NCBI GenBank assembly: GCA_949825025.1
Contig: OX463780.1
Location: forward strand, 27,246,118 to 27,310,117
Length of the DNA stretch: 64,000 nucleotides
Source of the DNA: Siphlonurus alternatus
Lineage: Eukaryota > Arthropoda > Insecta > Ephemeroptera > Siphlonuridae
Direction of reading: 5' to 3'
The notes under the pieces were generated by a model. The model made no database searches and had not been told where the DNA came from. It saw only the letters and a list, made by a program, of their open reading frames with translations. The first letter of the stretch is position 1; the number at the start of each line of letters is the position of its first letter. Below, one piece after another: positions 1 through 64,000 of the stretch. Both the position numbers and the translations under genes were made by a program.

Positions 1-1291
1 GATTTACTTGTTAGGAGAGAAAAGGAAAGTGATATATCCTCATTTTTTATGTATTGAATTAGTATCAGATCTGTGTTTGAAACAAAATTCACGGATATAC
101 ACTTTGCTTAACAAAAAGGTTAAAATCATAGCCTGCGTGCAAGCTTTAAATGTTTAACTTTTTGTAGAACAAAGTGTACAAACAACCGCTTTGAGATAAA
201 ATCCATTAATGCCTGAGATTCAACAACCATCCAGCGCCATAGTTGGATTCGAAAGTAAATTTAGTATTTGTAAAGGTTAATTTTTTATATGCTTTAAAGA
301 AAACTACCTGCATTACAATACATATAATAATATACGCTGGTGATATTACTACTTTTTTATTTCAATATTACCAGAACATAATATATAAGATAATATAAGG
401 TATTCCTATCGCATATCTACTTATTTGGTTTTGAAACAAACAGAACTATAACTGCTGCAGCTCAAGATAATTTTCACAATTAATAGTCTGAAAGTCGTAC
501 ATTTCAAGTTTATTCTGCAAGTATAACTTTAATATTTGAATTTGAAAAATGTAATTAATTCCTTGAAGTCTCAATATTTTGAAAAATTATACAGTATTAT
601 TTCCGTTATGTGCCCAGCATACAATACTTTCAAACCCAATACCTTGTTAAATTATCCAGAAATAGCACCATGTTTCAAAATGTTGGATCAGTTTAATATT
701 CGGCTAGAAGTGCAAACATACGATCGTATGATATCGTAAAATGTCAAAAAGATATAACTATATAATGCATAATGCTATTTGAAATTTATAATCTCAGGGA
801 ATATTATATTATACAGATTTCCTCATTTATTTTTGCATTTCCTCTTAAACACCTTTAAACAACTGGATTGTTACTCTTGCTCTTTGTATATGTCATCACA
901 TCACCAATTTTTTAACTGTCAACTGAGAAACTGATACAATAATCTTTCCATCCCTAAATTGTAAATGTGAACCCGAACCTATTTTTAGATCCAGGCACGT
1001 AGAGGTTGACAGTGAGACGAGTAGACTTTATATACACTTCGCTGATGTGCTTGTCAGCAGATGTTTTGTTTCATCCTCTTTGTATTTACCTCGATTAAAG
1101 CTATAGCCTTAAAAAAATTGTCTGGATATGTAATTCTAGAAATGTTTACAGTATAAAGTTTAATAAAAACAAAACACTAATGGGTCTATTGTAGTTAAAA
1201 ATTCAAAAGCCCTTGAGTAGCCGGTCATCGTAACTTGAGAAAGTGTCCCAGAAAAGATGACGATGATTATAAGAAAGAACTGTCCTTTGAA
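1..1291. other. AT-rich sequence, no gene seen
   Basis: A 67-codon open frame at 536-739 has no recognisable motif or splice context and is probably chance. Confidence 0.5.
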
Positions 1292-1652
1292 TAGACAATA
1301 ATGGTCGCATCTTTTTTATTTCGTAATTAGAAAATATACATAAAATTATGCTTTTCTGAATTTTTTCAGATTTTTTGGAGTGCGGTAACTAATTTTAAAA
1401 AAAATATATTTAAAAAATCTGAATTAAGGTGGTACAACCTGATGGGACAACCGTGACGTCATCAATAGCCAATTACAGTACAAAAAATGACGTCACGGTT
1501 GTCCCATCAGGTGTACCACCCTAATTCAGATATTTTAAATATTTTTTTAAAATTAGTTCCCGCACTCCAATATATCTAAAAATATTCAGAAAAGCATAAT
1601 TTGAGGTAGATTTTCTAATTATGAAATAAAAAAATGCAACCATTATTGTCTA
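1292..1652. mobile_element. Palindromic MITE (TAGACAATAATGG family), copy 1
   Basis: Long inverted arms end TAGACAATAATGG / CCATTATTGTCTA, compatible with TA target duplication. The centre holds two TGACGTCA octamers (1454 and 1488). Confidence 0.88.
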
Positions 1653-4600
1653 AATTGTTGTATAATGACTACAATATATTAATGCATCGATTAATGTGAT
1701 ATTTTTCAATAAAGTAACTACATCATGTACTGTACCTCCATGTTGACAGTGCCTTGGACAGATCATGGCAGCTCAAGCTGGCAAACATGATGACGTCATA
1801 AGAGATCGTGACTCATCCCCGAGTAGGCAATCTGGTGTCAGGTCACGACAAGTGAAAATTGCTGTCAAAGTACGTGTCTTTTAAGTCCTATGATCTAATT
1901 ATCACAGCCTTACCACAACGAAGCATTTCGTCACCTCACATTTGAAGCTTGGAGGACCTTAAATAACATGACTCTCAAAAACTAATTTTATCTCAATGTA
2001 CTTATAAAGTTCATAGATAGTTCTGAAATTTGTAACTTTAATTATGAGGTGATGGTTTATTTAACTTATTCTACGCAGTTCTAGCAGCCTGTGTTTCAAA
2101 AGTTACGTTGTTTTATTGTGTAAATATTTAATTAATAATTAATGAAATAACAACCATTTCAAACTTATCTTTTATGTTTCTCATGATGATGTAATTGCAC
2201 AACCAAATAATGCCACCAAAATTTTTTAAAGTGTAGTTATGCATGCAATTTTAGGAGATTAAAAGAGCACTCAGTCTAGTTACTATCAAAAAGTTTAAAT
2301 TCACTACGCCTGCATAGACTGTGTGGTTAACTTTTAATTAGAGCAGTGGTAAAGATTGTGGTGTCCCAATTATTGCATGATATAATTGGAATACATCGAT
2401 ACCCCCATAAATACACAATCAGAAAATAATAAATTATTTGATGATCCAATGTTCCCTGGTCAGAAGATTCACTTGATTATTGATTAATTTGCAAATTGTC
2501 CTCTTGTCCATGGTATACTGGCGCTTATATAAGTTCTAAAAAAAAAATATATATATATTTTTATTATTTTAGAAGGCTAAAGGAAATATTAAAAAGTGTT
2601 ACAATATAATACCCACAATCATTATAAATCTAGGTTATATAAATTTGGGGTGTACCGCTATGTATTTAAAACCAAAGTGCACCTCATTGATATAACATGA
2701 TATTATGATGATAGGTATAAAAATGTATGAGCAGATGAGCACTGTCAATACTGCATGGTATATAATAATATATAAATATAGAAAAGGAGAGAAAATAAAA
2801 ACAAATAAACAAATAATTTTGCATCGTTTGTAAATGTACTAAATTTATTAATTTTTAAGAATTTAAAACGAATTAAAAAGTATATACATTTTGGAAGCGA
2901 TCACACAGCGTGTTTTTCTAATTAATCTGTACCGCGCGTTAGAAGGTACAAAGATTTACCTTCTTCTTAAATTGATTCAATTCGCTTTGTGAATAGTTAC
3001 CAACTTAAATTGAATGAGTTGAAGAAACATATTATGAAATATTCATGTAATAAATTATAATATCATTATTATATTTCATTAATTCAATCAAAAAATTCAA
3101 TTTTAAAAAAAAGTATAAAATGTTTTTAAAAACAAACTGATAGTAGGTGTATTCGTAAATGCACACTTGATTCATGAATCAATAATTAGATAAACCTTCA
3201 TGTACAGAGATCATGAGAATCGTTAAATAATTTATTATTTTCTGATTGTGTATTTACGAATAGACACAAAATTAACATAATTTTTACAATATTTTTATAA
3301 CTTGAATTTGCTGGAAAATTATGTACTAAAATTTTATAACTTCAATAATTTTCTCTCATGTTGATTGTTTTCACGCGATGAGATCATAAATTGCAAAGAG
3401 ATTGATGTGACAGCTTGTGGTGACGTGTGACCCTGATGATGGAACATCGATCAATTGCACACGCGAGCTGAAAACACGAGGAGGCGTCCACGTGCTATCT
3501 AATTTGAGAGATGTTATTTGTAATAACTAGTTGCTAATTATGTCAGGTATTTTTCAAAAAAATTAAGAATAACAATAACAATGTTTTATATTTATACATT
3601 ATTTAATGAATGTTTTTATTATATATTTTATTTTATAATTCAGAGATTGAGGACCTTGAGCAAAATTGAACTTTTAAATACTGTGACACTTATAGTAGAG
3701 TAAAAATAACTGAAAATATTTAATTTCTCATTTCATTATTGCTGTAATTAAATTTGAGTTCTTTTAGTCACAAAAATAAAAATCATTGACTTAAATCTTT
3801 ACTTAAATTATTTATAATATAACTTGCAGGGAGTTCTAAAATCGAGTTGCAGTTTTGTAAAGAAATATTTAATAATAATAATAATAATTTAATAATATTA
3901 TTAAGAAAGAAATTTAAGTGATATTGCTGCTTCTTTCTATACATATATTTTTTAAATAGCGAGAGCAAATGCATTATATAGGTCCTGTGTAAATCATTTG
4001 AATATTATTTAGATTTGACCACGACAAAAATGTATAAAAAATTAAAAAATAATTATTTTTCTAAATTATATGTTTACTGGAGATATCGCAAAGATTTTTT
4101 TTTTGTCTACTCTAACAATTTTTGTGCTTATTTTTAAATGTATATACACTATTATTTTAATTATTATAGAAGAAATATAAAGAATTAAACAACTTAAATT
4201 ATTTTTTATGCTGAATAAACTTTATAACACGTATACAAACAAAGTGACACAAGCAAAACTGACAAACTATTACATAATTATTTTGTTTAAAAAAAATATA
4301 TCCTTTTTTAATTTTGAATTTTAATAACAATATATTTATATAATAATATTATATATAACTCTTTAGTAATATTTCGTACTTCAACTTTTCTATGCAGTTG
4401 CGTCATAAAATAGACTCTATTTACTGTCTTAATTAAAGCTAACGTATGATGCAAGTGATGATAAAATAATATTCTTTACCCTCAATATGAGTTTAAAATT
4501 TAATAAAACGATAACAAGCATGCAATTTCCTTCATGAAGGGTGAATTTCACGCTCTACTTCTCTACTTGGTTATGGTGAGAAAAACTACTATTCAAATGT

Positions 4601-5019
4601 CTTGCCAAGTGTGCTGAATATGAGTACAATGCAGTAGATGCACTAACGTCAGTGAGTGCATTAAATAATCAGATTTAATTGATTTGAATAGATTTACAGC
4701 AAGGAGGGATTCAAAGGAGGAGGGGAGAGGAAGATTTGAATTAAAAAATTACTGATCTGCAGGCATTCTTCATTTTATGATTTCAGTTAAATTGTACAAG
4801 TAGACCTATATTTTCTTTATTGCAATAACGTGTATTAAAAGAATGAAAAATGAATTTTTATTTTAAAGCAATTTTTATTGTTTAAAAGAAGCACATCCAA
4901 ATCAAATCATAAATTAATAATACATTAATAAATATAATATTAATAATAGTATTATTAAGTTTGCTAATACATGTTATGTAATATATATAAATGTATTATA
5001 ACCTAAACATATTAGCATT
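1653..5019. other. AT-rich intergenic sequence
   Basis: Apart from the MITE at 3144-3268 and its fragment near 2401-2450, I see only AT-rich sequence with short homopolymers. One isolated TGACGTCA lies at 1791. Confidence 0.5.
3144..3268. mobile_element. Diverged hairpin MITE, same family as 17801-17925
   Basis: Ends read AGGTGTATTCGTAAAT and ATTTACGAATAGACAC; the interior keeps TCTGATTGTGTATTT. Confidence 0.7.
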
Positions 5020-5302
5020 AACAGTGTTAATAACATGCACAATGAATTTATTTAATAAGCGAAGCAAATTATTGATAATGTCAAACAATGTTACACTTAC
5101 AGAATAATCACCACGTTTCTTCTTCAAGGAATTTACAATAGCCAACGTTGGTGTGAATGATGACAACTTGTGTTGTGGTTGGAAAAATTTAACAGTAATA
5201 AATCAACCATCCCGTTTTTGGTGTAAAATTAAATTTAACTTCATTAATATAAATCTGAAGCTATCCCCTATTTTTTTCTTTAAGGAGATTGTAGTTGTTA
5301 AA
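5020..5302 (-). other. Probable 3' UTR/flank of gene A, conserved in the duplicate
   Basis: The stretch around 5020-5290 aligns by eye with 24465-24735, downstream of the decayed copy, through shared blocks such as TTATTGATAATGTCAAA and CTTTAAGG-GATTG. A minus-strand AATAAA at 5052-5047 could be the polyadenylation signal, but it is not kept in the duplicate. Confidence 0.5.
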
Positions 5303-5538
5303 TTAATGGACGACGGGTTTTGCCTCCAGGTTGATGAAGGTCATTGGGTTGTAAGCCTCGTGTTCTTTCCCCTCCATCTGAGGCTGAGGCTGGGGCTGGG
5401 TATGGGGCTGGGGCAGGGTGTTTGTGGAGGCCAGCGGGTTGTAGAACTGCGTATGCGTGTACCTCGACTCGCCATGATGTTCGCGGCCAATCTGCTTGAA
5501 GGCCGCGATTACAACGATCCAACAGTATATGGCGAAAC
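5303..5538 (-). CDS. Gene A terminal coding exon 5
   Basis: The acceptor TTTTGTTCTAG opens the exon in phase 1. It completes membrane span 4 ([10 protein letters not shown]) and a polar C-terminal tail with repeated Gln-Pro pairs, ending at TAA (5305-5303). Plus-strand open frames over this exon are shadows. Confidence 0.75.
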
Positions 5539-8500
5539 CTAGAACAAAATATAAATTATAGATCTGATGTAAGATTGAATTCAAGAGTCTAAATTCTGGT
5601 GTTATTAATATAATTAAAAAATTACCCCAAGTTTTTCTGTTATGACTGTATATTGTAAAAACAAAATTGTAGCTCTGTGAGAATCTTGTTTCCTTGTTAT
5701 AGTGTTACATAAAGTTTGTAAACTTAGGCTAGAAAAATCTATTAAAATGCAAACATGAAAGTAGTACATAAATGTCTAAAGCACATTTTGATGTATCTGA
5801 AAGTTAAAACAGACTTTTTAACAAAATTTGAATAAAATTTAAAACAAAATACTTATTAATTAAAGTAAAAACGTAAAAACTCTTTGTTTAATTTAAATTA
5901 TTAAAAATAAACAAATAAATCCAAGTGCTTTTACTTCTAATTTTTTCAAAAGGTATAATACCTATTTATAACAATAACAAGGATTACGAGGATTTACCCG
6001 ATTTAAATGTAAGCTCATAATATACTCATTACTGAAAATAGGAAACATCAAGTTTTGTACGGTTACTACGGTTACTTATTATTTATTGTATATTTTGTCT
6101 TACCGTAGATAAGGACGACGCAGAGAATACCGAAAAAAATGGCGATGGGTTGTGTCAGGAAAATGACGACGGAGATACATATACATACAGAAGCCACGAG
6201 CAGATTCAGTCCATAGATGATTATCCACGGTAGCATTAGCATACGACGTCGCTGCACACACATCATATCATTGAATTTATACTGCATGTGTGTCTCGGCC
6301 AGAAGTGAATCAAGAGTTGAGGTGATGGGGACGAGTGCCAATCTCCCAAAATGACCCAAAATAATTTTTATTACATTTATTATAAGCCTCCGTCATTATC
6401 CTTGAATTTTATTTATCTGAAACTTTTGTGTTTGGGCTCATTTTTGGTGCCATTTCCACCCCAACTTTTGTTTATGTACATTGTTGTTTTGTATATATGG
6501 GCAAAATAATAAATAAATTACGGAAAAGAAATAAAATCCTCATGAAAAGCAATCTGTCCAATCTAGGTCAGTCCTTATATATATTATTATTTATTATACA
6601 TTTGAATCCCGTCCACAATAGATTTTCATTATTCAAATCTAAATAATATTATATTAAATAATGTAAATTCAAATACATGTATAATATATATAGATTAATT
6701 TTACTTAGAAACTCTCCTACCTTGATAGTCCCCACGAGGAACATGATGTTGATGCTCATATCGAGGAGAAGAATGCCCACAATAAGCAGCATATGATTGT
6801 TCACGACTGAAACAGGCGCGAATTATATATAAGATAAAATCTCAAAAAAAGTAGAAACTCTGCTATTATAGACACGAATTAGTCTCTCTATATTGAGTTT
6901 AATAATTAGTTATATATAATATACGTGTCAAATATAGATAGCAATGAACATATATTTTTTATTACATAATAAATAATATATTAATATCATTATACAGTAT
7001 ATATCTATTATATATAAACAAATGGAGGGCCTTGAATTACTATGATTAATTTTATTTTTGAACTCTCTCATAACAGAGGTACGGTCTGGCCTACCGATCC
7101 ACCGAGCATGGGTCGGTAGGCCGCGGCAAAAGTGGGCCGCCGGGGCAAATGTGGGCCGCCGGTCAGAAAGAAAAAAAAGGGCAAAAGGGAGAAAAGAAAA
7201 GACGGAGAAAAAAAAAGAGGGAAATAAAAAGAAAATGACAACAAAAACCAATGGAATTATAGAGTAATATCTCTTACATAAATTGATCAAGGAATTAGAG
7301 GGAATGAAAGTGCATGCATCAGCTTTATTTGTGGCATGAAGAAGACAATCACTACGTTTACATGACGGTGTTTAATACGTATTCGTCGACGACGGATAAT
7401 GTTATTCTTATGAGGCATCGTCAACGAATACGCATTAAACATCGTCATGTAAACGTAGTGATTAATATGTACTGCAGTAGTCTAGCCCAGGTGTAAATTA
7501 TTTCCGCGATCTTTTAAATTACGTTTCTAAATTAATATTCCGTCTTAAATCATATTATAATCAGAGCTTTCTTAGGGCTCTGGTCTTATATATTTTATGA
7601 AAGCATATCATGCATTTAAAATCAAGCGCTATATGAAATAATTATATAAGATAAAAAAATTATCCGTGTGATTGAGATTTATGAATCGTATTTTGTACAT
7701 TTTTTTTCTTTTTTTTTTTAATACTTTTTTTTTATTCATAAAAGACAAGATTATGTACACTTTACATAAATTTACACCAAAAATTAAAAAAATAAATATA
7801 TATTTATATTTTTTTTTCTTAATACAGAATTGTTTGACCCTAATATTGATCTATAATCTAAATTTACAATTTACAGCAAAAAAGAGGAACTTTGTTTAAC
7901 AGATTAACAATAGCATATACCCGATAGCTTATAGCTGCGAGTACTCGACCTCAGACTTACCAAAACTAAAACAAAAAAGGTGATCCTGCAGGCTCTGCAT
8001 GCATCACAATTTAATAATTTATACAAAATATGATTCTGAATAAAACAACATTAAAATTATTTATTTATTTATTTTCCTGGTTAGGTTGATTTTTTTAACT
8101 ATATATAGCTGCTGGCGTATTTAATTTGACGTATTTCTAATCATCATCACTAATTAATTTTCAATTGAAAGATGAATAAAAACATTTATAACAGCAAGGA
8201 AATTGTGCTACGTGGGTCTTGCATGAAATGAAGTTCAAAAATTAATTTAATAATAAATAAAATTAACTGTTGCTTACAACTTACAATCAAATACTTCATA
8301 TCAGTAAATAAAAAATTCTCAGTAAAATACTATGCAATTATCTTGAAAAAAGTATACAAAATAAGCAATTTAAAATATAAAAAAACATGAACTTAAGTAA
8401 AGTAATGGAGAAAGAAATTAAACATTCTCAGTTTGCTTGAAAAGTCCTTTCTCAAACTCCTAATAAATTTATTAATTAACATTGTATTTATTTGGAATCC

Positions 8501-11500
8501 AAAATCCTTACATATTTCTCCAGTGAACAATTTACCTATATACACAAATCTCGAATATCTCGAGCTATCGAAGGTATAATTCTGCTATTTTTTCCCCCTC
8601 CTCCATATATGCTGGTATACTTCCAAGTCCAGGAAGTATTTTTAAATTAATTTAATGCAATTAAGTGCGGCCAAACTATTTGTTGATTGGCTTTTAAAAA
8701 TCAAGAATTCATAATTATAATTTATGCAACAATATGACACAAAATTTAAAATTTAAGCAATTATAGTTAATATGCGCGCAAAACATCTCGGCACAATGAG
8801 AGACCTACTTATTTCTTCACGTGGTATCAAAATATATTTGTCTGCATATATGATACAACAAAACTAGCTAAAAACCACTGCTTCCATTAAATTTTACAAT
8901 TAAGAAATATGGTGCAAAACACACGGTATCCAGCATCCAGCTACATGCAATCCTAAAAACAGACTATCATGCGCGCGCACTTTACTTTCAACATGTAATT
9001 AAAGCATTGAAAAAAGAGTTTCTGAAGAAATGAAAATCGCTGCTGACAATCTATAATATCTCGCCGCGCTCTTAATCGCAAACCAAAAATAATAATAATA
9101 AAATTCTTGTACTTACCGGGATGTCCATGGACTGCAATGAGCTCGAATGAGGCGAACTTACCTAATTGTCAAAATTTAAAGGTCGTGCACATCAAAAACA
9201 CATTTCCTTGCAAAATCAATACATATAAGCCCTAACTTTAACTCTTAAACAGTTTATTTGAACATTTGGTAGGTGGCAGCACCTGAGAGCTTAACTACAA
9301 TATTTTCACTGCTCCGTAATTTTTAAAGATTAACCTTTTTGTCTATCATTTAATTAAAAAGAAAGTCTGTTCATCGGAAAGTTGAAGTTTTTTTCTATTA
9401 AGTGATACATTACTACTAAGTGTCCTGTGCATTGAACTTTAAATATAAAGGTGTGATAAATATTATCTTGAGAACAACATCATGACGGACCTACGCTCCA
9501 TGCGTGCTACACCTCAGTTCTGCTCTCCGCTCGTACCACACTGGCCGCCACCTGCTAGAACTACACCGGAGGTTTTTAACTCACAATTTATTAATTATGA
9601 TAAAAATAATTCTGATATACATATGTCCAATGAAAGCCTATCAAATGATCTGACTGTACATCCAATGTACAAATTAATTCAACATAATATTAAGGACTTA
9701 TTTACTGACTTTAGAGAAGAAATTAAATGCACTATTAAATTAATGTTAAATGAAAGAAATGGAATTTCTTCTGCAAATAACTTTAATAATGAGGGAAATT
9801 CAAATCATCAATGTCATATACAAACAGCTGATTATGACAGGTCACCAGTTCAATTCTCGCGACCTTGGAGGACGGCTGGTTACACAAAACAACGCCCACC
9901 TCAGCCGACGTCGTTCACTAGAGTGCCACAGCAGCAGCAGCAATCACGCCAGCAGCAGCAGCAACAATCTGAGCAATCACGCCAGCAGCAGACACGCCGG
10001 CAGCACGTTGTAAGTCAGTATCAACCTCGTCGCCCGCTCCAACACCAACCGAGCGCTCAGCGACCGCACCCTACCCAGCTGCCGCGCCAAAGCCAGGGTG
10101 CCCAATTGCGCCCCCCAAGACCTCCTTATAATCCGTGGGGTGCGACAGTACCAACATCAAACTCATTTTCAGTACTACAACATATTAATAATGAGTCTTT
10201 TCCGACTTTACATCAGAAAAATACCAATAACAATAATATAAAAAGAAAACATCAAAATTTCCGTTTCATTGAAAAGAAAGGAAATTTGTTTGACGCACCA
10301 CCAGGCACATCCTACGCCCACTGCGTTGATAAAACATTTAAACAAGGACGTGGAGTTGCAACTCAATTTAAAAAAAAACATGGACAAACCCCTTTTTTAA
10401 AGAGTCAACTCAAAAATACTGGTGAAGTAGCTGTTTTACCTTCAGATGACAGTTTTATTTTCTACTTAGTTACTAAATCTGTCCATAACAGCTATCCTGA
10501 CCACTCAAGTATACTACTTGCATTAAAAAATTTAAGAAATATCTGTGAGATTTTAAGTATAAAAAAACTCGCAATTCCTCGTTTAGCATGTGGCAGAGAC
10601 GGTTTCAACTGGTCTACTATAAAACAAGACATTATTTCAGTGTTCAAAGATCTTGACATTGAAATTGTTGCTTATTATGGATGGAAGACATTAGCAAAGA
10701 AAGTTGCAAGTAATGATGATGAAACAGCTGTTAAAGAACTCTTTGAGGAATCAGCCCAATCTACTCTAGCAAACGTCATTACCGCTAGGGCCCCTCCTTC
10801 TAATAACCTGGCGGTCCTTGTAAGTTCCGGGCAATGCCAGACCTCTACCTTGCGAGAGAGTACCCGCCCCTCAATTGTCACGCCTGACATAGTGAGGGTG
10901 GAGGGACTGCCAGTGCCAGCCACGAAGGAGCAGATGTCTAATACCCGGGGCGAGAAGTCAGGCCTCGCTCAGGTGAACGACGGTACCACCCCGGGCGAGG
11001 AGTCAGGCCTCGCTTCGGTGAACGACGGTACCACCCCGGGCGAGGAGTCAGGCCTCGCTTCGGTGAACGACGGTACCACCCCGGGCGAGGAGTCAGGCCT
11101 CGCTTCGGTGAACGACGGTACCACCCCGGGCGAGGAGTCAGGCCTCGCTTCGGTGAACGACGGTACCACCCCGGGCGAGGAGTCAGGCCTTGCTCCGGTG
11201 AACGACGGTACCACCCCGGGCGAGGAGTCAGGCCTCGCTTCGGTGAACGACGGTACCACCCCGGGCGAGGAGTCAGGCCTCGTTTCGGTGAACGACGGTA
11301 CCACCCCGGGCGAGGAGTCAGGCCTCGCTCCGGCAAACGACGGTATTGCCCCGAGTGAGGAGTCAAGTCTTGTTTTGGTAAACAATAGTTTGCCTGAATC
11401 AGGACCACCCTTACCAGATCCTGTATGTTCTCTTGAGTTGAATCAAGATATTATAGATCTGAACTCATTACATCCAAGACTCAAAGCTTTTTTACTAACG

Positions 11501-14500
11501 ATTTTAGATAATAAATTCCAATTTACAAATGATCTATTAAAAAATGATGAAACTGCTGCTAAGAAAAGTGCAATTAATTCAGAAAAATCAATTAATGAAA
11601 TTTCATCTGTTGTCTCACCATCCATTATTAGTAAAAATGATACTATTAATGATAATGTTTTGAGTTCAAATGTTGATAATTTTAATCTGGCATCTCAATT
11701 GAAATCCCCCATTAAAAATTCTCAGGAAGATACACAATCTTCCCCTGTGAGATCACGGCTCCGTGCCAGTACACTAAACAGTATCTCCACCAAATTGCCC
11801 AACAAAAAAAAAACTTAATGTTCAGGTTCACTCAGCCCCATGTAATATTAAAATTCTTCAGCTTAACTTACCAGGCCTAAAAAATAAATTACCAAAATTT
11901 GAGTATTTTCTTGAAATGGTTGATTGTGATATAATTATATTATGTGAACATGGGCTGAATGAATCTGAAATTATAACAATAAATTTTAAAAATTTTATGA
12001 TAGTTTCATATTACTGTAGAGATATTCAAAAATGTGGGGGAGTAGTAATTCTATCTCGTAAAGGTTCAAATATAAATGATATTAAAATAAAATCCATTGA
12101 ATCAGTTTTTGAATGCTGCATAGCGAAATTAGTAATTAACAAGACAACAAACATTTATTTTGCTTCTATATATCGCCCACCTAATATATCTAGAGTGATG
12201 AAAAAAATTCAGAATTTTGACAACACAGAAAATAATATAAAACCATTCTTAAAAGAGTTTGAAATGTTATGCAAAAAATTAATTAAATACTGTAAAAATA
12301 ATGATGATTTTTTTATTATTGCGGGTGACGTAAATCTTAATTTATTTATTGATGATGCAAATGTAATTTTATATAAAGATATACTGGACTCATACAAGTT
12401 GGAAATTGTTAATAGTTCCGCTACTAGAGAAACAATGAAAACGGCTACTTTAATTGATCATATTATTAAAAGTACATCTGCTATTAATACTAATTATAAA
12501 ACTGAAAAAACAACTCTGTCGGACCATAACTATACTATAGTCACAATAACATTAAATAACTCGAAGAACATTGATAAAATACAAGAAAAACAATTTTATT
12601 ATAAACGAATATTTGACAAATGCAATTTAGATAATTTTCTGCTCCTATTAATTCGTGAAGAATGGAATGATTTATTAAATCCTGATCTCAATTCAAATGA
12701 GAGATGGTCAAAATTTCTTGAAATTTTTATTTATCATTTCAACGAGGCTTTTCCTGTTGTTAAAAGAAAAATTTCAAGTAACAAAAATAAACCTTCCTGG
12801 ATACTCAATAACCCCCATCTTTACGAACAAGGGATTTCTTTAAAACGCTTACACTATGATGTAAAATTTACTGACCCAAATTTAGAGTCTACTTATAAAA
12901 AAGAAATGAAATCTTATAAACAAAATATGGCCACCGCTAAATTTAAAGAGAATGACCATGAAATAAAAGGAGCTAATAATAAAATTAAAGCTACGTGGAA
13001 TATAATTAATAAAGAATGCAAAACAAAGAAAACAAATGTTAATAATAAGAATAAATATGAATTATGTATAAATAGTGTAACGATTACAGACCCCAAACTA
13101 ATTTGCAATTTATTTAATAATTTTTTTGTCAAGACAATTGAAAATATAATAACAGAAAAATTTCCTTTTAATTATTCTAATACTTTAATTTTTGTCGATT
13201 CTGATAAAAGTAAAACGAAATTAAATTTTAGTTCGATAGACCCGATTTATATTTTAAATCGAATGAAATCCCTTCCTAATAAGTATGCAGCTGGCCCAGA
13301 CGAAATACCATATACTGTTGTAAAATATTGTGCTTCTGTTTTGTCTGTCCCTTTATCTAATTTAATTAACCATTCAATATCAGATGGTATATTTCCTGAT
13401 TGTTTAAAGGATTCTAAGATTTATGCAACTCATAAAAAAGGCCCAACTTTCAATATTGATAATTACAGACCAATATCAAATACATCTGTTTTTGGCAAAT
13501 TATTTGAGAATACATTAGACGATCAAATTACGGATTATCAAACAGAAAATCATTTAATTGCTCCCTGTCAACATGGATTCTTGAAAGACCGTTCTACTGA
13601 TACAGCACTATTTGATCTTTTAAGCCACGTTTATATGGCAATAGATAATAAACTATTTTGCGTTGCAATATTTTTTGATTTATCTAAAGCGTTTGATAGT
13701 CTAAATAAAGATGTCTTATTGAATAAATTTGATAACATGGGAATAGGAGTTTCGAGTCGTAATCTATTAGATTCATATCTAACAAACAGAGAACAATATG
13801 TTGAATTAAATTCAAATTCTAACGGCTATTACATATAAATCAGACAAATTACCGATTACACTTGGAATTCCTCAAGGAGGAAAAATGTCAGCCACATTGT
13901 TTAATACAGGAACAAATGACTTATCAGATCATGTCAAGAATGCGGTATTAGTAAAGTATGCTGATGATATTACAGCTATAATCACAGCAGAAGCCGAAGA
14001 TGAATTAATTCGTAAGATTAAACTTACTATTGAAGAGGTACATACATGGTGTACAAATAATAAGCTAATATTAAATTCAACTAAAACCGAATACATCCAA
14101 TTTCATTCCCCTAGACAAATCCCTTTGAATAGTTATTTGTTGCAATTAGCCGGAAAAACAATTAAAAGAGCAGAGTCTGTTAAGTTTCTTGGTCTACACA
14201 TTAATGAAAGTTTGGATTGGTCTTTACATGTAAATGCGATTTGTAAGAAGATAAATTCGGCCAATTTTATGTTATATACAATCAGGAATCATGTATCTCA
14301 TGAAACCTTGCTAACCATATATTATGCGTATGTTTATCCACATTTGGCATATGGCATAATAAATTGGGGATGTAAATCGGAACTATTGAATCGATGTTTT
14401 GTTTTGCAAAAGAGAGCACTTAGAACGATTTTAAGAATACCAAAAGGACAGTCGTGTGTTTCACATTTTAAGGCTAATAAAATGTTAACTGTCCCTTGCA

Positions 14501-14957
14501 TTTATATTTTAAATTGTGCCTCATTCAAAAAAAATCATCCAAATTTTTATGTTCAGAATGATGGCTATCATGACTATAATACTAGGAATAAATCGAATGT
14601 AGTTACTGAAAGACATAACACACAATTTTTCAAAAACTGTGCAATGTATCAAACAGCAAAATTTTATGAATTTTTACCAGCATGTTTGAAAGAAATAAAA
14701 ACCAGTAAACTTTTTCGCACAAAATTAAAGAATGTATTGATCAATAAAGAGTTTTACTCTATTAAAGCTTTTGAGAGTAATAAAATGTCTGAAAAAGTAT
14801 TATCAGGATTATAAAATAAACAAAATTATAAATTTACATATACATTGTATTGACTGATATATATATATATATATATGTATATGTGTGTGTATATGTATGT
14901 GTATATGTATGTATGTATATATATATATATATGTATATGTATGTATATGTGTATATG

Positions 14958-15046
<89 letters not shown>

Positions 15047-18000
15047 ATATATATGTATGTATATATATATATGTATATATATATGTTCCGCATAAACTAA
15101 AATTTATCAGTATTAATGGTGACTTTGGCTTGTATTTTGTTTTTATTATTATTGTCAGTGATTGTGTTTGATAGTGTTAAATAACTTATGTAAATGTGTT
15201 TAAGTTTGATGTTTTTATGTTGTATTTTGTCCAATTTTGACTTGAACATATGTTTGTCTTGTACAACCAAAAAGAAGTTCCAAAATAAAAATAAATAAAT
15301 AAATAAATTACATAGTAATTTGCTTATTTGTCCATTTTTCACGCATAAATGTCCTACTGGTTCTGTCCTACAAAATACAAAATCACTAAAATTCACAAAG
15401 CAAAATAATCACATGTCACTTTGGCGCGTTCGTGCAATTAATTTTCAATCTGCTGGCTAGAGGTGTCAGCACTTTCTGGCTATTAGTGGACATGATACAA
15501 CGATTAGTAGATGTGTTCTCGATGTGTTTTCAAAACCCAAAACTAATTAAACTAATTTTAAAGTTGTTTTCTTGATGATTTCCAGTCATGTCTGCAGGAT
15601 ATTGTCATGTGGCATAAATGGCATAATATATGTGGAATTGCTGCAATGTCTGCAATTTATTGGTCAAATTTCTGGTCAATGGTCATCATAAGGCAATGCT
15701 GCAGAGATGAATGGAAGTCGTCAAGAAAACTACTTTAAAATTAGTGCGCCTTTTTGGGTTTTAAAAACGCATCGAAACGCATCCTGATAGCCAGAAAGTG
15801 CTGCCACCTCTAGCCAGCAGATTGAAAATTAATTGCGCCAAAGGGACATGTGTTTATTTTGCTCTGTGAATTTTAGTGATTTTGTAGGACATTCATGCTT
15901 GAAAAATGGACAAAATAAAAGCAAATTGATATGTTAAATTCAAATAAACGATTTAAGAGTTAAAGTTAGGGCTTATATTATTTATTTTGCAAGAAAATGT
16001 GTTTTTAATGTGCGCATGCAACCCGGCCCCGGCCAACAGCCGGCTTAATTTTTTTTGACAATTAGGTGCATACCGGTCGGCGGCAGGCGCGGATCCAGGG
16101 GGTGGGCTGGGGGGGCTGCAGCCCTACCCCCCCGAAATTTTGGATTTAAAATGGGCAATATAGGCATTTCCCCCACTCCAATTTTTTTTTTTTAACATTG
16201 ACCTTATGGAGGCAGCCCCTCCCGAAATTTTTTTCTGGATCCGCGCCTGGTCGGCGGTATGCATAATATATAATTATACGTGTGCCCCGGCCTGCCTGCA
16301 TGCTGTATACGTTTTTATAAATTGTTCTCCTATCTCCGAACTAAAGTGACCAGCAAGCTTAGTGTTCAGTGCAATAAAAAGCTTAAGGTAAGTCCGCCTC
16401 GTGTGCAGTCCATGGACATCCCGGTAAGTACAGGTATTTTATTATTTTTGGTTTGAGGAGAGCACGGCAAGATAGCTAGATCGTCAACAGTGATTTAACC
16501 GATTTTCATTTCTTGAGAATTAAGCTCTTTTTTGAGCATGATGCATGCATGGTTGAATCACCAGTTGAATGCACAGTGTGTATTATACGAATTATACCTA
16601 TATTATATATACATGTGTCTCTGTTTTTAGGATTATAAATTAAATTCATGGGTGAATACCGTGTTTTGCGCGCGCGTCGTTATATTATATTCTTGCTAAA
16701 TTTAATGAAAGCAGTGGTTTAATTTGTATCAAACAAATATTTTGATACGTCATGAATATGCTTTAATGCAGTAAATTTAGCAGTATACTGCAATGCTTTA
16801 GAAAAATAAATTAAGGAATTGAAATTAAGGAGAGATCGAGTTCTATACTTCTTTCGTTTTTCAAAAAACATAAGAAATTTATCACTAGACTTGATTAATT
16901 AAGATTTTAATACTTGGTATTATAATATAGTAAATATTAACGGGATGTCTTTGAGCTGCAGCTAATATTAAAATTTAATTGAAGCTATTTAGTGTAATAG
17001 TAATTTGTGAAAAATTTAGTGAAATTTAGTAAAAATTCTAGTGAAAACCTAAAAAAAAAAAAAAAAAATCGCGACTGCGGCGGGTTACTGGGGGGATGTC
17101 TTTGAACTGCAGCTAATATTAAAATTTAATTGAAGCTATTTAGTGTAATTTGTGAAAAATTTAGTGAAATTTAGTAAAAATTCTAGTGAAAACCTAAAAA
17201 AAAAAAATCGCGACTGCGGTGGGCTACTGGGGGGATGTCTTTGAACTGCAGCTAATATTAAAATTTAATTGAAGCTATTTAGTGTAATTTGTGAAAAATT
17301 TAGTGAAATTTAGTAAAAATTCTAGTGAAAACCTAAAAAAAATCGCGACTGCGGCGGGTTACTGGGGGGTTCCCCCCCCCCCCAGACCCCCCTTTGGAGT
17401 GTTGACCCCCGCCTATGTGAGCCGTCATTCCTTCTCGCTCGATGGGCCGTTTTGGCCCAGTCCGTGCCTGCGCCGGACATAACACTCCTAAAGTCGTGCA
17501 GCATATTGATGTAATCTATATAATGTATATTATATGTATAGCTTATTATTTTGCACACGATCGTGGAAGACAGATCGCTCATTATTCAGAACAAGGGACG
17601 GTTATATGCAGAGACAATGGCAGTAATCTAAAAAAAATTATACAGACATTTTACATGCACACATATACACCTTTTCCTTTGCTGGCATGTAACAAAAATA
17701 TTAAATATTTACACTATGACGGTCCAGTGTTTTTTAGCACGATTATAATGGTATTAAAATATTTAATATTTAGAGGGTTAAAATAAAGCTAAAAAATGTT
17801 AGGTCTGTTCGTAAATACACAATCAGAAAGAATCAATTATTTGTGATGAATCTTCTGTTCCATGTACAGAAGGTTTATCACAAATAATCGATTCTTTCTG
17901 ATTGTGTATTTTTACGAACAGACCTATTATATTGACAAATACAGAACTTGTGAGGTTCTTAATATGCATATTAAAAATTGTCATGCAGGTTGTCCTTTTT

Positions 18001-19551
18001 GCGTAAACGGTTTCATTATCGAACATTTCGCAATGCAGTTACAAATTAAATTTGCTGTATACGACACCTATCATACTTACGTGCCAGAGCTCCTTGTTTC
18101 GTGTCTTCTGAAACGTCCTCCAATCTCTCACTGGTTATCAAATTATCGATTATGGGCCAAAATATCCCACAGATGAGTATCTTGGCTACCGATACAACCT
18201 GTAAGTCAATTAACAGGTATTAATCTTAAAAGTCAAGATAAATTATGGGTTTGGTTCATGAAGAAGTTATGCCGCGTAAAGACACCCAGGTTTCTCACCA
18301 TCCGCATGTTATTGAGTTCGGCTATACAGTCGTGGCTATAGTGCAACAAAACACATATAATAATATTTCGTACCCTCGCTAAAAAAAAAAAAAAAATGTA
18401 ACATTCCTCGTCCGGAATCTGTCTGCACTATATCTGCTATATATGCCAATATCGTGTATAAAATTACAAAAATTATCTGTTTTTCAAATTAGGTGAGTGC
18501 ATTAGACAATAATGGTTGCATTTTATTATTTCATAATTAAAAAATATACATAGAAATATGCTTTTCTGAAAATTTTCAGATTTTTTGGAGTGTGAGAAAT
18601 AATTTTAAAATATTATTTAAAATATCTGAATTAGGGTGGTTCGACCTGATGGGATAACTGTGACGTCATCAGTAGTCAATCACAGTGCAAGAAACGCAGT
18701 GCAGGCGTCACGGTTGTCCCGCCAGGTGTAATATTTATATTAATATTTATATTAATATTTATTTAATATTTTAAATGTTTTTTTAAAATTAGTTCCCGCA
18801 CTCCAAAAAATCTGAAAAAAATTCAGAGAAGCATATTTTTATGTATATTTTTAAATTATGAAATAAAAAAATGCAACCATTATTGTCTAATATAAGATGT
18901 AATCAGTAAAGCATGCAATCAGCTGATATTATAGCAGCAAGTTCATTATTGCACACGATCATGGAAGACAGATAGCTCATTATTCAGAATAAGGGACGGT
19001 TATTTGCAGAGACAACGGCAGTAATCTAAAAATTATTAATACAGACATTTTATATGCACACATATACAATAAAAGTAAAAAAATATATTAAAATAATAAG
19101 ATATTTTGCATCCTTAACTCGCTTTGTTAGTTATTCAATTTTATTTTGTATTATCAATATATTTTTTCGTAATTTAAAAAAAAAAAAGTATTGATAAAAA
19201 TAAAGTGAATATGCACAAATATCCTCCTTATGAATCATTAATTAATTGCACATGAGTATATTACATATATTAGGTGCGTTTCACAAAGATTTATTCCATT
19301 TTTTTTTTTTTTTTTTTTTTTAACTTCATGAAACTCAATTCTACTATATAGCGCCATGGGTCCCACCTCCCACTCAATATAATATGCACTGTATGTGCAT
19401 AAGTTATGGGGACAGACGGTCTTCGGTGATGCAGAAAAGAGACATGACATTTCATATTGCGACTTGAACGACTCACCACTGCAATGGTGGCGAGGACTGA
19501 GGTGGCATGACGAGGCTCCGCCACGAAAAACACAGTTTTCATGGCTACCAT
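5303..19551 (-). CDS. Four-transmembrane protein, DUF4728-like (gene A), five coding exons
   Basis: Five exons join on the minus strand with consistent phases: 19551-19477 (phase 0 exit), 18198-18081 (phase 1), 6806-6721 (phase 0), 6251-6104 (phase 1), 5538-5303 (stop TAA). Every intron starts GT and ends AG. The product is 220 residues with four hydrophobic spans at about 15-42, 70-90, 102-126 and 128-156, short loops, and a polar tail rich in Gln-Pro pairs. There is no cleaved signal peptide. An R-R-R-x-L-x-L-P-W motif precedes span 3. Size, topology and intron pattern resemble the insect DUF4728 family of uncharacterised membrane proteins; that name is from memory. The molecular function is unknown and the protein is inferred to sit in a membrane. 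A decayed tandem copy lies at 25.4-27.1 kb. The gene model is well supported; the family name is less certain. Confidence 0.8.
6104..6251 (-). CDS. Gene A coding exon 4
   Basis: This 148-bp exon encodes R-R-R-M-L-M-L-P-W and membrane span 3 plus most of span 4; the donor is GTAAGA in phase 1. An alternative in-phase acceptor gives exon start 6281 and adds ten residues. I prefer 6251 because it puts the Arg-rich loop directly after V-G-T-I-K. No homologous exon was found in the duplicate. Confidence 0.72.
6721..6806 (-). CDS. Gene A coding exon 3
   Basis: The acceptor CTGTTTCAG and donor GTAGGA flank an 86-bp exon encoding membrane span 2, ending V-G-T-I-K in phase 0. The duplicate exon at 25534-25449 has the same length and the same V-N-[ND]-x-M and S-I-N-x-M-F-x-V-G-x-I-K pattern. 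Confidence 0.78.
6807..8824. other. Gene A intron 2, proximal part
   Basis: AT-rich intron containing a GC-rich patch (about 7075-7165, short GGGCCGCCGG repeats) and the hairpin element at 7350-7460. No exon is evident. Confidence 0.5.
7350..7460. mobile_element. 111-bp hairpin element
   Basis: Ends CACTACGTTTACATGACG / CGTCATGTAAACGTAGTG form a near-perfect stem around about 30 bases. Confidence 0.82.
8825..9290 (+). repeat. Left arm of diverged inverted repeat flanking the LINE
   Basis: Its reverse complement matches 15940-16760 in order, with shared blocks such as AAGAGTTAAAGTTAGGGCTT, GTCCATGGACATCCCGGTAAG and TTTTGGTTTG, but many small differences. Confidence 0.7.
9482..11818 (+). CDS. 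LINE ORF1 with TARG1/OARD1-like macro domain and 15-residue repeats
   Basis: The open frame gives 778 residues and starts at the first ATG after the leader. Residues 1-250 are low complexity, with Gln-rich runs at about 150-205. Residues 258-408 match the macro domain of TARG1/OARD1: S-Y-A-H-C, G-x-G-V-A-x-x-F-K-K-K, Y-L-V-T-K and P-R-L-A-C-G-x-D. Lys332 and Asp373 line up with the catalytic Lys84 and Asp125 of human TARG1, which removes ADP-ribose from glutamate. Residues 490 to about 636 are ten 15-residue repeats with consensus [15 protein letters not shown]. The C-terminal part is polar. No zinc knuckle, RRM or esterase motif was seen. The protein presumably forms the element's ribonucleoprotein; de-ADP-ribosylation is inferred from the domain only. 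Confidence 0.85.
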   Translation: MTDLRSMRATPQFCSPLVPHWPPPARTTPEVFNSQFINYDKNNSDIHMSNESLSNDLTVHPMYKLIQHNIKDLFTDFREEIKCTIKLMLNERNGISSANNFNNEGNSNHQCHIQTADYDRSPVQFSRPWRTAGYTKQRPPQPTSFTRVPQQQQQSRQQQQQQSEQSRQQQTRRQHVVSQYQPRRPLQHQPSAQRPHPTQLPRQSQGAQLRPPRPPYNPWGATVPTSNSFSVLQHINNESFPTLHQKNTNNNNIKRKHQNFRFIEKKGNLFDAPPGTSYAHCVDKTFKQGRGVATQFKKKHGQTPFLKSQLKNTGEVAVLPSDDSFIFYLVTKSVHNSYPDHSSILLALKNLRNICEILSIKKLAIPRLACGRDGFNWSTIKQDIISVFKDLDIEIVAYYGWKTLAKKVASNDDETAVKELFEESAQSTLANVITARAPPSNNLAVLVSSGQCQTSTLRESTRPSIVTPDIVRVEGLPVPATKEQMSNTRGEKSGLAQVNDGTTPGEESGLASVNDGTTPGEESGLASVNDGTTPGEESGLASVNDGTTPGEESGLASVNDGTTPGEESGLAPVNDGTTPGEESGLASVNDGTTPGEESGLVSVNDGTTPGEESGLAPANDGIAPSEESSLVLVNNSLPESGPPLPDPVCSLELNQDIIDLNSLHPRLKAFLLTILDNKFQFTNDLLKNDETAAKKSAINSEKSINEISSVVSPSIISKNDTINDNVLSSNVDNFNLASQLKSPIKNSQEDTQSSPVRSRLRASTLNSISTKLPNKKKT
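10254..10705 (+). other. Macro domain within LINE ORF1
   Basis: This covers residues 258-408 of ORF1. Besides the catalytic Lys332 and Asp373, the start [12 protein letters not shown] and the strand G-E-V-A-V-L-P follow TARG1 order and spacing, so the fold appears complete rather than a remnant. Confidence 0.82.
10949..11390 (+). repeat. 45-bp coding minisatellite in ORF1
   Basis: Ten in-frame 45-bp units are present, the inner eight nearly identical and the first and last degenerate. The block is GC-rich in an AT-rich element. Two minus-strand frames stay open across it purely because of the repeat. Confidence 0.95.
11916..13838 (+). CDS. LINE ORF2, first part: APE endonuclease and start of reverse transcriptase
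   Basis: 640 residues run from the first ATG, but the endonuclease homology begins upstream at about 11841 in the same frame ([12 protein letters not shown]), with no earlier in-frame ATG. Endonuclease motifs are C-E-H (Glu11), G-D-V-N (138-140) and the terminal S-D-H at 202-204. Reverse transcriptase motifs are N-Y-R-P-I-S, Q-H-G-F and F-D-L-S-K-A-F-D (Asp588). The frame closes at TAA 13836-13838, just before the G-I-P-Q-G-G motif, which lies one base out of frame. Confidence 0.85.
   Translation: MVDCDIIILCEHGLNESEIITINFKNFMIVSYYCRDIQKCGGVVILSRKGSNINDIKIKSIESVFECCIAKLVINKTTNIYFASIYRPPNISRVMKKIQNFDNTENNIKPFLKEFEMLCKKLIKYCKNNDDFFIIAGDVNLNLFIDDANVILYKDILDSYKLEIVNSSATRETMKTATLIDHIIKSTSAINTNYKTEKTTLSDHNYTIVTITLNNSKNIDKIQEKQFYYKRIFDKCNLDNFLLLLIREEWNDLLNPDLNSNERWSKFLEIFIYHFNEAFPVVKRKISSNKNKPSWILNNPHLYEQGISLKRLHYDVKFTDPNLESTYKKEMKSYKQNMATAKFKENDHEIKGANNKIKATWNIINKECKTKKTNVNNKNKYELCINSVTITDPKLICNLFNNFFVKTIENIITEKFPFNYSNTLIFVDSDKSKTKLNFSSIDPIYILNRMKSLPNKYAAGPDEIPYTVVKYCASVLSVPLSNLINHSISDGIFPDCLKDSKIYATHKKGPTFNIDNYRPISNTSVFGKLFENTLDDQITDYQTENHLIAPCQHGFLKDRSTDTALFDLLSHVYMAIDNKLFCVAIFFDLSKAFDSLNKDVLLNKFDNMGIGVSSRNLLDSYLTNREQYVELNSNSNGYYI
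13840..14814 (+). CDS. LINE ORF2, second part: reverse transcriptase palm to C-terminus
   Basis: This continues ORF2 in the next frame. G-I-P-Q-G-G (13864-13881) lies just upstream of the first ATG (13885), Y-A-D-D is at 13957-13968, and F-L-G-L-x-I and the thumb-like [10 protein letters not shown] follow. The Met start is incidental: the piece is the 3' half of a protein interrupted by a frameshift between about 13795 and 13840. This copy is therefore probably inactive unless the shift is bypassed. Confidence 0.82.
   Translation, partial: SDKLPITLGIPQGGKMSATLFNTGTNDLSDHVKNAVLVKYADDITAIITAEAEDELIRKIKLTIEEVHTWCTNNKLILNSTKTEYIQFHSPRQIPLNSYLLQLAGKTIKRAESVKFLGLHINESLDWSLHVNAICKKINSANFMLYTIRNHVSHETLLTIYYAYVYPHLAYGIINWGCKSELLNRCFVLQKRALRTILRIPKGQSCVSHFKANKMLTVPCIYILNCASFKKNHPNFYVQNDGYHDYNTRNKSNVVTERHNTQFFKNCAMYQTAKFYEFLPACLKEIKTSKLFRTKLKNVLINKEFYSIKAFESNKMSEKVLSGL
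14858..15085 (+). repeat. Compound TA/TG microsatellite in LINE 3' UTR
   Basis: Alternating TA, TG and TATG runs lie shortly after the ORF2 stop. The long open frames here, read as Tyr-Ile or Tyr-Val repeats, are artefacts. Confidence 0.95.
15314..15932. mobile_element. Palindromic element next to the LINE 3' end
   Basis: The two halves are inverted copies with a centre near 15620. Shared blocks include CAGCACTTTCTGGCTAT with its complement, and TTTGCTT-ATTTGTCCATTTT at the ends. Confidence 0.75.
15940..16760 (-). repeat. Right arm of diverged inverted repeat flanking the LINE
   Basis: Counterpart of 8825-9290, enlarged by the hAT-type MITE at 16084-16249. Together the arms suggest an older foldback-like element into which the LINE inserted. 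Confidence 0.68.
16084..16249. mobile_element. 166-bp hAT-type MITE with 8-bp target duplication
   Basis: Terminal inverted repeats CAGGCGCGGATCCAG / CTGGATCCGCGCCTG are flanked on both sides by GTCGGCGG. An 8-bp duplication is the mark of hAT transposases. The interior has C-rich and G-rich runs. Confidence 0.9.
16942..17369 (+). repeat. Three-copy tandem repeat, about 140 bp per unit
   Basis: Units begin GGGATGTCTTTGA at 16942, 17093 and 17232 and end GCGACTGCGGCGGG-TACTGGGG. They differ mainly in the length of an internal A run (about 18, 7 and 7). Confidence 0.92.
17551..17670 (+). repeat. Direct repeat, left copy (flanks gene A exon 2)
   Basis: It matches 18949-19070 over about 120 bp beginning TTGCACACGATC and running to GCACACATATACA, with scattered differences. 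Confidence 0.85.
17801..17925. mobile_element. Near-perfect hairpin MITE (AGGTCTGTTCGTAAA family)
   Basis: Arms of about 55 bp pair around a short centre. A related copy is at 3144-3268, and a fragment of one end lies near 2401-2450. Confidence 0.85.
18081..18198 (-). CDS. Gene A coding exon 2
   Basis: The acceptor TTACAG precedes GTT GTA TCG and the donor is GTAAGT. It is 118 bp, encodes 39 residues plus one base, and completes membrane span 1 (motif [10 protein letters not shown]). The duplicate exon at 26143-26026 is also 118 bp. The exon lies between two 120-bp direct repeats (17551-17670 and 18949-19070). Confidence 0.75.
18503..18889. mobile_element. Palindromic MITE (TAGACAATAATGG family), copy 2
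   Basis: Same family as 1292-1652, in intron 1 of gene A. One TGACGTCA (18661) is kept and its partner has decayed to GGCGTCA. A short TTAATATTTATA repeat has expanded in the right arm. Confidence 0.87.
18949..19070 (+). repeat. Direct repeat, right copy (flanks gene A exon 2)
   Basis: Lies in intron 1. Part of it is recognisable in intron 1 of the duplicate gene near 26415-26480, so this copy is probably the ancestral one. Confidence 0.85.
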
Positions 19552-19574
19552 TGCACCTTCTTGAAGAAAATTTT
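19477..19574 (-). CDS. Gene A exon with start codon (coding part 19551-19477)
   Basis: The coding part gives 25 residues beginning M-V-A-M-K-T-V-F-F and ends at donor GTGAGT in phase 0. The leader TTCATTTCAG just upstream (exon edge 19574) looks like a 3' splice acceptor and is kept in the duplicate at 27134, so an untranslated exon probably lies further upstream; I did not find it. Met4 could also serve as the start. Confidence 0.75.
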
Positions 19575-19625
19575 CTGAAATGAAAAGTTATATAGATGAA
19601 TCTTTAAAGCAATTTACTATAATAA

Positions 19626-20122
19626 TTAATGGGGTACTGACCAAAAAAAAAGTTTCAAGTTTTTGTCAGCATTTCAAAAGGCACGAAAATTTCATGAAGA
19701 ACAAGCCCTATACAGCATTCTACGACAGTTTCCTGATTTTATATGAATTTTTAAAACCTCTCAAAAATGACGTCATAGCATTGAATCTTAAATGTGAAAA
19801 TAGATCAGTTAACATTGCCAAATCCCATACTTAATATTGAAATGTAACCAAAACTTCATTTGCAAGGTTTTCAGGTGCTAGAATCACGATAATGAAGGTT
19901 TGAAATTCGTACTTCAATAACTTTTCATTTTAGCAATGTTAACTGATGCATTTCCCCATTTGAGATTCAATGGGATGACGTCATCAAAAAAAGTTTTAAA
20001 AATTCATATAAAATCAGCAAATTGTCGTAGAATGCTCTAATAGGGCTCGTTCTTCATAGAATTCACAGTAATTTTTACTATTATAGTATTGCAAACTCAA
20101 ATACCGTTCAGTACCCCATTAA
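19626..20122. mobile_element. Palindromic MITE with TTAA ends
   Basis: Ends read TTAATGGGGTACTGA / TCAGTACCCCATTAA. This is compatible with TTAA target duplication as in piggyBac-type elements. Each arm carries one TGACGTCA (19768 and 19976). It lies just upstream of gene A's first coding exon. Confidence 0.85.
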
Positions 20123-21794
20123 CAAATGTTTGCACCTTATAATTTATAATCAATGCAAATATTAAATTATATGCCTAATTTAATGCATTACCACTTTGCT
20201 CTTTTTACCGTAATAAAAATTTGTAAACAATTAATAAAAGCATATTATTTTTATATTTAAAATATTGCAAAACCAAATAATATTATAGTTATTAATATAT
20301 TATATATCATCTAAAAAAAAAACAATGAATTCTTTTATTATTTCTTTTTAATTGTTTTATATAAATGCTCACTTTAAGAAATAATGGTAATGGTAATGAC
20401 CATAAAAAAATGCTTTAAAAAAGCACAAAATTATTTATAACTATGAGTAAATGAATGACTATGAATGTGAGTTAATTAAATTTAATTAGCTCTTAAAACG
20501 TAGAAAAAAGACGCAATTATATTTTAAAATAATTGCTCCTTATAGCTATCGCTCAAAACACATCCGTTTTTGTTGGCGTCCGTTGACATTTTTTTTTATG
20601 TCGCAATGATAAAACTGAGCAGTCTGAGCACATGCACTTTTTCTACTTGTTTTCCTTGTATCGCCTTTATGTGCTTTATTGGTCAAGAGTCAAATCGATT
20701 TTATGTAAAATTAAGAGTTGATATGCAAGATTATAAGAATGTACATGATAGTAAATTAATCAAATTAATGCTAGTCGTGAACTTTGTTTTTTAAGGTTTT
20801 AAGTTCAGTGCTTGATAAACATGAAATGAACCTTGTTGAAAATACAAATGAAAAGTAAATTACTTATATACATTATAAGCAGCTGGATGTACTAAGCGGT
20901 GTATTATAGAGGGGGCTGCTGAGCTGCAGAATCCATACTGGAGAAATTAATAATAATGTTCCAATCCAATCTTTAAAATCCCCCCCCCCCTCCTCTTATT
21001 TTTTCTCATAAGTTATACTTCATTTTGAGCCATTGCTGATTCCCGTCATTATAAATTAATTAAAAAAAAAAATTGAAGAAATCAACGAATAAAAATATTT
21101 TGATATCAGGTTTATGATGCCTATTATATCTGCCATATATATGTCCTGAAATATGTATTTATATTGGACCTTTTTTAATAAACTACAGATAATTTAAGAC
21201 AATTAAATTTTCAACTAACACAATTTTCATTGTTAAAATGAACCCTTAGTTATCATTATAATAATTTAGAACACTTACAACACACATATAATAGACGAGG
21301 ATGCATATATGCAGTTCCAACCAATCAAATTACCGAGTTACCTCAAGTTACTAGTCATAATTTACCTTATGTTAAAATTAATTTGATGCTAAATAATTTA
21401 TGGACTTACAGGACTTGTCTTGAGGTCAAACGCTGTGTGCACAGTGCCCGTGGTGTGTGACTCGCATTTGGTAGCGACTTCAAAATATATTTTATCGAGA
21501 GAGGAAAAGCAACATCCTGGGCGGATGAGATACGATTCTTGAAGTTTTATTTGCTCAATCCTGGTCACTTTAACTAAAGCCAACTTCTCATGATATTTTT
21601 TTTTACAAATTTATCTCATAATTATACTATAAACTATGAACATACAACATATGAAATTTCCCATTTATTATTGAGGAAAATGGTTAATTTTCTACTTAAG
21701 TAGCAAAAATCTTGTATGCAACTCGCTAAACAAATTCTGCTTGCAGAAAGAGAGAAAAGATGACAGTAGTGTTAACAGTTGTTGTAGAAGTTGA
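20123..21794. other. Intergenic sequence, possible orphan exon at 21398-21583
   Basis: Mostly AT-rich. A less AT-rich minus-strand open stretch near 21410-21570 ends at a good donor (GTAAGT) but has no recognised homology. Confidence 0.3.
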
Positions 21795-22110
21795 GCATGG
21801 TGCAGTAGCAGTACACATTGACTGGTTTTTGTTAGATCACTGAGATCAAGCAACGTCGAGCGTAGTTAATATTCGGATGTGTTACCGTGTCAAGTAAAAA
21901 TTACGTTGCTGCCTCCCTAGGGTAAATTTGTGTCGCTTTCCACCCAGTGCAGTGATGCATTTGTGTGTGGTTCCCCAGACTGTGGAAATTACCTTACAAT
22001 TAGTGCATTGATAAAAAAATAGAGTTATTCTTCCTGACTGAAGTTTTCCGGTTTTCGGTGAGGATGAATAACTACCACAAGAAAGGAGGACCAGATTCAG
22101 AATAATTGCT
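21795..22110 (+). mobile_element. 5S rRNA-derived SINE, diverged copy
   Basis: The head (21815-21890) resembles the 5S rRNA internal promoter region (GACTGGTTTTTGTTAGATCAC, then GCAACGTCGAGCG). The body shares TTTCCACCCAGTGCAGTGATGC with the other copies. Confidence 0.75.
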
Positions 22111-23079
22111 CCAAGTCATTGCAGGAAGTGCCAGGAAGTTAAATCATCGTTTGCAGCATTGCGTGGAATATCTTAAAAAAAATTATATTTATTTTGTCAG
22201 GTTTTATTAATATAATTAAATATTGTAGAATGTGTTTTTGTAGCTTTTTAACGTACAAAGTAATATTTTTGATAATTTTGATTCGATCTAATGAAAATTG
22301 CACAAAAAAATTGGTCACGTATGTAGTAATATGTAGCTTATATACATGCACGCATATTTGAATACGCGTTTATAATAAGAGGTCAAATTTGATAGATAAA
22401 GTTGTGCAATGAGATGAGATGAGATGAGAAAAATATTATATTACAATTTCTTACATGTAAGATTTAATCATTATAAAGTGCTGCAAGAATAACAAGATTG
22501 AAATACCCGAAAAACTTTTCCTTTTAATTTAGCGTTTCCCATGCTTCTATATTTTATTGTTAATGATAACATATGAAATAAATATGTGATATCACAGTGG
22601 ACGTCATTCGGAGAGGCAGATCAAATTTCTTAGACGTAATCTTACAATTATTGTTGTATCCTTTCCCTTTTGCGTCAGAAATTACGCATTCTCTCACCAA
22701 TATTTATAATTATACTGTAGACCTTTGAGTATTAACAAGGCTGGAAAAAGAAACCCTTCAGAGGCAAGTAGTGTATATATTATACAAGCAGTAAGCTGTA
22801 AAAAAATCAACAGAAGTAAAAAAAAGTTGAAAAGGGGGAGGAATATTAATTTATGGAATGGAAATTGTGTTTATTATTACTGAAATGTTTAACCACCCAA
22901 TGATATGATAATATTTATAATAAATATATCATAATACTGACATGAAGTTAAGCATACTGTTAATTCTGTAATGATCTTATCTTAGTTTGTTGTTTTTATA
23001 TTCATAAATTAATCATGGATCTACATTCATGCGTATATAGTGCATTTATTATAAATTGAATTATATTATATTGTATATG
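22111..23079. other. AT-rich intergenic sequence
   Basis: No gene or clear repeat seen beyond a short GAGAT run near 22410-22430. Confidence 0.45.
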
Positions 23080-24431
<1,352 letters not shown>

Positions 24432-24464
24432 TCAATACTATGATAAAAAATATATTTAATATTA

Positions 24465-24735
24465 ACTGTTAATAACATGCAAAATTAATGCATTTAAAAA
24501 TCAAAGAAAATTATTGATAATGTCAAATATTAATTTTTTACTTAAAGAATCAATCTCCTTCTTCCTTCAAGAAACTCAAGCATCCAAAGTTGGTGTCAAT
24601 GATCTGCTCTCAAGCTCTTGAAGTGAGAAAAATATTCATTCATAAAACATTCTGATTTTTTTTTTTTAATGTAAAATTAAAGTATAAAATGCGTTTACCA
24701 TTCGCTCACTTTAAGGCGATTGGGTGCAGAAACGA
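24465..24735 (-). other. 3' flank remnant of gene B
   Basis: It is homologous by eye to 5020-5290 downstream of gene A. The homology stops about where gene A's stop codon would be, consistent with deletion of exons 4-5. Confidence 0.5.
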
Positions 24736-25448
24736 TAAACACTTCCCTAGTTAAAAAATTACGTCTTCAACTCATCATTTACAAGTCTAAACCTAATCGT
24801 ATAAAGTCTTTTTACCTCAAAAACGCATGTACACTTCTTATTTCCTTTTACTTCTCGTTCAAAGTGAGGATAAAATGGAGACAATATTTCTAATATTTTA
24901 TGCTCACTAAGAGGAAAGAAGACGGGATCTCGTCTTTTTTTCCTAAAAAATGGTGCAAAATAGGAGGAAATTAGACGAGGAGAGAGCATAATGGCGAATA
25001 AGAGATGAAATTTATTTCTAATCGGGGAACGTTTCTTTTACATGTTAATTATAATGTTATATTCTGTTATAATGCATGTATAAAAATAATTTCTGTTTTT
25101 TTAAATTAAATGGACTGCGCATTATTATATATTTGACAATTATTTCAATTAACAATATCAATATTTTTTAAATATACGTTTAATATATTTAAATGTACAT
25201 TAAAGTTTATTGTGATGAAATACGGACACTAGACGTATAAAAAATATTATCGTCTTTATTAATGGCGAGGTTAAAATAAATGTTTTTTATATATATTTTT
25301 ATAAATATGTGAAATCTTTATATTCGCAGAGGAAGGTGAGAAAATTTAAGTTTCCCGCGTAATCCCTCTGAGTAGAAACACCAGAAACTCTCCTACCTAC
25401 CATAGTTGTATCATGCCTACCTAGAACTATTTATAAACGTATAAGTAC

Positions 25449-25534
25449 CTTGATAGATCCCACGAAGAACATTGTGTTGATACTCAGATAGAAGACAAGA
25501 ACAATGAACAGGTTCCGCATATAATCGTTCACAA
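25449..25534 (-). pseudogene. Gene B exon 3 remnant with lost splice acceptor
   Basis: An open 86-bp frame matches gene A exon 3, and the donor GTACTT is kept. The expected acceptor AG is replaced by TG and no substitute AG is seen for about 45 bases upstream. Confidence 0.68.
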
Positions 25535-26025
25535 CACGTGCGAATTAAGAAGATTAAAGTTCACACAAAGTAGAGATAGTCTATGAAATTAGTCATCTAA
25601 TAGTACTTTTATGTCTTCAAATCTTAATTTTTAGTTAATATGTTATAGATAACATTAGACACTGCATAAAATTATAGTACAAAATTGGATAATAGGAGAA
25701 AATAACTCGAGTTACATTGTCATTTTTTTTAACCATAAGTTAGGTAAGACGCTTAAAATTTTATAGACATTGTTATAGATGTCATTTACATCATTATGAC
25801 ATCATTTACATCATTATGATGTTTTGCAGAATGGGTTAAAAAGTTAAAAAGAAATCCGAATAAGATTGTCAATACATAACTCGAGGTACTCCATTCAGCA
25901 AATATGCAAATATAACTTATATATACTGTATATTTTATCCATTATGTATAAATGCTTTCATAAAATTACCATATATTTTCAATAGTTTTTCACAAAAAAT
26001 TTTACAATTTTTTTAACATGCTTAC

Positions 26026-26143
26026 ACATCAGTGCTGTTTGTGTCGTGTCGTTATACAATTTCTCTTTCAGATTCTTCATCACGGCGTCGTCAAAAATGG
26101 ACCAGTATAATCCAAAGAAGAAAATCTGGGCTAAAGATATGAC
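26026..26143 (-). pseudogene. Gene B exon 2 remnant
   Basis: The acceptor GATGTAAAG and donor GTAAGC bound an open 118-bp exon, the same length and phases as in gene A. It encodes the end of membrane span 1. Confidence 0.7.
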
Positions 26144-27027
26144 CTTTACATCAATTAACACAGAAATATTAATTCCTATATAGTAAAATAGTTACAAAAA
26201 TTAACACAAAAATATTAAAAATAAAAGTTGATTGAAATTATTGATGTAGTTTACGAAGAAGTTATAATTTCTATATAGAAAGATATCCAGTTTTGTCACT
26301 AAAAGTAGTTAGTATATTTACGACATTAAGTTAGGCTGGCACTAACCGTCATGGCTAGTGAGAAACTGTTATATTACATTGTATTTTCTTCATACCCCAG
26401 CTAAAAAAAATGTTTACAGAGGCTACAGTAGTCTAGAAATTATTAATATTATGAATTTTACATGCATTTAAATACAATAATAATGAGAGTGTGTAATAGT
26501 AAATAATAATATCATTAAAGTAGAGTTGACGCCAGAAAAATTTATTTATTTTATTTTTCTGGACCGCTACGCCTATTTTGAGATAGAATTTATTAATTAA
26601 CTTTGATTCAATGGCGGCCGAAAAGTTTGTACCAGTTTTAAAAAAATACTAACTAATCTTTTTAACTGTACTCGCTTTGTCAGTTACTTACGTTTATAAT
26701 TTGCATTATCAATATAATTTTCTTAAAGATACGAAAAACAAATCATTGATTAAAAGATTAAAAATAAATTAAATATACCATGCAGGTTCTCGTCACTTGA
26801 AACTTAATCCCACTGAACGGGTTACAGGAAACGATTATCATCCTGGTTAGCCCCTATGTGAATCTTTCTCAATATTATATAAAAATTGCTCCCTGTATTC
26901 AAATAAAATATTCGATTTGGCTAGCAATGCCGGATCAAACAATTCCATCTGAATTGAAGACAGTGAGACTGAGGGTGATCGAAGATGCAGCAAAGACATT
27001 TCAGATTGCGAGCCGAACGACTCTTAC

Positions 27028-27134
27028 CACTGATATGGTACCGAGAACGGAGGTGACATGACGGGGCTCTGCCACGAAAAATACGGTTTTCATCATTTTC
27101 ATCATAATTCTCGGAATGCTTGAAGAAAAGGTTT
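27028..27134 (-). pseudogene. Gene B exon 1 remnant (coding part 27105-27028)
   Basis: It shares [16 protein letters not shown] with gene A, and has a conserved leader with an acceptor-like TTAATTCAG at 27135. The donor is GTAAGA in phase 0. Confidence 0.7.
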
Positions 27135-27673
27135 CTGAATTAATTTTATATAAAACTTTTAATATCTAACTTGTAGGGTTAATGTGGAACATTCTTTAAA
27201 TTTGGCACTGATTAATTAGCATCTCATCTAACCACTGATAATATGTGGGTGAGGTATTATATGATATGGGTGGGTAGCTGAACACTTTATGTGCAATGGA
27301 ATGTCCTTTTTTAGCCACCAATTGAGCCAGTGTTGTTTATGCTAATATGTATATGAATATATTATCATTGATTTGTATTTTGTGATTTTCTTCAAAACAC
27401 ATTTTATGTTTTTATTATATTGAGCGGAGAAAAATTTAATTTACTTCAATTTCAATTAATAAAAAATCATAATTAATCTATTTATAAGCATCATTTTGTA
27501 TTTTTTTCAACATATTAATAAATAGCAAAGTCTTCTGCTCTTTGTTAGTAAACAAAGTATTGTTGTGTAATGTCTGTCGCGTGAAAGGAAAAACATGGGA
27601 CGGTTGTTGATTTACATGTTAACTTATATGGAAAATGACCGTTAATTATGAAGTTGAAACGGTTAACTAGCAC

Positions 27674-28081
27674 CCAAGGTGGCTGGATAGTAAGGTGGGG
27701 GTACGGAGCTGCTGCCCCCTCGCGGCCAGTGAGGAACTACAAAAAACAGTTGAGGATCGCGTTTTTGGATCCAATTTCATCCACGAAAAATTCAAACGAT
27801 GGAACTGGAAATGCCATCAAAAGTCGCATTTACAGTATAACTGTGGGTAAAATTGTGATAGAAATAAACTCTATGTTAAATTCTGAAGAAGATAGACTCA
27901 ATTTAAAAGAATTTTAATGGTTCATCGGCCCGATGTTCATGGATTTCTATTACACCGTTTGAATTTTTCGCGGATGAAATTGGATCCAAAAACGCGATCC
28001 TCAACTGTTTTTTTGTAGTTCCTCACTGGCCGCGAGGGGACAGCAGCTCCGTGTCCCCACCTTACTATCCAGCCACCTTGG
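27674..28081. mobile_element. hAT-type MITE with CTAGCAC(C) target duplication
   Basis: Ends CCAAGGTGGCTGGATAG / CTATCCAGCCACCTTGG are flanked by CTAGCAC on both sides (7 bp certain; an eighth base depends on where the end is set). Arms of about 150 bp pair. The 89-codon frame inside is a shadow. Confidence 0.87.
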
Positions 28082-28089
28082 CTAGCACC

Positions 28090-31000
28090 AACAATGCCAT
28101 TACATTTTCTGCTCTGGTGGCAAAATTAGGCACTACGTCGTCCCATGTTTAACAATGAAAAAGGCTTCATTCGACAGACATTATAAACAATGGTTTGTTA
28201 CAACCATTGCGAGTAGAAGACTTTGATAAATAGAGGAGTCATGCATATAACACGTGCAAAATTTCAGATTAATTACTGAAAATTATGCATGAGTAATCTA
28301 TAACATTGATGAATTAATTATTACTAGTTTTATTAATTGAGATTAGATTAATTTGACTTGAAGCAATTAAGTTTTAAAATTACTTACAGTATATACTAGT
28401 GGTTGTCCTAAAATGAAGCGCTGATGTATGAGCAGTACTTCAGCGGTGCATTACTTGCAAATTTTATGTCTGGCAGCTGACCGTGCTCGGGGTCAACGAG
28501 TTGCTGATAATGCTAATATTTCCTTCTTGCTCGGTCCTCACTTATCAGTGTAACGTGAACAGAATGCTGCGTTGCCAATTAAGTTGTCTTTTATAAAACT
28601 ACAAAAAAATAATAAGCGCAACGCTGTCATTCAAAATTCCTTGATTTCCTCCTCACTTTTTTTATCCTGGATTTACTCAGGCCTTGACCTTCCCCTACTA
28701 GCTTTTTACTTAATTGCTTCATTTTTTTTTCATGTTACGTGCTAGATCTGTGGTTGGGGAAGGGAAAAATGTTTTTTACCTCTGCTATTTGCTTCAACGT
28801 GAACCGCGTGATAATACAGTTCAATGATTGGATGATTATAGTCAATAATTGCTCACTTTTGAGAGAATGTACACAGAATACAGTACCAATTAAGAGCGGA
28901 AAAACTATATGTGTGCCATGGGCGGATGAAATATAAAATTGTGATTTTTTTGTTGAAGTCTTTGCCGCTAATGATGTAGTTGCGGTTTCACTGAAGCATT
29001 TTCTTTCACACCTTTAATTGTTATTAAATTTAATTGCAATTGAAGTATAAGTTTTATACATATGGCTGCTAAACCACTTTTTATACTGCCTCAGAAATCT
29101 GCATTTCCTTAGTATAAATCCTCCTTTTAAAGTCATCATTATTACTGATCATCTGCAGGCGGCACATGACATACTTCATATTAGTAAAGAAGGTGAATTT
29201 ATTTCTGTTATATATAAAAAATCATTCCTTTCCTAATAAATACTGCATAGTCGAATTGTAACATGACGTGTATTGTCATTCTCATTTTAAATACTCCATG
29301 TGGTAATACAGTTAAGTTTCAATTTAAATTTAATTTCACAATTAATTTTTAATTATAAATTTTTAGTGGTAATTTTTAAATTAGTCTGACTTTAATTTGA
29401 TCAAAAATGAAAGTTAAAAAAAATGAAAGCATCTAAAAATGACTCTTCTTGCAACTCAAACTCTTTGGTTGTTAAAATTTATAAAGTTTACCAGACTTTG
29501 ACCTACCATCTTGGCTAGGTTGTTCGTCTGAAAAGTTTTACTATTAAAATCCGTAACATCTGCTCAAACACTCTGTTCAATGTAAAATTTACCATGTTAT
29601 ATATTACCATCATTTGACAATATTTTTTATACAGTAATTTATCGTCACATGACTAAACCTGACCTACATTAATATTTTATATTTCAAAATATGATTATAC
29701 ATTGAACTCATTTTTATGTAATGGGCTGCAGTTAATTTCAACGTATAACACAGCATGATGTTATTAAGTTTTATTGGGTTTGGGTATGATATATACATAA
29801 AATATTATATGGTTAAATACTTTTCCAAGTTCACAGGAAAGCAACTGGACTTATGTCTTTTTGAAGCAAAATATATTATATTCGCTTTCGTTATTGTGAT
29901 GCGTTTTAATCATTTTATTGCTTGTTAAATTTTAAAAAATACACATACAATATATCACACCCAAACATCATGTTGTGTTATATTTTGAAATTGCAGCCTA
30001 TTAGATAAAAAAATTAAAGTGTATTTTTTGCATTTACTCTTTTTTTTTAACTTTTTTAAGCCGTATTCATTAACTTATTTTTTTTAAGTGACTACAAATT
30101 TTCCGAAAAAATTAAAGCTATGTTTGCAGTAAATATATGACTGTTTGAAGAATAAAATGATTTTCGAGCATTTCAGTAGCAAGCATTGAGAAGTTGTGAT
30201 CTCAATTAAATGAATTAAATATTCGAATTGGAGGAAATGAAATATGTACACAAGAAACTTTTAGTTGGCATGAATTAATAATAGACTAAATAATAAAGAG
30301 TGGATCTGACAAATAACGAAGTGGATTATATATATTTCTGGAAATTCTGGATTTAAAATTTTAGAACATTTGTGTCTTTCAATTACGCTGAGAGTGTTGC
30401 TAGCAGACAGAATTATATTAACCAGCTACAGTGAAAACATGGGGAAGTACGTAGAATTGTGTTTATTGTAATCACAAAATGAGTATTCTAAGAGTACGGA
30501 ATAATTCATGTTTCAGACGGTTATAGTAACTTATAGTTTGGTTTCTATTAAAATGAAAGCAAAAAGAAAATGATGAAAAATAAAGTAAATAAATTAATTA
30601 TATTTTACACTTTTAATTAAATTTATTTAATTCTAGAATAATTAAAATATTATTAAACTTAGTAATTAAGAAGTATAATTTTACCATGAGTGCTCGCGCT
30701 TACTTCTGTATCAATTCTTGTTTTATTCAACTGACTCAAAAGTGAATAGTGAATGCACTGTATTATAATAAATATAACGTAATTAATATATTAATATATA
30801 CACATGTTCAACACATATGTATAATATATATCTTCAAGCTATTATGGCGGTCATTATATGCATAGTTAGCGTTATATAAAGTTTCACGAGAGACATTACC
30901 ATGATTACACCGTTCTGGCTGAAGTAAATCAGCACCTTAATTTGGACATACTGGTGCTAGACTGCAGCGCCACGAGACACCGTGGGTGATTTAGAACTAT

Positions 31001-32650
31001 TTAATGACTACGAGATAGCTAACTAATAGAATGCTGCATTACGCACGTACTGATTAGGCAAAATATTCTTCAACACAAAGATGAAAAAGTGATGTTAATG
31101 GCCGGCAATTAAATAGCACTCATTAATTTATAAAATATAATTATGGCTGTTGTAATGGCCTAGCTTAATGGTCTTATTTAATTTAACTCAATGGCTAAAT
31201 AGAAGAAGAATATAATATAATTATACATGTTATATAATTTGCTAGCTGTTGAGTTCAAAATATATTTCTGCCTCTCTTGCGTACGTGGTACATACTATAA
31301 AGGAGAAATAAAAAAATCAAGTTAAAATATTATAAATGTCTATATAAAAATATATAATGCATTCAAATGAAAGAAAACAGTGAATATTAAAATTAAATAA
31401 TTTCTAATTTAAAATATATTAATTTTTTAAAATCAATGATCAATTTAATGAAATCAATACCGCGTAAATACCAGGAAAGTACCTAACACAAGGCCACAGC
31501 CGCCTCCTTTCTTATCCTAGTAACCACGTCATCCAGTCACCTTACTCCTCTCATCCTAAGGGTTGTCAGGCACGCAAGGGTATATGGGCTCCGGCCTTTC
31601 CTGTCCGTTTTCCGTCCCTTTCTAATAGGTTCTCCTCTTGAGTAAACAGGTTAGATGAGAAAGTAATTAAAAAAATCATTGAATTATATATATAATTAAT
31701 TAATTAAATTTAAATGTTTTAACGTATTCTGACAAGCACATTAATTGGTTTTATATGTAATTATCTGAATTGAATGTATAATATATTAGTATACAGTATG
31801 GTCCCATACGTATATGAAAGTAAATGGTATACCATTAAAGAAGATCATACAGATCCTTCAGCAACGTACGAGAGAAACTTTGCGCACTGAACCAATATCC
31901 CCATTCTTACACGCGAACACTGATTACCTCACATTTATATGGGTTTTCATCATGTTTATAATTTTCTCGAACTTCTCGGTCATTGGTTAACAGTTTGCAA
32001 TGAAAGATATATATATATCTGACTGGCCCAACACGAGCCGAATATCTCCGCTGCCCAAATGAATTATGATGGCTAATGTAGAAGGTCCTGACCAACCCCC
32101 CGGGTTTTGTTTCAAACAAAGTGGGTAATGTTACATATCTATAATTAACTTTACCCACCTTGGTTTCAAATAGAACGTCTCAAACTCTCATCTATAATAT
32201 GCAAATTGCTATATCGAGTCATATATGAATGACATATATTGATATGGAGCATGTATATCAATCCTGCGAGGTTGTCAAGAGAGGGTGATAATGATTTGGT
32301 GTCAACGGCTTACGAAACTTAATAGAGGAAAGTAAAATAGCCCCCAGCAACGATAGATAAAATATTAATTTCATGTTACTTGATGTAATTAGACTGGGGA
32401 ATATATCCGATGTTTACATTGTCATTAAGAAGCTAATTAACTCTAGAAGCATTGGTTCAGTCGGATTAATAATAAAACCAACAGTTGCAAAAAATGTATT
32501 CATTTAAGAAAAAATTTGATCAAAAATAAGAAGACAGGAGAAAAAAATGTGCGGGTCTATTCGGGTAATTGTAAAAATGCATCGATTTTTATTTTATAAG
32601 ATTTCTTTTAAAATTTTGTTCCTATAATAAAATTGCAGTCATAAAAAACT
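28090..32650. other. AT-rich intergenic sequence, no gene seen
   Basis: Only short unsupported open frames. A less AT-rich patch at about 31490-31640 may be repeat-derived, but I cannot name it. Confidence 0.45.
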
Positions 32651-32679
32651 TTATTAAAGAATACTACTTGCAAGAGAGA

Positions 32680-32789
32680 CTTGTGCATCCAGGAGTTGAT
32701 ACATGGCATCCTCCATCAATTGCCGACCATCTTGACTGAGGTTTTCATAGTTCCCTCAGCCATAACAAAGCAACTGCAGAGATGGATTG

Positions 32790-32790
<1 letters not shown>
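32680..32790 (+). mobile_element. SINE tail fragment followed by (TA)n
   Basis: TTGACTGAGGTTTTCATAG and GTTCCCTCAG match the tail of the 5S-derived SINE at 54495. The head is missing. As in the full copy, a (TA)n run follows the tail. Confidence 0.6.

Positions 32791-32877
<87 letters not shown>
32791..32877. repeat. (TA)n microsatellite
   Basis: Uninterrupted TA run following a SINE tail. Confidence 0.97.
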
Positions 32878-32880
<3 letters not shown>

Positions 32881-34395
32881 ATGGCCACCCCGTTTTGGAA
32901 GAAACCTACAAAATCATAAGCAATGCTAGGTCGGGTCCACGAAAAGCCGGAAAGTTAAATTTAGTCATTCTGACATTGGTTTCCACCTTCCCTTAGTAAA
33001 ATTAGGTAAATTCTTACTGAGAAGGATAACTTGCTCGTGTCTACAAATAAACTTTACCCTCAGACCAACCTCTCCTCGGTGTGTGGACTTCGTAACTTAA
33101 ATAAAAACTCCCTTATATTTACCTTTGTAACTCTAATATAAAACCTTTAGCTTTTTAAGTAAGCATTATATTATTAAGTCTATAGCTATGGTAAATAATA
33201 CAGAACTTGTTAATGTACTGTTAAATTTATTACGTGATTTTAGACTACTTGGTTCACCGTTGAATTTGTTGTTGAGGGTTTAAACTTGACTTAATGCAAG
33301 GTGGCTAAATTTACCCACCTTGGACTTAAGTATATATAAAAATAATACATCTTTGTGTTAGGATTTGAAAAGTAAATTTATATTTATATAATACATTTTA
33401 ATTCAAGTGTTACAATTATTTATACAAATACTATACAAACTTTTGAGCCATAATTCGTTGAAATCATTTGATTTATTTTACATTGTGCGTACCATAGCAA
33501 TTTTTTTTTTAATTGAGCTATAAATAATGTACGTTTACTGTACTCTTTGCATCTCACAATCCATAATAAATAGTTATACTATACATAATTAATATATTAT
33601 TTTATTTTTACTTCTTTTTCCAAGAAAAAAGGGAGGGTCACAGCCATTCTTATTTTTAAACATGAAGGATACTTTGTTTATTTTCAATCTTACATGCACA
33701 TTTAATTAATGATATATTGTACATTGATTACCCTTTTCTTTTTAACAGTCCTATTAATTGGATTTGAAATATACACAGAAATAATTTTGAGTTTATTTCA
33801 TTTAAAATTTTTATATTAACATGGAAAACATTTTATTTTTATGAATATTTTTTTTCAACATATTTTAACAGTGAACATGGTTTATTTCAACGAGCTTTAA
33901 ACCTCTGCTATCTGGCTGAGGAATAGAAATGAAATAAAAATGAGACACCAACAAGTTAATTAAACCTGTGTTTCAAAAATATTTTGAGCTTTAAACAAAT
34001 CTTCCTACCTAAGGAGAAAGATTTCCTTGATACTAAAAGTACTAAAGATACTAAAAATTAATAATATAACAAATGGAAACTCAAATAATTAATTTTGTTT
34101 AATTTAAATTTTATGCTTTTCATCATTTGGAATGGTAATTAAATTTATTTAATTACTCGTATATAAAACCACTATTAACTTTATTCCTTATTTTACAACT
34201 TCTTTTTATTTGTAGCTGTAATTTGATCGTAATTAAATGCTTTTAGCAGTGCTATGACTGGTAATGTAATTTATAGGTCATAATTTGTCAAGTTTACTAA
34301 ACTATTTCAAATTAATAAAGAAATTATTAAATGTTAGAAACTTATAGTTGAAATCAATATAAGTTATAGGCTTTAAAAATAATGACTACGTACCA
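32878..34395. other. AT-rich intergenic sequence
   Basis: No gene seen. A short palindrome around CAAGGTGG and CCACCTTG is at about 33298-33328. Confidence 0.45.
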
Positions 34396-34594
34396 TAAAG
34401 GCGGATTCAGATGGCGACAACGGCGATGCGACGCAATTTTGTCACACAAATTCGCCAGTTTGCGGCAGCGAAATTGCGTTAATTGCGATGCTCCTTTTTT
34501 CAATCGCCAAATATGGCCACCAATGGATTCACAGCAAGTGCGCATTATTTGCGTCGCGTCGCATGATAAAAATCGCCATGTGAATCCACCTTAA
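34396..34594. mobile_element. Short inverted-repeat MITE (GGTGGATTCACATGGCGA ends)
   Basis: The left end GGCGGATTCAGATGGCGA pairs with the right end TCGCCATGTGAATCCACC. The interior is unusually rich in GCGA and GCGTCGC. Related sequences occur near 61930-62150 and 62160-62355. Confidence 0.78.
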
Positions 34595-35536
34595 GAGTAC
34601 ATCATTTAACATTTTCATCAATTACAGAATTTTGAAATTCATGTGAAAAATCATACAAAATTAGAATCTGACTTGTGTATATAAAAAAATTTGCACCTTC
34701 CAGGTGTATTTTTTAACCCTAGCATTACCAAGAGATGGAGGGATTGAGGGGTTGTTTTGGATGGGAGGTCAAAACCCGCATACGCCTTTTAAAGTGGAGG
34801 AAAGGTGTAAAAGACTGCTATAAAAAATATGCAAAAATTAGTAATCCTTATCCTTATGTATCCATCAAGCAACGTATTTCCGTTAGAAAAATTAAAGATT
34901 CCACCCCCTCCTCCTCCCTTGGCAATGCTAGGGTTAATTTAAAATAGTCCCCTGCGCATAATATTTCTAGTTAACTTGTCTAAAATAGCAAAAGCAGTAA
35001 TACAGATAACCCATTAATTGTAATTTAGTACCATAGCATAATAATTATAATACCTGATTTATAAGTTCCTTTCACAACAACTTTTACAGGTAAAAATTAG
35101 ATATTTTAGGACTCCATAGAATCATTTACATAAAACATAAATTTTAACATCAAATATTCATTAACATATTATAATATAGTCACTATGCTAATTGTATTAA
35201 TATTAATTTGTACTTTTGATTTCCATTCTTTGTTATTTTTAAAAATTATTTATTTAGTAAACACATAATAAATAAAACAGTAAAAAATGTAAGATTATAC
35301 TTTCATTAGGTTGAACTATCATACAAAATAATATAGTACAGTGGCTAATCTCTATATGATATTTTTAAAGGATCCTGTTCATTTATATGCCAAAAGGAAA
35401 GCAAAGAGTAAAATTTGCCTACAAAATAACTTTGCAACGAAAGGTAGAAAACATTTTTCATGAAAAAAAGATCAAAAGATTATATATATGCCCAGAAAAA
35501 CTGGCAAAAAATTCATCTTTAATTTTTACATGCGAA
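34595..35536. other. Intergenic sequence
   Basis: AT-rich. TTTTTAACCCTAGCATTACCAAG near 34710 pairs with CTTGGCAATGCTAGGGTTAA near 34918, suggesting a diverged inverted-repeat element of about 220 bp. The 70-codon frame inside is unsupported. Confidence 0.45.
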
Positions 35537-35537
35537 T

Positions 35538-36183
35538 GGACAACCTGCATGCATGAAAAAAAATTTATTGCAGAAATGAATAGTGGGTACTTTGAATTTA
35601 TTCAGATTTTTTTAGTCCTGCAACTATTTTTAAGTAATGGACAACATACATGAAAAATTTTTATTGTAGAAATGAATAGAGGGTACCAAATTATGCTACT
35701 CTGAGTTTTTTCAGATTTTTTTGAGACCTGGAACTATCTTTAAATAATTATTGAAAGTGCGGTCACGCCCCCTGGAGGCATCAATAGGCGTCCAGTCTCT
35801 ATCCTTTTTATTAAGAATTCAGGGGTGCCAACTGAAATCACAGGACTTTCAATAATTATTTAAAAATAGTTCCGGGTCTCAAAAAAATCTGAAAAAACTC
35901 AGAGTAGCATAATTTGGTACCCTTTATTCATTTCTGCAATAATTTTTTTTTCATGTATGTTGTCCATTATTAAAAGTTCTGTAAGTTAAGTTGGCACCCC
36001 TGAATCCTAATTAAAAAGGAAAGAGACTAGTCACCTATTGTCGCCTCCAGGGAGCGTGGCCGCACTTTTAATAATGATATAAAAATAGTTCTGGGACTCA
36101 CAAAAATCTGAAAAAATTCGAAGTAGCATAATTTGATACCCTCTATTCATTTCTGCAATAAAAATTTTTCATGCAGGTTGTCC
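35538..36183. mobile_element. MITE with a second copy of the same family nested in it
   Basis: Outer ends GGACAACCTGCATG / CATGCAGGTTGTCC enclose an inner copy, GGACAACATACATG / CATGTATGTTGTCC, at 35639-35965. The inner copy sits at TAAT/ATTA, compatible with TA target duplication. A partial copy is at 51780-52065. Confidence 0.83.
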
Positions 36184-36249
36184 ATTTTGATATTTCTGTT
36201 TTTGTTTTAAGTTTTAACTTTTTTAATACATTTATTTTTAAATATTTCA

Positions 36250-39178
36250 GGTAGAATCTTATATAAATATATATAGTCCAGTAAAGTTAAGTATTTTGGT
36301 GGGCAAAAATAGTAATAAGCTGAAATTTGGTACACACATGCCTGGATAGTACACGAGTTCCCAAAAAAAAGTCCCCTAAGATTCCCTTTGAGGAGACAAA
36401 ATTACGGGACATTTCCCGGAAAAATGTACTTTTTATCAAAAATATTTTTTTCTAATGCAATTAACGATCGTGCATGTCCTGAAAAATGTTGGAATAGAGA
36501 TAATTGAACTAAAAATAGTTTTCAAAAAAATTAGCTTCCTTTAATGAATAGTTTCCAAAATATCCCTGAAATTTAAAAGCGTATATTGCCAAGTGATTTT
36601 GAGTTTCAAATTGCATTATAATTATCAACAATATTGTGATGATACAAAATAATTTTTACGAAACATGTAGTACAGTGTAGTTTACTCAAAAGCGCTTGTA
36701 CGTTTCGTTTTTGATTTGCGGGAATTTTGGGAAATTTGAACTCGCAAGAAGTGGGCGTGTCCCGACTCCTTGCACTGTATATACTGCGTTTATATGTGGA
36801 AAAAATTATGACTCTTTTTTTTTAGACTCGTTCTGATAGTGTGGCATGCAAAATTTATTTGGGTCTTTTCTCTACCCCCCCCAAATTCTCCCCCCCCCCC
36901 CTTCACCTCCCAGCCAACATAAAAATAAATTTGCTGAATAAAATTTGCTGTTGAACGATCAAGTTTATTGATTTGAACTAAATGTAAGAAATTAATAAAT
37001 ATCGAAAATTTACTTCCCCCCCCCTAGACTCCCCCCCCCCTAGACCCCCTCCCCCTCTCTGGCAAAAGATAGATATTGTAGAAAAATTGATTCAATGAAT
37101 TGAATACATAATATACATGGACTAAAATTCATTAATTCATCATTAAGAGATAAGAGCACACGTTTTATGATCATTTCGGATTTTTTTTTTCTTTTTAATA
37201 TTCCTAGTATTTATTTTATATTTTGAATTTTGAACTACGTACAATCTACAGGATATTGCATGTCTTTTTTTAAAGTTTAATATTGTATTCCTTTGATAAG
37301 TAAGCTTGATCTATAACATAAAACTGGATATAAATGTGGCACATAAATACATGGATTGGCTTGCTTATAATTAATGCATTAGGAAGATGTATAATATGTA
37401 CCTGCATGGAGTAAAATGTAAATAAGGAACCTCCTTAAAACATTGCAATTGTAATCAAAGTACCATTAAATAAAATTAAAAATGTACACCATCGCGCGTA
37501 TTAATTAAATTGATTATATGATTATGCTATCATTATATTATATTATACAGTATAATATATAATATTATTATAACAGATTGTATTTCAATATTTCACATAT
37601 ACAATATAATTATCTCTGCTATGGTGATAACTGAAAATCTTCATAATAACAAAATTATAATTGATATTATGTGTGATTACATTACAAGGATTTTATTAAG
37701 CTCATATTATTTTTTCCTCTGACATATTGAATTTTCAAGTAATATTTCAATTTAAATTATATAGCTTAATAAAATTATGCTGTATGCATGAGGTCTGTTC
37801 GTAATCCCTGTCCATGCACACTGTATATTATAACAATTTCTGTACACACAGAGTTCACTCGATTGACGTTATGTCCAAGTACATACATAAAGAAATCGCA
37901 GCAGAAACTTACGCTAGCCAAGGTTTAGAAATATAATTATACCTATTAGCTATATGACATACAATGATGCAAAGAAACAAAAGTTTATTTGGTCGAGACA
38001 AGAATTACAGTACGTGTGAGTATGTACGTAAATAATCTATGTAGTACAATTTAAAAAAAATAAACACTTTCTCAATTGAAAAGAATTGCTGATATTAAAA
38101 AAATTATTTAACTTTAAATCGCGTTCCCACGAGAAAGAGGGACAACTTAATCATTATTAATTGGTGATATAACTCTGTGTAAATTAAATAACCAGATTCA
38201 TATTCATATGTATTATTGCATGAAGAATTTCCTGAGTCAAGGAGTATCTCTTGCCAATTTAACACAACATGTAGCTGCACCTTTTGCCATAAAAAAATTA
38301 TTTTGTAGTTTCGCAAAATTTGTATGGTGTTATTCGTTGTTTCCATTGCTCACATGATGCTTATTAGGTGCAGACTGGTGCCATGGATGGTATTATAACT
38401 AGGAAAAGGAGAGAGGGGTTCTTGGGGGGGGGGGAAGGTTTTTTTTGGGGGGGTAGGTTTTTTGGATATTTATTTCTTATGTTAGTTCAAATTACAGAAG
38501 CAAATTATATTCAGTTGGGGATTGGAGTTGGAGGGGAGTGGGATTTTTTTTGGGGGGGGGTAGAGAGAAGACCCAAATAAATGCTTCATGCCACACTATC
38601 AGAACGAGTCTATAAAAATGGTCATTATTTTTCCCACATATAAACGCAGTATATACAGTGCAAGGAGTCGGGACACGCCCACTTCTTGCGAGTTGAAATT
38701 TCCCAAAATTCCCGCAAATCAAAAACGAAACGTACTAGCGCTTTTGTGTAAACTGCACTGTACTACATGTTTCGTAAAAATTATTTTGTAACATCACAAT
38801 ATTTTTGATAATTCGCTTATTTACAATGCAATTTGAAACTCAAAATCACTTATTGGCAATATACGCCTTTTAAATTTCAGGGATATTTTGGAAACTATTT
38901 ATTAAGGGGAGCTAATTTTTTTGAAATCTATTTTTAGTTCAATTATCTCTATTCCAACATTTTTTAGGACATGCACGATCGTTAATTGCATTAGAAAAAA
39001 ATATTTTTGATAAAAAAGTACATTTTTCCGGGAAATGTCCCGTATTTTGGTCTCCTCAAAGGGGACCTTAGGGGACTTTTTTTTGGGAACTCGTATACTA
39101 TCCAGGCGTGTGTGTACCAAATTTCAGCTTATTACTATTTTTGCCCACCCCGCTTATGCATTTCTACCTAATATTCCT
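36250..39178. mobile_element. 2.9-kb foldback element
   Basis: Arms 36250-37070 and 38390-39178 are inverted copies, including AAGAAGTGGGCGTGTCCCGA and ACATTTCCCGGAAAAATGTA blocks and C-run/G-run inner edges. They enclose a loop of about 1.3 kb with no gene. The outer ends pair GGTAGAA with TTCTACC. Confidence 0.82.
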
Positions 39179-39718
39179 GGACTAATATTTAGGTAATTGT
39201 TTTTATATTTTTTTTCGTTTAATTATTATTACAAAGTAGAGAGGATTCCAGCTTTAAATATAGAAAGGAGTAAATGGATAATTCCAAAAGAAATGGTGGA
39301 ACCATCTCAAACTTGTTTTTTAAGTTACAGCAATATTTTATCTCCTTCTATGAGAAGAAATAAATTTTATATGACAGCAAGAAAACAGAAATATTCTTCT
39401 GAGTCGTGTTATTGTTTTATTGAAGTAAATCATAGGTTTGAAACATTTCGAAGACAGAAGAAAGTAGTGAAATATACTCTAAAGGAACAACAATTATAAT
39501 TACAATATCAATTAATAATAGTGTCAATTGCACTGGAAATACATGGATACCACTGAATTCAATAGTTATACAGTATTAAACATTACATTAAACACACTGA
39601 ATATATAAACACTTTTGAGTTTTTGTTAACACATTATAAATGTTTCATAAAATTTAAATCGATTCAAAATGCAAAAGTTTTTAAATTGTTCACCAAAAAT
39701 TTTTGAGATCACGAACGG
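39179..39718. other. Short spacer downstream of the receptor gene
   Basis: A plus-strand 100-codon frame (39197-39499) has no recognised motif. Part of this stretch should be the receptor 3' UTR. Confidence 0.4.
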
Positions 39719-41008
39719 TTAGACACCTGTCGCTGACAAGTTCAGACCACCGTTGTGTCTCAATAGCGAGGGCTGTACTCCGGTCTCTGGTTTCATTCCA
39801 TGGTGGCCGTTAGAGCTGGGCTGAATGGCTACACTACAGGCCCTCGAGGAAGAACTGGAAGCCGCGAGACACATGGAAGCGTTGCGACCAATCAGAGGCG
39901 AGGGCAATGGTTCCTTCTTACAAAGACAAGGACATAGACGTAGTGGGCTGGTGAGTCCCCTCGAGCACACACGCAGACGACGGAACATGGCGCGGCGGAA
40001 ACTGCGGGACATGGTGACGTAGAGCACCGGGTTGAGCGCAGAGTTGAGGTACATCACGAGGAAGGTTGCGGGGGTGAAGAGCTTGCTGTAGAACGACATG
40101 GTGGGCGGGGCGAGGCTGGGCTGACTGCGGAGGCGCGCCTGCCACATCTTGCGGGCGTGGTACGGCAGGTTGCACAGCAGGAACGACAGCACCACCAACA
40201 TCAGCATCAACACCACGCGGCGACGGGCCGCGAGGGGACCAGGAACGTTTTCTACACGTCTTGGAGGAGCTAAAGTAGCAGGTACTGCTTCTATACGTCG
40301 TCTTCTCTGTAAATCCTCTGGAGTTGGAGGTGGTTGTGGTGAGGCAGGCGGAGCAATGGAAGTATTTGAATTTCGTCGCTCTCGGCATAATTTACACCAC
40401 GATCTCTTTCGCTTGCGAGGTCTTGGAGAGTTGGAAGGACGAAGAGGATCTCTGGACACTCTACACGGTGGTAAAGACTTAAGACGCCGTAATGGCTGTA
40501 ATGGAGGAGAGTAGTTTGGTACTGGGCTAGGACTTCTGACTCCCACATTTGAACGGAGACTTCGAGTATCGGCACCACAGCTGGCGCAAGTCTGCAACGT
40601 CGATTGAGCTTCATAGCCGTGCTCTGAGGGAAGTGCCAGTAAACTTGTAGTAGTCGTGTTTCCAGGAGGAGAATCGTCAATAGTATTAGCAGTAGCAGTA
40701 GTATTTGCGTTAGGTCCCGAGCTGAGAGTGCGTCCTGCGTGTACGTTCCCCGCGGGTACTCGCATGCCGCTCCTCCACAGCTCGACGCACATGCGGGAGT
40801 ACATGGCGAACATGGCGAACAAAGGTAGCGCATACAGAAGAACAAGGTTGGCCATGTCAAATGCGTCAGGGTCGTAGCGTCGCGTGTCGAGGTGACAGAA
40901 GGTGTCGTGCTCAGTGGAGTGTCGCAGGGGCTGGCTGGTGACGCGAGCGAAGAAGAGACGTGGGGCCGCGTATGCCGCGCTCACCACCCACACCACCACC
41001 ACGATCAG
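39719..41008 (-). CDS. TrissinR: Trissin receptor terminal exon, helices 4-7 and C-tail
   Basis: The acceptor TGTGTCAACAG precedes L-I-V-V-V-V-W (helix 4). The exon encodes 429 residues to a TAA at 39721-39719. The open frame continues a few codons upstream to a Met, but the splice site and family alignment place the exon edge at 41008. Other open frames over this GC-rich exon are shadows. Confidence 0.87.
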   Translation of the reverse strand: MIVVVVWVVSAAYAAPRLFFARVTSQPLRHSTEHDTFCHLDTRRYDPDAFDMANLVLLYALPLFAMFAMYSRMCVELWRSGMRVPAGNVHAGRTLSSGPNANTTATANTIDDSPPGNTTTTSLLALPSEHGYEAQSTLQTCASCGADTRSLRSNVGVRSPSPVPNYSPPLQPLRRLKSLPPCRVSRDPLRPSNSPRPRKRKRSWCKLCRERRNSNTSIAPPASPQPPPTPEDLQRRRRIEAVPATLAPPRRVENVPGPLAARRRVVLMLMLVVLSFLLCNLPYHARKMWQARLRSQPSLAPPTMSFYSKLFTPATFLVMYLNSALNPVLYVTMSRSFRRAMFRRLRVCSRGLTSPLRLCPCLCKKEPLPSPLIGRNASMCLAASSSSSRACSVAIQPSSNGHHGMKPETGVQPSLLRHNGGLNLSATGV

Positions 41009-43455
41009 CTGTTGACACAAAACAAGGACTAGTACCACTAGTAAATGATATAACTCTGCATCACACTATAACCATACGTTATACATACAGCGCACAGTGA
41101 ATACAGTTTATTGACAGCTAGGTGTGTATTCAAATTGAATATTAATGTATATAAATTAAATTTATTTCATTTCATTCATTTAAAAGCTCTAGGCTATTAA
41201 ATTAGAATCCTGTATGTTATATATAAAAAAATGAAAATAACATGTTCAGTAATAAAGTGTGATTAATAAAATATATTTTCAATGTACCGTGTCAATTTCC
41301 ATAGCAGGAATACAATTTCCCTATTTTCCTTAATTTAATTTATTTTGTCATTAAAATATACAGTCCTCTACATTACATTCGAATAAAAATGTTCTATCCC
41401 GCCATGTTAATGTATAGCCGCATCGGATATTTTATTCGAATGTGAAGTGTACAGCATAATTATATATATGTATGTAGTAGACTAAGTATATAAATGATTT
41501 AATCGTTAAATATTGAAATTACTAGAGTGGGTGTCAATTTAAATAATTCACAATTTTACATTCTATCAAATCGATACGAATTTTCAATATACACATAACA
41601 TAGAAATTTTATATAAGAACCTTCATTACATATTCTTTGAGAGTGATATTACCATAAATGAACCAAGTAACAATCCTTATAATCACCATTAACTATTTAT
41701 AATATAAATATTTAACAAATGAAAAATCTACAGTTTATTGTAAGGTTCGGTTCCTCCATCATGACCCTCTTATAATTTGACTCTATGTTTCTTTTAACTG
41801 AATGATATAAATAAATAAATTTAGTAAAAGGAAGTATTTTATGACAATCTTGAATGTTTATTTTCTTTGTTTTACTGTTGCTATTTTTATTTTTGGTGAC
41901 AATGACGAGGGTTTTCGAGGTTACACTCCCTTGTTTTGAGAACTTGATATAAAAAACAAATACATGAAATGTGACACAAATTCGTCCCCTTGGAATTTTT
42001 TCTGGTTACACATCGTTTTAAAAATTGAAGCAGTTGGGATATATTCTCACCCTCAGTCTGGCGGTGGTAAGGACACTGCGCGTGTGGAAGGGCTGCATGA
42101 TGGCGACGTAGCGCTCCACGCACACGGCCACCATGATGAGCACCGAGGCCACGTAGCTGAGAGCCTGCACGTACAGGTACATCTGGCACATGAATAGTCC
42201 CAGAAGCCAGCTGTAAAAAGTATCATTTTTACTCATTGTCAATCTGATATATAGAAATTAATTTTTTTACTTTGATCATAAATTTATGGGTAAGATAACG
42301 CGAAACATCGATTGTTGTAGTCCCATTTGATTAATATGTAAACCTTAGAAACCTCATAATAATTCTGATTTTTTTTGAAGACAGTTCTTAGCACCAAAAA
42401 AATGTGGAAAAAATTTCAAAACAATCGGACGATCCAATTTTTTTTTAAATTAATTGATTAGTTTAGATCTCCATGGTAAAGCCCTATACTGAAAATTTAA
42501 ATAATTAATTTAAAAAATTGGATCGTCCGATTGTTTTGAAATTTTTTCCACATTTTTTTGGTGCAAAGAACTGTCTCTAAAAAAAATTCAGAATTATTAT
42601 GAGGTTGCTAAGGTTTACATGTTAATCAAATGGGACTACAACAATCGATGTTTCGTGTTATCTTACCCTTAATTTAATACAAAAATAATCATTATAAGCA
42701 TGGTTATTTGGATGTATATAAATCTAAATAACATTCCATGATGTAAACAAATAATTTGAGGTGTGACTTGAAATATAAGGTGTGTTCGTATAAAAACCCT
42801 GCTCGGAACACATATAGAGTAATGCACCAGGCTGCACCAGCTATGCAGTGGTAGGGAGCTAGTGCAGTCCATAGTTCAGTGAGTGCAGTGCAAATGACGT
42901 TACAATTTTTGTTCGTTGTGTCTCCGAGTAATCCGAGTAGGGTCAACAGGCCTATAATAAGATTACGTCAGTCTTTTTGTTGAGCTGAATGTCAGTGCAA
43001 TTTGCTTGGTTTAAATCGAGTCTTAATTTATATGCTGCTTTTTAATATACTTACTTTTTTGTAAGTACATTTCATTATATTTAGCTCGAGCATTAATGAA
43101 TGTCAATTCTCCGAAGAGTGTCCCCATAATTAATTTTAATAATTTTAAGATAAATACTTGAAATCGTGGAAAAGAATAAAAGTTTTTTTCGTAATCCAAT
43201 ATTAAATTTATATGGAACGATGTTAATAAAAATGTAATGAAAACTAGAATTATATAGCTTTCAATTATGTATGTAGCATGTTTTTGTTAAAAAGACATTC
43301 TGTATTCGCTTACTTGCTGAGGTACGCCATGAAGCTCTGCATGACGCAGAACACTCCGACGCAGAGGTCCGCGAGTGCCAGCTGACCCAGCAGGAAGTTC
43401 GTCTTAGACTCCACCTGGCGGTCGCACTGCACAACTAGGATGACCAGGAAGTTTC
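39719..43455 (-). CDS. TrissinR: Trissin-type neuropeptide receptor (class A GPCR), 3' three exons
   Basis: Minus-strand exons 43455-43314, 42210-42051 and 41008-39719 join in phases 2 and 0, giving about 530 residues. They cover helix 2 (L-A-L-A-D motif), helix 3 ending E-R-Y-V-A-I (DRY variant), helix 4, an extracellular loop with C-H-L-D, helix 5, a loop of about 190 residues rich in Pro, Arg and Thr, helix 6 with L-C-N-L-P-Y-H-A-R-K-M-W, helix 7 with N-P-V-L-Y, and a Cys-rich tail. The helix 6 string and A-D-x-C-V-G-x-F-C-V-M-Q match the insect trissin receptor as I remember it. The protein would bind the Cys-rich peptide trissin at the cell surface and signal through a G protein. The exon(s) for the N-terminus and helix 1 were not found above 43456 and may lie outside the window. 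Confidence 0.85.
42051..42210 (-). CDS. TrissinR: Trissin receptor exon, helix 3 and second intracellular loop
   Basis: The acceptor TTTTTACAG and donor GTGAGA bound a 160-bp exon. It contains the conserved helix 3 Cys (F-M-C-Q) and E-R-Y-V-A-I, ending T-T-A-R-L-R in phase 0. Confidence 0.85.
42288..42667. mobile_element. Palindromic MITE in receptor intron
   Basis: Ends GGGTAAGATAACGCGAAACA / TGTTTCGTGTTATCTTACCC. The arms pair over about 150 bp, including AATTGGATCGTCCGATTG at the inner edges. Confidence 0.87.
43314..43455 (-). CDS. TrissinR: Trissin receptor exon, helix 1 end to helix 2
   Basis: The acceptor GTGTTTCAG opens in phase 1, so the preceding exon should end in the G of the helix 1 Gly-Asn pair. 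The exon is 142 bp and the donor is GTAAGC. Confidence 0.82.
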
Positions 43456-44167
43456 CTGAAACACGACAGAATGACATAAGCAAAAATAAATTGTATTTTC
43501 ACTGAAAAATTATGTTTTAAAGTAGAGTAATATTAGCAGAATATATATACATAATATATTAATAAATAATATCTGTTGTAATATGGCATTAAAATGCTAA
43601 CAGTAAAATTCAGAAAAAGTACTGATATATGTGCTGGCAGAAGTACGTACGCTGTTTACTGTACGAGTTATTTAATTTAGCGAGGCAGTAATACTGATTA
43701 TAAATTAGCGATTTCCAATGTTTTTTCTTTAATTTAAATTAATATGATTATGCAATTTGTAAATGGCTAATTTGTGAATGTTGAAACATGTATGTATATA
43801 CACTTACTAAGTTACTAATTGACGTGAACGAAATGTATGCTTTATGCAACTCTAACAAAAGTTCAAAATAAATAAATATAAAATTGTTGCTGATAAGTGA
43901 TAACAGAGTAATATTTTTCCGTTTTTTGTACATTTACAAATGTAATTGTATATATTTTATGTGTTATTTATATTAATAATTATATTAAAATTAATATTAT
44001 ATATTTTAAAATTTTATAATTTAAACATTTAATGCATATATTATATTTATATTTGTGCTTATAAATATAAATAAATATCATTTATAAATTAAATATATGC
44101 TTATAAACTGCTCTGTTATAAATATAAATAACAAAAGCTATAACATATTATATATAAACACCAACAA
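43456..44167. other. Receptor upstream intron, no exon recognised
   Basis: AT-rich. I looked on the minus strand for a helix 1 exon ending in a phase 1 donor and found none. Confidence 0.45.
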
Positions 44168-45087
44168 TACACTCTCGAAAATTGGTGTTTCAGAAACACT
44201 TGCCTGAAACGGTTAAAGTGTTTTAATAATGACTTGAAACGTCTTTCGTGTTTCAGGGGGGACACAGAGGTGTCTCACAGGTATTTTCTGTTTCGCGAAA
44301 CACTTTAGGTGTTTCAAGTAAATTTTGGTGTCTCACCTTGTTGAAACACTTAAGGTGTTTCAGGTATCCACCAATCAGAGAGACGATGACTGATCAAGCC
44401 AGTTTGTTTGCAAGATGGATGCTGGTAGCATCATGTTCGTGTTAGTGTCAGTAAATCTTTGAAATATAGTTTAATGAAGTCCAATAACTTCAATTCAATG
44501 TTCATAGAGTGACTGTGAATTATGAATGGATCGTAAGAACGATAGTCACAAGTTGTAGCACTGCTATATTTGTGATACGATGTGATCATAAAATGTGCCC
44601 CCTCTGCAAATTTTCTAACAGCAATGTGAGTTTATGAAAATATGATTTTGGGGGGATTTTATCAACGGAATATTTTTCTTTTTATACATTTAATTCCAAT
44701 ATTATATTTATTCTGGTTCAGGGTATGTTTTCTCCGTTTATTTGCAAAAGGTAGGATAATTATATTTTTGTTATGCTGATATATTGTTTTAAATAATCAA
44801 AGATATATTTTTAATTGTTCGTTATAAAGGCATTACATCATATCAATAGTAAAAATTAAAGTTATACTGTGTTATCACGTAAATAATGAATATATTAATG
44901 TTCTATGACGTCACAAGATATTCCTCCGCGGAACAGGATCGTGGAGGTTTTACGTGTTTCAGCTTGAAACACGTAAGGTGTCTCATAGGTCTGAAACACC
45001 TTAAGTGCTTTAACTAAGGGGGCGGCCTGTGAGACGCGTTACGCGTTTCAAACAAGTGTTTCTGAAACACCAGTTTTCGAGAGTGTA
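44168..45087. mobile_element. Inverted-repeat element packed with TGAAACAC motifs
   Basis: Ends TACACTCTCGAAAA / TTTTCGAGAGTGTA suggest a TA target duplication. Subterminal regions of about 200 bp at each end hold many TGAAACAC or GTGTTTCA copies and variants. One TGACGTCA lies at 44906. The interior has no supported gene. Confidence 0.82.
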
Positions 45088-45089
45088 GA

Positions 45090-45770
45090 CGACTTGCAAA
45101 ACCCCATTTTTAGCAAAAAGTAAACAAAGAAAAGTGACCCCAGTTCATTGTTGTTTTTATTATGTGTATAAATTTTGCTTGTACATTGGACCTTATGGGA
45201 AATTTACGATTTTCACACACAGATTTCAATATGTTACAAACCTACGATTCTAAATATGAAAATATCACCAGAATCTGCAGTTTTTGGCCATTTATAATGC
45301 TGAAATGCATATCAGAAGAAGTTTTCCATACTTTGATATGGTAAATTTTATATGATACCAAATCAGCCAATTGCATGGGGGAAGATACGTAACTAGACAA
45401 ACTCTAGTTTGTTGATTTTAACTGTTGCAATAATCAACAAAATGGAGCATGCTTGGTTACATATCTTCTCCCATGCAATTGGCTGATTTGTTATCATATG
45501 AAATTTACCATATTAAAGTAAAGAAAATTTCTTCTGATATGCATTTCAGCATTATAAATGGCCAAAAACTGCAGATTCTGGTGATATTTTCATATTTAAA
45601 ATCGTAGGTTTGTAACATATTGAAATCTGTGTGTGAAAATCGTGAATTTCCCATACGGTCCAATGTATAAGCAAAATTTATACACATAATAAAAACAATA
45701 ATGAACTGGGGGTCACTTTTCTTTGTTTACTTTTCGCTAAAAATGGGGTTTTGCAAGTCATCTATTAACG
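45090..45770. mobile_element. Long palindromic element, about 330-bp arms
   Basis: Ends ACTTGCAAAACCCCATTTTT / AAAAATGGGGTTTTGCAAGT, with arms nearly identical up to a centre near 45427. The two 60-codon frames, one per strand, are the same arm read twice. Confidence 0.9.
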
Positions 45771-48580
45771 TATATAAATATAATAATGAAATAAATATTA
45801 GGTAAATAACTTATTGCGCACACAACAATATTGGTGCTAACATCAAATTTTGACTCTCAATTCAGTAAGCAGATAGTGCTGTTTTGTGTACGTACGGTAT
45901 GAGCCAACAACCATATTCAACGAAAAAATATACCTAATCATATAGAGGTGTGGATAATTAGCATTTCATGCTCGGGAGAGATTATGTATCATTGTAAATT
46001 ACCCCTATTACCCACATATTTTTGTACTAAAAATAGCATTTACTCATTTGTAATAATTATATAGTTTCACATATTATTTTTAGCACAATGATCGATGTTT
46101 GATGTATATACTAAAAATTAAGTGATATATTATTTATTTGTTGTCTTGTTGTCACCATTTTTTAATTTAATTAAGTTTTTTCAAAAAATTTGTCACTCTG
46201 ATTTGATGTAATATATATTATATTGTCCATGAAACGAAACACAGTGTTAAAAGTTAATAAAGTTAATATCCTTGACGCCATTTTACCCTTTCGGGTGTGA
46301 CCAGGTATTTAACCTTGTGTGTAAGAGTTATCTTGCGACCGAGCTGGGGTTTACCAGATTCTATAACCCTTTCCTGCACTCCTCTAGATCTGTTCATCCT
46401 GCAGTGCACACAATGTATTGTTGCATATATTATGCTGTTAGGTAGTAACATGGTGTCATTGTATCGTTGTTTACATTAGGATGCAAATAATATTCAGCGT
46501 GGTGCGAGGGGACTACAAAAGGTAATAACATGAGTTTGTCATGGACCCTTCATTAGTAGCTGATGCTGCTCTACTGCATGTTTTAGTCCTACAACAAAAG
46601 TAGCTGCTATATACCGTGAAAGGGCGTTTGTAGAAGGAAGAACGGAAAGTGCAAATTTGTTATGAAAACACACAAAAAAAAGAGCTATTTAAAAAAAAAT
46701 TAATTTGCAAGTTTGCATTTTTTTAGCAGGGCTATATTTTTATCAAGGAGGTTTAATAAACAAGGTAGTATATAAAACTCCGTGATTTTTTTATGTTATT
46801 CCATGGCAATTATTCTTTTTAATTCAATATTTAATGCAACATACCATATGCTTATTCAACAATGTATGTATAATTTTGTGTAATATCAGTGTTAAAAATC
46901 ATAAAAAATACTGTATTTTCAAACTTTTAGTGGGTCTTTTATATTATTACATGTATTTTTTTAAATGAAATGTTAAAATGCGTACGGAAAACATAGAACT
47001 ACGCTGCCACGGTGATGACAGCTCGGCAATTTGCTGGACAGTTCTGCATGAAGGCTTGCCTACTTGCTAGGCGTTTGTTGTAGAAATATAAATGAATAAT
47101 ACCTCTAATACTTTGCTACTTAAAAGGCACAGAAAATGTAGGTCTTGCTCTTGCTGATAAAATGATGAACAAAATTATTGCTTGCTCATCATTATACAAG
47201 ATAACCATATTTTAATAATAAAATTATTATATAATTACATTATATAAACGCTACCATTAATTTTTTAATATAAATTATTTCTAACTCTTGGAACTTTATG
47301 AACACTATGTATATATAAATTTTAATATATTATATATTAAAATTATATATGTGCTATTTTTTTATCTTTTACACAGTTAATTATTTAATTGCTATTCACA
47401 AAGAACTTATCAAACTGTAGATTTTAGCTTTGAAATTTTTAACATTGAAATATCAAGTAGCAAATCAAGAACTTAATTCTCTAGGTCATAATCTCTGATC
47501 ATTTCTTTGTGTTATAATAATTTCTACTCAATATATTTATTCAAAAACATAGAGACGAGGAATTACTTTTTTACTTTGTATACAAATTAATAAATACAGC
47601 TTTCTCCACCTTATTTTTTTTAAACATGAGTGACACATGTATTTTTGATATTTTTAATTTCACTGACCTCCATTCAGTTATTTTATTCACGCATGTGTAA
47701 ACTCGTCTGATGAGGAAGGTTTCAAAACGTAATTTTTTCCGTGATACATTCAAACTCTTTTTCTCATGATGTAAAATCAATTATTGATACGTTTTGATAC
47801 ACGATGAACAAACTTCTCGGTACGATCATTATTGACAAAAGTAGCGTCCATCCTGACTGATGATTCCACGTTTTCCTCATTCTTGGGTAAATACCGGGAT
47901 GGATTGCAATTAATGTCCTATGACAGCCCTCGTTCAGGATGACTTCATGAAACGCACATGTCATGTTATTAGGGTTTCGGAAGAATCGGTAGTAAAAACT
48001 CAGTGATTAAAAGTACTTAATAGTGGTTTCAAAAAAATAAAAAAACAATACTGAATATCCTTCTCTAAGCAAGTATAAAGTTTATGAAAAAAATATAAAC
48101 ATTGCTTTGTCATCTCATTATCAGTCATCTGGTTGTATTTATGAACATGACATTAAAATGAAAAATAAAATGGTTATTTATATTTTTGCTTCTTAAATGA
48201 TTTGCTATTTCTTCTTAATTTTTATTTTTAATTATTATTCAACATTATAAATGAACATGTAGACAAATTCTATTTCCTTCACTCCAATTAGCATTTAATG
48301 TATTGAAGGAAGAGATTTTCATTGAAACAAAAATTATAAATAATTTATTTAAACGTTTTAAATTAAAATAAAGTATTATATTACATTAAATGTATCATGT
48401 TAATGAGAAAGCATCATTTGTGCCATAATATGACACATTTACTTATTACTGGGAAATTATATATGGGTTTGAAGAGCGGAAAGAAGACCAGCTTAACTTT
48501 ATTAAATTTGTATTCCTAAATTTAATTGTAAAAAAAAATCTTACAAGAAGGCTTTTAGAAGGTCATGTTAATTTTCAAAA
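45771..48580. other. AT-rich intergenic or intronic sequence
   Basis: No gene supported. Less AT-rich patches at about 46260-46400 and 47760-47960 have open frames but no recognised motif. Confidence 0.4.
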
Positions 48581-48714
48581 CCTGGGGGGTCTTCAAATAA
48601 CACCACTTAACGTAAACTTAGCCTAAGACTGTCTTAGCGCAACAATAAAGAATACGCTAAGACTGTCTTAATTTTAGGATTGTTGAAATTCGTGTTATTT
48701 GAAGACCCCCCAGG
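48581..48714. mobile_element. 134-bp hairpin MITE
   Basis: Ends CCTGGGGGGTCTTCAAATAA / TTATTTGAAGACCCCCCAGG; the inner arms share CTAAGACTGTCTTA. Confidence 0.88.
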
Positions 48715-50585
48715 TGACTTCTGAAAATTGCAAATGAAATTTTCAAACAGTGTATTATAGTTGTGATCAAAAAGACTGGAACAACTTTCACGTCCAATGT
48801 TCTAAATAATGCATGTCCTCTATATATTCTTTTTGATAATTAACTTTACGATGAAGCAAACACAGTCCGTCATGCGCACTTAGATACTCCAATTGTTTAA
48901 ATGCTTTCATAATCAAATTAACTTATATGTAAACAGTCCCTCAAGTAGCCGCAGGTGTAATATGTCTATCCTCTTTGTAACTTTAGTTTTGATAATTTGC
49001 CGCTGGGTTTTCAGTAAAAATATTGACTGCAGTGCATGTGTGAAATTACACGCTGAAATAATACAAATAGGAAATCTAGAAACCTTATTTTTCAAGCTAT
49101 TTTCAGAGGGAATACTTGACTGTATGTAAATTTCACTTCTTCATATTAAAGTCATTTAAGGAAGATTCGGGTTCCTTTTTTTCATGAGTGTCCGACTTGA
49201 ATTTGGAGTAATGAAAAGAGACATTATCTTTCACTGACAGAAAAATTTTAAAACTGACTTTGACTTGCGCTTGCGGCTAATTTCCTCGAATTTACTTTCC
49301 TTACGCCTTCTTTCTAATTTTATTTAAATAGTCATTCTGCTGAGTGCTAACTTGTTTTCTTTTAATTCCAGCAGCCCTTGCAAGGTTGGCGGACGGTACA
49401 GGCTGAGAAAATAACATGACAAAGCACTCGGTGTGCGACAAAACTTGACGTAGTAATTTGGTGCTCATTATAATCGAGGATCAGTCCATCACGATTAATT
49501 CCACACCCTCCCACTCACCCAGGAATAAAATTGTTTAAATTTTCAGCGAGAAAAAAGAAAAAAAAAAGCATCATAAATTTATGCATAAATTTTTTTTCTA
49601 TAAAATTGAATTATCATGCTAATTAAAAAATTTACTTCATTTTTTTTATAGGGAAGATTTAATTGTATTATAATTTATTTTATTTAAAGATTTTATGAAT
49701 TTTAATTACGAAATTATAATAAAAGTGTAACAAAAATTCTGCAAAGAATAATTGAGCTTGTTTAAGTAATGAATGTAATGATAATTATTTAAATAATTTG
49801 CATAATTTAAATTTATTGTTCTCGTAGCACGCAAGCTCGTGAAAAGTTTTATAGGAATTAAGTTTATTAAGAAAATGAAATTATTTACCTCTGTTATCGT
49901 ATTTGTGCTATATAGCAGTTAAAACTTGCTGCAATACGTTGGAAAAATATATTAAATGATAAATATTACAATTAAATTTTTGAACTTATTTTTTTATATT
50001 ATAAAATTTAATAGTTCGCTTTTCAACATAAACAAAAACATAAACATCACGAATAGTTAAAACTATATAACGTTGTAAAAAATTGATAAAACTGCACTGT
50101 TTTTTATGGTTTTATCACGAAACTCATATTCACTTCATGCACGTTGTTATCAGGGAACGAAATAAGAACCTTATAACTTTTACCTGCCCATAGAGCGAGA
50201 ACTGAAAGCACACGATTTTATTTCTATTTTATTATTATATTTTTTATTGAATTCATCAAGTATGGTTGAAATCAATGTTTTTAGAAACAGCTTCATGGTG
50301 TTAACTTTTGTCATGACTTGGAAGTTACGTCAAGTGGTATAATAGAGCAGAAATTATATGGGAATTTATAAAAGTTAAATACATTTGTAGGAGCTTACAA
50401 GCACATACCCGTTAAAAAATATAATATAATTTGAACAGAGTTTATTATGTTCGTTCGTAATGATCAATCACTTCACAATTATTAAGAATCATTATGTACT
50501 GTTATATTATATTATGTATTATATAAATGAATAATCTGTATGTGTAATGATACTTCATGATTCACAAATTGACTGTGCATTGACT

Positions 50586-50620
<35 letters not shown>

Positions 50621-51779
50621 AAACCAGGTTTCAATCACTAGTATACATTTACCTTTTATTTTTTATTTTTTATAAATATAATTAAATTGAGTTTTAGCAT
50701 TACCCGTTACCACGTTACCTTTTAGGTAAAGTAAAGTAAAGTGAGGCTTAGTAAAGTTGGTGCGTGCAATGAAAGAGATGGAGAGGGATGGAGGGGGAGT
50801 AATTTTTACCCCCTATTAAAAAAATTAATTAATTAGACAGACCAGACAAACGTAATTTACTGTTTTTGTTTATTATAGTTCATGCTTCTCACTGTCAAAT
50901 TAGGATAATTATAGCTTAAAATTACGATACTATTTGTTAAAGGAACAAAAATTACTAAATTTATTATGAAGCCTTCAAAGTACAGTGAGAATAATTTATA
51001 ATTTTCATGCAGCACATAGGAAGCGATGCCTCAAAGTGAAACATTTTTAGCATATAATTTTACTTAAACCCACAATATTTTAATAATTTTATACAGTAAT
51101 TATTATTATTCTAGTTCCAACTATAATTTAAAACTATATTATTTCTAAATCCATCATTAGTTTAGTTTATATTTACATATTTGTAGTGTTTCAATACTGA
51201 TAATTAGAATTATAATTAATAATATAAATTAAATAAATTTGTCATTAGCTATATAACATTAACATTATATAATACACTGTTATAACTAATGAAAACATTA
51301 AACACATTGTAATATAATTAATTTGGTTTACTATAAAATAAACGTACCTTTTATTTGTTGACTAATGTCAGTAATGTGACAAGTTTATATGTCAATATTA
51401 ATTTAACAGTGTACTTTACAATACTGTCAGCTTGGCAGTATTTTATAGAAAATCAATGTATACAGTCTACAGTTCAATATTATTTTTTATTTATATTTCC
51501 CTCATGAATATTATTTATCATGTATTATTTATTTATGAATATTTTTTATCACTATATTAGCTAGACCCAAATTTACATATTTGTTTTTACGCAAATATAA
51601 TTATGTATTCTCTGTAACAACAAAATCTAGAAAGATTTTTGGTATTTAAAATATACTAGGGGTGGGGTGTAAACTCGCCTACGCTCGTTTGGTTTCAAGT
51701 CTTTTAATTAATTTTGTCAATCATATGTTGCCATCTATATAAGTATTCAGTACGTGATATCATAACGGTATTGTAATGC
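48715..51779. other. AT-rich sequence, no gene seen
   Basis: It contains a poly-T run at about 50588-50619 and otherwise nothing recognisable. Confidence 0.45.
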
Positions 51780-52071
51780 AAAATGGACAACCTACATGAA
51801 TTTTTTTTATTACAGAAATGAATTGAAGGTACCAAATTATGCTACTCTGATTTTTTCCAGATTTTTTTGAAACCCAGAACTATTTTTAAATAATTATTAA
51901 ATGTGCTGCCACGCCCTCTGGAGGCGTCAACAGGCATCTCTGTACTATCCTTTTTATTAACGATTCAGGGGTGCCAACTTAAATTACAGAACGTTCAATA
52001 ATTATTTAGAAATAGTTGCAGGACTCATAAAAATCTAAAAAAATTCAGAGTAATTCAGAGTAGAGGTGGAG
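51780..52071. mobile_element. Truncated MITE copy cut by a SINE
   Basis: The left end ATGGACAACCTACATG and the body match the family at 35538-36183. The right terminal repeat is missing where the SINE begins, near 52072. Confidence 0.75.
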
Positions 52072-52230
52072 CGTGGCGTTATGCATTGACCGGTTCTCGT
52101 TAGATCACTGAAGTCAGGCTACGTCAAGCGTGGTTAATACTTGGATGGGTGAACATTTCAAGTATAAAAATACGCCGCTCCCTCCCTGGGATAAATTCGT
52201 CTTGCTTTCCACCCAGTGCAGTGATGCACT
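52072..52230 (+). mobile_element. 5S rRNA-derived SINE, truncated copy
   Basis: The head carries GACCGGTTCTCGTTAGATCA, GGCTACGTCAAGCG and ACTTGGATGGGTGA, which correspond to the 5S internal promoter. The tail seen at 54495 is absent. Confidence 0.82.
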
Positions 52231-52310
52231 TCCAAAAATCTCTCAGCCATATGTTGACAGATATTATAGTGTTTTAAATTAGCGAAGATGAACAGGCTCA
52301 GATAACGACT

Positions 52311-52456
52311 CAGACGCAGTTGTTAGACCCCTACTATTTTATTATTATTTATTTCATTTTATTTAATAATTTTTTTAAGGAATCAGACGCAGTTGTTAGG
52401 CCCCTATTATTTTATTATTATTTATTTTATTTTATTTAATAATTTTTTTAAGGAGT
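52311..52456 (+). repeat. Two-copy tandem duplication, 73-bp unit
   Basis: Units begin CAGACGCAGTTGTTAG at 52311 and 52384 and end TTTTTTTAAGGA, with two or three differences. Confidence 0.92.
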
Positions 52457-52610
52457 TTGGGGAGATTCGAGTTAATTATTTTCTTAGCGTCCGGTCGTGT
52501 TCGAGCGAGCAAGGCAATTGGCTTACTCCGGACACTGCCCATCTTCAACACAAAGAGGTGGCCAGTTGTAATTAAACCTCGTAATGCTATGATGTACCGA
52601 ACGCAAATTG

Positions 52611-53000
52611 CCCCTGAAAGTAGGCAACCAAAACCTACATGCCCCTGAAAGTATGCAACCCGCATTAATTACACCTTAATTTGATAACCCCCCCTAGACC
52701 TCATTGGGAGATGATCCGAGCATTGTTTACGAAAATATTCGTTTTTATATACAGTTATTATAAGTTACCCCTAAAGGTAGGCAACCTTCACTTACATGCC
52801 CCTGAAAGTATGCAACCCAACCAAACTTCCCCTGAAAGTATGCAACCATAACCTACATGCCCCTGAAAGTATGCAACCCGCATTACTTGCACCTTAATTT
52901 TATAACCCCCCCTAGACCTAATTGGGAGTAAATCCGAGCATTATTTACGATAATAATCAATTTTATATAAAGTTATATTAATTAATAAGTCACACCTGAA
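52611..53000 (+). repeat. Higher-order repeat of a CCCCTGAAAGTATGCAACC motif
   Basis: Motif starts are at 52611, 52642, 52768, 52799, 52829, 52860 and a degenerate one at about 52987. They form clusters 30-31 bp apart inside a longer period of about 218 bp that also repeats ATAACCCCCCCTAGACCT. Confidence 0.88.
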
Positions 53001-53549
53001 AGTAGTTTGCTTGGAATGTGCTACCATATGGTATCTCCATCTATGGGAAAAATATCGAACTTCTGAATGTCTACAATATCTGTGCTCACGTGATTCCATT
53101 TGCGGGCGGCCACCATCTTGAAACTATCTTACTCACATATGTGCGCACTTGCGCGGATATTCGCATGCGCATTTTCGCGGACCAATCTTCGCGCGAATTT
53201 CACATCACTGCACTGAGCAGTCAGATCCCCTTTTGCAATGTTGCCTCTAAACAGAAGCAGCCAATGGGATGGCAGCAGTCACACAAAAAAAATTAATAAA
53301 TTATAATAATTTCAAAGCATTGACGATATGCAAAAGCTTCAGCCAATCCCAGTTAGCAGAACTCTTTCTACCAATGGTATACTTGCCTTTTTCCACCAAC
53401 ATTCAAACTTAAACGACAAAGAAGCTGTTGAAGTTGGTAACCATAAACTTTCCAATGGCAGGAAACACTGTATGTATAAAAAATGGAAAAAGTAGCACTA
53501 GTACGTTGTGCGTTACATGTCTACTTATCAGAAGACACAAATCGAAAGC

Positions 53550-54130
53550 AACGAAAAGATGAACTCAGGGAGGAGATCCCCTAGCCGTGGAGTCACGCGG
53601 CACAAGGTCACCCCGTGTCCACGATGTCCACATTTGTGATTCAAAGTGCATGATAGAGGGCCATAACACATCAAAGTGACACGTAATACGTCGCAATAGC
53701 ATGACGTCCTCACTACACGGCCACGAAAACACACCACGCACCAACACTCGAACACACGGTGATTCGGAACACAGACCACACGACACCGAAGAGCCGAAAT
53801 TTCCAAACGTAACCTCACGGGCGGCGTGCGCTGCCGAAAGGGTGTCCGGTGTCCGGAACCGAACACGACTCGGCAGCAACAAAAGTTCACCGGGCAAAGA
53901 CCTCCACCGGCCAAGGCCAGCGCAGGGCACCGGAAGAGCTCGGAGGCCGAAAAACCCCAAAAATCTAGATAAAAAAATTCACCCCCAGTCCCCCCCCCCG
54001 GACGTGGATTTTTTATTATTTTCCCGGTTACGGCGGCCACCCCCGGGAACCCCCAGGAAAAGTTCCGTCGGGTTCCGACGAACCCAGACGCTCGCCCAAA
54101 GGAAGTGCGTCCCAGCATAGGAAAACGCTG
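53550..54130. other. GC-rich block of unknown origin
   Basis: It is much richer in GC and CpG than its surroundings and open in several frames on both strands (196, 139 and 131 codons). No protein family is recognised. It could be a host promoter region or 5' exon, or part of an element. Confidence 0.4.
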
Positions 54131-54208
54131 GTTAATTTTGGGGTCCCGAAAGTGATGTTTAATAATAAGGATGTATAATTATGTTTAGTCGGGTATATTT
54201 ACAATATT

Positions 54209-54368
<160 letters not shown>

Positions 54369-54494
54369 AATAACAACAAATGTACTCAAGAAAAATTGAC
54401 AAAATGTATACTGCCAATCATTAAAACTGAATCAACAGATTAATTTGAGCCTTGTAGATTGAAATTCAGGCTAATTAAACGTGTAGCAATATTT

Positions 54495-54972
<478 letters not shown>

Positions 54973-55334
54973 TGACTTTTATACTATCAGAGGGGGAACA
55001 GCAAAGAGGTGGCTGTTGTTTACAATTTTATCAGCAATGCACACTCCATTCGAAAAATGTCCTATTCGACCATGTTAAAGTATAGCTATATCGTCCATTT
55101 ATATTTGAATGCAGAGTGCAGTCAAATTTATATATTTATACCTCCGGAAGTAACTGAAAGTGTAAAATTTCTGGCATTAAATTTCTATTCGTATTTCAGC
55201 GTTGGCAATTTTATATATAGATCAGAATTGCTATTGCAAACCACCTGAATTTGACTTAAACTCGATGAAGTGACTATACAATGCAGAAGGAACAACGTAA
55301 CTTAAAATGTTACGTTTTTGGATAATCGGAGAGA

Positions 55335-55970
55335 AAATTAAGCGGGATGACTGCGGAAGTGCGAAATTTCATTCTCGAGAAGCTTTTTCACGTGACTTGA
55401 CTTTTATTTGCCTCAGACTGTCACTTTTTTTTTGCTGCGTCCTCAAGTCACCACCAACAGGAAATGTCAAGTACTCTTCTGCTGTAGACGACCAAATTAC
55501 GTGACGACGATGTATAAAACGGTTTACTTACAGCGCTTCGTTTGATTTGATCATAAAGCTAAGAATGAAGAATGTCTTTTAAAAAATATATTTTAAAACT
55601 TATAGTTTTTCCTTTTTCTTAATTTATTAAAAAAACAGCGTTTTTTTATTACTCGTATAATATGTCTGTATTTCATCTCGTCTTCTCATATTGTATGTAC
55701 TATAAAAGACAATCTCCATTCAAGTTAGCTTTATATAATGATAAAATCAAACGGAGCGCTGAAAGTAATACGTTTTACATCGTCGTCACGTAATTTGGTC
55801 GTCTACAGCAGAAGAGTACTCGACATTTCCTGTTGGTGGTGACTTGAGGACGCATGGAAAGAAAGAAAGAAAAAATAATAACACGCGGCAGGCGGCAAAT
55901 AAAAGTCACATAATTTCAAGGAGCCACTCGAGAATAAAATTGCGCACTTCCACAGTCATCCCGCTCAATA
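55335..55970. mobile_element. Palindromic element, centre near 55660
   Basis: Inverted arms share TTACGTGACGACGATGTA, CTTCTGCTGTAGACGACCAA and GTCACCACCAACAGGAAATG with their complements. Ends pair near GAGAAAATTAAGCGGGATGA. The right arm has an extra GAAAGAAAG run. Confidence 0.83.
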
Positions 55971-56671
55971 AAATGTGTATCGTCGTGCATCTTTTAAATC
56001 AAAATAAATTCAACCAGTACAATAATAAACCATCTACTAATGACTGAAGGGATTACAAACACACATTAAATGTGAAGGGTATTGAAGGTATTTGACAATT
56101 TGAAAATTCCGTACTTAAAATAGGTGGAACCTAAGATTTTCTCGTAGGGATGTCTTTGGGTAAAACGTTCAATGAGAAGAGGTGGCCTTTTTGGTTCTCG
56201 ATGTTTACAACCACCCTCTTGTAGATGTAGGTACTTGAAACTCACAATTGATCAACGTTAAGAAATTGAATCTTGCGAAAAGCAAAGAAACTATATAGAG
56301 AGAAAATTTGTTGAAAATAGTTCATCAGACAACAATAGTCTGATGGCACTCTTACCATATAAAAAATAGATCAGAAACTTAATTTGTTGTTATAATTACT
56401 AGATATATTGTAGAACAAAAATTAAACAACAAAATTTTTTACAGAATAATTTTTGAACATCTTGGTGAAGGAGTCGAATTATAAGTTGAATTATTGTATA
56501 ACATTAATTATTAAGAATATTTCCTTGCAAAATAGAAATATAATAAATATTATTAAATGAACTACAGTAACTTCAATGTATCAAATGCATTTTGTTATAA
56601 CTGTTGTAATTTACTCCTCAAAACTTTAATAATTGCTTAACATAATTATGTTACACAATTTTCTTACAAAT

Positions 56672-56992
56672 AATGGAGTATCGACCTCAATTTTTTTTAT
56701 TGCAGAAATGGATAGAGGGTGCAAAAATATGCTACTCTGAATTTTTTCAGATTTTTCTGAGACCGGGAAGTATTTTTAAAAAATTATTGAAAGTCCTTTT
56801 TATGACGTCACGGGCGTTAATGTCCTATCCTTTTCTTAAGGAGATGCGCCTCGTGACGTCATCAAAATGAATTTCAATAATTTTTTAAAAATACTTCTCG
56901 GTTTCAGAAAAATCTGAAAAAATTCAGAGTAGCATATTTTTATACCCTCTATCCATTTCTGCAATAAAAAAAATTGAGGTCGGTACTCCATT
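56672..56992. mobile_element. Palindromic MITE (ATGGAGTA-CGACCTCAA family)
   Basis: Ends AATGGAGTATCGACC / GGTCGGTACTCCATT; the arms share GCAGAAATGGATAGAGGGT. Each arm carries one TGACGTCA (56803 and 56854). The same sequence forms the centre of the nested palindrome at 23.6-23.9 kb. Confidence 0.88.
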
Positions 56993-58917
56993 GCTGATAC
57001 TATATTATTTATCGTTCTTAATCTGCCCAAAAAAAATTAAGTATTGTACATTTTTTTAAATGAACCAGAAACTAGAAGTATATATTGATACGTTTCCTAT
57101 TATTTTTATTCTTTGCTCTGCGTGAACATCACCTTTAATAAAATTTCTGTTGTAAAAAGCAATCCATCAAATTTTGACATTTCACGTCAGATTTTTTTTT
57201 TTATTATTACAATTTCATGAACTTCTTACCCCACCTTTAGTGTATATTTTAGATTGTTGACATTTACGTATATATGTAAAGTTACAGAAAAACGAAACTG
57301 ATTGATTTCCAACCACATTATTTTATATTTTAAAAAAAAAAAAATCAAACTTCCATTTGAACATCAAAGTAACAAGTTAAAATATTAAATTTCAAACTAG
57401 AGCTACTTCAAACAACCAAGCAAACTTTTTTCTATTAAAACTTTCTAGTAAACTTAAAAAAAACACACATTTATAGAGAAGTTGGCTCAATCCACGTGCC
57501 TTTTTGTAGCAATAGTGGTTGTTCGTGCATCAACTTGAAAGATGTCCTCCATTACGTGCTAACTTATCTTTACTTTCTGAAAAATGACGTAATTTGGTTG
57601 TTACCAAACTTTTGTGATTGCGTACGTCCAGTTGAGTGGTCCTCGGAGATATTTGCTCGGCTGGAGTGCCAGCTGTGCCCAAAATCATCATCACTAAACA
57701 ACAAATCACATTTGCTTTCGGATTTTGTGTCTGTCTCATAAAATCACATTGATTTTATAAAAAATAAATAAATAAATAAATAAAATCTTGATCTAATAAT
57801 AAATATGTACATCTTTACATGAAAAAATGACATGCATTTTTGAAAATTTAATATTATAAATTGTAACTTTTAAATGTGCTACTAGTGTTAAATTAGCCTT
57901 CTTTTTTTTATGAAATATTTGGAATTATTTATTAAGTATACGTACACTATAACGTGAAAATTGAATGATATTAATAAAAGGGTAATTTGTTACTATAAGC
58001 TTAAATGATTTGCAGAAACATAAATATACAAGTATAAGTTCTATATTACATAATTAATTCTATAATTCTATATCTGAAAATTCCACGCACCACACCATGC
58101 AATATTTTATTTTTATTTTTTGCATTCAATCAAGGTGTATAGAGGTTTATAACTATAACCTTGCATTCAATTGTGACTTTCTATGCGATTACGGGTAATT
58201 GTATAATGCTCTCTACTTAATTATATACCTCACATTCGTCACTTTAAAAACTTTTCTTTGCCAAGAGGTGTTTGAATAATCCACAAATTAAATTTCCCAC
58301 GCTAGGAAACAGAGGAGAATTGCAAATTGACTCTTAATTAGAACAATCTAATATATATAATTGTGTACATTTCCTACTTCTATAACACTACAATTAAGAA
58401 ATTAATTTACATACCATTACTATTATTTTCCAAAAGTTATGCAAATTGATTAAATTGCAATTTATTCCTCCTTGTTTTTATTTTAGTTTATAAATAAAAT
58501 TGAGAATAAAAGCTTACTTAAACAAAGTTCTTATCACTGTTACTTTTATTTTATAATTTTCTTTCTTTCACAATTCTTTATTTTACATTACTACTATTGC
58601 AGCTTAATTACTTTGTTTGCAGCTTGAGTTAATATATTTAAACAATATCAGCTAATTAGTGTAAATATAAATTTGAAGCAATATTTCTTAATCTTGAAAA
58701 CAGTTACAAACTTTTGAAATATTGATGTGTAAGACGCAGGACTCATTAAATTGTATTTATAGGAATTAAAATTAATTAAATTTATAAATTGTATTTATTT
58801 ATAAAAATACTTTGAAAAATAGAATTTTTTATATAATATTCTTTATGTTAATTACACTAATTATTTATTTTTAAATAAGCTGAATATTTAAAATTCTTTT
58901 CATAGCCTTGTTGATAT
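56993..58917. other. AT-rich sequence, no gene seen
   Basis: An 81-codon frame at 57496-57741 lies in a less AT-rich patch but has no recognised motif. A short TAAA repeat is near 57765-57785. Confidence 0.45.
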
Positions 58918-59998
58918 TAGGGCTGTAAATAACCGAGAAATATGTTTAACCGGTGACCGTCAACTTTTAACCGGTTTTTAATCAAACCGAAGTTCGATTA
59001 AAAACCGCCCAGAATTCTAAAATTGTTTGATCGATTTTTTAACTCGTCTAATCGATATCGGTTTTCGGTTAATTTTATTCGATCGGTTAATTATTTGAAT
59101 TTATTTGATCGGTTAATTTAACCGAAGCGGTTAATTCTGCGCCATCGGTTATTTTTTTTTGGAAATTATCACGTTAAATTAAGATATATTTAATACAAAT
59201 ATACCATTATTATTGCATACATAACGGAATATAGAATAATCTTTTTCCTTTTATCAATATCATACATTAATTTAAAAACATTAAAATTAAAATAACATGT
59301 AATGGTTTTTATTATTATAAAGTATAATAGAATAACATTATAAAGTATAGCATAAATAGCTTTAATTAATTAATTAATGTTGTTAATATTGATATTGTTT
59401 ATTTAACATGCATTATTGAATATGCTTACTTTTCACAGTGTCACAATTGCATTCTATATTCGGGCAGGGGGGGGGGGGGGGTCGGAGGGGAGAGGGACGA
59501 ATTGAAAAATTAATTTCTTTTCTGAACTGTGTTCTCTATATATTATACATCATATTTTATATTTTTTGTGAATGACACTCGAATTCCTTTGTTATAGTTC
59601 ATAAAATATGTTTTTAGTTCATGAACTAAAAACGGAAGTTGAACAATAATTCAAATTAAATTGTCAAAAATATAAGTAAATGATATTTATAGATAATAAA
59701 TTGTTATGTTTGAGAGGATTGTCAAATGCTTTATTTATCCCGAATGGAATTCACGTGTCAATTAATTTTTTTGCATTTTTAAAAATTCATTAAAAGAATT
59801 AACCGCGGTTTAGAGTGCTTAAAATTAAGACACGGCTAGAAACGGTTAAAATTGACTATCGGTTAATTTTCAATTTTAATCGAAGTTCAGTTAAATGGTT
59901 AAATTAACCGTAACCTCGAGTAACAGTTTATTATGAAAACGATTAACCGTATGGTTTTAACCGGACGGTTAATCAATTGGTTAAAATTTACAGCCCTA
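58918..59998. mobile_element. 1.08-kb non-autonomous hAT element with CGGTTAA clusters
   Basis: Terminal repeats TAGGGCTGTAAAT / ATTTACAGCCCTA are flanked on both sides by GTTGATAT (8 bp). Both subterminal regions (about 250 and 200 bp) hold many CGGTTAA or TTAACCG copies, the likely transposase-binding sites. The AT-rich interior encodes no transposase and includes a G run near 59467. Confidence 0.92.
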
Positions 59999-60006
59999 GT
60001 TGATAT

Positions 60007-61929
60007 CAATACAATCAGATATAAAATTAACACTGCTTAATTAATATACTGGTTTGATCAGCAGCCCTGAATTAATAAAAAATACAGATTTTCAATTTCA
60101 AATAACATCAAGTCTAATTGTCTCAAAATTTTTCAGTGCAGCACATACTTTTGTAAAGACTCTGACAAACAGGAGTAACTTTCGGGAAGTCACAAGGTGT
60201 ACATTTTAATGACGATAGTTTTGCTTTCAATACAAAGTTGTATTGAAGTATCAATATGTCTAATTGTATTAATATTATTAGAACACAACAATAACAATAT
60301 ATAAAGTACTTGAAGCATGGAGACCAATGAAAATATATTATATTATATTTATTTTACTGCAAATAATGTCTATAATGTTTCCAGCTTCACATCAGACTCT
60401 TGAAGACTTGATCTTTTTAAATTATCAATTATATTTGAGTGTACAGATGTTAAAATAATAAAACGTTAATAATTTTATTGATAATTGGCATAAGACTCTC
60501 AAGCTGTAATGTTATTATTTTCTTGGCGTCAAGAGTCCTCAAAGGAGTCAATCAACTTTAAAATAATTCTGTTTGATTTCAATGCTTCAATTTTCAAACA
60601 GAAAATTTTCTAGATTAAAATGTGCCTATTACTTTTCGGTACCATCGAATGTCAGGCAGAAAGAGCCACTATCAGATTGGCGTGTTAGCAAGTTATCACT
60701 GCATGGATTATGTCGCCATGGCACATTTATTTGATTTGTAATATTAAAAGGGGAGCATAACTTAATATAAAAACGTGTCAATAAATTATTTCCACATATA
60801 ATAAAGAATAAAGAATGTTATTTTATAATCTTTTCCGTATGATCTAAACATATTATCTAAAATGATATTTTTCATTTGAACATGCCAATATAAAAATTAT
60901 TACCACAATGGGCACTATAGCCAAGAAGTTAGATAATCATATTTACCAACCTCCTCCCTGCACGGTTAATGTTCAGCCTAAACCAATCACATTAGCCACG
61001 GTTAGTAAGAAACATGGTTATTTTCTGGATAACAACTTCGTGAATCGTACGCAATATATTTAAAAATTATTAAGTGGTGTTTTCAATAAAATAATAATTA
61101 TAATATAATGTGGAGCATAATGAATACACATACACCTATTTTAAACTCTGGAAAGTTATCAAAACTCAATTTGTAGACAATATTATGCAGCAATTAACAT
61201 TCAACTGGTTTCTTGTCGTCGTGTATACTCGTATATACTGCAGCTCGTATTTATTAGAGCAGTGAAGTTATCCATCTCAATGAATAAAAACGTTACAAAC
61301 CCACAAAAACAAAGTTAAATATGAACCACAATGTATTCGCTACACAACCTTCGGGAAGTGGATTGTTCTTATTGGACTGTTTGTAAATTTCCTGCCTCTG
61401 ACTTGTTATTTATGTACTCATGAGGGAAATATAATAAAATAAATAAATAATGTATAGTCAAATGTATAGGATAAGAACTTGAAGTCTTTTAAAAAATATA
61501 CTTTATTCTGCGTTCTTTTATTTTCTCCCCTAAATTATCGTATCTCTCAGAGCCCGTCAAATCAGTCAGGGGTTACATTTTCATCTTTCTTTCATGACAG
61601 CACTTTGGTATTAAGGTTGGTCTGCAGTGAAAATGTCACACCTGTCAACAAAATTCTTAGAAATATATCTTCAGAAAGAGCAGGGCTTTACTATATAGCC
61701 TGCATTTAGAGAAACTCCAAGTAAAATTCAGTTTATCCACGCATCAAAATATGCATTCATTTCGCAGCTGCAAATGTATGACAAAATAATATGTTGTGAG
61801 AAAAACATTTTTACAAATTTAACGCGAAATTTGTCAAATTTGTCTGTCTCCCAACTTAGGCTTACATTGAAATTTGAAAAACGAGTATTTATTTATCCAT
61901 GCATATGTGATCCAAAATAAGTTAGAAAA
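60007..61929. other. AT-rich sequence, no gene seen
   Basis: Only short unsupported open frames. Confidence 0.45.
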
Positions 61930-62355
61930 ATGTGGATTCACATTCATAAGTGACGGTTCCGATTCGATGTGAATACAACGCTCTTAATGTTAAAAGAAAC
62001 CCCATATTTCCAGCATAATCGTTGATTTGTGTCAGCGATATCGCTCATTGAATTTCAGTACTCGTTTTAATCAACAAATATGGCTGCCATTGAAAGTTAC
62101 AACAAGTTTGCGTCAGATGGTTAAAAAATCACCCACGTGAATCTACCTTATTAATTATTAAAGGTGGTTTTCCATGATATGAAGCGGGAAAAGTGAGAAA
62201 ATCAAGTGCTGCAGCTAATCAGTCTCGAAATTCTCTCATCTTGCAGGGATTAATTTTATCGCCAAGATGGCCACCATATGATGTTGAAACAAGTGCGCAT
62301 TCCTTGCGCCGCCAAATCTCACTTTTGACATCACTCGATGGAAATCTGCTTCTAG
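61930..62355. mobile_element. Two diverged MITE-like segments in tandem
   Basis: 61930-62150 has ends GTGGATTCACATTCATAA / CACGTGAATCTACCTTA. 62160-62355 shares GATGGCCACCAT and AAGTGCGCATT with the MITE at 34396. Relationship by eye; boundaries are uncertain. Confidence 0.5.
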
Positions 62356-64000
62356 AAGTGAGCGTTCCAATAGACAGCGCCTTGTTTGTTTTTTCCACCG
62401 AGAGCAACTTCCGAAAAAAACTTGACCATTTATTGGATATTTTTCAAGTGTTTCATAAAGTTTTATTCTTTATATTACTTTTATATTTTTGACAAATCAA
62501 TTGAGACTGCGTGTTTTTTTTACGAGTACTCGCCATGTACATTACAATAATGGGAGTTGTTTTTTATCGCTTGAAAATATATCACAATTTTAAATCTTTT
62601 GATCATCACAAAAAATCGAAAGTTATAAATTTATTACAAACCTAACAATAGTAACTTTCAGACCAAATTTAATTTTTTAAAAAATACCAATTTTAAATTA
62701 TAATAATTCAAGTATAATATTTTTAATAATACAGATTGGAAATTGACTTTACTTACGAAGATAGCTTAATGAGAACCTTCTTTATTGTAAAATTTGTTCT
62801 GATATTTTAAAAAAAAAAAAATTATAATTCTGCTTAAAAGTCAATACGAATCAAGGATGAAATGCTATATAAACGATTTTGCCTAAAGGCTTTTGGCTGT
62901 ACAATTTGTATGATGGTTCTGTAATCACTGAAGCATTCTCAGACTTTTATGTCAGGACAATGACTTCTCGAGCTCGATAGACTTACCTACTGAAGCGAGG
63001 GGCCAGAGGGGTTTCAATTAATGGCCTCTTTGCTGCATCGGTGAATCAATTAACTTTTGATGACGAGATATAATAATGATCTTCAAAATGTTTTTACTGA
63101 GTTAAGATTAAATAATATTAAAATATTATATAATAACAATACAATTTTACATGGAGCAATTATTATTGAGGGTCACTAAAGGTCATGTAGTTTCTTATCT
63201 TGTTTTCAAATTAATAACAACCAACTACCTGAATGACATTTAGGCTGTTAATTTTCACCCTCAGCTGCTCAATATGAATGAATATTTTATTATTGTAATA
63301 TTTGTATGCAAATAAAAGTAGAAAAAAAATGTTAGTATTTAGATTTAACAGGAGCTGAATATTCACAATGATCTTAACTTTCAGTGCCTGATTTTTTTAC
63401 TCTTTTAATGTCTAATATCTTGAATTTGATATTAAATACTTTATTAGAAATAAAATATTATCCTCTAGGCTAAAATCAATATAAGTTCAATGTGAATATT
63501 TTGCTCCTAATATTTTATAATTTTTAGTTATAAGAATGCATCCATATTTATGAAAGCCACTGATAAAGACATAGATAGAGAGATTAATACTTCAAGTATT
63601 TTGATCGCATTCTTCTTGGTACCAAAAATATGTTTTAAATATTTTAATACACATTATAATCAGAGCTTTATGTTTGTTCTATTTAAAAAATCTAAAAGTT
63701 TTTTTTGTTTTTTTGACAACTTAATCACTGTGGTATGGATTACAAAAGATAAAAAGAAGTTGAGATCTCATGTCTTTTAAATCAAAGACCCACTGCCCTC
63801 TCTCAATAACTTATCTCATGTAAACACTCAAACATTGAAACATGTCTGATATTTAATCTCTGCTTTTAGTCTTCAAAAACTTTCAACTGGCTCCCTAGGG
63901 AAATTGCACCGAACAAAAAAAAAAAAAAAAAAAAAAAATACATAAGATTACAATTATGGATACAATTATGACAATGGTATTCATTGTATTTTGAGTTTAG
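62356..64000. other. AT-rich sequence, no gene seen
   Basis: Contains a poly-A run near 63918-63940 and short chance frames only. Confidence 0.45.

What the first reader, a model, noticed from the sequence alone, without database searches (positions are those of the whole stretch)
9482..11818. Retrotransposon ORF1 that carries a TARG1/OARD1-type macro domain
ORF1 of this LINE contains a full-length macro domain with the TARG1 order of motifs and both catalytic residues (Lys332 and Asp373, matching Lys84 and Asp125 of TARG1). Macro domains remove or read ADP-ribose, a mark used in DNA repair and antiviral defence. A mobile element that carries one could be countering host PARP responses or acting at nicked target DNA. 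ORF1 proteins are known with zinc knuckles, RRMs, esterases and PHD fingers; I know of no described macro-domain ORF1. The role is inference, the motif match is direct.
Basis: partly seen in the sequence, partly recalled or inferred. Interest (0 to 1): 0.9.

Follow-up and report, generated by a model that had tools for sequence, protein, structure and literature searches.

The report
LINE retrotransposon carrying TARG1-type macro domain
A family of jumping genes in this animal genome carries, in its first protein, an enzyme-like domain that in other organisms removes the ADP-ribose mark used in DNA repair and antiviral defence; selection has kept the domain across related families, so it probably helps the element move or escape its host.

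The parts
9270..15309 (+). whole LINE (non-LTR retrotransposon), about 6.04 kb, from shared 5' base to the TAAA-type 3' tail
   Evidence: 26 of 30 fetched copies start at the same TAGGTGGCAGC, their 200-nt flanks at least 60% mismatched; the mirrored arm of the host inverted repeat aligns across the insertion point without the LINE; tail 15277-15309
9482..11818 (+). ORF1, 778 codons, intact
   Evidence: 30 of 30 fetched copies uninterrupted
9662..9757 (+). predicted N-terminal long helix (residues 61-92), possible oligomerisation helix
   Evidence: full-length AlphaFold2 model of low confidence, mean pLDDT 33; alignment of 4 lineages
9842..10255 (+). basic, Q/R/P-rich low-complexity stretch (residues 121-258): 19 K+R against 2 D+E, no Cys
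10256..10687 (+). TARG1/OARD1-type macro domain (residues 259-402)
   Evidence: most conserved part of ORF1 among lineages, apart from the shared repeat of the window family and L043
10475..10477 (+). Lys332 codon, aligned with TARG1 catalytic Lys84
   Evidence: role of Lys84 from passages of PMC7050489 and PMC8501950
10598..10600 (+). Asp373 codon, aligned with TARG1 residue 125 (Asp in the PDB sequence)
10943..11365 (+). in-frame 45-nt tandem repeat, 9.4 copies (15-residue unit), acidic
   Evidence: 9 units matched by pattern in the window copy, 4 in L041, 8 in L043, 0 in L042
11450..11575 (+). conserved C-terminal segment, predicted helical in part (residues 657-698)
11778..13838 (+). ORF2 first open stretch: endonuclease motifs and start of reverse transcriptase; +1 frame relative to ORF1, opens before the ORF1 stop
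   Evidence: RVT_1 E 1.9e-11
13810..14814 (+). ORF2 second open stretch: rest of reverse transcriptase (with YADD) and C-terminus, in another frame, so ORF2 is broken in this copy; 4 of 4 other window-family copies read here have one open 1013-codon frame
14857..15084 (+). AT-rich microsatellite in the 3' untranslated part
9187..9262 (+). left arm of the inverted-repeat element that the LINE entered
   Evidence: 70 of 76 positions match the reverse complement of 15939-16013
15939..16013 (-). matching right arm, without a LINE (empty-site reference)

Best explanation
This is a recently mobile, two-ORF LINE whose ORF1 protein has a TARG1-type macro domain, and none of the RNA-recognition, zinc-knuckle, PHD or esterase domains known from other LINE ORF1s. 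SHOWN: the anatomy, the fold match, both dyad residues, many near-identical copies, presence in divergent LINE lineages, and purifying selection on the domain. INFERRED, likely (about 0.75): the domain is a working ADP-ribosylhydrolase. INFERRED, my preferred mechanism (about 0.45): ORF1p coats the element RNA through its basic low-complexity stretch and carries the hydrolase with the particle. There it strips ADP-ribose that host mono-ADP-ribosyltransferases of the PARP12/14/ZAP type put on ORF1p, ORF2p or the RNA, so the particle escapes sequestration or decay, much as viral macro domains are thought to counter host ADP-ribosylation.
For: TARG1 match by sequence and fold. Lys in 15 of 16 and Asp in 14 of 16 LINE-type rows (some rows are close kin). 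Copies: 58 of 58 scored ORF1 matches cover the domain, 57 of 58 without a stop. A search with the macro domain of another LINE lineage gave 150 of 150 scored matches at E<=3.6e-26, 148 of 150 without a stop inside; 150 of 312 candidates were scored and 3 rows are the two host loci. Selection: domain 67-78% identical among four lineages against 38-55% for residues 1-140; pN/pS 0.18-0.26 in the three pairs with DNA, synonymous sites near saturation; dN/dS 0.09 at dS 0.48 for L053/L058. Between the window family and L042 the domain (77% aa) is better kept than the endonuclease (46%) or reverse transcriptase (45-54%). Host: 22 PARP-domain matches; the two compared with the PDB are closest to PARP12, then PARP14/15 and ZAP. 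TARG1-type domains also lie in LTR-retroelement-like proteins of an aphid and a beetle. Viral precedent: passages of PMC7050489 and abstract start of PMC7232374.
Against: No activity, expression or interaction data. TARG1 Asp20 is Asn in the window and 7 other LINE-type rows, and Ser35 is not kept in any of the 16 (that these residues matter is recalled). L053 and L058 have Lys for Gly123. Two LINE-type rows lack one or both dyad residues (L051, P0008), so hydrolysis is not universal. Against L043 the domain (70% aa) is no better kept than reverse transcriptase (70%) or the ORF2 C-terminus (76%, pN/pS 0.17). A PARP-rich host is not an arms race; no other genome was compared, and several PARP matches may be exons of one gene. 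The review read here in passages reports that PARP1/PARP2 help human LINE-1 (PMC8535693), which argues against a simple anti-PARP story at the nick. The full-length model is poor (pLDDT 33).
Confidence: 0.45

Rival explanations
1. The hydrolase acts at the integration site: it removes ADP-ribose from nicked target DNA, cDNA ends or repair proteins during target-primed reverse transcription, so that PARP1/2 signalling there is reset and the second strand can be completed.
For: TARG1 removes ADP-ribose from nucleic-acid ends and thymidine (passages of PMC7050489 and PMC8501950). PARP1/PARP2 act at human LINE-1 integration sites (PMC8535693 passages). The element has an endonuclease/reverse-transcriptase ORF2.
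Against: ORF1 proteins are mainly thought of as RNA-packaging proteins (recalled); no nuclear signal was tested. PARP1/2 help human LINE-1, so removing their mark need not help.
Confidence: 0.25
2. The domain is an ADP-ribose reader, not an eraser: it tethers the particle to PARylated chromatin or damage sites, as PHD fingers are supposed to tether other ORF1s.
For: L051 and P0008 keep the domain but lack dyad residues; ALC1-class macro domains include readers (PMC7050489 passage); the PHD tethering idea is in PMC4120745 (passage).
Against: Lys is kept in 15 of 16 and Asp in 14 of 16 LINE-type rows, although domains can be as little as 47% identical (window against L053).
Confidence: 0.15
3. 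The fold is kept as a nucleic-acid or oligomer scaffold for ORF1p and has nothing to do with ADP-ribose.
For: No RRM, zinc-knuckle, PHD or esterase match in this ORF1 (Pfam E<=0.1), so some RNA-binding part must replace them.
Against: The dyad is kept, and the basic low-complexity stretch is a simpler RNA-binding candidate.
Confidence: 0.1
4. Chance capture or assembly artefact: one LINE copy that picked up a host TARG1 exon.
For: The host has a separate TARG1-like gene (L049).
Against: 58 scored dispersed matches, divergent lineages, selection.
Confidence: 0.01

Closest known systems
TARG1/OARD1 (C6orf130), ALC1-like macro-domain hydrolase
   Same: fold, best match by sequence and structure, Lys84/Asp125 equivalents
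   Different: at most 36% identical; built into a retrotransposon ORF1 with long low-complexity flanks, not a small stand-alone protein; Asp20 is Asn in the window
LINE ORF1 types I-V (Khazina and Weichenrieder scheme, as used in Metcalfe and Casane 2014, PMC4120745, passages seen)
   Same: first of two ORFs, in front of an endonuclease/reverse-transcriptase ORF2
   Different: the domain is a macro domain; that paper's main text has 'macro' 0 times; no RRM, CCHC, PHD or esterase found here. It would fall in the catch-all type V
Jockey-like LINEs with a viral-type RNA helicase in ORF1, Hemiptera and Orthoptera (PMC5563155, passages)
   Same: insect LINEs whose ORF1 gained a domain of a known enzyme class
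   Different: helicase, not macro domain; 'macro' 0 times in that main text
Macro-domain reading frames in fish epsilon-like endogenous retroviruses (PMC4977317 passage citing Basta 2009)
   Same: a macro domain carried by a retroelement
   Different: LTR retroviruses of fish with an additional ORF; class of macro domain not compared here
Alphavirus-type viral macro domains
   Same: parasitic genetic element with a macro fold; matched by Foldseek from E 1.4e-6
   Different: other subclass (treated under MacroD in PMC7050489, passages); 12-17% identity in the alphavirus rows

Membership tests
TARG1/ALC1-like macro-domain hydrolases | sequence similarity to TARG1 over the whole domain | tested here: met
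   residues 257-398, E 1.5e-24
TARG1/ALC1-like macro-domain hydrolases | macro fold, closest to TARG1 | tested here: met
TARG1/ALC1-like macro-domain hydrolases | catalytic Lys84 / residue-125 acid dyad | tested here: met
   K332 and D373
TARG1/ALC1-like macro-domain hydrolases | hydrolysis of ADP-ribose esters | not testable with these tools
   needs an enzyme assay
LINE (APE-type non-LTR retrotransposon) | reverse transcriptase in ORF2 | tested here: met
   RVT_1 E 1.9e-11 and 1.2e-9 in the two window pieces, 5.9e-31 in L044; R2 retrotransposon proteins in PDB E 4e-5
LINE (APE-type non-LTR retrotransposon) | apurinic-type endonuclease in ORF2 | tested here: inconclusive
   window family: recalled APE motifs but Pfam Exo_endo_phos only E 0.035 in L044, under its cut-off. 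Related lineages L042, L051, L052, L054 pass the cut-off of an endonuclease family; L043, L050, L053 match below it
LINE (APE-type non-LTR retrotransposon) | dispersed copies with common ends, 3' simple-repeat tail, no LTR | tested here: met
   26 of 30 same 5' start in unrelated flanks; tails in 4 of 4 copies read there (window, L044-L046); no long direct repeat at the ends in the window
LINE (APE-type non-LTR retrotransposon) | target-site duplications | tested here: inconclusive
   flanks of 4 copies read by eye; only short, ambiguous matches
Known LINE ORF1 types I-IV | RRM, CCHC, PHD or esterase domain | tested here: not met
   only Macro at E<=0.1 in Pfam (also L043 and P0001)
Jockey/CR1/L2 clade membership | reverse-transcriptase phylogeny with reference elements | not tested
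   no named reference LINE set at hand

The most novel reading that the evidence does not exclude
Insect retroelements have, perhaps more than once, taken up TARG1-type ADP-ribosylhydrolases (LINE ORF1s in many families, LTR-type polyproteins in an aphid and a beetle) as a built-in counter-defence against a large set of PARP12/14-like host enzymes. This would reveal ADP-ribosylation as a layer of transposon control in animals, with LINE ORF1 as its antagonist.
Probability: 0.35. Interest if true: 0.93.

Novelty: new variant of a known kind. Interest (0 to 1): 0.86.

Why it matters
ORF1 is the less understood of the two LINE proteins (so the abstract of PMC4120745). A conserved, catalytic-looking domain of a well-studied enzyme class gives a direct handle on what an ORF1 does beyond RNA packaging. 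It also makes testable whether ADP-ribosylation restricts or assists retrotransposition: human work (PARP1/2, ZAP; PMC8535693 passages) points to such links, but no LINE-encoded ADP-ribose enzyme turned up in the paper searches. Genome annotators should also know that some 'TARG1/macro' frames in insects are retroelement ORF1s.

Tried and rejected
Rejected: one-off capture; host gene only (the host has separate TARG1-like loci L049 and L057); MacroD-type domain (closest is TARG1; MacroD-like exons, so named by eye, lie elsewhere in L047 and L048).

Led nowhere: scans of GTDB genome contigs (29 pattern matches, none confirmed) and viral contigs (101, none). Protein search with the macro domain alone: 18 candidates, none at E<=0.001. 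Full-length structure prediction was poor. The gene tree cannot say whether LINE macro domains arose once: with 14 rows they are one side of a branch with support 58/78; with 21 rows they need 4 changes, one origin not ruled out. Long branches: L051, P0006, P0008. Left out of the trees: L050 (frame interrupted), L059 (near-copy of L054), the first domain of L057, P0009 and P0010 (partial). A search for LINE relatives WITHOUT the domain, with the L054 endonuclease, did not complete, so when the domain was gained is unknown. A search with the L051 domain did not complete either. LINE clade not assigned. Paper PMC5434184 appeared in listings only, unread.

Results against my reading: two LINE-type rows lack dyad residues; L055 has a broken ORF2; P0002, P0003, P0005, P0007 and P0008 are called LINE-type from ORF1-like make-up by eye, no ORF2 seen; P0004 and P0006 are public gene models whose joins I could not check, the macro part of P0006 has no Pfam Macro match, that of P0004 is under the cut-off, and the rve_3 and CCCH matches are weak. 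L001-L030 are the best-scoring matches to the window, so their near-identity is a biased sample.

Full report

THE ELEMENT. ORF2 follows in the +1 frame with RVT_1 and, by motifs that I recall, an APE-type endonuclease; Pfam sees that endonuclease only weakly in this family (E 0.035 in L044) but above cut-off in L042, L051, L052 and L054. In the window copy ORF2 is broken by a frame change; all 4 other window-family copies that I read downstream (L041, L044, L045, L046) have one open frame of 1013 codons, and lineage L043 one of 1019; L042 has one stop. The 3' end is a TAAA-type tail. The LINE sits in one arm of an inverted-repeat element; the other arm aligns across the insertion point without it.

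COPIES. The own genome (455.7 Mb, unnamed) gave 58 scored matches out of 1292 first-look candidates. 55 of 58 cover all 778 residues and 57 of 58 lack stops; counts are lower bounds. In the 30 fetched copies ORF1 is uninterrupted in 30 of 30; pairs differ on average at 5.9 of 2334 bases, and 14 of 30 are identical. These are the top-scoring matches, so the sample favours young copies. 26 of 30 share the exact 5' start; of the other four, L012 starts slightly inside it, L010 and L029 differ there, and L006 reads N. Among the 26, the two most alike 200-nt flanks mismatch at 60% of positions, so these are separate insertions. The family has been mobile recently.

OTHER LINEAGES. P0001, from a public assembly, is the one hit of the first protein search, 69% identical over the query region. 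Searching with it showed divergent frames in the own genome, among them L042 and L043. Pfam Macro gave 25 matches in the genome, 22 of them in frames of 476-755 codons, one of these 22 being the host tandem locus L057. Six of these loci were fetched with room downstream (L050-L055). Five have an endonuclease-type ORF2 frame behind the macro frame (L050's macro frame has a stop); L055 has ORF2 pieces with endonuclease motifs in several frames, so a broken one. L056, L058 and L059 were fetched only around the domain. A search with the L053 domain gave 150 matches, all that were scored out of 312 candidates; 148 of 150 have no stop inside; three rows are the two host loci. Not every row was shown to be a LINE.

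SELECTION. Among four lineages (window, L042, L043, P0001) the domain is 67-78% identical, residues 1-140 only 38-55%. pN/pS in the domain is 0.18-0.26 in the three pairs with DNA, synonymous change near saturation. For the closer pair L053/L058, dN/dS is 0.09 at dS 0.48; for the L052/L055/L056 pairs 0.03-0.07 at dS 1.4-3.1. Reverse transcriptase and endonuclease in the same comparisons give pN/pS 0.24-0.60, the ORF2 C-terminus 0.17-0.40. Between the window family and L042 the macro domain is the best-kept part (77% against 41-55% for ORF2 parts); against L043 it is on a par with reverse transcriptase (70% each). The domain is thus a working part of these elements.

DYAD. Among 16 LINE-type rows Lys is kept in 15 and Asp in 14; L051 has Asn for Asp, P0008 lacks both. 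Both host loci, human TARG1 and the two LTR-type rows keep both. Position 20 (Asp in TARG1) is Asn in 8 of the 16, the window included.

HOST SIDE. A stand-alone TARG1-like frame (L049, 182 codons; 131 bits to TARG1), a frame with two tandem domains (L057) and MacroD-like exons (L047, L048) are separate from the LINEs. PARP catalytic domains: 22 matches, all 26 candidates scored, six within about 50 kb on contig C8; some may be exons of one gene. I fetched five; the two compared with the PDB are closest to PARP12, then PARP14/15 and ZAP. No other genome was compared, so a PARP expansion is an impression from recalled insect gene counts.

OTHER SPECIES. A profile search (7996 candidates scored) gave 10 proteins: P0001, a mayfly (Ephemera danica), two aphids (Uroleucon formosanum, Melanaphis sacchari), a beetle (Callosobruchus maculatus, two rows) and four JGI rows. 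P0004 (aphid) looks by eye like an RNase H end, macro domain, integrase. P0006 (beetle) has an integrase C-terminus (Pfam E 9e-14), then the macro domain, then a weak CCCH match. Both keep the dyad. Whether the LINE domains arose once or several times is not resolved.

LITERATURE. Passages seen, no paper read whole: Metcalfe and Casane 2014 (PMC4120745; ORF1 types; 'macro' 0 times); PMC5563155 (helicase ORF1s); PMC4245714 (TARG1 patchy in invertebrates); PMC7050489; PMC4977317 (fish retroviruses with macro-domain ORFs); PMC8535693 (PARP1/2 and ZAP in LINE-1); PMC8501950 (TARG1 on DNA). Searches for macro-domain retrotransposons listed no paper that I could recognise as describing a macro-domain LINE ORF1. 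Lists were capped (25 of 61; 25 of 314; 'macro domain' 0 times in all 25; 15 of 37). The library holds open-licence papers only; Repbase was not searchable.

MECHANISM. Shown: anatomy, copies, selection. Inferred: the domain hydrolyses ADP-ribose (dyad, fold). Preferred: it travels with ORF1p on the element RNA and undoes marking by PARP12/14-like enzymes. Main rival: it acts on ADP-ribose at the integration nick. Others: reader, scaffold.

VERDICT. A real, conserved and, as far as I could search, undescribed type of LINE ORF1: a new variant of a known kind of element, with a function that is easy to test.

Noticed in passing
window 11778-11853; L042, L043, L044: ORF2 opens before the ORF1 stop in the +1 frame in the three lineages read, with no Met codon between the start of the open frame and the first endonuclease motif in 3 of 3, suggesting frameshifting or non-AUG initiation.
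   Followed up: partly
window 10943-11365; L043: The 45-nt tandem repeat is nearly the same in the window family and L043 (82% aa in that stretch) although the other parts of ORF1 outside the macro domain are 30-54% alike, hinting at exchange between LINE lineages.
   Followed up: partly
P0004 (Uroleucon formosanum), P0006 (Callosobruchus maculatus): TARG1-type macro domains inside LTR-retroelement-like proteins, next to integrase parts.
   Followed up: partly
G000:C8 about 24.92-24.97 Mb; L060, L063: Six PARP catalytic-domain matches within about 50 kb in open frames; the one compared with the PDB (L060) is closest to PARP12.
   Followed up: partly
L057 (G000:C3:10610986-10611836): Open frame with two tandem TARG1-like domains followed by SQY-type repeats, probably a host gene.
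   Followed up: no
L051, start of its 755-codon frame: This macro-ORF1 has a Cys/His-rich N-terminus and a macro domain with Asn for the Asp of the dyad: a possible non-hydrolysing variant.
   Followed up: no
P0010 (Callosobruchus maculatus): A gene model that joins part of a TARG1-like domain to a Rubis-subs-bind domain; real fusion or annotation error not checked.
   Followed up: no
window 39719-41038 (-): Frame with a rhodopsin-type 7TM receptor match (Pfam 7tm_1, E 3.4e-19).
   Followed up: no
window 17057-17334: Two tandem copies of a 139-bp unit, 99% alike.
   Followed up: no
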